Source of the DNA: Aphrocallistes beatrix
Lineage: Eukaryota; Porifera; Hexactinellida; Sceptrulophora; Aphrocallistidae
Assembly (NCBI GenBank): GCA_963281255.1
Contig: OY725495.1
Coordinates: 3,844,001 to 3,908,000, forward strand
Direction: 5' to 3'
DNA: 64,000 nucleotides
In this document: piece by piece, positions 1 through 64,000 of the stretch
How the letters are laid out: each line of letters begins with the position of its first letter
How positions within the stretch are numbered: the first letter of the stretch is position 1
Position numbers and translations under genes: made by a program
The notes under the pieces: generated by a model
What the model was told of the DNA's origin: nothing
The model's database searches: none
What the model saw: only the letters and a program-made list of their open reading frames with translations

Positions 1-62
1 TACAGTGAAGTTTATTCTATGTTCCCACACCCTTTATGTCATATTTCTTACTGGGGTCATAC

Positions 63-250
63 CAGGGTTTCATCTAGCTTTCCAAAGTCAAACGCCTAAA
101 TGGACGCCACCATTTTTCTACGCGCCTAGACTCATTTTTATATATGTTTTGTGCCGCGCACCTAGCCTCAAAAAATCATACGCCTAATTATGATCCATGG
201 GATCAAATACGCGCCTCTAGGCGCGCCCAGTACGCCTAGATGAAAGCCTG
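63..250. mobile_element. hAT-type MITE
   Basis: A 188-bp element bounded by inverted ends CAGGGTTTCATCTAG and CTAGATGAAAGCCTG. It is flanked by 8-bp near-identical duplications (GGTCATAC / GTTCATAC). The CAGGG...CCTG termini and 8-bp duplication are hAT hallmarks. The interior repeats short CGCGCC/TAGGCG motifs and has no coding capacity. The rest of 251-1475 upstream of the first exon shows no gene I can support. Confidence 0.75.
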
Positions 251-499
251 GTTCATACGTATCTACAATCTCCATTGACTATACTTCGGTTGCACTGCTT
301 TATACTTAAAATTGAAGGAAGTACATATATCCTAAGATCATCAACTCTCACAATTAAGTCCTAATTTTAGAATGACTCCAACGATCATACACTACATAGA
401 ATACAATATTATAGCTAACTCTGTTAATATACGCAGGATTCTATCTAGGATGTTAAATTTGGGGATAGAACCCTGGTACGTTATTCCTAATTACTATGG

Positions 500-640
500 C
501 ATTGATTCCCAACTTGGGGTCCACAGGATTCGAAATTTTGTATTACGGTTAATAGGAGGGGGTGGGGTCCACATAATATAGGAAAATTGATATAGCTGAT
601 CCACAGGCAAAAAAGTTTGAAAACCGCTGTACTGTGGATT
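500..640. mobile_element. hAT-type MITE fragment
   Basis: This segment is the reverse complement of the better preserved MITE at 42474-42638. They share the GGGGTCCACAGGATTCGAAA stretch and an AAAACCGCTG end. The end sequences are diverged and no clean target duplication is visible, so it is an old copy. Confidence 0.5.
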
Positions 641-1475
641 TATTAGAAATATTATTTGACTGGTTCTAGGCATTGGAACTTGAGATAACCGAAGTTGTAC
701 AATTATTATATAGACCTATTTAACCTGGGAGAAACTATGGATATGCTTATTATTTTTCAGTTTAAGCTATTTTAGCGGGGAAGTCATAGACATTTTGGGG
801 TCATTACTATAAATAGAAATGACTCCAAGTCAGGCCCGGGATTTACTAACAATTGTTTCGATCGAACCAATGTTCTTTCCATCCTTAAACTGCGTTAAAG
901 TGGTTGAAGATGGTGACAATCATCAGATCTCTTGAAACAGTGCATTCGTCTGTCATGAATCATGACTATAGCATAGGTCACAGTGTGTCTTATCAGCGTT
1001 AAGATACTTACTGGGTGGGAGATGCGATATCGAGGAAAGGTATCTGCTACTCCTCTGAGAAATGCGGTGTTCTACTGTAACAAAGAATTCCTGTATCTTG
1101 TAGTTGTTGAAGACATCGAACATATGAGTGCAGTAGAACAGTATCTTAAGGTCAGTTGCTATAAATTATGATTATATGTTCGCTTCCCGCACTCGCGTTG
1201 CGCAGCTGACAAATTGGGTTTTATTAATAAAGATTATTCTGCATGTTAAGAAGTATTTTACATAATGTACAATCTACTAAATCCATATATATTTTGCTAT
1301 GTAGTAATCTTCCTTCTAGCTCTTGCTTAACCGACATCCTACTCTCATTGCGTTTTAATTTGCGATAATTGTTTGATAGTATTTTCGGTCAATTCAGTAG
1401 AAAACTTAACTGTGTTAGTTTCACGACATTATGGTACTATAGTACAATTCCTTTTGTGTCTAGAGCTTGGTTCTA

Positions 1476-4400
1476 ATGGTGCGAAATGGTTCTACATTGT
1501 CTGCTGTGATAAAGAACTTGTTCCTTCCTTGGAGTTCAGATGAGGAGCTTAAAAAGTAAGTCTATTAAATGCATTTTAGTGTTTTTCAGAATCATTGTAG
1601 TTAGTTCCAACTATTAGTCTAGGAGAATCTTATATCATTCAATTTCGGGTATCGATATTGACTGGACAAATTTGGTCGTTAGTTACACTATCCATAAATT
1701 ACCGAAAAGTTCATCAATATTAATTTAATATTGGCCCATTTAACAAAGAAAACCAACACTCAATTTACAATCAACTCTGTTGACTGGGGCTTAGCGGTGC
1801 AACGGTTGCCCGACACCCTGCCAACTCTCGGTACCGGTATATCTGGGACCCTGGCATTTTCTCACTGAAACTGGCTCCATATACTAAGTCGGACATATAG
1901 CACACATACCTTATTTGGTAGGGAGTTACTAAGGACATTTAGGACTACTACATCACATCCAAAGTAATAAAAAACAGTCACAAACAATGCTGCAAATTTG
2001 TTCTTAAATATAATAAACTATTTTGAAAATATAAACCGGAGTGAGGTTGGAACAGTTTTTGTATTGGTTTCCTGGGTGTTTTGCCGAGGTTCCATTGTTG
2101 TTGAAGCTATCAAATATATAGAAACTCGTCTATAAAGCATTTATAATGTATTTCATGTAACAAAAGTTAAACATAACTACAATTTAATTAATTAATTTGA
2201 ATTTACTTATTTCGGCCATGATACTTATATCTTAATTTTCATGTGAAATGATCAATCACTTTTTTGTAGAGATTACTTTCAGAACAGTTCCAAGTCTCAT
2301 GCGAAGTCAGACCGAGAAGTAATTGGATTGAAAAGTAAGTATTTTGTGGTTTTGGATAAAATTTCAAAAGTTACCCAACAGCTTTGAGATGTGGTTAGGA
2401 ATATGTGCTTGCATCATTTACATACTATAAAAGGTCAATCAGCATAATATATTCTCACACGAGTTTAATGACTGAGTCTTGTCACTCTTTCGATACAGCT
2501 TCTATCTCCTCTGAAGATGAGATTACTAAAGTATCCTCAATGATTGAGGAGGAAATTAATTCTGTTTTTGATCGAATCCTGCAAGAACTCAAATTGCGAA
2601 GAGGTTTATTACTTGACAAACTCTATAAGATGAAGAATGATTTCGATGAACGAATTCGAGAGAGACGCGAAGAAATTGAAGGATTAGTTGCCATGAAAAA
2701 TAAAATTATGCAAGTGGAAACTAAAACATTCCTAAAACAAGCTTCAATCGCTAAGGAAAATTGCTTGAAAGAGATCGAATTTGGAGTGGGACAGTTCAAA
2801 TCACCTCTCATTCCCCCTGTTCCTCAATTCGCTAATGATTGTAATGAAATACTCGCGAAAATTAGCACTCTCGGTTGCCTAGAGGATGCTAGGAACTTGT
2901 ACATGGGGAAATGCCGTCCGCATCATTATATTGGTACGAAAGGTACTGGGAGGAACGAGTTCAATAATCCGAGGGGTCTGTACTTGGATGAAACTAGTCA
3001 GGAGTTATATGTAGTTGACGCGGGAAATTCGAGAATAAAAATACTAACAAACTACCTTGAGTACAAACAATCGTTTGGAAAGTCTCATTTGAAATCTCCT
3101 TGGGGCATCACTCGATGGAATAAATTCTTCTTCGTAACGGATGAGTGTTTGAATCAAGTGTTTAAGTTCTCTACGCCGTCCTTCGAGTTGCTGGGCAAGG
3201 TAGGATGGGTGCGAGACAATCTATACAACGATCCTCGCGGTATCTGCACCAGCAATAGAGACAGCATCCTGGTAGCCTACCTCACCTCTGATCTCGTAGC
3301 AGAGTTCACCCCCGAATTGGTCCATATTCGAAACATCGGGGACCAGGTGCTGTTCCATCCACACGATGTGAATTTCTCCCATGATACCCTATTCGTCCTG
3401 GACGAGTCATTCTACTGTGTCCATCTGTTCAATGGCCAGGGCATCGAGTTGTTGAGGCTAATCCAACGTGGACTTGATGGAAGTGTTCTGCACACGATAT
3501 TCTTCACACTGGATGGTTTCAGTAATATCTTCCTCAGTGATGTGCAGAGGAACTCCATCAAGGTCTTCTCCAAGGCTGGCCAGCTTATACACGATATCGA
3601 TGGGGCTGTTAACGGACCTAAGGGCCTCGCTCTGACCAATAAGAATCAGCTGATTTCCTGTTCTAGCTCTTCTCACAGAATTGAAATATTTTAAAACTAA
3701 CTTTCGTATAAACAGCTCTTTTATTTCACATTAATACAATTGATACATTATTTTATGGATAGTCCTACTTACTAAAAGTCCCTGAATGAATGTTGAATAT
3801 CGACATAGTATTTTGTCTAGAAAATTGTATTTTCAAGAAATATAATTGCAAATATATATACAATCGAGCCCGCTTTTGTGTATCCACCAAATAGGAATAT
3901 TTAATTATTATTATCTATTCGCTTCTTATAATACGTTTTTCTTCTAATCGCAGATACAATATACAATATATATATATATAGTATATATATATATACTCAG
4001 TGTTTCCCGCCGAGCGCGTTAACTATTTAGCACGCTTTGCTTGCCGAATGACGCGATTTTGTTGTTAAATAATGCAATTTACCCGAATAAACCGCACAAA
4101 AATTGCAAAATTAACCGCTTTCCAATAATTCTGAGAGAAACACTGTCTATACTACGTATCAGCTAATTTTAAATCTATACAGTGAACACACATTTCCAAC
4201 CACAAAGTTCACTATAATATGCTCTCCCTGCTGTACTATCTGACTCAATATAACGATAATGATATTCATTAGGCGGTTTATTTTATTATAATTCACCCTA
4301 GATTGGTACCAAGTGATGGGAAACTTTAGCAGTGACGACTCTCAGCTCCTGAATGTGTATGAAGGAGACCTGGTACAGAATCTAGGCAGTGTACAACAAG

Positions 4401-7400
4401 GTATTCAGGTACTTTAATGACGTACTATGTATTGCATGCTACTCATGAGCGTTGAATTTATCCCAAAATTTTATAGACGCAAAGTTTTTGGAATGTGTTC
4501 GTTTAGAATCTGTCTGATTATCCTATCATTTCAGTCAGCCATATATTCCTTTGTTAAAAATACTTGTCTACATCTGAATAGTTACCAGGTACCATGTAAT
4601 GTTTATTTATATCTAATTCTAGGCTGGTGTTTTTGCAAAAGAGAACAAGAGCTTGGTAAACTTCCGGGTGCTATCCTTTCATCCTGTTCTCTCACGGATA
4701 AGCAAATACAGTCAGAGCTAGTCCGTTTGCAAGAGATCAGAGAAATGAAGTCCGTTTCTAACATTCCTTCTACCACAGACGTAACTACTGACTTTGAACC
4801 GGAATGTGATTACGTGGAGATGAATCCTATTTCGTGCGAGAGCAAACAGCCTGCCCCTCGCATCCCACCTCCTTTCAAATCTAGACTCGACATACCTATC
4901 AAATTCCCTCCTTCCAAATCTCTACCCGTGCACCCTATGGCACCGCCCGTATCCCCTATTCAGCCTGGAAAGGGTGTTAAATCCATGGTTACACATCTTG
5001 AAGACAGAAAGCCATCATCACTAGGTTTATATGTGTTACAGTTAAACGTCGAATCAGTCATTATGTAAAATACCTGGAAAATTCAGTTATTATGTATTAT
5101 ATCGTAAACTGGGGCGACTTTGGCCCTAAGAGGTGACTTTGTCCCACAATAGCAATTTTAATAAAACAAGCGCGTTTCGCGCTTGCTTGCGCTGCGCGGC
5201 TGGCGGACACTTTGTGTCCGCCGGAGGCTCCCTTCGGTCGCCTGGAGTCACATTGGTTAATTATAAGGGAGATAACATCTCTAAATATGTCTGTTCTACT
5301 GTGCTAATCGATATCACTCGAAAAATCACCAAATTTGTGAATTTAAATTTTTTTGATGCGTAATGATGACGTCATAACAAAGTGATGAGTCATCATTTTT
5401 TGATGATAGTCGCATCATATGTGAGACATGTTAGTATACAGATTCTATTAAAATTTCAGCCTTCTATCTCCTATAATGGCTGAGTTATGCCCGAATAACT
5501 GTGTTACTTAACTTTTAAAAATGTGACAATGACGTCATAATTCCATGATGAGTCGACATTTTGCTCTGAACTCAGAACTTACTGGAGCCATAGCCAAAAG
5601 ACTCCCACATGCCAAAAATCAGCTTTCTATGACCGGCAGTTTCTTCAATCAATTCGTTACAGATATATATAGATATAGATATATAGATATATACAAGCGC
5701 GCTTCGCGCTTGCTTGCGCTGCACGGCTGGCGGACACTTTGTGTCCGCCGGAGGCTCCCTTCGGTCGCCTGGAGTCACATTGGTTAATTATAAGGGAGAT
5801 AACATCTCTAAATATGTCTGTTCTACTGTGCTAATCGATATCACTCGAAAAATCACCAAATTTGTGAATTTAAATTTTTTTGATGCGTAATGATGACGTC
5901 ATAACAAAGTGATGAGTCATCATTTTTTGATGATAGTCGCATCATATGTGAGACATGTTAGTATACAGATTCTATTAAAATTTCAGCCTTCTATCTCCTA
6001 TAATGGCTGAGTTATGCCCGAATAACTGTGTTGCTTAACTTTTAAAAATATGACAATGACGTCATAATTCCATGATGAGTCGACATTTTGCTCTGAACTC
6101 AGAACTTACTGGAGCCATAGCCAAAAGACTCCCACATGCCAAAAATCAGCCTTCTGCGCCCGGCAGTTTCTTCAATCAATTCGTTACAGATATATATATA
6201 TATATATATACAATCATCGAGTTTTAATAGTAAGGATATATTCAAACTTAGAAATATTGCGGTTTAAATACCTGTGTATTTATTGAGAGTGTCATTCAAC
6301 ATATTATCAATTTGATTACATTGATTCATAAGTTTGAGTATATTTTATTAAAATTGCTATTGTGGGACAAAATCACTTCTTAGGGCCAAAGTCGCCCCAG
6401 TTTACGGTAACTGAAAATTCTAGGCATTTTCCATCAGTCATCATGCATAATGCCTGAAAATTTCAGGGATTTTGCATAAAAACTGATTTTACGTTTTAAC
6501 TGTAACATGTATAGTATACGAATATTAAGATTATTTTAAAGTAGTATTTTATAATTGCGTATTTTAACATATTTCACCATTAATCCATAATCATTTTACA
6601 TTTATTCTAATATTATTTAACTTGGATGTAACCTTGAGTTTCTACGTAATAAGCTTATAGATTCTGTAGATCGATATTACATTATATTCTTACATCTCCA
6701 ATAGGACCTACACGAGCTATTTCTGTGGATGTAGCTGCTTCAGATCGGAAATCTTCCAGCGTAGATCGCTATGTGATTCCAGATCTTGAAGCTACTCTGA
6801 CTGATGAAAAGAAATCTCCAGATACTCAGCCCAATACTCCCATACGCAAGACTAAAATATGCAAACGGAGGTCTAAATCAATGCAATTCTCGAGTCAAGC
6901 TCCACCCAATCAGGTTAACAACATTATACACGAGTTTCTGAATATTAGTGCATAATAACTGCACGCAACTCTCTGAATTATCTGCAAATAATAATGATTT
7001 ACCCAAATGATTTATTGCATTTAAATTAACCAAAATTTCAGGGAATTTCCCTTCGCGCCGTAGGAATCTATTTGCATGTATTTTCCATTATTCGTGTTGT
7101 GTCCATGGTTTCCACAGTCCTAGTCAATGAGCTATGAGTAGAGTCCTAATACTATTCATGGGACCAGTCAACTCCTACCAAATACCAACTCGTCCAAAGC
7201 ACTAAGTCAACGCGTACCAAGTTCCAACTACCAAAAAGTAAACTCGTACCGCTACCAAAATGAAATGCACGATTTCTATAGCATTTTGAATGAGATATCT
7301 GTCCACAGCGAAAAGCAGGATTTTCTGTTGGCTTATGGTATGATCTGACTTGGTACGAGTTGGCTTGTGGTACGAGTTGGCTGACATTCATTATTAATAG

Positions 7401-10400
7401 ATTGCATATATTCTTGTTTAGGACGAGGATACTGTATCGCCTAAAACTCGCAACAATCGAGTAACAAAGATTGAATACTACGCCAAGAGCAAGGAGAGTA
7501 CGTGGGAGGAGGTGAGGAAGGCTACACAGCAATTGGATGACCTCACATGTCCAGTGCATAAAGAATCAGGTAAGCGAGATTCAAATTCTGCATATTCTGT
7601 TGGTCTATTTATACGTAAGTAACCTTCCCCACTCATTCGTTGGCATTTTATTCCATTATGACGTCATTGAGAAAGAATATATGTCACTAGAGTTGGCATT
7701 TCGAGAGAGGTGAATAAATTGAAACAACTGGAATCAAATGGACTTGATGCATAAGATAGAACAGGGATGCATCTGTTTAGTTATGCAATTATAACTGATA
7801 GGATTTTGTCACATACTGTACATCTTGAATCGAACTGTCAGCCAACATTTAATTAAAGTAATAATAATACAAAAATTGATTATTGTTCTTTGACACTAAA
7901 GTACGTAATATAGAAATTCTATTAGTTACTATTTGCAAAGCTTGTTCAATAATCTATCAACTGAAGGTTTATTCTCCTTGTACCTTTTTCGAATGACGTA
8001 ACCCTGAACATTGCTCCAAACGCATACAAACACTCCTGTTCATATGGATGTTGTGAATAGTTCATTACCTCTCTTGGCGCCCATTTTAGACTATACTTGT
8101 TATCAATGATGAATACGTAGTCGTCAGAATAAGGATCGACACGAGAGCTGGAAGAAAAGCTTAACCATACAAACTGCTGTCCAATAAAGTACTTATCTGC
8201 ATCCTCTTCACTTAGTTCGCATTTTCTATACGTATTGCCTTGACAGGGCTTCAATTCCCTCCATTCCATCAAGATAGAATTCAACAGTAATGCAAAAGGA
8301 CTCAAACTCAGTTCAAGGCTCGTTGGTTTTTTAGCTTCTATGCTTTGATTTCTAAGCATACCATTCACAGCTTTGTAAAGTATCCTACGTTCCCCTGTAT
8401 ATAATTGAATAGTACGGATGATAAAATTCTCCTTACTATCTGGCAATAACTCTATACCCTCGAATCCCTTGTCTTTATCTCCTGTCAAAAGTTTGTTTCC
8501 TAACTGTTGTGAATATTGCTGAAGTGTTAAACTGACATTATTTTTTGCAATTATCCAATTATTCCCATAGTTGATATATCCAAATATGGACTTCATGACT
8601 TGAGATAATGTGCTTATCTTGATTTCATCAAAATTGCAATCATGTGGAATCAGAAATCCTTTACAGCATGCCAAAGTTAAGTAGATACAACTCCCCAACG
8701 GTTTTCCAAATTCACTTACCGGAAGAAAAGTTGGCTTTTCTAATTCAAGCGAAACCATGAGATCTCCTGGAATATTCAATAGGATATATTTTATTTGCTG
8801 AGACTTAGCTAGGTCTATAGGCTTTTTACCTGGTCCGTGCGCACCGTCTCTATCCTGCTTCGTTCTTATCTCAGAGTCACAGTCTGGGTAATTCAGCAGT
8901 TTTTGTACAGCCACTACATTGTCAAGGTAGACAGCCTGATGGAGTGCAGACCATGCTCTATCCTTTGGAATACAATTAACAATGTGAGGCTTTCCATCGA
9001 GTATCTTCCACACTGTCTCCCATTCTCCCGACTTAGCTGCTAGGACCATAGCATTAATGCTATCAGAGTCTCCCTTTAGATCCATTGAGGAGTGTATTTG
9101 AGGCAGTGTCTGCTAGGTAGGATGGATTGGTATGGTGATGAGTAGGACTCGCTGTGATTGTTTATTGAATGGTGGAAGGAGAGTTGAAGATTGAATTTGA
9201 TTGGTTAAATGAAAAGTGTTATTAGAACCTGAAAGGGATGAGTTCATCGACTTTAGCAATTAACGATTTCTTTAATATTTACTATTGTACTATCTTATAT
9301 AAGATCAATTTAGTACTAACTTATGACTAAACCTATTAACTGGTAGTAATAAGATACTCCTTTTATACTATATTTCCTTGAATAAGGTTTGTAATGCACT
9401 AAGTATCATTCTGTCATCCAATTAAATAAGATTAGTTCCATACGACTTGAAAAAACTGAGCTTAGTAGTATAATTTGTTGAAATGCTGCAGCTGCACATT
9501 AATAAAATTTACAATGGAAAAGTAGAAGATTTCGGTCGCCATACAGATAATGCCAGCGCTTTTTGACACCAACTAGTCAAACATCCTATTCTAGCTGTGA
9601 CTCGTACCCCTAAACCGTACCCCCCTGACTTTGTGGAGATGCGGTCCCCATATAGGGGAGGGGGCACAGCAAGGAGACTAAATCTCCAGAGCCTCACCTC
9701 CCCCCACGCCAGATCTAAGTACAAATATCGGATTTATTCTCCATAATGAAATGTCATAGTTTATTACTCTTTCAAATACAATAATTAATGCCATGGTTGC
9801 TAACAATATCACTCTAAGAATTACTAATTCAATAAAAGAAAAGGATAAAGCTTATCTTCTAAATCTTATATATACATATACATTGGTTTTTAATTAGGAA
9901 TGAGGAGTGGACGACGGAGGTGGTTTGTAGGGCTAAATCTTGTATGAACATAACCGAATCGATACTTTAGTTTTTTTACAATATTCCTGCCGAAAAATAC
10001 GATCGTAGCCAATAGGTATTGTGATCCGATTAGAATAGACGCAATTAAAAGTAGAATTGATGACGCATAGGTTTGGATCTCATGACTGAGTTTCAGCACT
10101 TTGATTTGCTGCTGTGAAACCAGTAGTGGCTGGTAGAGAGGAGTATGGTAGAGGTATTGGAAGATACAGGGACCATAGTGCAGACCTGTTACAATGAGGA
10201 AGTAATATTGTGAGATAAATTCTTTTAAAACCCAGCAAGCGAATGCAATAGCAAGTATCCCCATTACCAATGCGAAATGCTTGCAGTTGATGATTGCTCT
10301 TCTGACAATCGATTTCCTTTCCCCTCTTATCTTAAACTCGATTGCTCTCCATCTCAATGTGTTGTAGAATGTACGAGTGCATTTAATCCAAATAATGAAG

Positions 10401-13400
10401 TAGATTGTCTGTATTATTGGAACAGAGAACTTTTCAATGATCAATAATTGAGGAATAGACCCAGTTACTATCATGAATGCTCCAATGAAGAAAGTGATCA
10501 AGAGGAATTTTGTAATGTACCGAAATGGTTTTCCATGAATGTTATGGAGAATGACATCCAAATACTTCATTAGACAAACACTAAACGCGAAAGTGAGCAA
10601 CAATCCAACATCTCCCAAAGACACAAGTACAGGAACAACAGGATTAGTAAATATTACCTCTATGCTGATTAAAGGAAAATGTGCTAGTTCACTCGAACAA
10701 TTAAAATCTGTAGTTCTGTTGAAATCTCGCTGTTGATAAGCCAGTCCAGACCCTAATGCATATATTATCGCCGTGATGAACTCAGTGACATTTATGACTA
10801 TAAGGAATGTGTATTTGATTATTTCCGATTTGTGGTGACGTGCTGCTTCTGAGTAATTAACGGTGAATTCAGTTTTACTCTTTTCTACACACTCACGATA
10901 CAATTTCACGAAATGTATAATCCTCTTAGCAAAATAGACGTCCCATATGATGGATATAAATAAGAATAGTATAGCAACTGGCAGAATGATGATACTTTGT
11001 ATCATTTCAAATGACTTTAGATTTTCTCTAACACTTAACATATCCTGATAAAAATATTTTGAGATTCAATATTCATGAATTCAATCAGTCATTCTATATT
11101 TATACTGTTCTAATAGCCAATGATAGCCTTTATTTTTAAAGGGATTTATTTGGGGAATTTGATATTAATCCCAAGTAATTGCATGTAATAATACATCACT
11201 TTCGATAGTAAGCTTTTGTAATTGTGAGTATGCAGTCTTTAATATGTAATCAGTCGAACAAAGTCTTCAAGAAGTATATTACCTTAGTGATTTATTCTTT
11301 TAAACAGTACGTCAAATTACTAGAAGTTTAATATTCGATGTGTTAGCATCTGTTACTTTTAATTGACCAAAAAAAGAGAAGAAAATTTATAGATAGCCTT
11401 TATTTTTTAAAGCTATTGATTTTGAAATTTGATATTATCTCCAAGTAATTGTGTGTAGTATGCATCACTTTTAAGCTATTGAGTAATGTAAGTAATTTAT
11501 TTGAAGAAAATTGTACAAAGGTATAAATCATTCCTATTTATTGATTAGCCAACTAAATACGTATGGATTGTAATCATAATGTTGCAATTATGTAAAATAT
11601 CCCAAATCTAAGCACCTAGATAAGGCAAGATCATAGCCTACTCTAATAATGCCTCACAGTAAAATAACCAAGGATGCGGTAATAGCCGAATGGATTAATA
11701 CACGATTAGCCTAAAATCGTTAATCATGTAGGATAGGCATTAAGAATGTATTACCAGCATATATAAACATGGCATCAAAGTACATATATCCGTTGTCAAA
11801 ATTTCGATTAGTCATCATATCATTGCGCAACAGGTCATTCTAAGGACAATTTTGGCGATTTTCTAAGCTGTTTTAACCCTATTTTTAAATGGTATTAAGG
11901 TGTGATTTTTGTGTAGAACCAAGATTAGTACAAGGTGATTTGAATAATTTAGAAATTTTCAATGGAATGTTATTACATTCCTACGTTGCTATGGTAAAGC
12001 ATTTTGGTCAGTTTTGGCCATTTCATGCAAACTGTAAGAACTAGGTCTTACAATTTGATCGTATTCGATAGGCAATTGGCTACTTCCTATTAGGTAATAA
12101 TACAAATTTTACTTCTAAATTCACAGACTACAGAGTTATGCGACAATTTAGTGTTTGGTCACAATCTTAAAATCAACCCATAACTCAAAACTCCTTGAAT
12201 TTAGAAGTTCAAGTTGTATTATTACCTAATAAGAAGTAGTCCATTGCCTATCAAACACAATCAAATTTGGAGCTCTAATCATTACAGTTTGCATGAAATG
12301 GCCCAAACTGACCAAAATGCTTTACCATAGCAACGTAGGAATGCAACAACATTCCATTGAAAATTTCTAAACTTTTCAAATCACCTTGTACTAATCTTGG
12401 TTCTACACAAAAATCACACCTTAATACCATTTAGAAATAGGGTTAAAACAGCTTAGAAAATCGCTAAAATTGTCCTTAGAATGACCTGTTGCGCAATGAT
12501 ATGATGACTAATCGAAATTTTGACAACGGATATATGTACTTTGATACCATGTTTATATATGCTGGTAATACATTCTTAATGACTATTCTACATGGTTAAC
12601 GATTTTAGGCTAATCGTATATTAATCCATTCGGCTACTACTTCATCCCTAGTCCATGATTTTCAGTCTACTGTGAGGCATTATTAGAGTAGGCTATGGCA
12701 AGATCTTTAATATGTAATCACTCTATGCTCTGTGAAATATATTGCGTAAGGATAGGGTTGTAAAGGGCGGGAAACTTTCAGGGAATATTCCCGGGAATTT
12801 ATAAGACCTGGAAATTTTCGGGAATTTTGGGAATTTTCGTTTTTCTTTAATAATGAGAAATATTCAAAGATTTTAATGTGCCGGCTATAATATTGTATAG
12901 TGGCCCAGTTCTGAAATGCATTATTTTCCCTCGATAAGATAAGATCTTTAATACGTAATCGTTCTATTCTCTGAGGAATATCCTGTGTAAGAAATAAAAT
13001 TGTGTAAGATATAAAATCTTACGCTCTACTCCAGGGCAAATTAGTGGTGGCTATTGGATGTTCACTTTTCGATAATGATTAATAATCGAATGTTATTTAC
13101 GTATACAATGGAGTCTGCCGAAACGGACACTTCGAAAATCGGACGATCCGTATATAACCGACAAACCGATTTGAATGGAATGAATTCACTATACACGAAT
13201 ATAATAGTTAAGCACTCTCCGCGAGGAGAAAGACAAGAACCAAGTAATGTGTCCGTTATTCGGGGACTCCACGTATATGTATCGAATTTATTATATAACT
13301 GGACCTTTACTGGCCATGCATTATCTAGCTGAACATAATAGTTATGCTAAAACTAATCAATATCTTTAGAAATAAATCAAGTTTTATAACTTATAGTATT

Positions 13401-16400
13401 TATCGGGATATAAGATTGAAATTTCAATCGGATCCCACCGCTCAAATTTTTGTACAGACTTTTTCTACATTTTGTACTTTATTAATTTATTTGATTGAAC
13501 TAAATCAAGAACATTTCAGAGCCATGATTTATTTTGATTTTAAAAATGGTTTAAGTCAACCAGACTGCTTTGAAAGGCTTTCAAAATGTTTCATTCTGAT
13601 CCCGAATCTAAGCGACAATCAATGGCTTATTTCACTGAAGGTGGTCATTTGAAGACAGTGCCACTTGATGATCGTAAAAAGTTTGCATCTCTGAAGTTCT
13701 CTTAGTTTGGTATGAACGAAGACCAAAGGGTGGAACTTGAGGATTACTATGGCACTACGATAATGAACCAGCTCACACTGCCATTCGAACTTTGGATTTT
13801 TTAGAGTCAGAAGGGATTCAGATACTTCCACACCCGCCATATTCTCCTGATTTGGCCCCAGTGAATTCTTTTTGTTCCCTAAATTGAAAGGCATGCTCAA
13901 TGGAAGACAATTTTCAAGCAATGAAGAGGCCATAGATGTTTATTTTGAAGCGGGCTCGACCATCGAAATGAATGAGTGGGGAAAATATTCAAAAAATGGA
14001 TTGAAATGATGCAAAAGTGGATATAGATTGTAACCGAATATACTTTAAAAATTATAAAACATAGATCATAGTGTAGTGCTATTATTCTCCTTGAATCCGT
14101 AAGCTTTTAGCATGGCCCTTGTATATAGCAAGACAGCCGGTTATTTAGCATTTCAACAGTCTTATTACAGTGGTGTCTTTAGGGACTTTTTGTATTTAAT
14201 TGTATTTAATTCAGATTTAACACAATTCTAACAGTTAATACCTATTGTGAATACAAGCAACATCATATAACATAGGTAAATAGTGTAATTAAGGCATATG
14301 CATATTTAGTTTTTAATTAGGAATGAGGAGTGGACGACGGAGGTGGTTTGTAGGAGTAAATCTTGTGTGAACACATCCGAATCTGTACTTTAATTTGTTT
14401 ACAATATTCCTGCCGAAAAACAAGATCGTAGCCAATAGGTATTGTGATCCGATTAGAATAGACGCTGTGAAAAGTAGAATTGATGATGCATAGGTTTGGA
14501 CCTCATTACTTATTCCCAAGGCTGTGATTTGCTGCTGTGAAACCAGTAGTGGCTGGTAGAGAGGAGTATGGTAGAGATATTGGAAGATACAAGGACCATA
14601 ATGCAGACCTGTTACAATGAGGAAGTAATATTGTGAGATAAATTCTTTTAAAACCCAGCAAGCGAATGCAATAGCAAGTATCCCCATTACCAATGCGAAA
14701 TGCTTGCAGTTGATGATTGCTCTTCTGACAATCGATTTCCTTTCCCCTCTTATCTTAAACTCGATTGCTCTCCATCTCAATGTGTTGTAGAATGTACGAG
14801 TGCATTTAATCCAAATAATGAAGTAGATTGTCTGTATTATTGGAACAGAGAACTTTTCAATGATCAATAATTGAGGAATAGACCCAGTTACTATCATGAA
14901 TGCTCCAATGAAGAAAGTGATCAAGAGGAATTTTGTAATGTACTGAAATGGTTTTCCATGAATGTTATGGAGAATGACATCCAAATACTTCATTAGACAA
15001 ACACTAAACGCGAAAGTGAGCAACAATCCAACATCTCCCAAAGACACAAGTACAGGAACAACAGGATTAGCAAATATTACCTCTATGCTGATTAAAGGAA
15101 AATGTGCTAGTTCACTCGAACAATTAAAATCCGTAGTTCTGTTGAAATATCGCTGTTGATCAGCCAGTCCAGACCCTAATGCATATATTATCGCCGTGAT
15201 GAACTCAGTGACATTTATGACTATAAGGAATGTGTATTTGATTATTTCCGATTTGTGGTGACGTGCTGCTTCTGAGTAATTAACGGTGAATTCAGTTTTA
15301 CTCTTTTCTACACACTCACGATACAACTTCACGAAATGTATAATTCTCTTAGCAAAATAGACGTCCCATATGATGGATATAAATAAGAAAAGTATAGCAA
15401 CTGGCAGAATGATGATACTTTCTAATATTCCAAATGACTCTAGATTTTCTCCTACACTTAGCATATCCCGATAAAAATATTTGAGATTCAGTATTTATGA
15501 ATTCAATCATTGATTATATATTTATACTGTTCTAATAGCCAATGATAGCCTTTACTTTTAATGGCTTTTATTAGGGAAATTTGATATCTCCAAGTAATTG
15601 TGTGTAATACATTACTTTCAATAGTAAGCTATTGAGTAATGTAAGTAGTTTATTTGAATAAAATGTACAAAGGTACAGAACATTCTTATTAATTGATGAG
15701 TCAACTGATCAGGGATTGTAATAATAATAATAATAATCTTACAATTTTGCTTAAGATCCCAAATCCAACATTTCACTTTTCGACAATGATTCCTAATCGA
15801 ATGCTATTTACGTATACAGTGGAGTCTCCCAAAACAGACACTATGAAAAGTAGACAACTCCTCTGCAACGCACAAAACCATGTCCCAATGTGTCCGTTAT
15901 TCGGAGATTCCACCTTTTATATGCCGTATGTATTATCTAACTTGAGCGAGGACCTTTTAAGATCCGAAATCTACACATTGGAATTAGTAATAGTTGAAGA
16001 TATTGAATAAATTGCTCAACCGTAAGTAAAAAAGTAAATTATCAGCCTGTGTCGCAAGAGGTAATTCATTACCATCATGTATAGTGGTAAATAACGACTT
16101 ATGTGGCACAAGGTGGTAGTGATTGATAATTTGAAAAGTTGGGAATAAAATCCTACAATAAGCACGCGGCACCAGAGGGGGCCAGGAGGTGGCGAGATTT
16201 CAAGATTTTTGGACTAAGTTTGAGAGGTACTTGGTTTTATGGACACTCTCGAGTAAAATTGAGAGAACTTAACTCTTTACAAATTAAAGGGAGGAGCTTC
16301 ACAAGATCAAGACAGAAGTGGTAACAGAGTTGCACGCGGGCCGACTTTTCTTATCGGCCCGCGGGCTGTGCGGGCCGAAAATAATAGTTTGCGAGCCCAT

Positions 16401-19400
16401 GAGCCGGAAATCTTGGCAGAACTCCCCATGATGACAACTGAGACGATGTTTTTAATTGTCACGAGGTACCAACTAAGGAATACTTACGTAAATGGAACTT
16501 TGTTTGTTTCCACTTATTTTTGTTTGCAGAAGCTCACTCCCATAAAAGGATTGATTCCCTTAGTGTCTCTCTAGTTAGTAACTTACAAAGCGGGCCAAAA
16601 ATATTTATGCGGGCTTCTTGCGGGATGAATAAATTAGTTGCGGGCCACGGTTACAAATTTCGGCCCGCGTGCAACTCTGAGTGGTAATCGGCAGATTCGT
16701 GGAGAAAAATCGGAGCATAGTACTTGTATAGGCAAATCACATACGCGTATTCTGACTTGTTAATTAATAAGATACAAATTCTTGATTTGGATGAATATAG
16801 TTATATCAGGGCCGAAGCCACCAGACTGTAAATGGTCCGGTTGAACCCGAGTCAACCGTAGCAAATAAATAAAGTTGAATAGAATTCCGCACCGTAACAG
16901 TGGTTAATGCTCTGTATTTAGATATGATTGCATGAAAAAACAGTCCTCCCGATAAAATTGGCTGCCCCCCATGTTCGATAAACCCGGCGCCGCGCCTGCC
17001 AATAAGTAATTCGAATGCACAGATTTCGAATCAGAAATCCGATTCGTTTTATCACTTACCGTTTATAATTTTTTGTTCTTCGTGAATAGACCCATTTAGT
17101 ATTAAATGCACGTGAAATAATGAAGTATGCAAATACTTTTGCCCGGGTAGTGTACATAGCAAAACAGTCGGTTATTTGGCATTTCAACAGTCTTATTACA
17201 GTGGTAGCTTTGGGGACTTTTTTTATTGTATTTTATTCATATTTGACATATAATTAACAGTTAATATTGTCAATACAAATAGCATATTATAACATAGGTA
17301 TTAGTATAATTAAGGCATAGGTATATTTAGTTTTTAATTAGGAATGAGGAGTGGACGACGGAGGTTGTTTGTAGGAGTAAATCTTGTATGAACACATCCG
17401 AATCGATACTTTAATTTTTTTACAATTTTAATGCCGAAAAACAGGATCGTAGCCAATAGATATTCTGATCCGATTAAAATTGACGCTGTGAAAATTAGAA
17501 TTGATGACACATAGGCAATGACCTCATGAATGAGTTTCAATACTCTTATTTGCTGCTGTGAAACCAGTAGTGGCTGGTAGAGAGGAGTACGGTAGAGGTA
17601 TTGGAAGATACAGGGACCATAGTGCAGACCTGTTACAATGAGGAAGTAATATCGTGATAAGATTTCTGTTAAAATTAAACAGGCTGTTGCAATAGCAAGT
17701 ATCCCCATTACCAATGCGAACTGCTTGCAGTTGATGATTGCTTTTCTGACAATCGATTTCCTTTCCCCTCTTATCTTAAACTCGATTGCTCTCCATCTCA
17801 ATGTGTTGTAGAATGTACGAATGCATTTAATCCAAATAATGAAGTAGATTGTATCGATTATTGGAACAGATAACTTTTCAATGATCAATAATTGAGGAAT
17901 AGACCCAGTTACTATCATGAATGCTCCAATGAAGAAAGTGATCAAGAGGAATTTTGTAATGTACCGAAATGGTTTTCCATGAATGTTATGGAGAATGACA
18001 TCCAAATACTTCATTAGACAAACACTAAACGCAAGAGAGATCACAAACCCAACATCTCCCGAAGACACAAGTACAGGAACAACAGGATTAGCAAATGTCA
18101 CCTCTATGCTGATGAATGGAAAATTTGCTAGTTCACTCGAACAATTAAAATCTGTAGTTCTGTTGAAATCTCGCTGTTGATAAGCCAGTCCAGACCCTAA
18201 TGCGTATGTTAGCATCGTAATGAACTCAGTGACATTTATGACTATAAGGAATGTGTATTTGATTATTTCCGATTTGTGGTGACGTGCTGCTTCTGAGTAA
18301 TTAACGGTGAATTCAGTTTTACTCTTTTCTACACACTCACGATACGACTTCACGAAATGTATAATCCTCTTAGCAAAATAGACGTCCCACATGATGGATA
18401 TAAATGAGAGAAGCAGAACACCTGGCAGAATGATGATGCATTCTAATGTTCCAAATGATTTTAGATTTTCTCCTACACTTAACATATTCTGATAAAAATA
18501 TTTGAGATTCTGTATTTATGAATTCAATCAGTGATTATATATTTATACTGTTCTAATAGCCAATGATAGCCTTTACTTTTATTGGCTATTGATTGGGACA
18601 TTTGATATTATCTCCAAGTAATTGTGTGTAATACATTACTTTCAATAGTAAGTAATTGAGTAATGTAAGTAATTTATTTGAGGAAAATGTACAAAGGTAC
18701 AGACCACTCTTATTAAATGATGAGTCAACTGCACAGGGATTGTAACCATCATCTTACAATTTTGTGTAAGATCCCAAATCTAGCACTTCACTTTCGACAA
18801 TAATTACTTATCGAATTCTATTTACGTGTACAGTGGAGTCTCCCAAAACAGACACTAGGAAAAGCGGACAACTCCTCTGCAACGGGCCATATCCCGATGT
18901 GTGCGTTATTCCGACTCCACTGTATATGTACCGTATTTATCAGCTAACTTGAGCTAGGATCTTTACTGGCTATCCATCATCTAGCTCAGTGGTTCCAAAC
19001 CTTTTTTGTCATTCGCCCCTTTTGCTAAATTTCATTTGCAAATCGCCTTCTTTTTAATTTCTAACCTGATGACTAGAGTTTTTAAATTAAGTATATGATT
19101 TAATTAAATTAGTTAATTACAACGAAATACTAAATGATTCTAACATACGCATTAGCCATGCCCTATTGATAGTGAGGTTGCTGTGTTTGATGTTTACATA
19201 ACTTTTCCACGTCAGGCTTAAATTTAGTCAGAGCTATATCTAGGCGTAAATCGCCCCTGTTGTGACATTTAATTTATTTCTTCTACCAGTCAAGAGGCTG
19301 TTCACTTTGCTGAAACCACTTTCCACGAGGTTTGAAGTTGGGAATGCAGTCAATAATAAACTTCTGCCACATCATTGATTTCACTATTATATCAGGATGA

Positions 19401-22400
19401 GTCCATGATGCATGATAACCACCATTTTCAAATCTGCTTGCGGCACCCATGTCGTACTTTATATCAGTAATTTCCTCTTGGATTATTATATCACAGAACT
19501 TGAATCTATTGAGAAAGGATCTAAAATCCACAGATTGATATGTAATTGATTCAAATCACTGATGCGATTGAGCATATCCTGTCGCATCGGTTTTAGGTGC
19601 TCTGTAAATAATAATATACAAACGTGCTTCCTTGCTTGAGCTGCGCGGCTGGCGGACACTTTGTGTCTGCCGAAGAGGCCCTTTGGGCGTCTGGGGCCAA
19701 ATTGATTAATTATATAGGAGATAAAATCTCTAAATGCGTCTGTCCTACTGCTATAATCGATATCGCACAAAAATCACTAAATTTTCCATTTATACAAGCG
19801 CGCTTCGCTTGCTTGTATAAACAAAGATTCATCAAGTTTTAACAGTATGGATATTCAAGATAGCCCATCATTTGGCATTTTAACAGTCTTGTAAAAAGGG
19901 TATCCTTACAGTGGCTTCCTTAGGGACTTTTTATTGTATTTAATTCAGATTTAAAATATATCAGTTAATATTGTGAATACAAACAGCATAATATAACACA
20001 GGTATTAGTATAATAAATATCAAACATTATTTTAAACTATTTAGTTTTATTTTGGAATGAGGAGTGGACGACGAAGGTTGTTTGTAGGAGTAAATCTTGT
20101 GTCAACACATCCGAATCGATACTTTAATTTGTTTACAATATTCCTGCCGAAAAATACGATCGTAGCCAATAGGTATTGTGATCCCCCTAAAATAGACGCT
20201 GTGAAAATTAGAATTGATGACACATAAGTAAGGACCTCATCACTGAGTTTAAGCACTTTGATTTGCTGCTGTGAAACCAGTAGTGGCTGGTAGAGAGGAG
20301 TATGGTAGAGGTATTGGAAGATACAGGGACCATAATGCAGACCTGTTACAATGAGGAAGTAATATCGTGATAAGATTTCAGTTAAAGTCCAGCAGGCGAC
20401 TACGATGGCAAATATGCTCATTACCAATGCGAACTGTTTGCAGTTGATGATTGCTCTTCTGACAATCGATTTCCTTTCCCCTCTTATCTTAAACTCGATT
20501 GCTCTCCATCTCAATGTGTTGTAGAATGTACGAGTGCATTTAACCCAAATAATGAAGTAGATTGTCGCTATTATTGGAACAGAGAACTTTTCAATGATCA
20601 ATAATTGAGGAATAGACCCAGTTACTATCATGAATGCTCCAATGAAGAAAGTGATTAAGAGGAATTTTGTAATGTACCGAAATGGTTTACCATGAATGTT
20701 ATGGAGAATGACATCCAGATACTTCATAAGACAAACACCAAACGCAAGAGAGAGCAACAGCCCAACATCTCCCAAAGACACAAGCACAGGTACAACCGGA
20801 TTAGCAAAAATGACCTCTATGCTAATGAATGGAAAATGTGCTAGTTCACTCGAACAATTAAAATCCGTAGTTCTGTTGAAATCTCGCTGTTGATTAGCCA
20901 GTCCAGACCCTAATGCGTATGTTAGCATCGAAATGAACTCAGTGACATTTATGACTATCAAGAATGTGTATTTGATTATTTCCGATTTGTGGTGATGTGC
21001 TGCTTCTGAGTAATTAACGGTGAATTCAGTTTTACTCTTTTCTACACACTCACGATACAACTTCACGAAATTTATAATCCTCTTAGCAAAATAGACGTCC
21101 CACATGATAGATGTAAATAAGAATAGTATTGCGATTGCCAGAATGATGATACTTTCTAATATTCCAAATGGCTTTATATTTTCTCCTACACTTAGCACAT
21201 CCCGATAAAAATATTTGAGATTCAGTATTTAATGAATTCAATCAGTGATTATATATTTATACTGTTCTAAGAGCCAATGATAGCCTTTACTATTAATGGC
21301 TATTGATTGGGAAATTTGATATTATCTCCAAGTAATTGTGTGTAATACATTACTTTCAATTGTAAGCTATTGTGTAATGTAAGTAATTTATTTGAAGAAA
21401 ATGTACGTGTAAGGTACAAACTACTCTAATTTATTGATGGGTCAACTGATCAGGGATTGTAATCATAATCTTGCAATTTTGTGTAAGATCCCAAATCATA
21501 CATTTCACTTTTCGACAATGCTTCCTAATCGAATACATTAAATAACTCCTCTGCAACGGGCAAAAACATGTCCCCAAACTATCCGTTATTCAGACTCCAC
21601 TGTATATGTACTGTATGTACTGTGTTATCAGAAAACTTGAGCTAGGATCTTACTGGCTATCCATCATCTAGCTCAGTGGTTCCAAACCTTTTTTCTCATT
21701 CGCCCCTTTTGCCAAATTTCGTTTGCAAATCGCCTCCTTTGTTAATTTCTAACCTGACGACTAGAGTTTGGAAATTACGTATGTGATTTAATTAAATTAA
21801 TTAATTACAACGAAATACTCAATGATTCTAACATACACATTAGCCTATTGATAGTGAGATTGGTTTGTTTGATGTGTTTACATTCAAATCACTGAAGCGA
21901 TTGAGCATGTCCTGTCGCATTGGTTTTTGGAGCTCTGTAAATAATATTATACAAGCGTGCTTCGCTTGCTTGAGCTGCGCGGCTGGCGGACACTTTGTGT
22001 CCTCCGGAGGCGCCCTTTGGGCTTCTGGGGTCAGATTGATTAATTATAAGGGAGATGACATCTCTAAATACGTCTGTCCTACTGTTATAGTCGATGTCGC
22101 ACAAAAATCACTAAATTTGCCAATTTAAAAATGTTTTTTTGATGTGTGATGATGACGTCATAACAGAGTGTTGAGTCATCATTTTTTGTTGATACTTGCA
22201 TCATATGCAAAGTATATTAATCAGGGTTGGATTTTAACCCGGGTTAAATAGGTTTTGCCCAGCCCAGTGGGTTAAACCCGGGTTAAAACGGGTTTTATTG
22301 TCCAGAAACGGATTTTCCCAGTTATTGTCCTTGTTTTCAAATTCAACGATATAATTACAGTCAGGTTCGCTTATTATGAACCCGCTTAATATGAACATTC

Positions 22401-25400
22401 GTTTATTATGAACTAATTCTCTGGTCCCAATTCAACAGGTTCCATAGGATTTATATTAGGTCGAGTTCGCTTAATATGAAGTCTCTCTATTATGAACAGA
22501 CTTTTTGGTCCCCAAGGTGTTCATAATAAGCGACCCTGACTGTAATTATATAAGCGTACTTATTGTAAGAAGTGCATATCAAAATCTAATACACTAGTGA
22601 AAATCTAAAACAAATGAAAAGCAAATCACCAGTCAAACTCCACTGAACCTCTCAATTCGTGATAACAGGTTACCAATTTTGCTGGTTCTCTAAGTCTAAT
22701 CTATTTCGAAGTTTGTTCTGGACTAAACTAAAGTTAGAAAATATCCGCTCAATTGAAGCATTTAGGCCCTTCACCTTAGACCTACTTTTAGAAAAAAAGC
22801 TTTGAACAGGATCACTGGGCCACAAACAAAACTAACATTATACATGTAGTAACCGCTATGATTAGAGTAGGTAAGATGAACAAACTGCTCTACATATATA
22901 ATAGTAGTATCCTTTGATTGTTTACTTAAAGCACCTCAGATTGTTGTAACTTTTAAGAAATTCCATTGTTCGTACATCAGGTCTTATTAAAAATATCATT
23001 ACGGAATCTCAATACAATACTTGCAGAATAAGAATTTTCAATCCAAACAATTGATATCGCTAAAATTAACTTGATTTACAAGTACATTAGAATAAAACCC
23101 ACTTTAACCCAGTTTAACCCACAAAAGGGGGTTTTGCCCAGCCCGGGTTTAACCCGGGTTTAACCCGGGGGGTGGGTTAAATTAGCCAACCCTGATATTA
23201 ATCTACACATTCTATTAAAATTTCGGCCTTCTATCACCCAAAATTGCTGAGTTATAGTCTTGAGTTATAGTCTTATTATATAAAGGTGACAATGACGTCA
23301 TAATTCCATGATGAGTCGACCTTTTCGTCTGAAGTCAGAACTTAGTGGAGCCTTAGCCAAAAACTCCCACATGCCAACAATCAAACGTATGTATATAACA
23401 AAGCTAAATCGAGTTTTAATAGTAGGGATATATCAAGATAGCCCGTTATTTGGCATTTTAACAGTCTTGTAAAAAGGGTATCCTTACAGTGGCTTCCTTA
23501 GGGACTTTTTATTGTATTTAATTCAGATTTAAAATATATCAGTTAATACTGTGAATACAAACAGCATAATATAACACAGGTATTAGTATAATTAAATAAT
23601 AAATATCAAACATTATTTAGTTTTTATTTTGGAATGAGGAGTGGACGACGGAGGTGGTTTGTAGGAGTAAATCTTGTATGAACACATCCGAATCGATACT
23701 TTAATTTGTTTACAATATTCCTGCCGAAAAACAGGATCGTAGCCAATAGATATTCTGATCCCCCTAAAATAGACGCTGTGAAAATTAGAATTGATGACAC
23801 ATAAGTAAGGACCTCATCACTGAGTTTCAGCACTTTGATCTGCTGCTGTGAAACCAGTAGTGGCTGGTAGAGAGGAGTATGGTAGAGGTATTGGAAGATA
23901 CAGGGACCATAATGCAGACCTGTTACAATGAGGAAGTAATATCGTGTGATGAGTTCGTTTAAAACTGGACAGGCTGCTGCAATAGCAAATATGCTCATTA
24001 CCAATGCGAACTGCTTGCAGTTGATGATTGCTCTTCTGACAATCGATTTCCTCTCCCCTCTTATCTTAAACTCAAGTGCTCTCCATCTCAATGTGTTGTA
24101 GAATGTACGAGTGCATTTAACCCAAATAATGAAATAGATTGTCTGTATTATTGGAACAGATGACTATCAAGAATGTGTATTTGATTATTTCCGATTTGTG
24201 GTGACGTGCTGCTTCTGAGTAATTAACGGTGAATTCAGTTTTACTCTTTTCTACACACTCACGATACGACTTCACGAAATGTATAATCCTCTTAGCAAAA
24301 TAGACGTCCCATATGATGGATATAAATAAGAATAGTATTGCGATTGCCAGAATGATGATACTTTCTATTATTCCAAATGATTTTAGATTTTCTCCTGTGC
24401 TTAACATATCCCGATAAAAATATTTGAGATTCAGTATTTATGAATTCAATCAATGATTCTATATTTATACTGTTTTAATAGCCAATGGTAACTTATACTT
24501 TTAATGGATTTTGATTGGGGAATTTGATATTAATACCAAGTAATTGCATGTGATAACACTTTACTTTCAATAGCAAGCATTTGTAATTATGAGTACGCAG
24601 TCTTTAAATGTAATCAGTCGAACAAAGTCTTCAAGGAATACATTACCTTAGTGATTTATTATTTTAAACAGAACGTTGAATTACTAGAAGTTTAATATTC
24701 GATGTGTTAGCATCTGTTATTTTTAATTGGCAAAAAAAGGGAGGAAAATCTGATTTGTACCGAAGATATCTCGTGCAAACTTAGTTGTTTGTTTTTTGAA
24801 CTTTTAAACTGGGAAACTATAATGTTTTACATTTAATCCTTCCCTTCTCCTTTGCTTTTCTGGTACGTAATTGTAGTAATAATTGTAACAGCTTCTTACT
24901 GTGTTAAACGACTCTTCAATATTATGTTAAGTATTTGGCATTTGTGCATATTACTAAGTATTATCTTGACAGCATCACATTTGAAATTATTCATAATCTA
25001 TGATACAGTATAATCTGCATAATCCGGGGTTTAGCTCATGAATATGCATAGTGTTGGATTATCAATAAAAACTTTTTACATTATCCAATGATTGGGTGTA
25101 CAAACAATGGAGAATTAATTAGGCTGCGCTGTACTATATGTTTGTTAATATAGACCAGAGGCCGGCAACCTTTTGAATGTTGGTCAGTTTACCTATAATG
25201 TCAATATATTTATGACCTTGTGTGCCAGTGGCACGCCTGCCTAGGGTTACCGACTCCTGAATATACATAAATGTCGGTCTGTCGACCTACATACACTAAC
25301 CGGACAAAAGTATTTCAATACTTGATTATTTCCCATACAAATAATACTAAAATGGGTCTATTCAAGAGGATTACTTCTAAACGGTATGGGATACAGCTAG

Positions 25401-28400
25401 TCGGATTCCAGATTCGAATAATACGCATTCAGATTAGTCACAGGTTAATTTTTCTAATTAATCATTCGTTCCTAACTTTTTGTAATTATCAATCGGTGCC
25501 ACCTTATGCCACATACACCCATTTTGACCACTATACATGTTGGAAATGAATTACCTATGGTGTCAGGCTGATAAGATTGTTCATTGAGTTTGGTAATTTA
25601 TTAGTTATGTTCAACTATGACTAATTCGAATGTGTAGATTTCGAATCTGAAATCAGATTTTTAGTATCTCTTTGAATTTGAACGTATTGCCAAAAATCCG
25701 ATTTAGTATTATTTGTATGGGAAAGAATCAAGTGTTGAAATATTTTTGTCCGGTAGGTGTATATTTTCAATTCCGCGTGCCATCAACTTAGGCTCGCGTG
25801 CCATAGGTTCCCGACCGACGATCTAGACCAGGTGTGTCAAACTCGAATCGGATAGTGGGCCAATTTCATAACCCCAGCTCTTCCCCGGGCCATGATAGAA
25901 ACGAATAAATTTTAACTACTGATTCATTCAATTATAATATTTTTTCGCAACTGGCTGGCGGGCCACCAGTTTGACACGCCTGATCTAGACGTTTGATTTA
26001 TGCATGAATTGGTCCTGTGGATTGGTTATTACTTCATCTCGGTATTTGTAGCACGCCCTGGCTGTGCTCTATGCAGTCGCTCCCAATGGATGGCGCAGGA
26101 TAACTGTGAAGAAGAGATTTACAGGTGCGTAGAATCTCACGAACCTACCGTCCCAGCACAGATCTGTGTGAAGCAAGGAGATCTTGTCAGAGTTGTCAAC
26201 AAGCATTCTAACGGATGGTGGGATGTGTGGTGAGGAGTTTGTCTAGGATCGTACTGCTCATACTCATAACTATTAAAATTCTGCCTCACTAGTCTCTCCT
26301 TTTTTTATAAAAAAATTATAGATATGATGGTTACCGTATATAGACATAGGAATGCATTATGATGAAGGATATGGATTAATTAACGCTTTTTCCGTAAAAT
26401 TTGTTAATTAATTAGCATGAATTTATTGGTTTGCAAATTTCAAAATCCGAACTGAGTTTTCGCATTAATAAAGAAGAATTCCGAAATAGTTTCGTAACTG
26501 TGAACGATTCAGATCGTATATTTAGTATATTCACACCTTTATGCGTGAGCTGACATATCGTCTGATAGGCATCTCTTGTCCAGATACGTACATATAGAGT
26601 TACTTTGTATTTTTGTTAGCACACTCAACAAAGAGAATAAAGATATGAAAAGCCTGCCTGCGACTAAGTTGGAAAGAGAGGTATGTTCATTAAAAAAATC
26701 AGTTTCAAGGACTTGTTGAGCGATATCTTGGGAATAAATGGGAAATAAATGATGTATATGCATCGGAAATAATCCATTTTTCTAGGAGAGGGAATAATAA
26801 AGTCCCCTTGTTCCTCTCTGTACCTAACCCTTCAACTTATATTTCCTTCTAGCCTCAACATCTTGTTACTTCCCAACCCAACAGTCCAACGAAACAAACC
26901 AGGTTTATTTTATTTATAAATCCAGATTTTTCTAATTTTTCAATTTGATCTTCTTCAAAAAAGTCATGACTTGAGACCTGCCGACCGACATTATTTAGTG
27001 TTTGAAATGTTTGTAAATACAGTCAGTCCTGTCTAATTGTCCACTTCTGTAATTGTCCAGGTTATCTATTTTTCCACTTTGCCAGAATAGGAGTACTATG
27101 TGCACACACACTTCGAATTATCTAATTGTCCACTTAGGATCCCATTACCCAATGGTGGACAATTAGAGAGGACTTAGTGTATTACGTTAATTATTGAAGA
27201 TCAAATTGAAAAATTAGGAACAGGAGAATCATTAGTCATCTGATGAGGCTTTAGAGGGTCCCGAATCCGTGCTAGGAAACCCACAATAATATATTTATAC
27301 TTTCTAATGCTGCTCTATCTATGTTATTCGAAACAGGAGAAACACCATGGACCTGGAACACGATTACTACGATCTATCTGACGGTGTAAAGAACAAGATA
27401 TCTTCTGGCAGTGCTATTTCTAGCGTTCCTATCGAAACTCGACCTTCTCCGCTGCCCTACCTCACTCCTATTCCGAATGCATCCCCGCCCCCTCCTCCTC
27501 TCCCCCCTCCCCCTCCTCTCCCACCCAAAACAGACAAATTTCTTTCAGAAAATCAAGTCACGCGCACCAAAACATCTCCCAAGATTATGCAATTCAGAGA
27601 AACGCACATCGAAATTCCAGACACAAATAAATCAAAGACATTATCACCGATCCCAGTCAAGCCCTATGATAAGTTTTCCGTATCAACCATAGTATCGAGT
27701 CAGAAAGTAACCTTCAACGAGTCTAACTCTTACACTAAGGCAAAAAAGAAATCCGTTTCAGACAATGGAGACAAGCCCTGTGTGTTGAGTCGTATTAACA
27801 GCAAACTCGCTACTTTGTCTAGCGATAGTGCCAAAATGGTTCGTGGTGACAGCTTTGTGTCTTACATCACTGAGGGTGAGAAGGAGAATGTGTTTGCTTC
27901 CAAAGTAGATAGTCCGCGTTTGGAGCGGTGTAATTCTGGCTTAAAGAAAACTTTATCTCGAGGTTGGTACTTAGAATTAGAATTCTGAACATTTACTGAA
28001 CGAGTGAATATATATTTATACTTATCAGTTCTAGTTAGGATATGTTTGACTTTTTTTAGAGGGAAAACTAACTTGGTCAACTCTTGGAAAGCAAGAAGGC
28101 TTCTTCGGGTCTCTGTCTAAAGAGAGAGCGGAGGAGATGTTGAAACAGGTTAGTGGAATATACACATACGAGCAACCGTATTGAAATGTCATTGAATAAT
28201 TATATAAATTAGAGTTCAATGAGTGACTGCTGATTAGACACAACAATACATCTTATTATTTTAATCTATTGTAATATCCGTTACATTGTCATTATTCATT
28301 GTTTGATCTGTCTGTTAATTAATTAACGCTTAAATGGCGCTAGATTTTTGCTAACTCATTTCCGATAAAGTCATTTTGAGCGGGGAAACCTTAGAAGTGT

Positions 28401-28847
28401 GGGGCATTTGCTATAAATAGAAATAACCTCAGGTAATTTAAAGGTTTAAGAGGACATAATGAATTTAATTAATTAATATTAATTACATTTATTGAATACA
28501 TATTCTTGTAGAACAAGATTGATGGGGAGTATTTGATTCGGTCCAGTACGACTAGAGAAGACGCCATTGCGTTGTGTGTATACCACGCAGGAATGTAAGA
28601 CTAATAAATGATTATACTCAATATTGTTAACAAAATATGAATAAATTATACTCCATAAATTATTTTTAGTGTACACCGCTTTATTGTCAGATTCAGTAAC
28701 GAGAAGTTCGTTGCTGGGGATCCTCCGATGGAATTCACAGATTTCGCTGACATTGTAAGCTATTACAAAGAAAACCCACTCGAATTCGGAAGTAACAAAG
28801 AAGATATTGTCTTGAAACAGGCTATACTAATGAAGCGACAGAAATGA
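1476..28847 (+). CDS. SH3-SH3-proline-rich-SH2 adaptor, 13 exons
   Basis: Predicted exons: 1476-1555, 2270-2334, 4302-4400, 4623-5024, 6705-6913, 7422-7569, 26052-26229, 26620-26680, 26853-26902, 27337-27962, 28060-28148, 28512-28594, 28670-28847. All junctions are GT-AG, all phases agree, and they sum to 2268 nt (755 residues plus stop). SH3-1 lies near residues 49-103 (YEGDLV, GWCF-type core, LPGAIL) and SH3-2 near 354-412 (VKQGDLVRVV, GWWDV, SLPATKL). Polyproline is in exon 10. The C-terminal SH2 (from about 650) has the phosphotyrosine-binding arginine in YLIRSS, and its tail resembles SLP-76/BLNK-type SH2 domains. Tyr145 lies in YVEM, a PI3K p85-type YxxM site. Family knowledge: such proteins are cytoplasmic scaffolds for tyrosine-kinase signalling. 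Introns 2 and 6 hold other genes. The alternative is two genes, split at the 18.5-kb intron. Confidence 0.72.
2468..3694 (+). CDS. Coiled-coil NHL-repeat protein, intronless
   Basis: A 408-residue single-exon ORF. ATG 2468 is chosen because no earlier in-frame ATG exists. Residues about 20-110 are charged and helical (IEEEIN, FDRI, RERREEIE), as in the coiled coil of TRIM-like proteins, but no RING or B-box precedes them. Residues about 150-408 hold six NHL-like blades (NNPRGLYLDE, LYVVDAGNSRIKIL, NDPRGIC, FHPHDVNFS, IFLSDVQRNSIKVF, NGPKGLAL), a likely beta-propeller for protein or RNA binding. The gene lies wholly within intron 2 of the SH3/SH2 gene on the same strand. Its N-terminal pattern (EEEIN..F.RI...RR) matches the NHL gene at 31-32 kb, so the two are paralogues. 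Role unknown. Confidence 0.85.
   Translation: MTESCHSFDTASISSEDEITKVSSMIEEEINSVFDRILQELKLRRGLLLDKLYKMKNDFDERIRERREEIEGLVAMKNKIMQVETKTFLKQASIAKENCLKEIEFGVGQFKSPLIPPVPQFANDCNEILAKISTLGCLEDARNLYMGKCRPHHYIGTKGTGRNEFNNPRGLYLDETSQELYVVDAGNSRIKILTNYLEYKQSFGKSHLKSPWGITRWNKFFFVTDECLNQVFKFSTPSFELLGKVGWVRDNLYNDPRGICTSNRDSILVAYLTSDLVAEFTPELVHIRNIGDQVLFHPHDVNFSHDTLFVLDESFYCVHLFNGQGIELLRLIQRGLDGSVLHTIFFTLDGFSNIFLSDVQRNSIKVFSKAGQLIHDIDGAVNGPKGLALTNKNQLISCSSSSHRIEIF
5167..5693 (+). repeat. R1 dispersed repeat, copy a
   Basis: Full-length R1. The GC-rich head contains successive hairpins (CGCG-rich start, then GGCGGACAC-TTT-GTGTCCGCC). The AT-rich body carries TGACGTCA (5367-5374 and 5530-5537) and TGAGTCA (5386-5392), and the copy ends in a (TA)-rich microsatellite. 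Copy b follows immediately in the same orientation. There is no ORF with coding character; reading frames across the head are open only because of composition. Confidence 0.85.
5694..6234 (+). repeat. R1 dispersed repeat, copy b
   Basis: Nearly identical to copy a. It carries TGACGTCA at 5894-5901 and 6057-6064 and TGAGTCA at 5913-5919. The tail is (TA)n followed by ATCGAGTTTTAATAGTAAGG, which ends many R1 copies in the window and defines the 3' boundary. Confidence 0.85.
7946..9085 (-). CDS. Ankyrin-repeat / ADP-ribosyltransferase fusion
   Basis: A 379-residue single-exon ORF. Residues about 1-105 form ankyrin-like repeats (AMVLAAKSGEWETVWKIL, SALHQAVYLDNVVAVQKLL). Residues about 190-370 match the arginine-specific mono-ADP-ribosyltransferase (ART) fold in order: IRTIQLYTGE..LYKAVN, the first-strand Arg in TYRKC, the strand-2 serines in WLSFSSSSR, and the ExE motif in HPYEQECLY. 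The R-S-ExE triad therefore looks intact, and transfer of ADP-ribose from NAD+ to arginine is the family reaction. There is no signal peptide, so the protein is probably intracellular, with ankyrins for target choice (inference). The gene is antisense inside intron 6 of the SH3/SH2 gene. Confidence 0.82.
   Translation of the reverse strand: MDLKGDSDSINAMVLAAKSGEWETVWKILDGKPHIVNCIPKDRAWSALHQAVYLDNVVAVQKLLNYPDCDSEIRTKQDRDGAHGPGKKPIDLAKSQQIKYILLNIPGDLMVSLELEKPTFLPVSEFGKPLGSCIYLTLACCKGFLIPHDCNFDEIKISTLSQVMKSIFGYINYGNNWIIAKNNVSLTLQQYSQQLGNKLLTGDKDKGFEGIELLPDSKENFIIRTIQLYTGERRILYKAVNGMLRNQSIEAKKPTSLELSLSPFALLLNSILMEWRELKPCQGNTYRKCELSEEDADKYFIGQQFVWLSFSSSSRVDPYSDDYVFIIDNKYSLKWAPREVMNYSQHPYEQECLYAFGAMFRVTSFEKGTRRINLQLIDY
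9086..9889. other. Intergenic with GC-rich island
   Basis: AT-rich spacer between the ART gene and the first 7TM gene. A 130-bp segment at about 9590-9720 is much richer in G+C, with C-runs on the + strand, and contrasts with its surroundings. It shows no ORF with family matches, no inverted ends and no pol III boxes that I can support. It may be an old insertion. Confidence 0.4.
9890..11041 (-). CDS. 7TM receptor-like protein, tandem copy 1
   Basis: A 383-residue intronless ORF with seven, perhaps eight, hydrophobic segments. Loop charge supports an outside N-terminus: basic loops follow TM1, TM3 and TM5 (for example EFKIRGERKSIVRR), the TM2-TM3 loop has glycosylation sites NRT and NCS, and the C-tail is basic (NHLRRPLLIPN). 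That is GPCR-like topology, but no known GPCR family motif (DRY, NPxxY) is evident. It is the first of five tandem copies sharing long identical stretches in TM3-TM5. It lies antisense in intron 6 of the SH3/SH2 gene. Function unknown; a chemoreceptor-like role would be a guess from the clustered expansion. Confidence 0.82.
   Translation of the reverse strand: MLSVRENLKSFEMIQSIIILPVAILFLFISIIWDVYFAKRIIHFVKLYRECVEKSKTEFTVNYSEAARHHKSEIIKYTFLIVINVTEFITAIIYALGSGLAYQQRDFNRTTDFNCSSELAHFPLISIEVIFTNPVVPVLVSLGDVGLLLTFAFSVCLMKYLDVILHNIHGKPFRYITKFLLITFFIGAFMIVTGSIPQLLIIEKFSVPIIQTIYFIIWIKCTRTFYNTLRWRAIEFKIRGERKSIVRRAIINCKHFALVMGILAIAFACWVLKEFISQYYFLIVTGLHYGPCIFQYLYHTPLYQPLLVSQQQIKVLKLSHEIQTYASSILLLIASILIGSQYLLATIVFFGRNIVKKLKYRFGYVHTRFSPTNHLRRPLLIPN
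11633..12696. mobile_element. Mutator-like fold-back element
   Basis: A 1064-bp element consisting almost entirely of two inverted arms of about 480 bp around a spacer of under 100 bp. It begins ATAGCCTACTCTAATAATGC and ends with the reverse complement. It is flanked by a perfect 9-bp duplication GGCAAGATC (11624-11632, 12697-12705). Long terminal inverted repeats with 9-bp duplications are typical of Mutator-like (MULE) elements. It has no coding capacity. The arms differ at scattered positions, so it is not brand new. It separates 7TM copies 1 and 2. Confidence 0.82.
13555..14040 (+). mobile_element. Mariner-type transposase relic
   Basis: Pieces of a mariner transposase can be read in changing frames: ESKRQSMAYF upstream, then YDN(E/A)PAHTA and the signature LPHPPYSPDLAP, then a C-terminal segment. 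The catalytic-region signature of mariner is PHPPYSPDLAPSD; here the residue after P is altered. There are several frame changes and an internal stop, and no terminal repeats recognised. It is a dead DNA transposon fossil between 7TM copies. Confidence 0.75.
14313..15464 (-). CDS. 7TM receptor-like protein, tandem copy 2
   Basis: A 383-residue copy, the closest to copy 1. Over the central half (TM2-TM5) the nucleotide sequence is nearly identical to copy 1, while the N-terminal 25 residues and the TM6-TM7 loop differ (QQQITALGISNEV against QQQIKVLKLSHEI). Such a mosaic suggests recent duplication with gene conversion. ATG is intact. Upstream and downstream flanks (AT-rich 'ggaatgaggagtggacgacg' 3' end, TATC-rich 5' flank) are shared with the other copies. 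Confidence 0.82.
   Translation of the reverse strand: MLSVGENLESFGILESIIILPVAILFLFISIIWDVYFAKRIIHFVKLYRECVEKSKTEFTVNYSEAARHHKSEIIKYTFLIVINVTEFITAIIYALGSGLADQQRYFNRTTDFNCSSELAHFPLISIEVIFANPVVPVLVSLGDVGLLLTFAFSVCLMKYLDVILHNIHGKPFQYITKFLLITFFIGAFMIVTGSIPQLLIIEKFSVPIIQTIYFIIWIKCTRTFYNTLRWRAIEFKIRGERKSIVRRAIINCKHFALVMGILAIAFACWVLKEFISQYYFLIVTGLHYGPCIFQYLYHTPLYQPLLVSQQQITALGISNEVQTYASSILLFTASILIGSQYLLATILFFGRNIVNKLKYRFGCVHTRFTPTNHLRRPLLIPN
16325..16679. mobile_element. hAT-type MITE with perfect TSD
   Basis: A 355-bp element with inverted ends CAGAGTTGCACGCGGGCCGA and its reverse complement at the right end. It is flanked by a perfect 8-bp duplication AGTGGTAA (16317-16324, 16680-16687). Internal copies of GCGGGCC recur. 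No transposase. hAT by end sequence and duplication length. Confidence 0.88.
17334..18485 (-). CDS. 7TM receptor-like protein, tandem copy 3
   Basis: A 383-residue intact copy. It differs from copies 1 and 2 mainly in TM1 (PGVLLLSFISIMW), in TM3 (SSGDVGFVISLAFSVCL) and in TM6 (ATACLILTEILSRYY). The centre of the loop 5 region is conserved. Variation clusters in membrane segments and their outer edges, where a ligand pocket would lie if this is a receptor (inference). Spacing to copy 2 is about 3.0 kb, start to start. Confidence 0.82.
   Translation of the reverse strand: MLSVGENLKSFGTLECIIILPGVLLLSFISIMWDVYFAKRIIHFVKSYRECVEKSKTEFTVNYSEAARHHKSEIIKYTFLIVINVTEFITMLTYALGSGLAYQQRDFNRTTDFNCSSELANFPFISIEVTFANPVVPVLVSSGDVGFVISLAFSVCLMKYLDVILHNIHGKPFRYITKFLLITFFIGAFMIVTGSIPQLLIIEKLSVPIIDTIYFIIWIKCIRTFYNTLRWRAIEFKIRGERKSIVRKAIINCKQFALVMGILAIATACLILTEILSRYYFLIVTGLHYGPCIFQYLYRTPLYQPLLVSQQQIRVLKLIHEVIAYVSSILIFTASILIGSEYLLATILFFGIKIVKKLKYRFGCVHTRFTPTNNLRRPLLIPN
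18831..18922. mobile_element. Short pogo/Tigger-like MITE
   Basis: A 92-bp element with ends CAGTGGAGTC and GACTCCACTG and TA on both sides. Diverged relatives stand at the equivalent upstream position of the other 7TM units (near 13107, 15821 and 21590), so the insertion predates the tandem duplications. Confidence 0.65.
19619..19850 (+). repeat. R1 repeat, internally deleted copy c
   Basis: It contains the GC-rich R1 head (about 170 bp), then jumps to a second short head-like motif (CAAGCGCGCTTCGC) and the ATCAAGTTTTAA-type tail. The CRE/AP-1 body is missing. The sequence just upstream is shared with copy d at 21.9 kb, so both travelled with the 7TM units. Confidence 0.7.
20047..21198 (-). 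CDS. 7TM receptor-like protein, copy 4, start codon lost
   Basis: A 383-codon frame, open throughout and clearly homologous to copies 1-3. The codon aligned with their initiator ATG is GTG (complement of 21196-21198). The ATG overlapping it by frame is out of phase and closes at once. The next in-frame Met is near residue 33, inside TM1, so translation from there would lose the N-terminus and part of TM1. The body shows no stop or frameshift, so the loss is recent, or a non-ATG start or an upstream exon is used. The TM6 region carries its own variation (MSIFAIVVACWTLTEI). Confidence 0.7.
   Translation of the reverse strand: MLSVGENIKPFGILESIIILAIAILFLFTSIMWDVYFAKRIINFVKLYRECVEKSKTEFTVNYSEAAHHHKSEIIKYTFLIVINVTEFISMLTYALGSGLANQQRDFNRTTDFNCSSELAHFPFISIEVIFANPVVPVLVSLGDVGLLLSLAFGVCLMKYLDVILHNIHGKPFRYITKFLLITFFIGAFMIVTGSIPQLLIIEKFSVPIIATIYFIIWVKCTRTFYNTLRWRAIEFKIRGERKSIVRRAIINCKQFALVMSIFAIVVACWTLTEILSRYYFLIVTGLHYGPCIFQYLYHTPLYQPLLVSQQQIKVLKLSDEVLTYVSSILIFTASILGGSQYLLATIVFFGRNIVNKLKYRFGCVDTRFTPTNNLRRPLLIPK
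22222..23194 (-). mobile_element. hAT transposon relic with transposase C-terminus
   Basis: A 973-bp element with ends CAGGGTTGG...CCAACCCTG and a perfect 8-bp duplication ATATTAAT (22214-22221, 23195-23202). Subterminal ends are dense in CCCGGGTTAAA motifs. On the - strand near 22660-22790 the hAT dimerisation motif is readable: NASIERIFSNFSLVQ followed by KLRNRLDLE, then a stop; the family consensus is (S)xERxFS...KxRNRL. The rest of the transposase is gone, so this is a non-autonomous internal-deletion derivative. It interrupts R1 copy d and is itself interrupted at 22358-22542. Confidence 0.88.
22358..22542. mobile_element. TA-flanked pogo/Tc1-type MITE inside the hAT
   Basis: A 185-bp element. 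The left end CAGTCAGGTTCGCTTATTAT and the right end, whose reverse complement is CAGTCAGGGTCGCTTATTAT, differ at one base. TA flanks both sides. A second inner pair of TTCGCTTAATATGAA-like motifs makes it internally repetitive. Confidence 0.85.
23624..24407 (-). pseudogene. 7TM receptor-like copy 5, internal deletion
   Basis: It starts normally (MLSTGENLKSFGIIES) and matches the family through TM1 and into TM2 (TFLIVI). It then jumps out of frame to the segment after TM4 (SVPIIQ in the other copies), losing about 110 residues including most of TM2, TM3 and TM4. The C-terminal part (about 155 residues, from TM5 end to NHLRRPLLIPK) is intact but out of frame with the start. The deletion removes half the membrane domain, so it is a pseudogene. 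Confidence 0.85.
25294..25759. mobile_element. Tc1-like MITE with long inverted repeats
   Basis: A 466-bp element with inverted ends of about 55 bp (left CACTAACCGGACAAAAGTAT, right reverse complement CACCTACCGGACAAAAATAT), flanked by TA. The CCGGACAAAAGTATTT-type end is common in Tc1/mariner elements. It lies inside a diverged hAT-like repeat (about 25150-25815, CCGGCAACCTTTT end), all in intron 6 of the SH3/SH2 gene. Confidence 0.78.
25829..25982. mobile_element. hAT-type MITE (GTGTCAAACT end)
   Basis: A 154-bp element with ends CAGGTGTGTCAAACT and AGTTTGACACGCCTG and a perfect 8-bp duplication ATCTAGAC (25821-25828, 25983-25990). This end motif is widespread among animal hAT elements. It stops 69 bp before the second SH3 exon of the adaptor gene. 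Confidence 0.9.
27020..27179. mobile_element. TA-flanked pogo-like MITE
   Basis: A 160-bp element with inverted ends (CAGTCAGTCCTGTCTAATTG; right reverse complement CACTAAGTCCTCTCTAATTG) and TA on both sides. AATTGTCCA motifs recur inside. It lies in intron 9 of the SH3/SH2 gene. Confidence 0.75.
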
Positions 28848-29207
28848 AATGAGTTATTTACTATATTTACGTCTCCATAGACCAGGTTGTAACTATTTTG
28901 TACGGGATTTTACTCTATTTTTAATTTGGAACACACAGTGTACAAATTTCTTAATGTAAATATTTCAACTCAGACAAATCTGTAATTATTGTTGTATAAA
29001 TTCCTCTCTTAATTGTTAATTGTAAGAGTAATGTTATCGTTTTTCATTCATTTTTGTATCACAGTTATATCTCAACATTCCAATACTATACATCTCTTTT
29101 GCTAATGCTAATTTCAGTTTTTCTTCTAGAATGTTTGAATCTGTCAACTGTATTGAAGATATTAACTATTACCATTCTTTCAAGTTTAGCACAGTTAATT
29201 AGGTAAA

Positions 29208-30257
29208 ATGAACCGATTGGATTCTTCTTCTATGACAAAACTGGACACTTCTTCTGAGAACTTCCTCTCCCCTCCCGTGTTCACACCGAAAGGTCCCTAC
29301 ATCCGGGGCTGTCTCAGACAACTCTCTACCGCGCAAGCTTCTAACACCATCTTCTCCACTGATTTCTGTGGAGCGGATACTATAGCAGTTGGTGATTCTA
29401 ATGGTGTAACGGAATTGTTTCGTTATAACGGGGTCAGTTTAGGCAAGATATATTCACTCTCAACCAAATCTTCACTCGGCTACCCAATCACTTCTTTGCA
29501 ATTCCGTCCGGGCGCATTGGAGGATATCAGCAACATTTTACTCAATACTTCTTCCAATGGTGACGTCATTCATTGGCACGTTTCCAGCCAGTCCGTACTG
29601 AATACCATTCATGAAGATAGACAGGTGCTTGGCTGTGCCTATTCTCCTGATAGTCATAGGTTCGCAACATGTGGTTCTACATCATGTGTCAACGTCTATG
29701 ATGAGGAGAAAGTTAAGAAAATAGCAACACTGGATCATCTCGGCAAGCATTCTGAGGTCACTGGACATACTTTCCGTGTTTACTCCACCAAATTCTTTCC
29801 TAACCACAACCAGCTGCTAGCTAGCTCAGGTTGGGACGGTTCCATACAGTTCTGGGACCTCCGCTTATCAAACAGTTCTGTCTTACATATTTCCGGCACA
29901 CTCGTGTGCGCTGACTCAATGAACATCGACTCTACCGGTACTCAAGTGGTAACCGGGTCTTTCCGGAAGGACAAACCTCTCCAGGTTTGGAGTGTGAACG
30001 AGGCTGCCAATCTCTCAAACTTCGAATCCTGCGGAATTACCTCCCAACTCTACTCCGCTTGTTGGCTAGACGAGAACCTGATCGCTTGTGGAGGTGTGAA
30101 TCGGGCCTCTGTGTACATTGTCCACTATCCTGATGACGTCATACTCGGAGAGGCACTGAACTACTCAGATGGTATCTACTGCATGGCGCAATCTAGGAAA
30201 GAGAAACACATCTGTTTCAGCTCTGGTTCACAGCTAAATTTATTCGCGTATAAATGA
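29208..30257 (+). CDS. WD40-repeat protein, intronless
   Basis: A 349-residue single-exon ORF, with a start AAAATGAAC in fair context. WD-type blades are visible: FRPGALED.., VIHWHVSSQS, FATCGSTSCVNVYDEE, LASSGWDGSIQFWDLR (the clearest GH-WD unit), VVTGSFRKDKPLQVWSV and IACGGVNRASVYIVHY. Together they suggest a seven-bladed propeller filling the whole protein after a Ser-rich N-terminus of about 45 residues. It begins 360 bp downstream of the SH3/SH2 stop on the same strand. WD40 propellers are protein-interaction platforms. I do not recognise the subfamily. Confidence 0.85.
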   Translation: MNRLDSSSMTKLDTSSENFLSPPVFTPKGPYIRGCLRQLSTAQASNTIFSTDFCGADTIAVGDSNGVTELFRYNGVSLGKIYSLSTKSSLGYPITSLQFRPGALEDISNILLNTSSNGDVIHWHVSSQSVLNTIHEDRQVLGCAYSPDSHRFATCGSTSCVNVYDEEKVKKIATLDHLGKHSEVTGHTFRVYSTKFFPNHNQLLASSGWDGSIQFWDLRLSNSSVLHISGTLVCADSMNIDSTGTQVVTGSFRKDKPLQVWSVNEAANLSNFESCGITSQLYSACWLDENLIACGGVNRASVYIVHYPDDVILGEALNYSDGIYCMAQSRKEKHICFSSGSQLNLFAYK

Positions 30258-30638
30258 ACTCCTAACCACCGTATATAGTACTGTACTCATGCATAATGGT
30301 ATGCTAACGAGTCGAGTTCTATCTGGCATCCAATCTGAACTTCTGGTATATTTAGTACGACATTGCTGTACGTATCTATGGTACATTCTATTATCATGAC
30401 GGTATTTATTTTATTTATATTTATATTGGCTATAGCACCATAACAGTGTTCTCATAGGATTCTTATAAAGTAAAAAGTGCTGTTCTCGCGCGCGAAATTG
30501 TATTCCCATAATTGGATTAACAGGAAATCCTAACTGAAAAGTACTAATCGGAATCTATCGGGAGAATTCCTTAACTCTGGAATAAAATCGGTAGATTTGA
30601 GGTAATTGGTCTGGCAGGTTGGTGCACTAGTGTATATA

Positions 30639-30914
30639 CAGTACACCCTCGCTAATCCACTTCATCCCTACAATCCGAACACCCAAAATATAATCTTATT
30701 CGCCTCTATACTTCAAATCAACGTTTATAATCTTATATCTTTCAATGATATTGAGAAACCTCATTAAAGAAGCAATCATTACAAAATATTATCCTTAATA
30801 TTCTAACAATACAAATTTATTATAGTTAATACATTGAATAAGTGTTATTTCACTAATCCGAACCATCTTTTCGATCATTGGCACAGAGCTGTTCGGATTA
30901 GTGAGGGTGTACTG
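30639..30914. mobile_element. TA-flanked Tigger/pogo-like MITE
   Basis: A 276-bp element with ends CAGTACACCCTCGCTAATCC and GGATTAGTGAGGGTGTACTG, a perfect inverted repeat over 20 bp, flanked by TA. A second ACTAATCCGAAC copy lies inside the right end. The rest of 30258-31133 is AT-rich with no gene. Confidence 0.88.
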
Positions 30915-31133
30915 TACTACATATTGTGTTCTTAAGAGTCAATAAGTCCTAACTTTTAAACTGACACATTCTTATATACACATCATATCACTAGGTATAC
31001 TATACTACAGAGGTAGAGCACTAAAATCACACGTTTGATGAATTCAACAAGAAAATATTTGTAGAGCATAATTCTTATTATTAGACAAGACCACTAGCTT
31101 GAGATCTTTCGTCAAAGCAATTCCTTGAGGATC

Positions 31134-32269
31134 TTAAGACATTCCTTTCTCATGACCTTCTTCTCCTATCTTATGTAGGAGTGTTCCTTCAGCAGAAAAT
31201 ACTTTAATGCAGTCATCTCTGCAATCACTGATTATTATATTCTTGTCTGCATCTAGACAGAAGTAATTAGCCAGACTAATACTATGATTTATGCCTTGTG
31301 TTATCAGAGAACGTATCTTCTCTCCGTTGTGAGAGAATACATGGATACAGGGATTGTCTGCTGCACTAAGCACATACACTTCATCTTCTGTCAGCTTGAT
31401 GTCACGTGGACTGCTCAGTGATTGGTGAGATATTTCGCGTAGGAAATGGAGAGAACTATCCAGGATTTGTATCCGATGATTCCACCAATCAGCTACGTAC
31501 ACATCTCCATTCCTGAAAACGCATATTTGTCTTGGATAATTGAACTTTCCATCTTCAGATCCCTGGCCTCTTACACTCTTGACTAGAATGATGTTAGTTC
31601 CTTGTTTGAATTGGAGCACTTTATCAGTAATAATATCTGACACATACACGTAGTTTCCATGTATCGCTATGCCGTATGGGTAATTCATGTATTCCTGTCC
31701 GAAACTATTTAGGAACACTCCAGACTCAAAAAGATGGATACTCTTCCACTGTTTTCAATAAAATCTGTTCCTTGTGTTACGTAAACTTTGCCTGTGTTCT
31801 GGTCGATTGCTATACCATGAGGACATAAGATCTTTCCATCTCCCAATCCTTTCTTCCCCACAGCTACCGTTACTCTCATATCCTGGTAGCGGGGGGCTGC
31901 TGGTACTTCTTGCTCGATAATTTCTCCCAGGCCTAGGACCAGTTCTTCCACGTGTCCCGAGTCTCCCTGAAACTTCAGACTTGTCTCTGGTTGATGGAGT
32001 CGCACCTCTGCTAGTTTGTCTTCTAACTCTTTCAAGATTCTTTCTTGAGTTTCTTTAAGGAAGTTCTCTTTCAGGTTTCGTTCTGTTTCTGGTTTCAACG
32101 CTAGCTGTTGCTCGCTCTGTTCCTTTCTCTTCAATTTCTTCTCATTCGCTTCAGCGATGAGTGCCCTTCTTCTGTAGTCAACACAGGCAACTATTCTATC
32201 GAAGAATTGGTTTATTTCTTCTTCGATGGTGTTTATAGGCTGTGCTGGTTCTGGGAATTGTGTAGCCAT
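31134..32269 (-). CDS. Coiled-coil NHL-repeat protein, one frameshift
   Basis: It begins MATQFPEPAQPINTIEEEIN, followed by a long charged helical region (RRRALIAEANEKKLKRKEQ, residues about 15-125). NHL blades then start (HGIAIDQNTGKVYVTQGTDF). At a run of five T near 31738 the frame shifts by one base. Downstream the homology resumes (FGQEYMNYPYGIAIHGNYVY, GDVYVADWWNHRIQIL, DCRDDCIKVF) and runs to a stop. With one T fewer the blades join as IF-ESGVFLNSFG. No RING or B-box. It is a paralogue of the nested NHL gene at 2.5 kb. A homopolymer sequencing error is as likely as a true mutation, since the rest is fully open. Confidence 0.78.
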
Positions 32270-33420
32270 ATTTTCAGCTTTGTGAGTTGATTGAAATTGA
32301 AATGTTTTTTGAATGTATGCGAATTGAATTTTTATTTTATTAGAATGGATGGTTATATACTTACTTAATATATACGTATATCAGTAATCTTATCGTATGT
32401 AAAGTATCATATTCTCACATGATACTATAGTACTTCGCTACTATAATTGTCTAAAATATAAGTAATTACTTAACAGTAATAAGACAAAGGTTCGATGGAA
32501 AAAAATACAACATGACAATATCAATCATGAGATTATAGCAAAAAAAAGTCACATTTGCACACTTGACAATTTAGTTGATTTTTGTTCGGAAAAGTCTTAA
32601 GTTCGGTTTGGTGGAAAATGCTTTGAGTCGAGTTTAATAATCACATTCTGCTTATACAAACAAAATTATAATCATTTTGTCTAAGTTATCGAACTTTATC
32701 CTATTTCCAGAACTTATTCTTAATAAGATATATTATTTCTAAACATCCCATCTTCTAATCTATTAATACTCATTATTTATCTGTCCATAGAGTGTTCTTT
32801 GAAGTTTGATTTACCTCTTTGGTTTCTTCAATTAGTCATATTTAATTGATGTATGAGCTGAGGTGACATTTTCCAGTTCTAATACTTGGAGGTTATTCCT
32901 TTTTGTTTCGCTACTGGAAAGATTAATCTTATCTTACCTCTATAGTTTGATATACAATGGAGTTTACCAAAAAGCAACTTGCATTTGTGCGAAGTTCTCA
33001 TTTCGAAGTTTCTTGCGAATTTTTGTGCGAAATTTCACTCGCTCGTTCGGAATTGGTTTCTCTCCTATTCTGAACTTGATTTATTAGAATATTTGCATTA
33101 ATTACTGACTAAGTGATTTATTGACTTCACTTCAAATAGATTAGTATGACTATTTGAATGGAAAATATTGGGGTGTACGAATACTTTTGGTGTACAGTAG
33201 AAAATGTTTGTATACTTTGCTATAATCAAATTTGTTTACTCAAGAAAAATATTCCATCTCCTGTTTTCTCGTTTGATAGAAGAATATTTCATTAGATTTG
33301 ATTATTTCTCTACTGTCGCTTTTCTAAACCTCGCCCAATCAGAATAGAGAGTAGATAATTACGAACCGCTAAGAATCTCATTGCACTGACATTAACATAC
33401 ACAATGCAATCTTAATACAA
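32270..33420. other. AT-rich intergenic, no gene seen
   Basis: Very AT-rich spacer between two - strand genes. I find no ORF with codon-like composition and no clear terminal repeats. A short GAATACTTTTGG-type motif near 33180 recalls Tc1 element ends, also seen near 51000 and 58570, but no partner end is visible. Confidence 0.5.
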
Positions 33421-34875
33421 TTAAATAATAGTAATGCTAGTTGGGAGAAGAGCTTGTTTCTCATTGATCTGCATAATCGCTTTATTCTTCTCTCTCTCTT
33501 CTCGTACCTTTTCTCCGCACAGTCGATTATTAATGAAGAGAAACCCACTCAGTATGAGAGGCGCCACTGAAGTTGCTGCAATCAAATAGAAGCAATGTCC
33601 TGCGTAATAGGATCTAAGCGTTGGATAAATCGCGTTGTAGAAACTAGACACTAAGATATTCGTTGTAACACCCATAGTCGAAGTTAGCCCGAACAAACTC
33701 CCTGCTTCTTTCTTATCGATAAGTTTACTCAGAGCTGACTTACCACTCGGGCCTGATATAACATTGAGACTACCAATGATTGGTACTATTACCATTAGGA
33801 CAAACTTTGAATTAAAACTCCCAATCAAAATGTATGTGATTATATTGTCAATCGCGGCTATCATTAACACCAAATAGTCGGACACTTTGAACTTGATGAT
33901 AAGAGGCAGGAACAGGTAGATACCGAGTGTGTAGCCTAAACTTGTAAACGCAAAGTACCAACCTACCAAGTGCGGTAGCCAACACAATGGCATGCTCAAA
34001 GAGTATAAAGTGAATATGGAATAGTTGGCGAATAGATTCCCCATTAAAAATTCGCATGCGATTAAAACCGTTACAAACTTGAACGGATTCTTATTCTTGC
34101 AAATGATTCTAAAAGGTTTGAGTATCTTGAACAGTAACTGCTTCATCGTTGGTTTATTGTCAGTAGATTCAGACTTGGACACGGATTCTGGTAGCAAAAG
34201 TGTATACAGCAGGGTTGTCATCAATAGAATAATAATAATCAGAAAAGAATCTACGAATCCTATCTTCTCCAGAATAATTCCGCCTGTAAAATTACCAATA
34301 AAGGAAGCGAGTGAGAGAGCTGTGTGAGCTATTCCCATTCTTATGGTCCGATACTTCACTGAGGTGATATCAACTGTATATGACTCTACAGCTGTGAAGA
34401 ATAAGGCTCCACCTCCACTAAATCCAGACACTGCATTCGCGATTAGTAGCGCATACGGGTTAAGATTGAGTATCTCAATCATAATACAGATAATGTTGTT
34501 GCAAAGGAGACCCACAATAGGGAAATAGAACATGAACTTCCGTCCTATGTGATCTGATAGAGGACCGAATACAATGCATATGATTAATGTTGGGAAGCTC
34601 ACGATGGAAGATGATAGACGCAGATAAGATGCATACGCCTGTATCTCGTCTTCTTCTGCTGATTCACTACACGTTGTGTTTGTGTTAGGTTTGACGAGAG
34701 TATAATTACAATTGTTACCAGCGATGTAGATGCAACTACGGTAATATATGTATTGTTCGTGTATGATGAGGCTGTATAGCATTGAGAGGAAGAAGAAGAG
34801 GTACATTGGTTCAGGGGGGACGTAGCATGATCGAGCGTATCGGATCATCCCCTGGAACGGTTCTGATATTTTCAT
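33421..34875 (-). CDS. MFS transporter, SLC46-like
   Basis: A 484-residue intronless ORF with about twelve hydrophobic segments. The N-terminal EPMYLFFFLSMLY, a glycosylated Cys-containing first outer loop (NYT, NTT) and motif A after TM2 (GPLSDHIGRK) match the SLC46 family, which includes the proton-coupled folate transporter and thymic stromal cotransporter. A charged central loop (KSESTDNKPTMKQL) separates the two six-TM halves. The C-terminus holds an acidic/dileucine-like NEKQALLP. Likely plasma or endolysosomal membrane; substrate unknown. Start at ATG 34875 gives normal family length. It lies tail-to-tail with nothing close; the next - strand gene upstream begins above 37 kb. Confidence 0.85.
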   Translation of the reverse strand: MKISEPFQGMIRYARSCYVPPEPMYLFFFLSMLYSLIIHEQYIYYRSCIYIAGNNCNYTLVKPNTNTTCSESAEEDEIQAYASYLRLSSSIVSFPTLIICIVFGPLSDHIGRKFMFYFPIVGLLCNNIICIMIEILNLNPYALLIANAVSGFSGGGALFFTAVESYTVDITSVKYRTIRMGIAHTALSLASFIGNFTGGIILEKIGFVDSFLIIIILLMTTLLYTLLLPESVSKSESTDNKPTMKQLLFKILKPFRIICKNKNPFKFVTVLIACEFLMGNLFANYSIFTLYSLSMPLCWLPHLVGWYFAFTSLGYTLGIYLFLPLIIKFKVSDYLVLMIAAIDNIITYILIGSFNSKFVLMVIVPIIGSLNVISGPSGKSALSKLIDKKEAGSLFGLTSTMGVTTNILVSSFYNAIYPTLRSYYAGHCFYLIAATSVAPLILSGFLFINNRLCGEKVREEREKNKAIMQINEKQALLPTSITII

Positions 34876-34966
34876 CTCTATACAAATTTGGAGATAATGA
34901 ATTTGAAAAATTGGAAAAATATTCCCAGTACATTCGAAAACCCCGTGATACTATGTATATATGTTA

Positions 34967-35095
34967 CAGTTTGAACGTCAAATCAGTTATTATGTAAAAT
35001 ATCTGAACATTCCGGGCAATTTATATATAGTAACTGATGAAAATGCCTGGAATTTTCAGGTATTATACATAATAACTGATTTGAAGTTTTAACTG
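34967..35095. mobile_element. TA-flanked MITE (empty relative of 5039-6502)
   Basis: A 129-bp palindrome-like element, left CAGTTTGAACGTCAAATCAG, right reverse complement CAGTTAAAACTTCAAATCAG, with TA on both sides. It is the same family as the outer MITE in intron 4 of the SH3/SH2 gene but without inserted cargo. Confidence 0.8.
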
Positions 35096-35837
35096 TAACA
35101 TATAGACAAACATGTTGAAATTTGGACAAATTCTCTTTCAGAACATTTGCTTACAAACAAAATTTTCGGGGATTTTCTTATTTTTGAGACTACGATATCT
35201 TGTATCAATATGTACTGTTATTCTGTTGTTGTGCATAATATATAATATTTATTAACCATCATTGAGTTGACTGTTAACAGTTGGAATCAACATTATGATA
35301 GCAGTAACTGCCATTATGATTGGCATCTCTCTTATTCTACAACTAAGCTACACTAACTGATCTTAACAAACCTGACGATTGATGAATTTATCCTTTTATA
35401 GAATTTCAGGGAACTACAGTTATAACAATGTTTACTATTATTTCTTTTTCGATTTCTTTTTTATTTATGCGAAAATGTTGATTGTATTCCACATGTGATG
35501 ATTCGCATTGACATTGCACTTGTCTGCTATCCAGTTCTGATACTGAATCCTTCAATCTACGAAATGATTAAAGACCTACAAACGAATTAACTGAAAATGC
35601 CGTTCCATCTTATCACAGTTTCCCCACATGCTATTGAATCACTGATTAACTGTAGCTTACAAGTTATTTCATCTCACTCTATCAAATACTTATTTGAAAG
35701 TAGCACATCGCCTATCATTGTGATCACGAACTCTGTTAACTTTGTAGAATCGAATGCACATTACTCAATCTCTCTGATCTCAGAGTTTAGATCAGAGAAG
35801 TGTGTGATTAGAGGCAGTGACCTCGTGTGGCTCTATA

Positions 35838-36035
35838 ATTTGGGGGACCCAAATGAAAATCTGTGGGGGCCAAGTGAAAACCTGTGGGGCCTAAGTAAAA
35901 ATCTAGGTGGCCGAGAGAATATCCAGGGAAAAGAAGCCAAAAATATTCGGAGGGCCATTAAATTATCCTGGAGATGGGCCAGAAAATATCCGAGAGGGCC
36001 CAAGAAAATATCTGGGTGGGCCGGGGCCTTCCCCC
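35838..36035 (+). repeat. G-rich degenerate minisatellite
   Basis: About eight to nine diverged units near 22 bp, each with a GGGCC/GGGGC core followed by a purine-rich AAGTGAAAATCT-like stretch, ending in a CCGGGGCC...CCCCCCG segment. It follows an open frame starting at ATG 35597 (about 75 unique residues) that I cannot assign to any family. The frame continues through the repeats only because units are purine-rich. Confidence 0.6.
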
Positions 36036-36699
36036 CGTGCCGTTAGTAATTTGCCTGGTATATTCACTCAATTAGATTCGTAAAGATGGAACCAGGAACA
36101 CGTTCCTAATTCCATTTTCATACGAGTTGTAGAACCTCTGTTTTATGCCATTAGCATGACGTAGCTGTATTGGAATTTTAATCAAGGGAAACTCTTAGTT
36201 AAATAATATTTTCAGGTTTGTTGCAATTGAGCAATCCCACAGACTTGTAATGTCAAAAGTCAAAACTTATGTCATGTCAGAACTTATCAATGTACTTTAT
36301 ACGTATATAAGTATATACGTTTGTGCAGTATACCATTATATTCAGACACACTAAAATACTGGCACACTAAAGTTATTATTGCGTATAACTAAGAAACTAA
36401 TTTTCCTCTTACGAACAGACAATATATTCAACTGTGAACTGCGAGATAGAAATGGCAATCCGATTTCCTTAAATCATAAGCACTACAGAGATAGGTATCA
36501 GCAACTTCTTCGATCACTTGATTGCATGTATCAGCCAGAGACGTTTGGTGCTGCTCACCATTACTCGAGACATTCGTTTCGAGTTTTGCTGTACATATAC
36601 TGGAATTATTATTCCGCTGCATTTGTGATTATTTGTTTTGAACTGAGGTTGTCTCGGTTTTAACTGGGAAGTCTGATTTTCAATTCGGTTATCCACTAC

Positions 36700-37060
36700 A
36701 AAGGAATTCCCAAATTACTCCTGAGCAGAGGAATATGTGACGAAGGAATTTCTAGCAAAATGCGGATTACTTAGATAGGAGGACCCCATAGTATTAACTC
36801 AGCACATAGCATAGTTATTTCATTGATACTGAAATATAAATAATAATATAACTGCCTAGCCTAATAGAAAATACTGATAGAAGTAATGGCCTAAAATACT
36901 AATAATCCAAATACATACTCTAATTAGTCAAGATAGATAGGCCTAAGATATAACGATAATCTAGTCAGCTGATAGGAGAGCAGGGATTGGTCCTCTTCAG
37001 GTTTATGCCCCCAGAGGCTGTAATAAAATAGAATAAAAATGTAAAATTTTAGGGTCAGAG
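36700..37060. repeat. R3 segmental-duplication flank, copy 1
   Basis: A segment (marker GACCCCATAGTATTAACT) lying just 3' of lectin gene 1. Close copies lie at 47995-48345 and 61415-61640 and a diverged one at 41210-41460, each just 3' of a lectin gene. The shared order R3 - lectin - promoter - R1/R2 defines the duplicated unit. Confidence 0.75.
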
Positions 37061-37224
37061 CATTTAAAAATAGCTATCACTAATGTGGTTACATAATGTC
37101 TGTCCTATCTATCTATATATGTACATATGTATTCTAATTATAGACTAATATTTGTCAGTTGATAAATAATACATAATGAACTTTTCATATCTTTAGTAAG
37201 TGTAACAACACTTTTGCAGGTTGG

Positions 37225-38719
37225 TTATTGATTATATGTTGTCATTATTCTAAATGAGGTACAATAATAAACGACATAACTCACCTTTTTGCAGAGAACC
37301 CTTTGTCCATACCAACAGTACAAGTTATCCCAAGTGCCAAGGTGAGTCCAAACCTTGGCACACATTTGCTTTCCACGAAGATCTGGTTGTCCTTTATTCC
37401 ACATTGTGAATCCACCAGTTCCATCAGTCCATTGGTACCCAGTATTTCTACCACTATAATCTATGAAACCAATCCAATAATTTGGACGTCTGTATAGCCT
37501 GTGGTGGAGATAGTTCCTCTCATTAAGGCTGTTAATAGAAGCTAGATGGCCTCCCCAACGTTGGCAAAGTGCTTCAGCATCTCCCCATATAAGGCTTGTG
37601 TGAGGGAAGTAGCAGTAGATACTTACATCCCAATGAAAACAATGTCTATGCACTAAAAACAACAAAAGAACAACCATAATCCAGCAAAACACATAAATAA
37701 TTTTCAATTGAATTAAATAGGCGGAATGCTTGATTGGGACAATCGCTAGCAAATAATTTAAACGACCATTGGACAAAAGATCTCTGAAATATCTAGATTG
37801 ACCATTACTGACTTACGTCAATTTTATTCAAGATAATCGGAGGCGGGCTGTTCCCTATTGACGCCTCATCCTTTAATGACCCTTATTGGTCTGAACGTGT
37901 ATTTTATGATGAGTATGATATCATGATTTCATGATTTAAAGATGAAGATATATTATGCATTATGTACATCATTTCACACTTCTTTATAGTTAATTATGTA
38001 TTTAATATTTTGTATCTATAAAAAATATCTCTGGATTGTAAATACGCGAATATTGTTATGTTTTACAGATTTATTCTTCAATAACTAAATCTGTGGATTT
38101 CCTTACACTTTTTTGAGTAAATCGTTCATATTTCTTGCTCATATTATGCTTAAAAGGAAATTATTAGGTGCAAAAATTGACTCAAAATCCTTGGATTTGG
38201 CTTTGATTCTTGGAATCAGTGTAAACTCCGAATACCAGGTCGGCAATTATGAATATATTATTTATTGCGAAATATACAAAATATAATAAAATAATTGATT
38301 CAAGTAAAACTTTACATGATTCCAGGTCTATATCCTCCACGGGAGTAGAAGTCAGATTATAATCGTACTTCATCTCGCCGTCAGTCTCAATCTCAGCCTC
38401 AGTTTCCATCGGCATCTCCATCTCTATCTTTGCTGTAGGAAATATGCGTATTAGACATGCTAAAGTACAGTAATGAAGCTCGTTCTATTAAAGATGGCTA
38501 CTCACCATTTTCAACATTTGTGTCCAGTGACATCGCGAATGCTGTCGAGATAATAATATTAAACATAGATAGTTTAAATAATAATGAGTATATTTTAATA
38601 GCATTTTACTTACTTTATCAATTTCTATTTTGCAAATAAAATATTATATATCATAAAATATGTATGAAGAAGTACTTACCCATAGCCAGGCCTCCGATCA
38701 GTATCAGCAGTGCTTTCAT
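37225..38719 (-). CDS. Secreted C-type lectin 1
   Basis: Four exons on the complement: 38680-38719 (signal peptide MKALLILIGGLAM), 38506-38541 (FAISLDTNVEN), 38316-38432 (acidic segment EMEMPMETEAEIET), 37285-37652 (C-type lectin domain). All three introns are phase 1. The domain has the long-form cysteine pattern, WGGHLASINS, YWIGFIDYSG, QPD and WDNLYC. QPD is the family signature for galactose-type sugars; the canonical WND calcium motif reads WDN here. A GTGAGT donor follows LCKK at 37284, so a further short exon is possible. If unspliced, the frame reads on to a stop at 37225. Likely secreted sugar or microbe-binding protein. Confidence 0.8.
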
Positions 38720-38983
38720 TTTTATTTTTTCTTCTTATATAATTTCTATAATGATAAGACAATTTATAAATTCGATGCATTAACTACTATTTTGTGTTAC
38801 ATAAGAAATTATAATTTTTTATTTGTTACATAAAAAAATATAATTTCCTAATGACAAAATATATATTGAAAAAATTATAAACTTCTAAGATGAATATATT
38901 TCATACCTTGAATGTAAATTATTTTGGTAGTAGAATATTATTGTTGTAGAGCAGTGTACAGCATTTTTTCTTTTGAGCTTTCA

Positions 38984-38991
38984 TTTATATA
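38984..38991 (-). promoter_or_regulatory. TATA box of lectin gene 1
   Basis: The - strand reads GTATATAAATG. The same box, followed by an AAAGAAAAAATGCTGTA-like start region and a spliced 5' leader, stands about 250 bp upstream of lectin copies 1, 3, 4 (orphan) and 5, which supports it as a conserved core promoter. Confidence 0.6.
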
Positions 38992-39334
38992 CTTGACAAG
39001 ATCTTAAGAATTAATTCAAATGCAAAGTTATTCCATAAATACGTATAATGAGTTTTACTACGTAGTATTTATGTAATTGAACTGATCCCAGTTATTCGAT
39101 TATCTAGTATACTGGAATAGCCCGTTCTGTATTTCGAGGAGCATACTTGCTATCCTGAATCATGATGATAACACGGGATGTACCGTCGAATCTAATGGAA
39201 AATGAATATTCATTGTTTAATAGCAAAAATAAACGGAACGTCCTACCAAAAGATGGCATAGATGGAGAATGGCATATTTTTTGCATTTTCTCCAAGTTGA
39301 GGCTGAGAAAAAATAAAACTAGACTATTATGTGA

Positions 39335-40960
39335 CGTGTTAATAGGTGAGTCGACACATTTTAAAAGTTATTTGGAATTTCTAAGGAGAATAAGCGTTTT
39401 TATCGAGATTTAAAGGCTCAAAGGAAACGATCAATGCAATGTTAATTCTAGAACAAAACAGTAATTTAAAGTTATTCACACCCTCTATGCGTAGATTATT
39501 CATTTAAACAAAAAAACAATTATGCTCTTATCCAGCAGTTATCATTGAAATAAAAGAAGCATTATATATAACTATACAACTTTTGAAAGTCATTGTTAAT
39601 TGCAATATTAGTTGGTCGGCTATCTAGCTACAAGAACGTTGATGATAGTTTCTCATGGTTTGGTGGAGAGACAAAAGTATTTATTATTTGCAATTATCTC
39701 CCTTTGAAAGTAAGCTTACTATTGAGTCTACGGGGAGAGTTATCTTTTTGGTCTAAAACTCAAGTAAAATTATCTCTGATGCGCAATGTGCCTTAACTTA
39801 ACATTCGGTAAAATGGATCGATTTTGAAAATTTCAAAAATGCCTTGTTTTGGACAAGGAACTTAAACTTACTATTCTCAACATAAAGCCCCCGAGGGGGC
39901 TTTTGAAATATCAAATTAGTCAATGGTCCACCAACTTACAAAGGGATCTTTTTGCGAAATTTCAAATTCCAATCCTTCGCGGAAGCATAACTCGTCGAAT
40001 TTTTGCTATCTTAACTGCTCAGAATCGAATAAGAACTCTTCGCGAGTTATGATATTTTGTTGTTCAAACACCACGGGAAATTAGAGAGACCTTAACTTAT
40101 AATAACTTATCTTGATTCAGCATCAAGATAGCATGAAGACTCGCTGAGCTATGCTTCCACAAAGATTGGGGTTGGAAATTTTTCAAAAAGACCCCTTTGC
40201 AAGTTGTTGCTCCGTGTTTCAATGACATCCGTCAAATGTTTGTTGGGAGTCCCTATACCACTGGATTGATTGAAAAGTCCCTAAAACGCTAGCGCTTTAG
40301 AGTTGAGGGCACCAAAAACGCGTTTACACTGATTCCCACAGTTATCCACACTAAACATTTTTAATAATAATATTTTCATTTCTATCTCTTCGTAATCTTG
40401 AGATATTAGCTTTTGACTATTTTAGAAAATGATGACACGGCATATTTCTTTAAACATCAATAAGTCTGCTAACTCATTTCTGGTTAAGTTATTTGGGCGA
40501 GGGCCATGAAATCGGTGTTCAAATTATAAATAGAATGGACCGCGTGCCATTTGCCGTTAATATCTAAAAGTGATTTCTCACAAATGATAATCAACCTTGT
40601 GGTTTTAGTGCATCTTTTGCTGATTGAATGTACTCACCTCTTCGATGGATTAGTCATTTTGGTAGAGGGATGTACGTAGATCATAGACAAACGTTACTGA
40701 AGGGAGCCCACCCTTCAGTAACATTTTTAAAGTTGATTAGAATTTTAAGGACAATAAACATTTTTATTGATTTTAAAGGCTCAAAGAGAATGATCAATGC
40801 AATTTTGATTCTAGAACAAAATAGAAGTTTGAAGTTGATCACACGATTTACACCCTTTCTACGTAGCTTATTCACTCAAAAAAACAATTATGCTTTTACC
40901 CAGCATTTTTTGTAGAATTGAATTATTGGATAATTACTGAAATAAAAGAAAAATTAGATA
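39335..40960 (+). repeat. R2 dispersed repeat, copies 1
   Basis: A long non-coding repeat. Markers are GTGAGTCGACACATTTTAAA at its start, a TTGGTCGGCTATCT segment, a perfect hairpin AAAGCCCCC-GA-GGGGGCTTT near 39885, and GGGAGTCCCTATACCACTGG near its end. A second partial stretch runs 40560-40960. Other copies are at 43985-44230, 45035-47190 (split by a LINE), 51355-52390, 58930-59230 and 60965-61370. There is no ORF across copies and no recognised ends, so class is unknown. Confidence 0.7.
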
Positions 40961-41492
40961 TACCAATATGTCGTTGTCGGAATGTAAAATTGCCCCTGTA
41001 TAAAGTACAAAAAATGTTCAGCACCCGCTTTGGGGAAGTGGGCGATTATTCGAGGGAGGCTACTATTCGAGTATATACGAATACGGTAGTTAAATAATTT
41101 TGTCCGAGTATATAGTTAAACACTAAAATGAAAACAAAGTCTTTCAGGTTCCCCATAACTCCAAACCGCCCCCCCCAGGTTCCCATAATCGACGCCTTAT
41201 AGCTATCCCATAGTATTGCAATACAACTCAGTATATAGCAGACGTAATTCTTTCATCATTGATACTGAAATATAAATAATAGAACTTCCTAGCCTAATAG
41301 AAAATACTGATACATTAATGGCCTACATATACTAATTATCCAAATACTAGATTAGTCAAGATAGATAGACCTAAGGCATATTGATTGAGTTAGATGATAG
41401 TGAGCAGAAGTTGGGTATCTTCAGGTTTACATCTTCAAGGGCTGTTAAAAGAAAGTGAAAAATTAAAACTATTTCACGAACAAAAATGGGAT

Positions 41493-41705
41493 TTGATAAT
41501 GACATCATAATTCCATGATGAGTCGAAATTTTCGTCTGAGGTCAGAACTTAGTGGAGCCATAGCCAAAAGACTCCAACATGCCAAAAATCAGCTTTCTAT
41601 GCCTGCCAGTTTCTTCAATCAATTCGTTACAGATAGATAGATAGATGAACACATGTATAAATAAACAATCGAGGTTTAATCGTAAGCATCAGCTTTGATC
41701 ACCTC
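41493..41705 (+). repeat. R1 repeat, 3' half (copy e)
   Basis: It contains the distal half of R1, from the second CRE position onward. The CRE here reads TGACATCA, so the palindrome is lost. It ends with a GATA microsatellite and the AATCGAGGTTTAATCGTAAG tail. The head is absent. Confidence 0.7.
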
Positions 41706-41989
41706 GAAAAGTTTGGTTTTGGTTCTGAAATGAAAATAAAAGTTTTGAATGTGTGGTTCAGATTGTATTTTGAGAAGTAAGTCAGATTAATTATGAGTAG
41801 ATTAGATTGAATAAGCTAATTTAATATATGCAGGGTTCTATCTATTGGAGGGGTGGGAGGAAGCTCCCCCTAAATTTATCATCCCAGATAGAACCCTGAT
41901 ATTTGATATTTTTGGCTCCGAATTCTATAAAATCCGATCTGGGATATTCATCCTTTTTGGAAAATATTTAAAATTCAAATTACACATAC

Positions 41990-43448
41990 TTGTTTGCACA
42001 TAATCCTGTATCTGTGGTAACAAGGGAGATTGTTCCAAGTACCACATCCAGTATACATGTGAGTGCACATTTCTTGTCAGGGAAGACAATTCGGTTCTCC
42101 ACTATGCCAGTTGGTATACCCCCCAAACCCATCAACCCATTGGTAGCCAGTGTTGAAACCATCCATATCTATGAAACCAATCCAAAACGAGTGCTGGTGC
42201 CTTATCATGTGTAGAATATGGGCATTCTCTTCGCGACTGTTAATTGAAACAAGACGCCCTCCCCAACGTTTGCAAAGTAGATCAGATTCTCCCCAAGTGT
42301 AGGCCAGATCAGGGAAGTAGCAATATTCGTGACTACCCCAAGCAAAGCAGTGCTTACGAACTAAAAGAGTAACAAATAAATATCTCAGCGGTAAATACTA
42401 GAATACATTCTAATGACCACATGACGTCGTGATGAGTTCAATGTTAGGTTATATAGGTTCTAATGCAATAAGCCAGCGGTTTTCAACCTTTTTTGACTGT
42501 GAACCCCCTATATCAATTTTTCTATATTCTGTGGACCCCCTCCTATTAACCATAATACAAAATTTCGAATCCTGTGGACCCCTTGATATCTTCTGTGGAC
42601 CACTAAGGGGCCTATGGACCCCAGATTGGGAACCACTGTAATAAGCTATCACGTCATGATTATATTCTATATGGCTATCCAAGGGGAGATATGAAGGAGA
42701 ACTGAACTGATCTAGCAGTAGATTGCCATATTGTAGATCCACATCCTCCACGGCAATATTAGTCTGATTAGTCTCAGCGTCAATGTTGCTCTCAAGGTCA
42801 ACCATTTCTGTGGGAAAGATATTTAGTTTATTTGAAATTATAAAGCTGTAATTCAATGAATTTGTTGCACAAAATGAAATTGAATGAATGAACAAAATTG
42901 CTTTATTTACCATTTTTGTCCAGGGAGATGGCGAATGCTATAAAAATAATAATGTAAGATAAATTTACAATTAATCAATCTTCAGTGTAGTTCCTATATA
43001 CATAGAGATGTCCTAATAGAATTCCACTGTAGCATTAAGAGTTCATAACTATTTTTACACGTTATTATGTATCATGGGAAATCTAACTGCTGATTTTTGG
43101 TGAATTTGGTATGTTCTATTCCTTTATAGAATAGAGTGCATCTGATAATACCATTCAGTACATGATTTTAACAGTCATGATGTGATATGTACAACTGTAT
43201 ACTTGTACATATATTATTGTACTTTTAACCACAATTCATTGATCCTATAAATAATGGCATTTCAATGACAAAGAGTATTTGCTGTGAAGTCTTAACGGAT
43301 TTTGAAAAGTGTTTTATATCCTACTAAGTACATAATAAAATCAATTTCAGATTTGCAAATTAAACTAATTAAACGCAAAAATGGAGAATATAGATGAAAA
43401 ATACATACACATTGCAAGTCCTCCGATCAGAATCAGTAATGTCCTCAT
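41990..43448 (-). pseudogene. C-type lectin 2 with one in-frame stop
   Basis: The exon layout is the same as lectin 1: 43409-43448 (signal peptide MRTLLILIGGLAM), 42911-42937, 42727-42807 (acidic), 41990-42360 (lectin domain), phase 1 throughout. The domain is the most diverged of the set. It reads EPN, the mannose-type signature, where the others have QPD. A single in-frame TGA (complement of 42077-42079) falls four codons after EPN; everything after it (MCTHMYTGCGTWNNLPC...MCKQ) is in frame and intact. The acidic exon is followed by GC rather than GT, so a GC-AG intron or a lost donor. Either a young pseudogene or a sequencing error. A hAT MITE lies in its third intron. Confidence 0.7.
42474..42638. 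mobile_element. hAT-type MITE in lectin 2 intron
   Basis: A 165-bp element, ends CAGCGGTTTTCAA and TTGGGAACCACTG, with an 8-bp duplication CAATAAGC / TAATAAGC (one mismatch). Tandem CTGTGGACC motifs lie inside. A relative is at 500-640. Confidence 0.82.
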
Positions 43449-43779
43449 CTTTCAGTTTTTTCCTTATTGAATTCTACAAAGGATATTAGTAAATAATTAA
43501 TATCATACTTTCCATTGATTTATTTCTAACTACAGTATAGCTTCTTTTTACGCGATTTTGAATTCGTTTCACGCGGTTTTGTCTATGATTTTTAAGAATC
43601 AATTCTCTTTAATTTCGAAATTTTAAATTATTGTTGATATTTAATGCCAACAAAGCGGAAATCTAAAATGCCACTCAAGAATTCACAAAAGAGGATGAAT
43701 TCGATGTTTGATTTAAAAAATACATAATGACCTAGAAACGATTTTGCCAGCTAGAATAATACGATATCTATTTACAGAT

Positions 43780-43974
43780 GGGGTCGCGGTGAGTAACGGA
43801 GGACCACCGGGAAGCGGCAGGACTCCGCAGGAGGCAGGAGCGGCCATTAAGTAAGCGCCCCGGCAATAAGGAAGCGTGACCAAGATAGGATCACGGGGTC
43901 GAGGGTCACCCTCTTGATGAGTCCCTGAAATGGGACGAAACCCCACTCGTAACGGCTCGGCAGACCGACTCGTC
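43780..43974 (+). mobile_element. GC-rich SINE-like insertion carrying a hammerhead
   Basis: A 195-bp block far richer in G+C than its surroundings, flanked by a 7-bp direct repeat TACAGAT (43773-43779, 43975-43981), consistent with a target duplication. It begins GGGGTCGCGG, and the same GGGGTC recurs at the hammerhead cleavage site 115 bp downstream. It ends with a second copy of an ACTCGTAACGG/GAGTAACGG-like motif near both termini. No ORF. Hammerhead-bearing short retroelements (Sm-alpha type in schistosomes, Penelope-related and retrozyme elements) are known; the class here is inference. Confidence 0.6.
43895..43944 (+). ncRNA. Hammerhead ribozyme (type III-like)
   Basis: The fold is read directly from the sequence. 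Stem III is GGGG (43895-43898) with CCCC (43941-43944). The cleavage triplet GUC ends at 43900. Stem I is GAGGG-UCA-CCCUC (43901-43913). The core is UUGAUGA (43914-43920). Stem II is GUCCC-UGAAAU-GGGAC (43921-43936), followed by GAAA (43937-43940). Everything matches the hammerhead consensus except core position C3, which is U; that pairs with G8 and may weaken but not necessarily abolish cleavage. Predicted cut is between 43900 and 43901. Confidence 0.72.
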
Positions 43975-44702
43975 TACAGATCAGTTGAACTAACGATTAT
44001 TACATCTCCGTTTGAAAGTAAGCTTATGATGAAGTATTCAATCCAGAACTGCGTCCACTTTTGTGAATAGTTTCTTTTTAGAAACTGTTTAAGACACCAG
44101 TTCTGTTATCGAATGGAATGTTTTTCTCTAGCTTGAACAACTTGATTATTATCGATTTGCATATAGGTTAATGATGGAGTGCAAATCCTCCTCGAATAGA
44201 TTAAAATTAGGATATCCTGTTAGTTGATTTCGTAGATTTATTAAATATTTGAAATTCCACAATTCTACTTGTATTTTAATGGAACTGCTCTATCATCTGT
44301 CGATCTGCATATTCTCTAGTTTCCCAGTCAAATTGGTTCCTTAAATTTTCACAGGTACCATATACGTATTTCAGCCCTCGAATAATCCCCCCCCCCCAAA
44401 GAGGGTGCTATTTTTAGTGGTCAATGTGACTAAAATTAATAATCGCCTCGGCTAATAACCGAAGATGTACGGTACTAATATCAAATTAAATATTTGGATT
44501 CAGGGGCGGTTCTAGGATATTTCTTATAGGAGGTTGTCTAGAGCATCGTGTTTGTTTGGTGTACAGAAAACTCAGCTGGAGGTCTGGGGGTGCTGTAAGC
44601 CCCCCAGTGGGGTCCAGGTGCGAAGCCTCTCGAAGCTGGAACCAACAGAAAGTAGCACCCGGAAAAAAATTCACTTTTAGTATATACGTGTAGTATATGT
44701 TA

Positions 44703-44853
44703 CAGTCAATCAGTTATTTCATAAAAAGCCTAGTGATTTCACGAAATTACTAGACTTTTCGTGAAAAAAACCCACACTCATTTCACGAAATGTCTAGTAA
44801 TTTCATCAAATCACTAGGCATTTTATGAAATCCATTATTTCACAATCTGACTG
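44703..44853. mobile_element. TA-flanked palindromic MITE
   Basis: A 151-bp near-perfect palindrome, ends CAGTCAATCAG and TCTGACTG, flanked by TA. Arms contain repeated TTTCACGAAAT and CTAGTGATTTC motifs around a 12-bp centre. Confidence 0.72.
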
Positions 44854-45401
44854 TAACATATATATGTTCAGAGGTCAGATTAAGTCCCAAAATATTAACT
44901 ATCTGTAGTATACTTGTAGTATAGTATAGTATAGGCCGCTGGGTGGATCTATGAGGGTGTTGGGTTGGGGTTTGTAGGATTGTATATTTCCGTGGATATT
45001 CTATTACGAGGCTAAACTATTGTGTAACGTCTTATTAAGGTGAGTCGACACATTTTGAAAGTTGATTGGAATTTCTAAGGAGAATGAGCGTTTTCATTGA
45101 GATTTAAAGGCTCAAAAGAAACGATCAATGCAATGTTAATTCTAGAACAAAATAGTAATTTAAAGTTAATCACACCCTTTATGCGTAGATTATTCATTTA
45201 AACAAAATTGCAATTTTAGTTGGTCGGCTATTCTACGTCACAAGAGCGTTGATGATAGTTTCTCATGGTTTGGTGGAGTTTGTTAATTGCAATTATCTCC
45301 CTTTGAAAGTAAGTTTACTATTGAGTATTCAACCCCAGAGCTACGTACACCTTTGTTAATGGTTTACTTTTAGAAACCGTTTACGACGCTAGTTCTGTTA
45401 T

Positions 45402-46412
45402 ATTGGTCCACTTCTCTTTAGTCTCTATATCAGTCCTCTTTTCGACCTTTTTAGGTCCCACCTCCCCGACATGCACTGCTATGCCGACGATACTCAGCTC
45501 TATCTTTCTTTGAAACCCGGTTCCATCTCTTCTGAAGATTTTGATTTCTCCGCCATCCAATCTTGCATCTATGTGATCCGTTCCTGACTCCTCACCAACA
45601 AGTTGCTTATCAATGACACCAAGACTGAGTTCCTTATAATAGGGACTCGTCAACAACTATCTAAGGTTCAAACTGATAGCATCTCTGTTGGTGAGTCGAG
45701 AATCTCTTCTTCTAAAGAAGTACGGAATCTTGGAACTTGGCTCGACAACACCCTCTCAATGTCTACTCAGGTCAGCAAAGTTGCCTCCTCCTGCTTCTAC
45801 TACATCTATAACATCCGGCGTATTAGAAAGTATCTCTCTAGGGAAGTCTGTGAAACTCTCATTAATTCTCTTATCACATCTCGTCTTGATCATTGTAACA
45901 GCCTCTTATATGGTTCCCCCTCATCCCGCTTAGCTCGAATCCAGCGAGTCCAGAACAGTGCAGCCAGGCTAATCTACAATGTCTCCCGTACCTTCTCGTC
46001 TTCTCCTATTCTTGTCAACCTCAACTGGCTGCCTGTTAAACATCGCATCCTCTTCAAATCACAACTTACAAAGCCATCTATTCTTTTGCTCCGGACTATA
46101 TCATCTAACTCATATAAGTTAAGACATCCAATCGTACTCTACGATCATCCAATGCCATCCTCCTTGAGCATCCTACTATCAAATCTTCCAAAACTCTGGG
46201 TGATCGTGCATTCACTTTAGCTACGCCTGTTGAGTGGAAGCTTCTCCCTCCAAGCATTCGGAATGCCCCCTCACTTCTTCTCTTCAAAAAAACTCCTGAA
46301 AACTCATCTTTTCCGTATCGCACACGACACAGCCAATTAATTAAATACTCATTAAATTAATTTCAGCGCATATACATACCTTACAAGCATACATACACAT
46401 ACATACACATAA

Positions 46413-46450
<38 letters not shown>
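45402..46450 (+). mobile_element. 5'-truncated LINE (CR1/jockey-like), reverse transcriptase end
   Basis: It reads through the reverse transcriptase palm ([15 protein letters not shown] near 45478-45520) and the C-terminal domain typical of CR1/L2/jockey elements (NDTKTEFLIIGTRQQL, VRNLGTWLD, NIRRIRKYLS, RLDHCNSLLYG, RVQNSAARLI, LNWLPVKHRI). It has an internal stop and a later frameshift, so it is dead. It ends in a (ATACAC) then (TTA)n tail, and it is inserted in an R2 copy. The matching empty site is readable in the R2 copy near 51810. The 5' part of the LINE is missing. Confidence 0.85.
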
Positions 46451-47428
46451 CGTTATTTTATTGTTCATTGGCATAATAGGGTTAATTAATTAATGATGGA
46501 GTGGAAATCTTTATCATTCAGTAAAATGGATCGATTTTGAAAATTTCAAAAATGCCTTGTTTTGGATGAGGAGCTTAAACCTTCCAATTCTCAACATAAA
46601 TTCATCAGAGCCGCTTTTGAGGTGTCAAAATAGTCAATGGACCACCAACTTAAACGGGTCTTTTTGCAAAATTTCCAATCTCAATTCTTCGCGGAAGCAT
46701 AAATCATCGGGATTTTTTGCTAGCTTAACATTGAAGAGGCTTTAACTTTAAAACATCATAACTTATCTTGATTCAGCATCAAGATAGCATGAAAACTCGC
46801 TGAGTTATGCTCCCACAAGGATTGGGGCTGGAAATTTTCCCAAAAGACCCCTTTGCAAGTTGTTGCTCCGTGTTTCAATGCATCCGTCAAATGTTTGTTG
46901 GGAGTCCCTATATCACTGGATTGATCCCTAAATCGCTAGTGATTTAGAGATTGAAGGGTTCCTAAAACGCTAGCGTTGGAAGTCATTAAACTATAAATAG
47001 AATGGCCAATGACATGGGGATTGGCCGTTAATATCCAAAAGGTGATTTCTCACAAATGATGATCAGCCTTATGGTTTTAATGCATCTTTTGCTGATTGAA
47101 TGTACTGACCTCTTGAATGGATTAGTAATTTTGGTAGGGGAATGTACGTAGATCATAGACAAACGTTACTGAAGGGAACCCACCCCCCCCAAAAAGCAAC
47201 AACAACGCCACTGCTAGCGAACACTCCATGTCTACAGAGTTGCCCTACGGACGCCTAATATTAAGTACTTTCGTTTATTTGCTAATCATATTTTACTACT
47301 AGTAAATGCTAATCTAAGTATTCCGGTGTAAGCGTGTTTTGGGGCCCCCATCCCCAAAATGCACTTACGGCGGTATCATTGTTTTAAACTGAGTCTGCTT
47401 TGGTTTTACAGTCTGGTTTTCAAATCAA

Positions 47429-47923
47429 CAAGCGCGCTTCGCTTGCTTGCGCTGCGCGGCTGGCGGACACTTTGTGTCCGCCGGAGGCTCCCTTCGGTCG
47501 CCTGCGGTCATCATTGATTAATTATATGGGAGATAGCATCTCTAAATACATCTGCCCTACTGTGATAATCGATATCGCACGAAAAATCACCAAATTTATC
47601 AAATTTAAAAATGTTGATGAGTAATGATGACGTCATAACAAAGTGATGAGTCATCATTTTTTGATGATAGTTACATCATATGTGAGGTATGTTAGTATAT
47701 AGATTCTATTAAGATTTCAGCCTCCTATCTCCTATCATGGCTGAGTTATGCTCGAATAACTCTGTTGCTTAACTTTTTAAAATGTGACAATGACGTCATA
47801 ATTCCATGATGAGTCGACATTTTGCTCTGAGCTCAGAACTTACTGGAGCCATAGCCAAAAGACCCCCACATGCCAAAAATCAGCTTTCTATGACCGGCAG
47901 TTTCTTCAATCAATTCGTTACAG

Positions 47924-47956
<33 letters not shown>

Positions 47957-47993
47957 AACAAACAAACAATAATCGAGTTTTAATAGTAAGGAT
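47429..47993 (+). repeat. R1 repeat, full copy f
   Basis: Head, body with TGACGTCA (near 47627 and 47791) and TGAGTCA (near 47647), then (TA)n(CA)n(CAAA)n microsatellite and the R1 tail. It precedes the R3 flank of lectin 3. Confidence 0.85.
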
Positions 47994-48499
47994 TATCGAT
48001 TACGAAGGAATTCCCAACTTACTCCTGAGCAGAGGATTATGTAACTAAGGAATTTCTAGCAAAATGCAGATTACTTAGATAGGAGGACCCCATAGTATTA
48101 ACTTAGCACATAGCATAGTTATTTCATTGATACTGAAATATAAATAATAATATAACTGCCTAGTCTGATATAAAATACTGATAGAAGTAATGGCCTAAAA
48201 ATACTAATTATCCAAATAATCTGATTAGTCAGGATAGATAGACCCAAGATATAACGATAATCTAGTCAGCTGATAGGAGAGCAGGGATTGATTCTCTTCA
48301 GGTTTATATCCTCAGAGGCTGTAATAAAATAGAATAAAAATGTAAAATTTAAGTTCACAGCATTTTCAAAATAGCTATCGCTTATATTGTTTCTAAAATT
48401 ATATAATGTGTATGTATTCATTCTGAATACAAACTAATACCTGTCAGTTGTTAGAAAATATTACAACAGACTTTGCATATTTCCAACAAGTCTAACAAC

Positions 48500-49070
48500 C
48501 AGGGTTGCCGCGAGAATGGGAATCTGTGGGAATTCCCATAGGAAAACCCACAGATTCCCATATGGGATGGGAATGACTTTAAGCCTATGGGAATTCCCGC
48601 ATGTGGGAATCTGTGGGGGGATTATGTGAGCATCTGTGGGATTTCCTGTGGGATTCTGTGTGATTCTGTGGGACAAGGCTGGATTCGGTTAACCGGCTAA
48701 CCGCCGTCGATCTCGGTTAACGGTTAAGAAAATCTTAGATCAGCTAGCCGATCTGCTTTATTTTCTAAATATTTACACTAATTTCATTGTTTTTCGACAG
48801 AGATTGATGAATATTACTTCTAAAAAATTAATAATACATTATTATTTCTATTTTTAATCATATAGCATATTTCGAGATAACTGAAAATTATTAAATTAAT
48901 CACTAACAGGTTAAATATTAGTCTAAAAATCCATATTTCAGCCAATTAATATTGACATCGGTTAACCGCCCTAGAGGAAACCAAAATAACCGAGCCCTAA
49001 AATCGGTTAACCAACCCCAGCCCTGTTAAGTGGGAATAGGAATTGAAATTCCATTCCCACGGCAACCCTG
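48500..49070. mobile_element. hAT-like element at 3' end of lectin 3
   Basis: Ends CAGGGTTGCCG and CGGCAACCCTG; flanks CTAACAAC and GTAACAAC (7 of 8 identical). The interior holds GGGAATCTGTGG-type repeats and a second element-like block bounded by GGTTAACCG motifs (about 48670-49025), so it may itself be nested. The insertion falls in the position homologous to sequence just downstream of the lectin 1 domain exon, and could disrupt a last exon if one exists. Confidence 0.72.
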
Positions 49071-49121
49071 GTAACAACGCTTTTGCATTGGTTGCATTTT
49101 TGTCATAATTGTAAATGAGGC

Positions 49122-50018
49122 TTAATAAGCAGCAGAACTCACCTGTTTGCAGAGAAACCTGCGTCCATGCCAGCAATACCAGTTGTTCCAACTACTGCAG
49201 CGAGCCCTGACCTGGGTGCACATTTGAACTCCATTATGGTTATCTGGTTGGCCACTATGCCAGAAAGTGAATCCACCAGTTCCATCAGTCCATTGATACC
49301 CGGTATTTCTACCACTACTATCCACGAATCCAATCCAATAATCAGAATATCTGTGTAGCCTGCCATGCAGATAGCCCCTCTCTTGGTGACTGTTAATAGA
49401 AGCTAGATGGCCTCCCCAACGTTGGCACAGTGTTTCTGCATCTCCCCATGTGACACTTGTGTGAGGGAAGTAGCAATATTCATGTACACCCCAAGCGAAA
49501 CACTCTTTGTGCACTACAAACAGGGAACAACCATAAAATCCAACCAAATGCGAGTATGGATTATATACGTTGCTACGAAATATACAATTTATATTATACT
49601 CATTGATTTATGTAAGCCCTACCATATTCCAGGTCAATCTCCTCCAGGGGAGTAGCAGTCGAATTATATTCGTATTTTATATCGATGTCAGCCTCAGTCT
49701 CCATCTCCATCTCCATCTTTGCTGTAGAAGTATACGTGTAAGTATTAGACATGCTAAAGTACAGTAATGAAGTTCGTTCGATCTAAAAATGGCTACTCAC
49801 CATTTTCACCATTTGTGTCCAGTGATATCGCGAATGCTGTCGAGATAATAATATTAAACATAAATAGTTTAAATCATCATACAGAAAACTAGATTTACTA
49901 ACACCTTACTTTATCAATTTATTTCTACTAAATAAAATGTTTTATGCCACAAATAATTTTGCATGAAAACTGACTTACCCATAGCCAGGCCTCCGATCAG
50001 TATCAGCAGTGCTTTCAT
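49122..50018 (-). CDS. Secreted C-type lectin 3
   Basis: Exons on the complement: 49979-50018 (signal peptide MKALLILIGGLAM), 49801-49836 (FAISLDTNGEN), 49623-49721 (acidic MEMEMETEADIDIKYEY with an NST glycosylation site), 49143-49513 (lectin domain); all introns phase 1. The domain has QPD, WNNWYC, YWIGFVDSSG and eight cysteines in the long-form pattern. A GTGAGT donor follows LCKQ; if not used, the frame ends after six more codons at 49122. The 5' leader is interrupted by an intron (50032-50156). Likely secreted. Nearest relatives are lectins 4 and 5. Confidence 0.82.
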
Positions 50019-50229
50019 TTTGATTTCTCTTCTTATATAATTTCTATAATAATATTAAAAGTCAATTTCTAAATGAAATCATAATTGTTGTTGCATTTGA
50101 AAAATAAAAATTGAAAAATTCTATAAAATTTTATGATGAATATTTTATTTTGTACCTTGAATGAAAATTCTTTTGATAGTAGATTATTTTTGTAGAGCAG
50201 TATACAGCATTTTTTCTTTAAAGCTCTCC

Positions 50230-50237
50230 TTTATATA
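50230..50237 (-). promoter_or_regulatory. TATA box of lectin gene 3
   Basis: The - strand reads GTATATAAAGG, about 210 bp upstream of the ATG and about 70 bp upstream of the leader donor (CAAG/GTACAA). The promoter segment is shared almost base for base with lectins 4 and 5. Confidence 0.6.
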
Positions 50238-50308
50238 CTTAACAATTTCTTTAGAATTAATTCAAGTGGAATGCTTATCCCACAGATTTGATGAGTTTTC
50301 TATACGTA

Positions 50309-50842
50309 CAAGCGCGCTTCGCGCTTGCTTGCGCTGCGCGGCTGGCGGACACGTTGTGTCCGCCGGAGGCTCCCTTCGGTCGCCTGGAGTCACATTGGTT
50401 AATTATATGGGAGATAACATCTCTAAATATGTCTGTCCTACTGTGCTAATCGATATCACTCGAAAAATCACCAAATTTGTGAATTTAAAAATTTTTGATG
50501 CGTAATGATGACGTCATAACAAAGTGATGAGTCATCATGATAGTTGCATCATATGTGAGACATTTTAGTATACAGATTCTATTAAAATTTCAGCCTTCTA
50601 TCTCCTATAATGGCTGAGTTATTCCCGAATAACTGTGTTGCTTAACTTTCAAAAATGTGACAATGACGTCATAATTCCATGATGAGTCGACATTTTGCTC
50701 TGAGCTCAGAACTTACTGGAGCCATAGCCAAAATACTCCCACATGCCAAAAATTAGCTTTCTATGACCGGCAGTTTCTTCAATCAATTCGTTACAGATAT
50801 ATATATACACATACACAATAATCGAGTTTTAATAGTAAGGAT
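50309..50842 (+). repeat. R1 repeat, full copy g
   Basis: Starts about 70 bp upstream of the lectin 3 TATA box. It has the head hairpins and two TGACGTCA palindromes (near 50507 and 50665), placing CRE-type sites within 450 bp of the promoter. The segment between AP-1 site and body is shortened, but TGAGTCA (near 50527) is kept. Confidence 0.82.
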
Positions 50843-51354
50843 AGAACTTCATGGATATTCTATTACATCCTAAATAGCTTTACATCCTAAATAGCGTTCT
50901 GCATTTTGAGAAGCATACTTGCCAGCCTGAATCATGAGACCAATGGAGAAGAGCAAGTTTAAAATGTTGACTTGGTCCAAGCCTGGTTCGAATACTTTTG
51001 GCCAGACAGTGCATTAGCACCCTGGATAGTGATTCCTTCTTCAAAGACAAAATCATTTGTCTTAACTATCATCAGAGTTCCGGATTTTAAAGAAGGAACT
51101 TGAAGGAGTATCATCAAATAATGCATCCAGACTGGAAACGAAAGTTACTGTTATTAACAGCAATTATGTAATGTGTGCTCTGACGAGATGTATAATACAC
51201 TGGTCTCCCTAACAAGATGTCCGGAGGTATTCTACATTAAAAATATGCAATATGTGCTAGTCCATGAGAGTATGATGTAATAATTGAGGCTATCCTCTTC
51301 ATATAATGATATATCCATGGCTATTCTATTACGAGGCTAAACTGTGTGACGTGT

Positions 51355-52390
51355 TAATAGGTGAGTCGACACATTTTAAAAGTTAATTGGAATTTCTAAG
51401 GAGAATAAACGTTTTCATTGAGATTTAAAATCTCAAAGGAAACGATCAATGCAATGTTAATTCTAGAACAAAATAGTAATTTAAAGTTATTCACACCCTT
51501 TATGCGTAACTTATTCATTTAAACAAAAAAGCAATTATACTTTTATCCAGCAGTTATCATTGAATAAAAGAAGCATTATATATAATTATACAACTATTGA
51601 AAGTCATTGTTAATTGCAATTTTAGTTGGTCGGCTATTCTATGTTACAAGAGCGTTGATGATAGTTTCTCATGGTTTGGTGGAGATACAAAAGTATTTGT
51701 TATTTGCAATTATCTCCCTTTGAAAGTAAGTTTAGTATTGATATTCAACCCCAGAGCTACGTACACCTTTGTTAATGGTTTACTTTTGGAAACCGTTTAC
51801 GACGCCAGTTCTGTTATCGAATGAAAAGCTATGTTTTATTTGATTATTGTTGATTGGCATAATTAATTAATGATGGAGTGGATATCTTTATCATTCGTTA
51901 AAATGGGTCGATTTTGAAAATTCCAAAAATGTCTTGTTTTAGACAAGGAAATTAAACCTTATTATTCTCAACATAAACCCTCAAAGCCCCCAGAGGGGGC
52001 TTTTGAGGTGTCAAAATAATCAATGGACCACCAACTTAAACGGGTCTTTCGCAAAATTTGTCAATCCTAATCCTTCGCGGAAGCATATTTCATCGAGGTT
52101 TTTTGCTAGCTTAACATTGAGGAGGCTTTAACTTTAAAACATAATAACTTATCTCGATTCAGCATCAAGATAGCATGAAAACTCACTGAGTTATGCTTCC
52201 ACAAGGATTGAGGTTGGAAATTTTGCAAAAATACCCCTTTGCAAGTTGTTGCTCCGTGTTTCAATGACATCCGTCAAATGTTTGTTGGGAGTCCTATACC
52301 ACTGGATATATCCCTAAATCGCTAGTAATTTATGATTTGAAGGGTCCCTAAAACGACTCTAAAACCAAAGGGGCCAAATATAAAAAAACC
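51355..52390 (+). repeat. R2 repeat without LINE (empty site)
   Basis: An R2 copy that reads continuously through CCAGTTCTGTTATCGAATG near 51808, where the copies at 45.4 and 59.2 kb carry the LINE. It includes the AAAGCCCCC-AGA-GGGGGCTTT hairpin near 51978. It ends just 3' of the lectin 4 remnant. Confidence 0.75.
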
Positions 52391-52452
52391 CCAAAGGGGC
52401 CCAGCATTTTTGTCATAATTCTAAATGAGGTCTAATAAACAGCATAAGCCAC

Positions 52453-52908
52453 CTGTTTGCAGAGAACTCTACGTCCAGCCCAACAATGCAAATTATCCCA
52501 AGTACCATGGTGAGCATAAACTTGCACATTTGACATCCATTAGCATTGTCTGGTTGTCCACTATGCCAGTAAATGAACCCACCAGTTCCATCAGTCCATT
52601 GATACTCGGTATTATCTACCACTATTATCTACGAATCCAATCCAATAATCTGGACGTCTGTGTAGCCTGTGGTGGAGATAGAACCTCTCAGGATAGCTGT
52701 TCATAGAAGCTAGATGGCCTCCCCAACGTTGACAAAGTGTTTCAGCATCTCCCCATGTAACACTTATGTGAGGAAAATAACAATATTCATGTACACCCCA
52801 AGCGAAACACTCTTTGTGCACTAAAAAACAAAGAACAACCATAGAATCCAACCAAATGCAACAAAAATTTCAGGTCAATCTCTTCCAAGGGAGTAGCAGT
52901 CGAATTAT
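52453..52908 (-). pseudogene. C-type lectin 4 remnant
   Basis: The lectin domain exon (52453-52820) keeps WGGHLASMNSY, YWIGFVDNSG, QPDNANGCQMC and the final cysteines. It has a one-base insertion after the SGR motif, a second frame change after QMC, and a donor altered from GTGAGT to GTGGCT. The third intron has shrunk, and only the end of the acidic exon remains (52868-52908, TATPLEEIDL). Exons 1 and 2 are absent, although a matching promoter survives at 57.5-57.8 kb. Dead gene. Confidence 0.88.
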
Positions 52909-53006
52909 ATATACTTAAGTATAATGCTGTTCCACCATGTAGGATCCGATTTTCGCGCTTTAAAAGTACTAGTATGAATATTTTAAAAGCTATTAAAATA
53001 TTCATA

Positions 53007-53489
53007 CAGTGGAACCTCCATAATCCGACCGACATTCAATGGGAGACGAAAAAAATGTCAGATTAGCAAATTGTCGGATTATCGAATAACCTCCATAATC
53101 CGACATTTGTGGAAAATCAGCAAAATGTCGGATTATAGAGGTAAAATAACCTCCACAATCCGACAATATTTGACAGACGAATAATTTGTCTGATCAAAGA
53201 GGTAAAATAACCCCTCCATAACCGACATTTTTTGATAGACGAATAATTTATCGGATTATGGAGGTAAAATAACCTCCATAATCCGACATTATTTGATAGA
53301 CGAAAAAATTGTCGGATTATACAGGTCGAATTTGCATTACTGGAAAATCATTAAATTGTCGGATTCCGGAATAGCGAGGTGTCGGATTATAGAGGTTGTT
53401 TTCTATAGAAAAACGATCCGTGAACAGAAATAATGTCGGTTTAGAGAAATGTCGGATTACAGAGGTGTCGGATTACGGAGGTTCCACTG
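53007..53489. mobile_element. Tigger/pogo-like MITE with amplified ends
   Basis: A 483-bp element with ends CAGTGGAACCTCCATAATCC and GGATTACGGAGGTTCCACTG, flanked by TA. The interior is made of about five tandem units near 60 bp, each repeating AACCTCCATAATCCGACA from the terminus and GTCGGATTATAGAGG, so the end motif has been multiplied. No transposase. Confidence 0.88.
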
Positions 53490-53499
53490 TATATACATA

Positions 53500-53702
53500 T
53501 TTTCACACCTTCTGAAAAAATTTTATTTAATGCTTAAAGCGAGCTCTCAAAGGCTAATATAGGATATTTTAATATCTAGATTCCAAATTTCACACTTGGA
53601 ATGCCCTAAAATGAGAATTTTCCGATGTATTCCGATATTCACATTTCATGTTCCTTCGAGTCACTTCCTGGAGCGGCACTATCGGTCTGTCGACCGACAT
53701 TT
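53500..53702 (+). repeat. R4 repeat, left copy
   Basis: It shares with 57070-57533 an opening TATTTTCACACCTT, a CCAAATTTCACA block and a closing segment with TTCCTTCGAGTCACTT and the palindrome-rich GGTCTGTCGACCGACATTTT. Both copies run in the same direction and bracket the oxidase gene. Confidence 0.65.
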
Positions 53703-54624
53703 TATTGATATCTATAATGTAAAGTTCAAGGTGTTTTTGGAGAATTTTAGTCCTCATATCACTGATAATTTAGGGTACCTAGGCTTAATAAATTTATGTA
53801 ATCTTACAAGCAAATGCATATTTAGGCAATTCCAAAGGTTCTCGTCCCTTTCTCTGTATCTTAAAAGATGCTGAAAATATTTTAGATTTGATTATTGAAT
53901 TTTGTTGAGGATTTACTTTCAAATGAAATATGAGTATGATTGGTTGTAATGACATGAATACTGTGATACTGAACTTGATTTTGAGAGTAAATGGGAGATG
54001 TTCTGTCAGATAAACAGATATTATACTAATAGTGGATATTTGTCCAAATTTTCGCTTCGTAAAAGTGTCTACTATACAATATTATTTATATTATTTGTAG
54101 CATGATACCACTGTCACAGGTGCAACCACTAATTACTTTGTTATTTCCCAAACTAGTAGTTTTCACAATACGTTTTGTTTCCTCTGTTATTTCATGGTTG
54201 TGGTCTCCATTACCTGCATAGACTTGTTAGAAATGTACTCTATACATAATTGAGTTTATAGAGAGCATCAGTGGTTTTTACCTCTTTTTCCGTGCACCAA
54301 AGAGGGCAAAACAACTTTTAAGAGATATAGTAGATACGATGTTATAATCTAAGTTATTAATACTGCGAGTTTTCCTATATCTGAACTCTTAGTTTAACTT
54401 GTTTATTAATATTTAAGCCGTCACGAAAATTTGTGAACATATACTAACTATTATTAATAAACAATACAGCTTCAAAATATGCAAAATGTATGAAACTACT
54501 CCAATCTAATATTGAAGTAGAAAATCGAAGAAATAGAGGATAAGTACAAAACTATGAGGTAACTACAAAAGATATAACTATTCACGGGGGAAACTATACT
54601 AACTATATATCCTAAAGATATAAA

Positions 54625-56981
54625 CTATGCATCCCAAAGTAAAAAGATGGATACTTGAAGGATGATCAACACAAGCGTGCTGAATTGCAGGATGGAAGCT
54701 GCAGAAGGAGAAGAAGGAGTGAATTGGAGTTTTTCATAAAATTCAGTTGAGTTAAAGACAAAATCCCCACAAGTGGTTAGCTGTGCTGGTGGTGGGTTCT
54801 GTCGCTCTCTGGCCTCCTGGATAATTATAACCATTCCGTCCAATTGATGTGCTTCAATGTGACAGTGTAGAAACCAGGTACCTGGATTATCTGAGATGAA
54901 GTTAACCACAACTACCCTCCCGCAGGCACAATCACCGTGTCTTTTCGAGGAGTTTTGGATGAAATACTCAAGGCAGGACCCATTCCATTCCAGGATGGTT
55001 GTGTGCACTTGCTTCGCATATCACCACACGGATCAGTGAGTTGGTTCTGAGGAATCGGAGTCTCGCATTTAATATCTTGATTTTGCATACGAATAGCATC
55101 GTTTTGGCTGTAGTAAGTTGGATAACCTATTCTTACAACATGGAATGAGTGGCCATGAATGTGGAGTGGATGTGCGTTATCGAATTGTCCTACCGTGCTG
55201 ACTACGATTTGTACAGTTTTGTTATATTCAACTTCGATTTGATGTGTACAGATGCAATCAATGTTAGGTACGCTACAGTTAGTACTTCGATTACAAATTT
55301 TTGAATTTTCGTTGTATTCTTCAAATTGAGTGAGGGGTGGATATGGTGGCAGTATGAAATTCCTTCCGTTGATTGCACTGGTGAAACTTTCTCCTTCAAA
55401 ATTGAAGTTGAGGAAAAACAGGTGATCTGGAGATGGGAGTGCTTGTGGTAATCTGTCAGGGGGCGTATCAATAAGAATTCGGAATTGGGCTACGTTGACA
55501 CAATGAATCCAATAGGACATATGGAAATTCTCGAATGGACAGTTTACAGCCCTGCATTGATTCGCCATTGTGCAAGTTCTCCTTGGAGATGCCATGCTGA
55601 TGTTTTCATAGTCAGTAGACGGAATGCCATTGTCCCCTGGAGCAGTTCTATAGTGAAGGATCGCCTCAGTGGAATGGTTAAGTGAAGCGAACGGAGCAGT
55701 TCCGTCACAGCTCGAGTCTACTTCGAGTGTTTCTATTCGCATTATATAATTGCTTATTGTTTGGTTAGCCGTCAACAGAAAGTCATATCTCTCTCCGGAG
55801 TGTATTATTATGTAATCTACGTTCTTTATCGGTTCAATCGTATAAGCATCAGTCGCAATGGTAGTGAGTAGATGTCCATCAATGGAAAGCCGTAATGCAT
55901 ACAATGACTGTGCACCAACCATGCGGAATCTATAAGTTTGACCCTGTACCACGTTAAAAACCGAAAGTCTACTCTGGATATAAGGGACCGATTCCTCCCG
56001 TCCTTGACCGTTAATCAACGCCGAAAAATATGGTGTAGGGCCGACTTCGCTAGCATCATAGGTCCGTGTTGAACTGTACACCGAGTCACCAATCCTGGGT
56101 AAGTCATGGACCCCACGAGTTGGGAAAAATCCTAAACCCGAACTTAGTTGAGTAAATTCCTCTACACCACCACCTTCAAACCAATCGCTCAACACCAGTG
56201 TATGCTCATCCGGTAAATCTTGGTAGGCACCAATATTGAATTGATTCATTAAAATAGAATCTACCTGCGATTTCTCTGTGCTGCTCTCCCTGATGACCAA
56301 AGCACCGAAGTGGCCGTCAGCTCGTTGAGTCCCTGTGTGAGAGTGGTACCAAAAAGTTCCTGATTTTGATGCTATGAAAGCGTAAGTGAAGTTTGTGGCT
56401 GCTCGTATCCCACATTGAGTAATCTCACCCACTCCATCCATCCATGGTGTGTTAAACTGTTCCAAACCATGCCAGTGAAGACTGGTGGATTCAGAAATTA
56501 GTTCATTACGTACATTGGCTATGATGGTTGAATTGTAATCTACGATTATAGTTGGACTGGGAACTACACCGTTTATTGCAAGCATAACTTTGAAGGTTTT
56601 CCCATCCACCCAATTTGGTTCTGTACAGTTAGCAACTGAATTGTCGAGATAATTACTGCAAGTTCTATTCGCTCCAACTGCTTCAGCATTTCCGGTTACG
56701 CTGTTCAAGTTGTAAACTGTACCGTGCGAGCCTCTTATTTGTTCTGGATTAACTCCCAGTATTTGATAGCTGACGAAGGAGTGAAGTTGATCTACGACCA
56801 AGGTGAATTCACATTCTTCATACCCAACATCGCATTCACATACACGGTTGCCCCACTGGCAATCAACGACACAACGTCTTCTACCATCCACCATCTCTGT
56901 TGATTCACACCTCGCGTTGATCAAAGTTATCCATGTCAAATTGAGGAAGAGAAGTAAGATCTTTTCCCGGACTTTCTTCAT
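54625..56981 (-). CDS. Laccase-like multicopper oxidase, one frameshift
   Basis: Start chosen at the Met before a signal peptide (KILLLFLNLTWITLINA). An extra Cys-rich N-terminal region (CQWGNRVCECDVGYEECEF) is followed by the three cupredoxin domains. All four copper-site motifs are present: LHWHGLEQ, WYHSHTGTQ, HPLHIHGHSFHVV and HCHIEAHQLDGM, the last with the type-1 copper Cys, His and axial Met. The frame breaks by one base at a GGG run near 54919, between the third and fourth motifs. Reading resumes at once (NFISDNPGTWFLHCHIE), so a missing G is the simplest cause. A hydrophobic C-terminus suggests a GPI anchor or membrane tether. Family reaction: oxidation of phenols or metals with reduction of O2 to water. 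No introns. Confidence 0.85.
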
Positions 56982-57069
56982 TACTAATAATGAAAAAAAA
57001 ATGTAATTAAAATTTTGCAACATTTGATGATTTGGATGATATACATTTGCAGGCAAAGTCGTTTTTTTG

Positions 57070-57533
57070 TTGCAAAAAATATTATATGTATATTTTCACA
57101 CCTTTATATGTACATCTTTTGACGAATTTTGAAAAATATGCTAGAGACTAACTTTCAATGGTTGACCTAGGATTTTAGGGGCATAGAATCCAAATATCAC
57201 ATTTTCGAGACGGTATTATTTTTACTGCAGCTCCTATAGGGAGATGCCCTTATGACATGGATAGTGTATCTCGTCCGATGTATGTATGTATGTATGTATG
57301 TATGTATGTATGTATGTATGTATGTATGTATGTATGTATGTATGTATGTATGTATGTATGTATGTATGTATGTCCGTACGCGCTACTGCGAAATCTAACA
57401 GTCCGATATTTACCAAATTTCGCATGTAGGATCTCATTATGGTGTAATATGCACCGTCAACATTTTTCAACATTTCTTGTTCCTTCGAGTCACTTACTGG
57501 AGTTGCACTATCGGTCTGTCGACCGACATTTTT
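57070..57533 (+). repeat. R4 repeat, right copy, with (ATGT)n
   Basis: A second R4 copy, containing a pure ATGT microsatellite of about 95 bp (57278-57373). The reverse strand of its right end reads ATGTCGGTCGACAGACCGAT and contains a GTAAGTGAC donor-like site. The element ends exactly where lectin-type leader sequence begins (57534). Confidence 0.6.
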
Positions 57534-57775
57534 ATTTCTCTTCTTATATAATTTCTTTAATGATATCAAAAGTCAATTTTTAAGTGAAATCATAAATACT
57601 GTTGCATTTGAAAAAATATAATTTCCTAATGACTGAATTTATCATTGAAAATTCTATAAACTTTTATATAAATATTTTATGTTGTACCTTGAATGAGAAT
57701 TCTTTTGGTAGTAGAAGATTTGTGTAGAGCAGTATATAGCATTTTCTTTAAGGCTCTCCTTTATATACTTGCCAA
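57534..57775 (-). promoter_or_regulatory. Orphan lectin-type promoter and 5' leader
   Basis: The - strand TATA box (57760-57767), start region, leader donor (CAAG/GTACAA) and leader acceptor (TATATAAG) match those of lectins 3 and 5. The lectin start codon and exons that should follow are replaced by R4. The next gene in this direction is the oxidase, whose ATG lies about 550 bp downstream on the same strand. Confidence 0.65.
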
Positions 57776-59228
57776 TTTCTTTAGAATTAATTCAAGTGGA
57801 ATGCTTATCCTACAAATACGATGAGTTCTATATACGTATATAACTTCCTGGATATTATATTACATTCTAAATAACCCGTTCTGTATTTTGAGAAGCATAC
57901 TTTCCAACCTTAATCATTTTGACAAATGGTGAAGAGCAAGTTTTTTGCATTTTTTGCAAAGCGTAATTCCTAGTTCCTGTGCCTACTGCCACTTTTCACT
58001 CACCACTCACCTATTAACGAGAAAAGTGAATCAAGGTGGCACAAGCGATATTAACTAATTTCTATTACATACTTGATAAATATAAAACTTCTAAATTGGG
58101 TTATTCGAGTGTGTAGATTTCGAATTTGAGTCAGTTTTGCATAAGCTGTCGTGGTTTAAATGAATTAGTCTCTTTGGATAGATTCATTTTAGTATTATTT
58201 ATGATGCAAAGCAGTATGGTATTCGAAATTCAAGCTTGGAGTCACTATTTTCACTTTTCCGGGCCACTCAGGCCACTCAATTTCGACTTGACCAGTTCAT
58301 AACAGTATTGCTAATTATGACGCACTTCATAAGCATTCAAACACTTCAATTATTTTAATCTTCATCTTAGAATAATTATGATAATGCTTCATTCATATTG
58401 TTCACTCTCTAAGACGCGTATCAATATAATTAAAATTAATTTATCAACAAAAATTTGCACAAGGTGTCACCTTTAAATATGGATTTCTTAAACAGATGGG
58501 TCATAGCGGGTCCTATCAAACTGGGTCCATCGGGTCACGAAATGTTGACTTGGTCCAAGTCTGGTTCGAATACTTTTGGCCAGACAGTGTATTAACACCC
58601 TGGATAGTGATTCCTTCTTCAAAGACAAAATCATTTGTCTTAACTATCATCAGAGTTCCGGATTTTAAAGAAGGAAATTGGAGGTGTATCATCAAATAAT
58701 GCATCCAGACTGGAAACGAAAGTTACTGTTATTAACAGCAATTATGTAATGTGTGCTCTGACGAGATGTATAATACACTGGTCTCCCTAACAAGATGTCC
58801 GGAGGTATTCTACATTAAAAATATGCAATATGTGCTAGTCCATGAGAGTATGATGTAATACTTGAAGCTATTCTCTTCATATAATGATATATTCATGGCT
58901 ATTCTATTACGAGGCTAAACTGTGTGACGTGTTAATTGGTGAGTCGACACATTTTAAAAGTTGGAATTTCTAAGGAGAATAAGGTTTTCATTGAGATTTA
59001 AAATCTCAAAGGAAACGATCAATGCAATGTTAATTCTAGAACAAAATAGTAATTTAAAGTTATTCACACCATTTATGCGTAGATTATTCATTTAAACAAA
59101 AAAATGCAATTATACTTTTATCCAGCATTTATCATTGGAATAAAAGATGCATTATATATAACTATAGAAAATTGAAAGTCATTGTTAATTTCAATGGTTT
59201 ACTTTTAGAAACCGTTTACGACTCTAGT

Positions 59229-59672
<444 letters not shown>

Positions 59673-59673
<1 letters not shown>

Positions 59674-59707
59674 TCCTTACCATTAAAACTCGATTAATGT
59701 GTATGTG

Positions 59708-59743
<36 letters not shown>

Positions 59744-60132
59744 TGTCGACTCATCATGGAATCATGATGTCATTGTCACATTTTAAAAGTTAAGCAATAC
59801 AGTAATTCGAGTATAACTCAGCCATTATAGGAGATAGAAGGCTGAAATTTTAATAGAATCTGTATACTAACATACCTCACAAATGATACAACTATCATCA
59901 AAAAATGATGACTCATCACTTTGTTATGACGCCATCATGACTCATCAAAATTTTCAAAATTGATAAATTTGGTGATTTTTCGGGCGATATAGATTATAAC
60001 AGTAGGACAGACGTATTTAGAGATGTTATCTTCCTTATAATTGACCAATGTGGCCCCAGGCGACCGAAGGGAGCCTCCGGCAGACACAAAGGGTCCGCCA
60101 GCCGCGCAGCGAAAGCAAGCGAAGCGCGCTTG
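59673..60132 (-). repeat. R1 repeat, inverted copy h
   Basis: Opposite orientation to the other copies. The tail lies against the (TTA)n tract and the head ends at 60132. The body keeps TGAGTCA. The CRE sites are degraded (TGACGCCA, TGACATCA). Confidence 0.8.
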
Positions 60133-60144
60133 TTATTATTATTA

Positions 60145-60230
60145 CAAACGCGCTTCGCTTGCTTGCGCCGCACGGCTTGCAGACACTCTGTGTCCACAGA
60201 GTCTCCCTGCGGGCGCCTGGAGCAACTCAA
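60145..60230 (+). repeat. R1 head only (copy i)
   Basis: An 86-bp head (CGCGCTTCGCTTGCTTGCGC, ACACTCTGTGTCC) facing copy h across a 12-bp TTA spacer, giving a head-to-head inverted pair. The remaining 60231-60960 is AT-rich and contains two tandem copies of an R4-related block (TTCTACACCCCTAAA ... AGCATTATTTTC) but no gene. Confidence 0.7.
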
Positions 60231-60964
60231 TCTAGCCTATTTCAGGAATTTATTTAATTTATAGCAATATAGTAAACAAAAGTAGGCAAAAAATAACATA
60301 TCGGTCTGAAAATATAGTAGTCGAATTCTACACCCCTAAACCCCATGTCAACCGTTATATGCTAGTGTGTAGCATAATTTTGTAATTTGTTTACTTGTAT
60401 ATATCTATTTTATAAAAAAGTAAACAAATAATTTATCATATCGATCTGAAAATATAATATTCGAATTCTACACCCCTAAAAACCCTATGTCAACCGCTGG
60501 AAGCTAGTCTCTAGCATTATTTTCAAAATTCGTCAAATAGTGTTTAAATATGTATATAAAGGTGTGAAAATATACACATAACCTTTTTTACTGCCATACA
60601 CTATAATCTAATTGACGTTTATAAAAGTTATTGCTTTGAAGTATTAACCATACTTGGACTTGGGGTACAAGGTATAAATAGAAAATTCCCACTTTCATTT
60701 TCACTTTCACTTAATAACAATGACAGCCTACAATAGTGTCGTACAATGATTTCTATTGTGAGAGTGTAGCCGTACATAGTATTGTATAGAAAAGGTGTGA
60801 AAAATTGTTTTCCATTTTTTTGAAGAGGTGTGAAAATTTCGCTTAGATTTTCGAACTTAATCCTAGATTCATCATTTGACACCTACATGCAAATCTCTAC
60901 GACTTGCCAATTCTTCAATCAATTCGGACAAACAAACAAAAAATCCTAGCTTTTTAATATACTA

Positions 60965-61640
60965 TAAGATTATTGTTGATTGGTATAATAGGGTTAATTA
61001 ATGATGGAGTGGAAATCTTATCATTCGGTAAAATGGATCGATTTTGAAAATTTCAAAAATAAACTAAAACGCTAGCGTTGGAAGTCATTAAACTATAAAT
61101 AGAATGGCCAATGACATGGGGATTGGCCGTTAATATCCAAAAGGTGATTTCTCACAAATGATGATCAGCCTTATGGTTTTGAGTGCATCTTTTGCTGATT
61201 GAATGTACTGACCTCTTAAATGGATTAGTAATTTTGGAGGGGAATGTACGTAGATCATAGACAAACGTTATTGAAGGGAACCCACCCCCCAAAAAACCAA
61301 CGCCACTGCTAGCGAACACTCCATGTCTACAGAGTCTCCCTACGGACGCCTAATATTAATTACTTTCGTTTATTTACTGATCATATTTTACTACTAGTAA
61401 ATGCTAATCTAAGTATTCGCATAGTTATTTCATTGATACTGAAATATAATAATATAACTGCCTAGTCTGATATAAAATACTGATAGAAGTAATGACCTAA
61501 AATACTAATAATCCAAATAATCTGATTAGTCAAGATAGATAGACCTAAGATATAACGATAATCTAGTCAGCTGATAGGAGAGCAGGGATTGATTCTCTTC
61601 AGGTTTATATCCTCAGAAACTAATAAAATAAAATAAAAAT
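60965..61640. repeat. R2 and R3 flank copies upstream of lectin 5
   Basis: R2 (60965-61370, internally shortened) is followed by R3 (61415-61640), in the same order as at 46.5-48.3 kb. This supports duplication of a block of many kilobases that carried a lectin gene. Confidence 0.7.
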
Positions 61641-61820
61641 GTAAAATTTAAGTACAGCATTTTCAAAATAGCTATCGCTTATATTGTTTCTAAAAGTATA
61701 TAATGTGTATGTATTTATTCTAAATACAAACTAATACCTGTCAGTTGGTAGAAAATATTACAACAGACTTTGCATATTTCCAGCAAGTATAAAAATGTTA
61801 TTGCAAGGTGATTTAAACAG

Positions 61821-63175
61821 TTACTTCGGTTCAATTGGTTGCATGTTTGTTATAATTGTAAATGAGGTATAATAAACAGCATAACTCACCTGTTTGCAGA
61901 GAACCCTTTGTCCAGCCCAACAATGCAAATTATCCCAAGTACCATGGTGACCATAGACCTTGGCGCACATTTGACATCCATTAGCGTTATCTGGTTGTCC
62001 ACCATGCCAGTAAGTGAATCCACCACTTCCATCAGTCCATTGATACCCGGAATTTCTACCACTATTATCTACGAATCCAATCCAATAATCCGGACGTCTG
62101 TGTAGCCTGCTATGCAGATAGTTCCTCTCATTACGGCTGTTCATAGAAGCTAGATGGCCTCCCCAACGTTGGCACAGTATTTCTGCATCTCCCCATGTAA
62201 CACTTATGTGAGGGAAGTAGCAATATTCATGTACACCCCAAGCGAAACACTCTTTGTGCACTAAAAATAACAAAAGAACAACAACCATAATAATTCAACA
62301 AAATACAAAATTAAAGAAATTCGAATTACTTAACTAATGCTTGATTGAAACAACTGACAACTAAATTCAATGACCATTGAAAAAATAGGTATCTAGATTG
62401 GCCATTACTGATTTGGAATGTCAATTTTATTTAAGGCTATTGAAGGTGGACTGTTCCACTTTGACACTTCATTTTTTATCCATTATTGTTCTGAATCACT
62501 TAATTAAATGTATCCTTGCGTAGATGTTTAAATGCAGTTCAAATGGCCCCAATGGTAACCTGATGGTGAAAAATAAGTATCTGGATTTTAAATGTCTAAT
62601 TGTTTTTAATTGTTTACAATTTCAAAAAAATGTGGATGTCTTGACGATTTTTGAGTATAATGTTCATATCCTTGTTGTTATTATGTCTTGGATCCCTGGA
62701 TTCAGTGTAAACCCGGATGCCATGTTTTGAATATAAGTTATTTCGAAATATACAAACTTATAAATGTTAATTTACGTAGCCCTACCATATCCCAGGTCAA
62801 TCTCCTCCAGGGGAGTAGCAGTGAGATTAGAATTGGATTTTATTTCGATGTCTGCCTCAGTCTCCATCTCCATCTTTGCTGTAGAAGTATACGTGTAAGT
62901 ATTAGACATGCTAAAGTACAGTAATGAAGTTCGTTCGATCTAAACATGGCTACTCACCATTTTCACCATTTGTGTCCAGTGATATCGCGAATGCTGTCGA
63001 GATAATAATATTAAACATAAATAGTTTAAATCATCATACAGAAAACTAGATTTACTAACACCTTACTTCATCAATTTATTTCTACTAAATAAAATGTTTT
63101 ATGCCGCAAATAATTTTGCATGAAAACTGACTTACCCATAGCCAGGCCTCCGATCAGTATCAGCAGTGCTTTCAT
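61821..63175 (-). CDS. Secreted C-type lectin 5
   Basis: Exons on the complement: 63136-63175 (signal peptide identical to lectin 3), 62958-62993, 62786-62878 (acidic KMEMETEADIEIKSNSNLTA with an NLT site), 61890-62260 (lectin domain); introns all phase 1. The domain has QPD, WDNLHC and YWIGFVDNSG, with every cysteine kept. Read-through past the GTGAGT site would end at 61821. Introns 1 and 2 and the promoter are almost identical to lectin 3, so the duplication is recent. The acidic exon is two codons shorter than in lectin 3, through loss of one Met-Glu repeat unit. Confidence 0.83.
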
Positions 63176-63410
63176 TTTGATTTCTCTTCTTATATAATTT
63201 CTATAATAATATTAAAAGTCAATTTCTAAATGAAATCATAATTATTGTTGCATTTGAAACAATATAATTTCCTAATGACGGAATTTATCATTGAAAAATT
63301 CTATAAAATGTTATTATAAATATTTTATGCTGTACCTTTAATGAAAATTCTTTTGGTAGTAGAAGATTTTTGTAGAGCAGTATATAGCATTTTTTCTTTA
63401 AAGCTCCTCC

Positions 63411-63418
63411 TTTATATA
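63411..63418 (-). promoter_or_regulatory. TATA box of lectin gene 5
   Basis: The - strand reads GTATATAAAGG at the same distance from the start codon as in lectin 3, with the same start region and leader splice sites. Confidence 0.6.
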
Positions 63419-63489
63419 CTTGCCAATTTCTTTAGAATTAATTCAAGTGGAATGCTTATCCTACAAATACGATGAGTTTTATATACGTA

Positions 63490-64000
63490 TTCGCTTGCTT
63501 GCGCTGCGCGGCTGGCGGACACTTTGTGTCCGCCAGAGGCGCCCTTTGGGCGCCTGTGGTCGCCATTGATTAGGTATATGGGAAATAACATCTCTAAATA
63601 CGTCTGCCATAGTGCTAAAATCGATATCGTACGAAAAATCACCAAATTTGTCAATTTTTAAGATTTTGATGTGTAATGATGACGTCATAACAGAGTGATG
63701 AGTCATCATTTTTTGATAATAGTTGGGTTATATGTGAGGTATATTAATCTACATATTTTATTAAAATTTCAGCCTTCTATCTCCTATAATGGCTGAGTTA
63801 TGCTCGAATTACTGTATTGCTTAACTTTTAGAAATGTGACAATGACGTCATAATTCCATGATGAGTCGACATTTTGCTCTGAGCTCAGAACTTACTGGAG
63901 CCATAGCCAAAAGACTCCCACATGCCAAAAATCAGCCTTCTGTGACTGGCAGTTTCTTCAATCAATTCGTTACAGATATATATATATATATATATATGCA
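63490..64000 (+). repeat. R1 repeat copy j, runs to window end
   Basis: Lies about 70 bp upstream of the lectin 5 TATA box, as copy g does for lectin 3. The head hairpin is better paired here (AGGCGCCC-TTT-GGGCGCCT). It has TGACGTCA near 63680 and 63844 and TGAGTCA near 63700. The first few bases of the head are missing and the (TA)n tail is cut by the window edge. Confidence 0.82.

Follow-up and report, generated by a model that had tools for sequence, protein, structure and literature searches.

Hammerhead ribozymes of animal genomes have been described mostly as type I motifs tied to non-LTR retroelements, and those of type III mostly from plants, viroids and infectious RNA circles, as the available parts of two accounts have it (PMC4918200, PMC7761336). 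In plant LTR retrozymes, type III hammerheads lie within the LTRs; the accessible portions of the relevant reports (PMC4918200, PMC7229834) give these elements LTRs of 300–400 bp, 4-bp target site duplications (TSDs), solo LTRs and a GC content above 55%. Type III hammerheads have also been mentioned for insects, and for the HDV-like RNAs found in toads and termites (PMC7761336, in the part available), and thus the type is not unheard of in animals. Among the titles and abstract openings listed by searches of open PMC papers, none describes an LTR-type retrozyme from an animal, or a DNA transposon, Ginger or other, that contains a hammerhead.

The stretch of DNA analysed here (the window) is 64 kb long and corresponds to positions 3844001–3908000 of contig C9; the genome searched comprised 100.5 Mb in 28 contigs. 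The single gathering-level Rfam match across the window is a hammerhead on the forward strand at 43893–43946 (RF00008, Hammerhead_3; 54.7 bits, E 2.3e-9, gathering score 48.5). This motif is a genuine type III hammerhead ribozyme, and it is carried by a dispersed mobile element. The three stems, the GUC triplet and the GAUGA/GAAA core that a first-pass annotation had read from the sequence are confirmed by the sequence and by this score; stem III is open, and loops close stems I and II. The ribozyme is composed as follows.

43893..43946, forward strand: type III hammerhead ribozyme (Rfam RF00008, covariation, own model R1)
43895..43899, forward strand: 5' arm of stem III, with its partner at 43940–43944 (Rfam, covariation, fold)
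43900, forward strand: C17 of the GUC triplet by consensus position, with predicted cleavage 3' of this base
43901..43913, forward strand: stem-loop I, 43901–43905 pairing with 43909–43913 (Rfam, covariation, fold)
43914..43920, forward strand: core CUGAUGA, which in the window reads UUGAUGA (C3 to U at 43914)
43921..43936, forward strand: stem-loop II, 43921–43925 pairing with 43932–43936 (Rfam, covariation, fold)
43937..43940, forward strand: core GAAA (sequence reading and Rfam)

Our own covariance model R1 gave the window hammerhead 80.2 bits, a value to which the window copy contributes as one of the 20 training rows. The hammerhead is also the minimum-energy structure of 43885–43950. The folding energy of this segment is unremarkable given its composition (z -0.77; 40 of 200 shuffles equally good), and that of the 195-nt block delimited at first pass is likewise ordinary (z -0.55). 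The case for the ribozyme thus rests on conservation and not on energy. C3 is required for hammerhead catalysis, and the core CUGAUGA...GAAA is incomplete in the window copy, where U3 at 43914, already pointed out in the first-pass annotation, is confirmed as the sole core deviation. A claim of activity for the window copy therefore falls, and with U3 and the lost 5' end of the element its hammerhead is probably inactive. The assignment to RF00008 holds by score and covariation despite U3.

The 195-bp block, used as a query against the genome DNA, returned 22 matches; the window is one of these, and two belong to a single locus. The RF00008 search, one of the checks proposed at first pass, yielded at least 25 matches in the genome, of which at least 12 exceeded the cut-off; both counts are lower bounds from 68 scored of 13,935 candidates. 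The same model produced zero matches in 14 control genomes. The copies were sorted by eye into four groups.

Group A: the window copy and L002–L014, with L007 and L010 a duplicate pair by their common flanks
Group B: L016, L019, L021 and L045
Group C, heterogeneous: L015, L017, L018, L020, L030, L039 and L042
Group D: L040, L041, L043, L044 and L047

Twenty copies from groups A, B and C were aligned for covariation, leaving out group D as well as L002, L009, L011, L012 and L014, which are without an RF00008 match. In this alignment 91.2% of the cells are paired, and stem variation is compensatory, with two-sided changes in six of 15 pairs (11 cells). When partners were slid by 1–3 columns as a control, 46–60% of cells were paired and 2–4 pairs showed two-sided changes. 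Shuffling attained six two-sided pairs in 2 of 500 cases; this test is inflated by the relatedness of the copies, and the slid control weighs more. C3, whose conservation among genomic copies had likewise been singled out at first pass, is retained in 19 of the 20 aligned copies. Outside the alignment, L002 has U3 too, together with a broken stem, L012 and L014 carry other core changes, the core of L009 is lost and L011 is cut inside stem-loop II. Judged from the relatives in this genome, the pattern suggests that selection kept the hammerhead motif working.

Comparison with the other copies and with the surrounding repeats redefines the borders of the window copy.

43780..44004, forward strand: family-A element copy without its 5'-terminal 9 nt, by alignment with L002–L005, L007, L008, L010 and L013
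43975..43981, forward strand: right TACAGAT, internal to the element; of ten other copies that include this region, six share the heptamer
44005..44187, forward strand: right flank, part of the local repeat that holds the element, with relatives at 39697, 45296 and 51713
43536..43779, no strand assigned: dispersed repeat R, unrelated to the element and directly next to its truncated 5' end, with 11 other genome matches

The first-pass annotation had taken 43780–43974 as the insertion, which is too short. The copy ends in ..ATTATTACA, and the family-A 3'-end match stops at 44004; the matches of the three relatives of the right flank begin exactly at 44005, and these relatives are alike also to the left of that point, with no break. 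Three uninterrupted relatives thus place the 3' junction of the element at 44004/44005. In the relatives the insertion point lies between ..GCAATTA and TCTCC.., and the left half is missing at the window copy. TACAGATCA and a common tail to ..TTATTACA are present in six of ten other family-A copies with the 3' region (L003, L004, L005, L006, L009 and L013); L002 has TACAGCTCA, and L007, L008 and L010 have a diverged tail. At the other end, the missing 9 nt are TGTAGTATC in most other copies possessing that end. Six of the 11 other genome matches of repeat R end at window position 43779 or 43780. GATATCTATTTACAGAT is present in two of three fetched copies of this repeat (L097 and L098), where the repeat continues beyond it, and was not found in L099 with up to 3 mismatches allowed. 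By appearance, the left junction stems from a later rearrangement in which the element would have lost its first 9 nt together with the left flank.

The local repeat occurs at least four times in the window (39697, 44005, 45296 and 51713), the copy at 44005 harbouring the hammerhead element. Among the open reading frames (ORFs) of the window are some for C-type lectin and NHL-repeat proteins, which give the genome an animal-like look, and 9890–24091 on the reverse strand holds a cluster of similar 383-aa ORFs, four complete and one partial; two of these, when tested, had no Pfam match.

These borders bear on the origin proposed at first pass, in which self-cleavage of a multimeric RNA gave rise to a 195-bp unit with a 7-bp direct repeat at its borders, a proposal that drew on two short repeats. 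TACAGAT is indeed found at 43773 and 43975, but it was rejected as a target duplication. Its left copy (43773–43779) sits inside repeat R and its right copy inside the element, and since the two belong to different repeats, the repetition is a coincidence. GGGGTC does occur both at the start of the window copy (43780) and at the cleavage site (43895), but the former is private to this copy: other copies have GGGGCC or a variant there, 0 of 10 have GGGGTC, and the nearest is GGGATC in L012. Moreover, the ends of the element are far from the ribozyme cut, which falls after 43900 in the window copy. The aligned copies thus refute this origin, and we give it practically no credence.

Twelve units possess both ends; they measure 180–256 bp and have a GC content of 51–62% (51–54% in family A, 61–62% in family B). 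Ten of them start with TGT (exceptions L003 and L021) and ten end with ACA (exceptions L002 and L019), and the ends form imperfect inverted repeats of about 10 bp (TGTAGTA-TCG / TGTAATAATCG). An exact 5-bp flank repeat is found in seven of 11 units (L002, L004, L005, L007, L008, L016 and L045), whereas none of 110 flank cross pairs is identical; among the four units without an exact duplication, L003 agrees at four of five bases, L013 and L021 at three and L019 at none. L010 was dropped from this count as a duplicate of L007, and units missing an end, the window copy included, stand outside it. The ends were picked from the alignment of the copies, a choice that the duplications partly guided. 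An alignment-free scan of 20 loci, which sought TG..CA together with an identical 5-mer, recovered the same ends at L004, L005, L007, L008, L010, L016 and L045. It also gave two spurious candidates at L019, with three matching terminal bases, and lower-scoring ones at L008, L017 and L020, and it gave no candidate for the window copy, L003 or L013. L009 (C4:557984–558107), an apparently 5'-truncated family-A copy, has an 8-bp flanking repeat (CTAGCTAA) that departs from the 5-bp duplication pattern of the other copies.

Recurrent ends combined with a 5-bp duplication argue for insertion by a DDE integrase or transposase and against target-primed insertion of the LINE or PLE kind; they point to integrase- or transposase-like insertion that would not take place at the ribozyme cut. 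This bears on the published animal type, the non-LTR retrozyme, in which tandem type I repeats are moved by a LINE or PLE. The unit size does fall inside the 150–450 bp of that type, and the hammerhead resides in an animal-like genome. However, it is of type III rather than type I, the units are dispersed and single with no tandem arrangement, the GC content of the 12 measured units (51–62%) is higher than the published values, which are below 50%, and the duplication of 5 bp is shorter than the 15 bp given for Nematostella in the available part of PMC7229834. Topology and arrangement already contradict such an origin, which we regard as very improbable. It is similarly improbable that a viroid-like or satellite circular RNA was copied into the genome. 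Agents of this sort typically carry type III hammerheads, which also occur in the HDV-like RNAs cited above (PMC7761336, in the part available), but recurrent ends and 5-bp duplications are found in many copies and permuted ends were seen in none. Likewise, the self-pairing of the 195-nt block is nothing unusual, and the 44-base ribozyme pattern has no exact match in viral contigs; searches of viral and prokaryote contigs with exact ribozyme patterns gave 0 matches.

Given these data we lean, if only slightly, towards regarding 43780–44004 as a degraded, 5'-truncated copy from a low-copy family of units of about 180–256 bp that would be analogous to the solo LTR of an LTR retrozyme. The first-pass annotation had rightly seen a dispersed element with a hammerhead but recognised no partner for it; plant LTR retrozymes are a partner-like kind. 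By this analogy, a transcript spanning a two-LTR parent would be cut at the hammerhead in each LTR, and the released RNA would be circularised. The circle would then be copied by the reverse transcriptase of an LTR retrotransposon, and the resulting DNA would be inserted by an integrase with a 5-bp target duplication. What is observed is the fold of the ribozyme, supported by compensatory changes, together with ends that recur and duplications of 5 bp; we infer cleavage, RNA circles, reverse transcription and the LTR nature of the units.

Two units around an internal region were not encountered among the genome matches to the DNA query, to RF00008 and to the family-A 3' end. In the last of these searches all ten matches were known family-A units, and the genome yielded no further element whose ends are those of family A; one further 18-base match to a family-A end, L055, has no element behind it. 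Two pairs of family-B units lie 8–9 kb apart in the same orientation, L019/L021 on C9 and L045 with C3:296959, and neither pair is likely to represent the two LTRs of a single element. Against the second pair, L045 is flanked by a 5-bp duplication of its own; the outer flanks of L019 and L021 do not match, and L019 is nearer to L016 (93.0%) than to L021 (91.3%).

The family-C units L015 (C9:720426) and L017 (C9:721445) are inverted, about 1 kb apart, and flank a reverse transcriptase (RT) fragment. This RT was considered as an autonomous partner and rejected, its relative L084 running past the end of the L015 frame; a nested insertion is the likelier explanation. A PDB search with the RT piece gave 0 matches. 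This RT has 76 matches in the genome, and all the others, judged by eye, lie more than 10 kb from any listed RF00008 match, which also makes nesting the likelier case. L084:1–1207, located on C9 15–20 kb from its end, is a tandem array of identical 159-bp units that adjoins a 700-aa ORF with reverse-transcriptase similarity.

The main rival to a retrozyme origin takes the units for MITE-like DNA elements that a DDE transposase or Gypsy-type integrase would move by cut and paste, the hammerhead being cargo that trims transcripts. We consider this rather unlikely while giving it some weight. It would account for every unit with a target duplication being single, and for short imperfect inverted ends together with a 5-bp duplication. 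In addition, Ginger1-like DNA transposons of the same genome carry a hammerhead on the 3' side of their OTU region, and the 5' end of one of them, TGTTGTATCG of L094, equals the family-A end TGTAGTATCG at nine of ten bases. However, a 10-base likeness between two TGT-starting ends is weak, both Ginger1-like elements that were read have 4-bp duplications and inverted repeats of 96 and 109 bp as against 5 bp and about 10 bp in family A, and the genome search for family-A ends revealed no other element.

A related hammerhead pattern, CTGATGAG-N8-22-CGAAACAC, is present at 19 places in the genome and at 0 in a reversed control. Fifteen of the 19 lie 81–362 nt downstream of an OTU-protease match on the same strand, 14 of them within 226 nt; no listed OTU match accompanies the remaining four, of which three are on C1 and one is on C2. 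The OTU search gave at least 152 matches from 150 scored of 493 candidates, and the exact hammerhead pattern is known behind only a minority of them. Hammerheads 3' of the OTU region are located at L094:6197–6256 and L082:7009–7067, and also in L040, L041, L043, L044 and L085–L093. L090–L093 are four near-identical copies, which suggests recent movement. A second arrangement, CTGATGATGACC(T/A)ATGGA(G/A)GGTCGAAAC, is hammerhead-like with an extra U before stem II; it occurs at no fewer than three places among the matches listed, C1:2778180 (reverse strand), C2:1748887 and C2:2347628 (both forward strand), by eye about 125–255 nt behind OTU matches. A short hammerhead pattern was too loose (532 matches versus 246 in the reversed control).

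The two elements read at length, L094 and L082, look like Ginger1 DNA transposons. L094 has inverted repeats of 109 bp, 99.1% identical, at 1697–1805 and 8107–8215; its rve integrase core scores 31.8 bits (E 1.8e-7), slightly below the cut-off of 32.6, and its OTU domain 37.1 bits (E 5.2e-9) over a cut-off of 23.3. L082 has 96-bp inverted repeats; L043, a relative nearly identical to it, has an OTU that scores 39.2 bits. A zinc finger (H2C2) and a GPY-like motif were read by eye, and by eye no reverse transcriptase was seen among the reading frames of L094 and L082. Both elements are flanked on both sides by GTGC; a third Ginger1-like copy has GGGC, seen at its 3' side only. L094 starts with TGTTG, which fits the Ginger1 TGTNR, and L082 with TGTTT, which does not. 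The Ginger1-linked hammerheads score 32.9–38.2 with RF00008, under the cut-off of 48.5. Nine distinct sequences of this hammerhead group show two-sided changes in seven of 16 pairs, compared with 0–2 pairs in slid controls and 0 of 500 shuffles; five of the eight changed cells stem from L047, which has no listed OTU match nearby, and the number of pair types, eight, is not above shuffles (199/500).

Tentatively, and with rather more doubt than conviction, we propose that in this animal lineage type III hammerheads may be a regular part of elements inserted by Gypsy-type integrases, both short LTR- or MITE-like units such as the window copy and Ginger1-like DNA transposons. In the latter, cleavage of the transposase mRNA downstream of the stop codon would strip it of its poly(A) tail. 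If so, self-cleavage would be a control on cut-and-paste transposition and not part of copying through RNA. The combination of a type III family that covaries, in short integrase-type units, with recurrent hammerheads behind the OTU of Ginger1-like elements would widen the hosts and jobs of this motif, and would point to a way in which animals could come to have LTR-type retrozymes or viroid-like RNAs.

Several known systems share features with these elements, as far as the available parts of the respective reports describe them. The D/E elements of this genome are like Ginger1 (Bao 2010, PMC2836005) in having a Gypsy-type integrase, a C-terminal OTU, long terminal inverted repeats, ends that start with TGTT and 4-bp TSDs. 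Unlike Ginger1, their TSD is GTGC and not CCGG or CCGT, and their OTU region is followed closely on its 3' side by a type III hammerhead, a feature unmentioned in the accessible part of that report. Penelope-like elements and Terminons (PMC6431247, PMC7229834, in part) likewise are animal mobile elements linked to a hammerhead, but their hammerheads are minimal ones of type I in the terminal repeats or at the 3' end of retroelements. Metazoan non-LTR retrozymes (Cervera 2020, PMC7229834, in part) share short non-coding units with hammerheads in animal genomes, and differ by type I motifs, tandem arrangement, a GC content below 50%, larger TSDs and no LTR features. Compared with plant LTR retrozymes (Cervera 2016, PMC4918200, in part), the present units belong to an animal-like genome, are 180–256 bp long rather than 300–400 bp, have in family A a GC content of 51–54% rather than above 55%, and were seen only singly, without a two-LTR copy, PBS or PPT. 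They resemble them in carrying a type III hammerhead in an LTR-like unit, in being dispersed as single units and in a target duplication that is short and fixed, 5 bp in seven of 11 units here and 4 bp in plants. By analogy, plant LTR retrozymes, in the form of their solo LTRs, are the nearest known thing to the window element.
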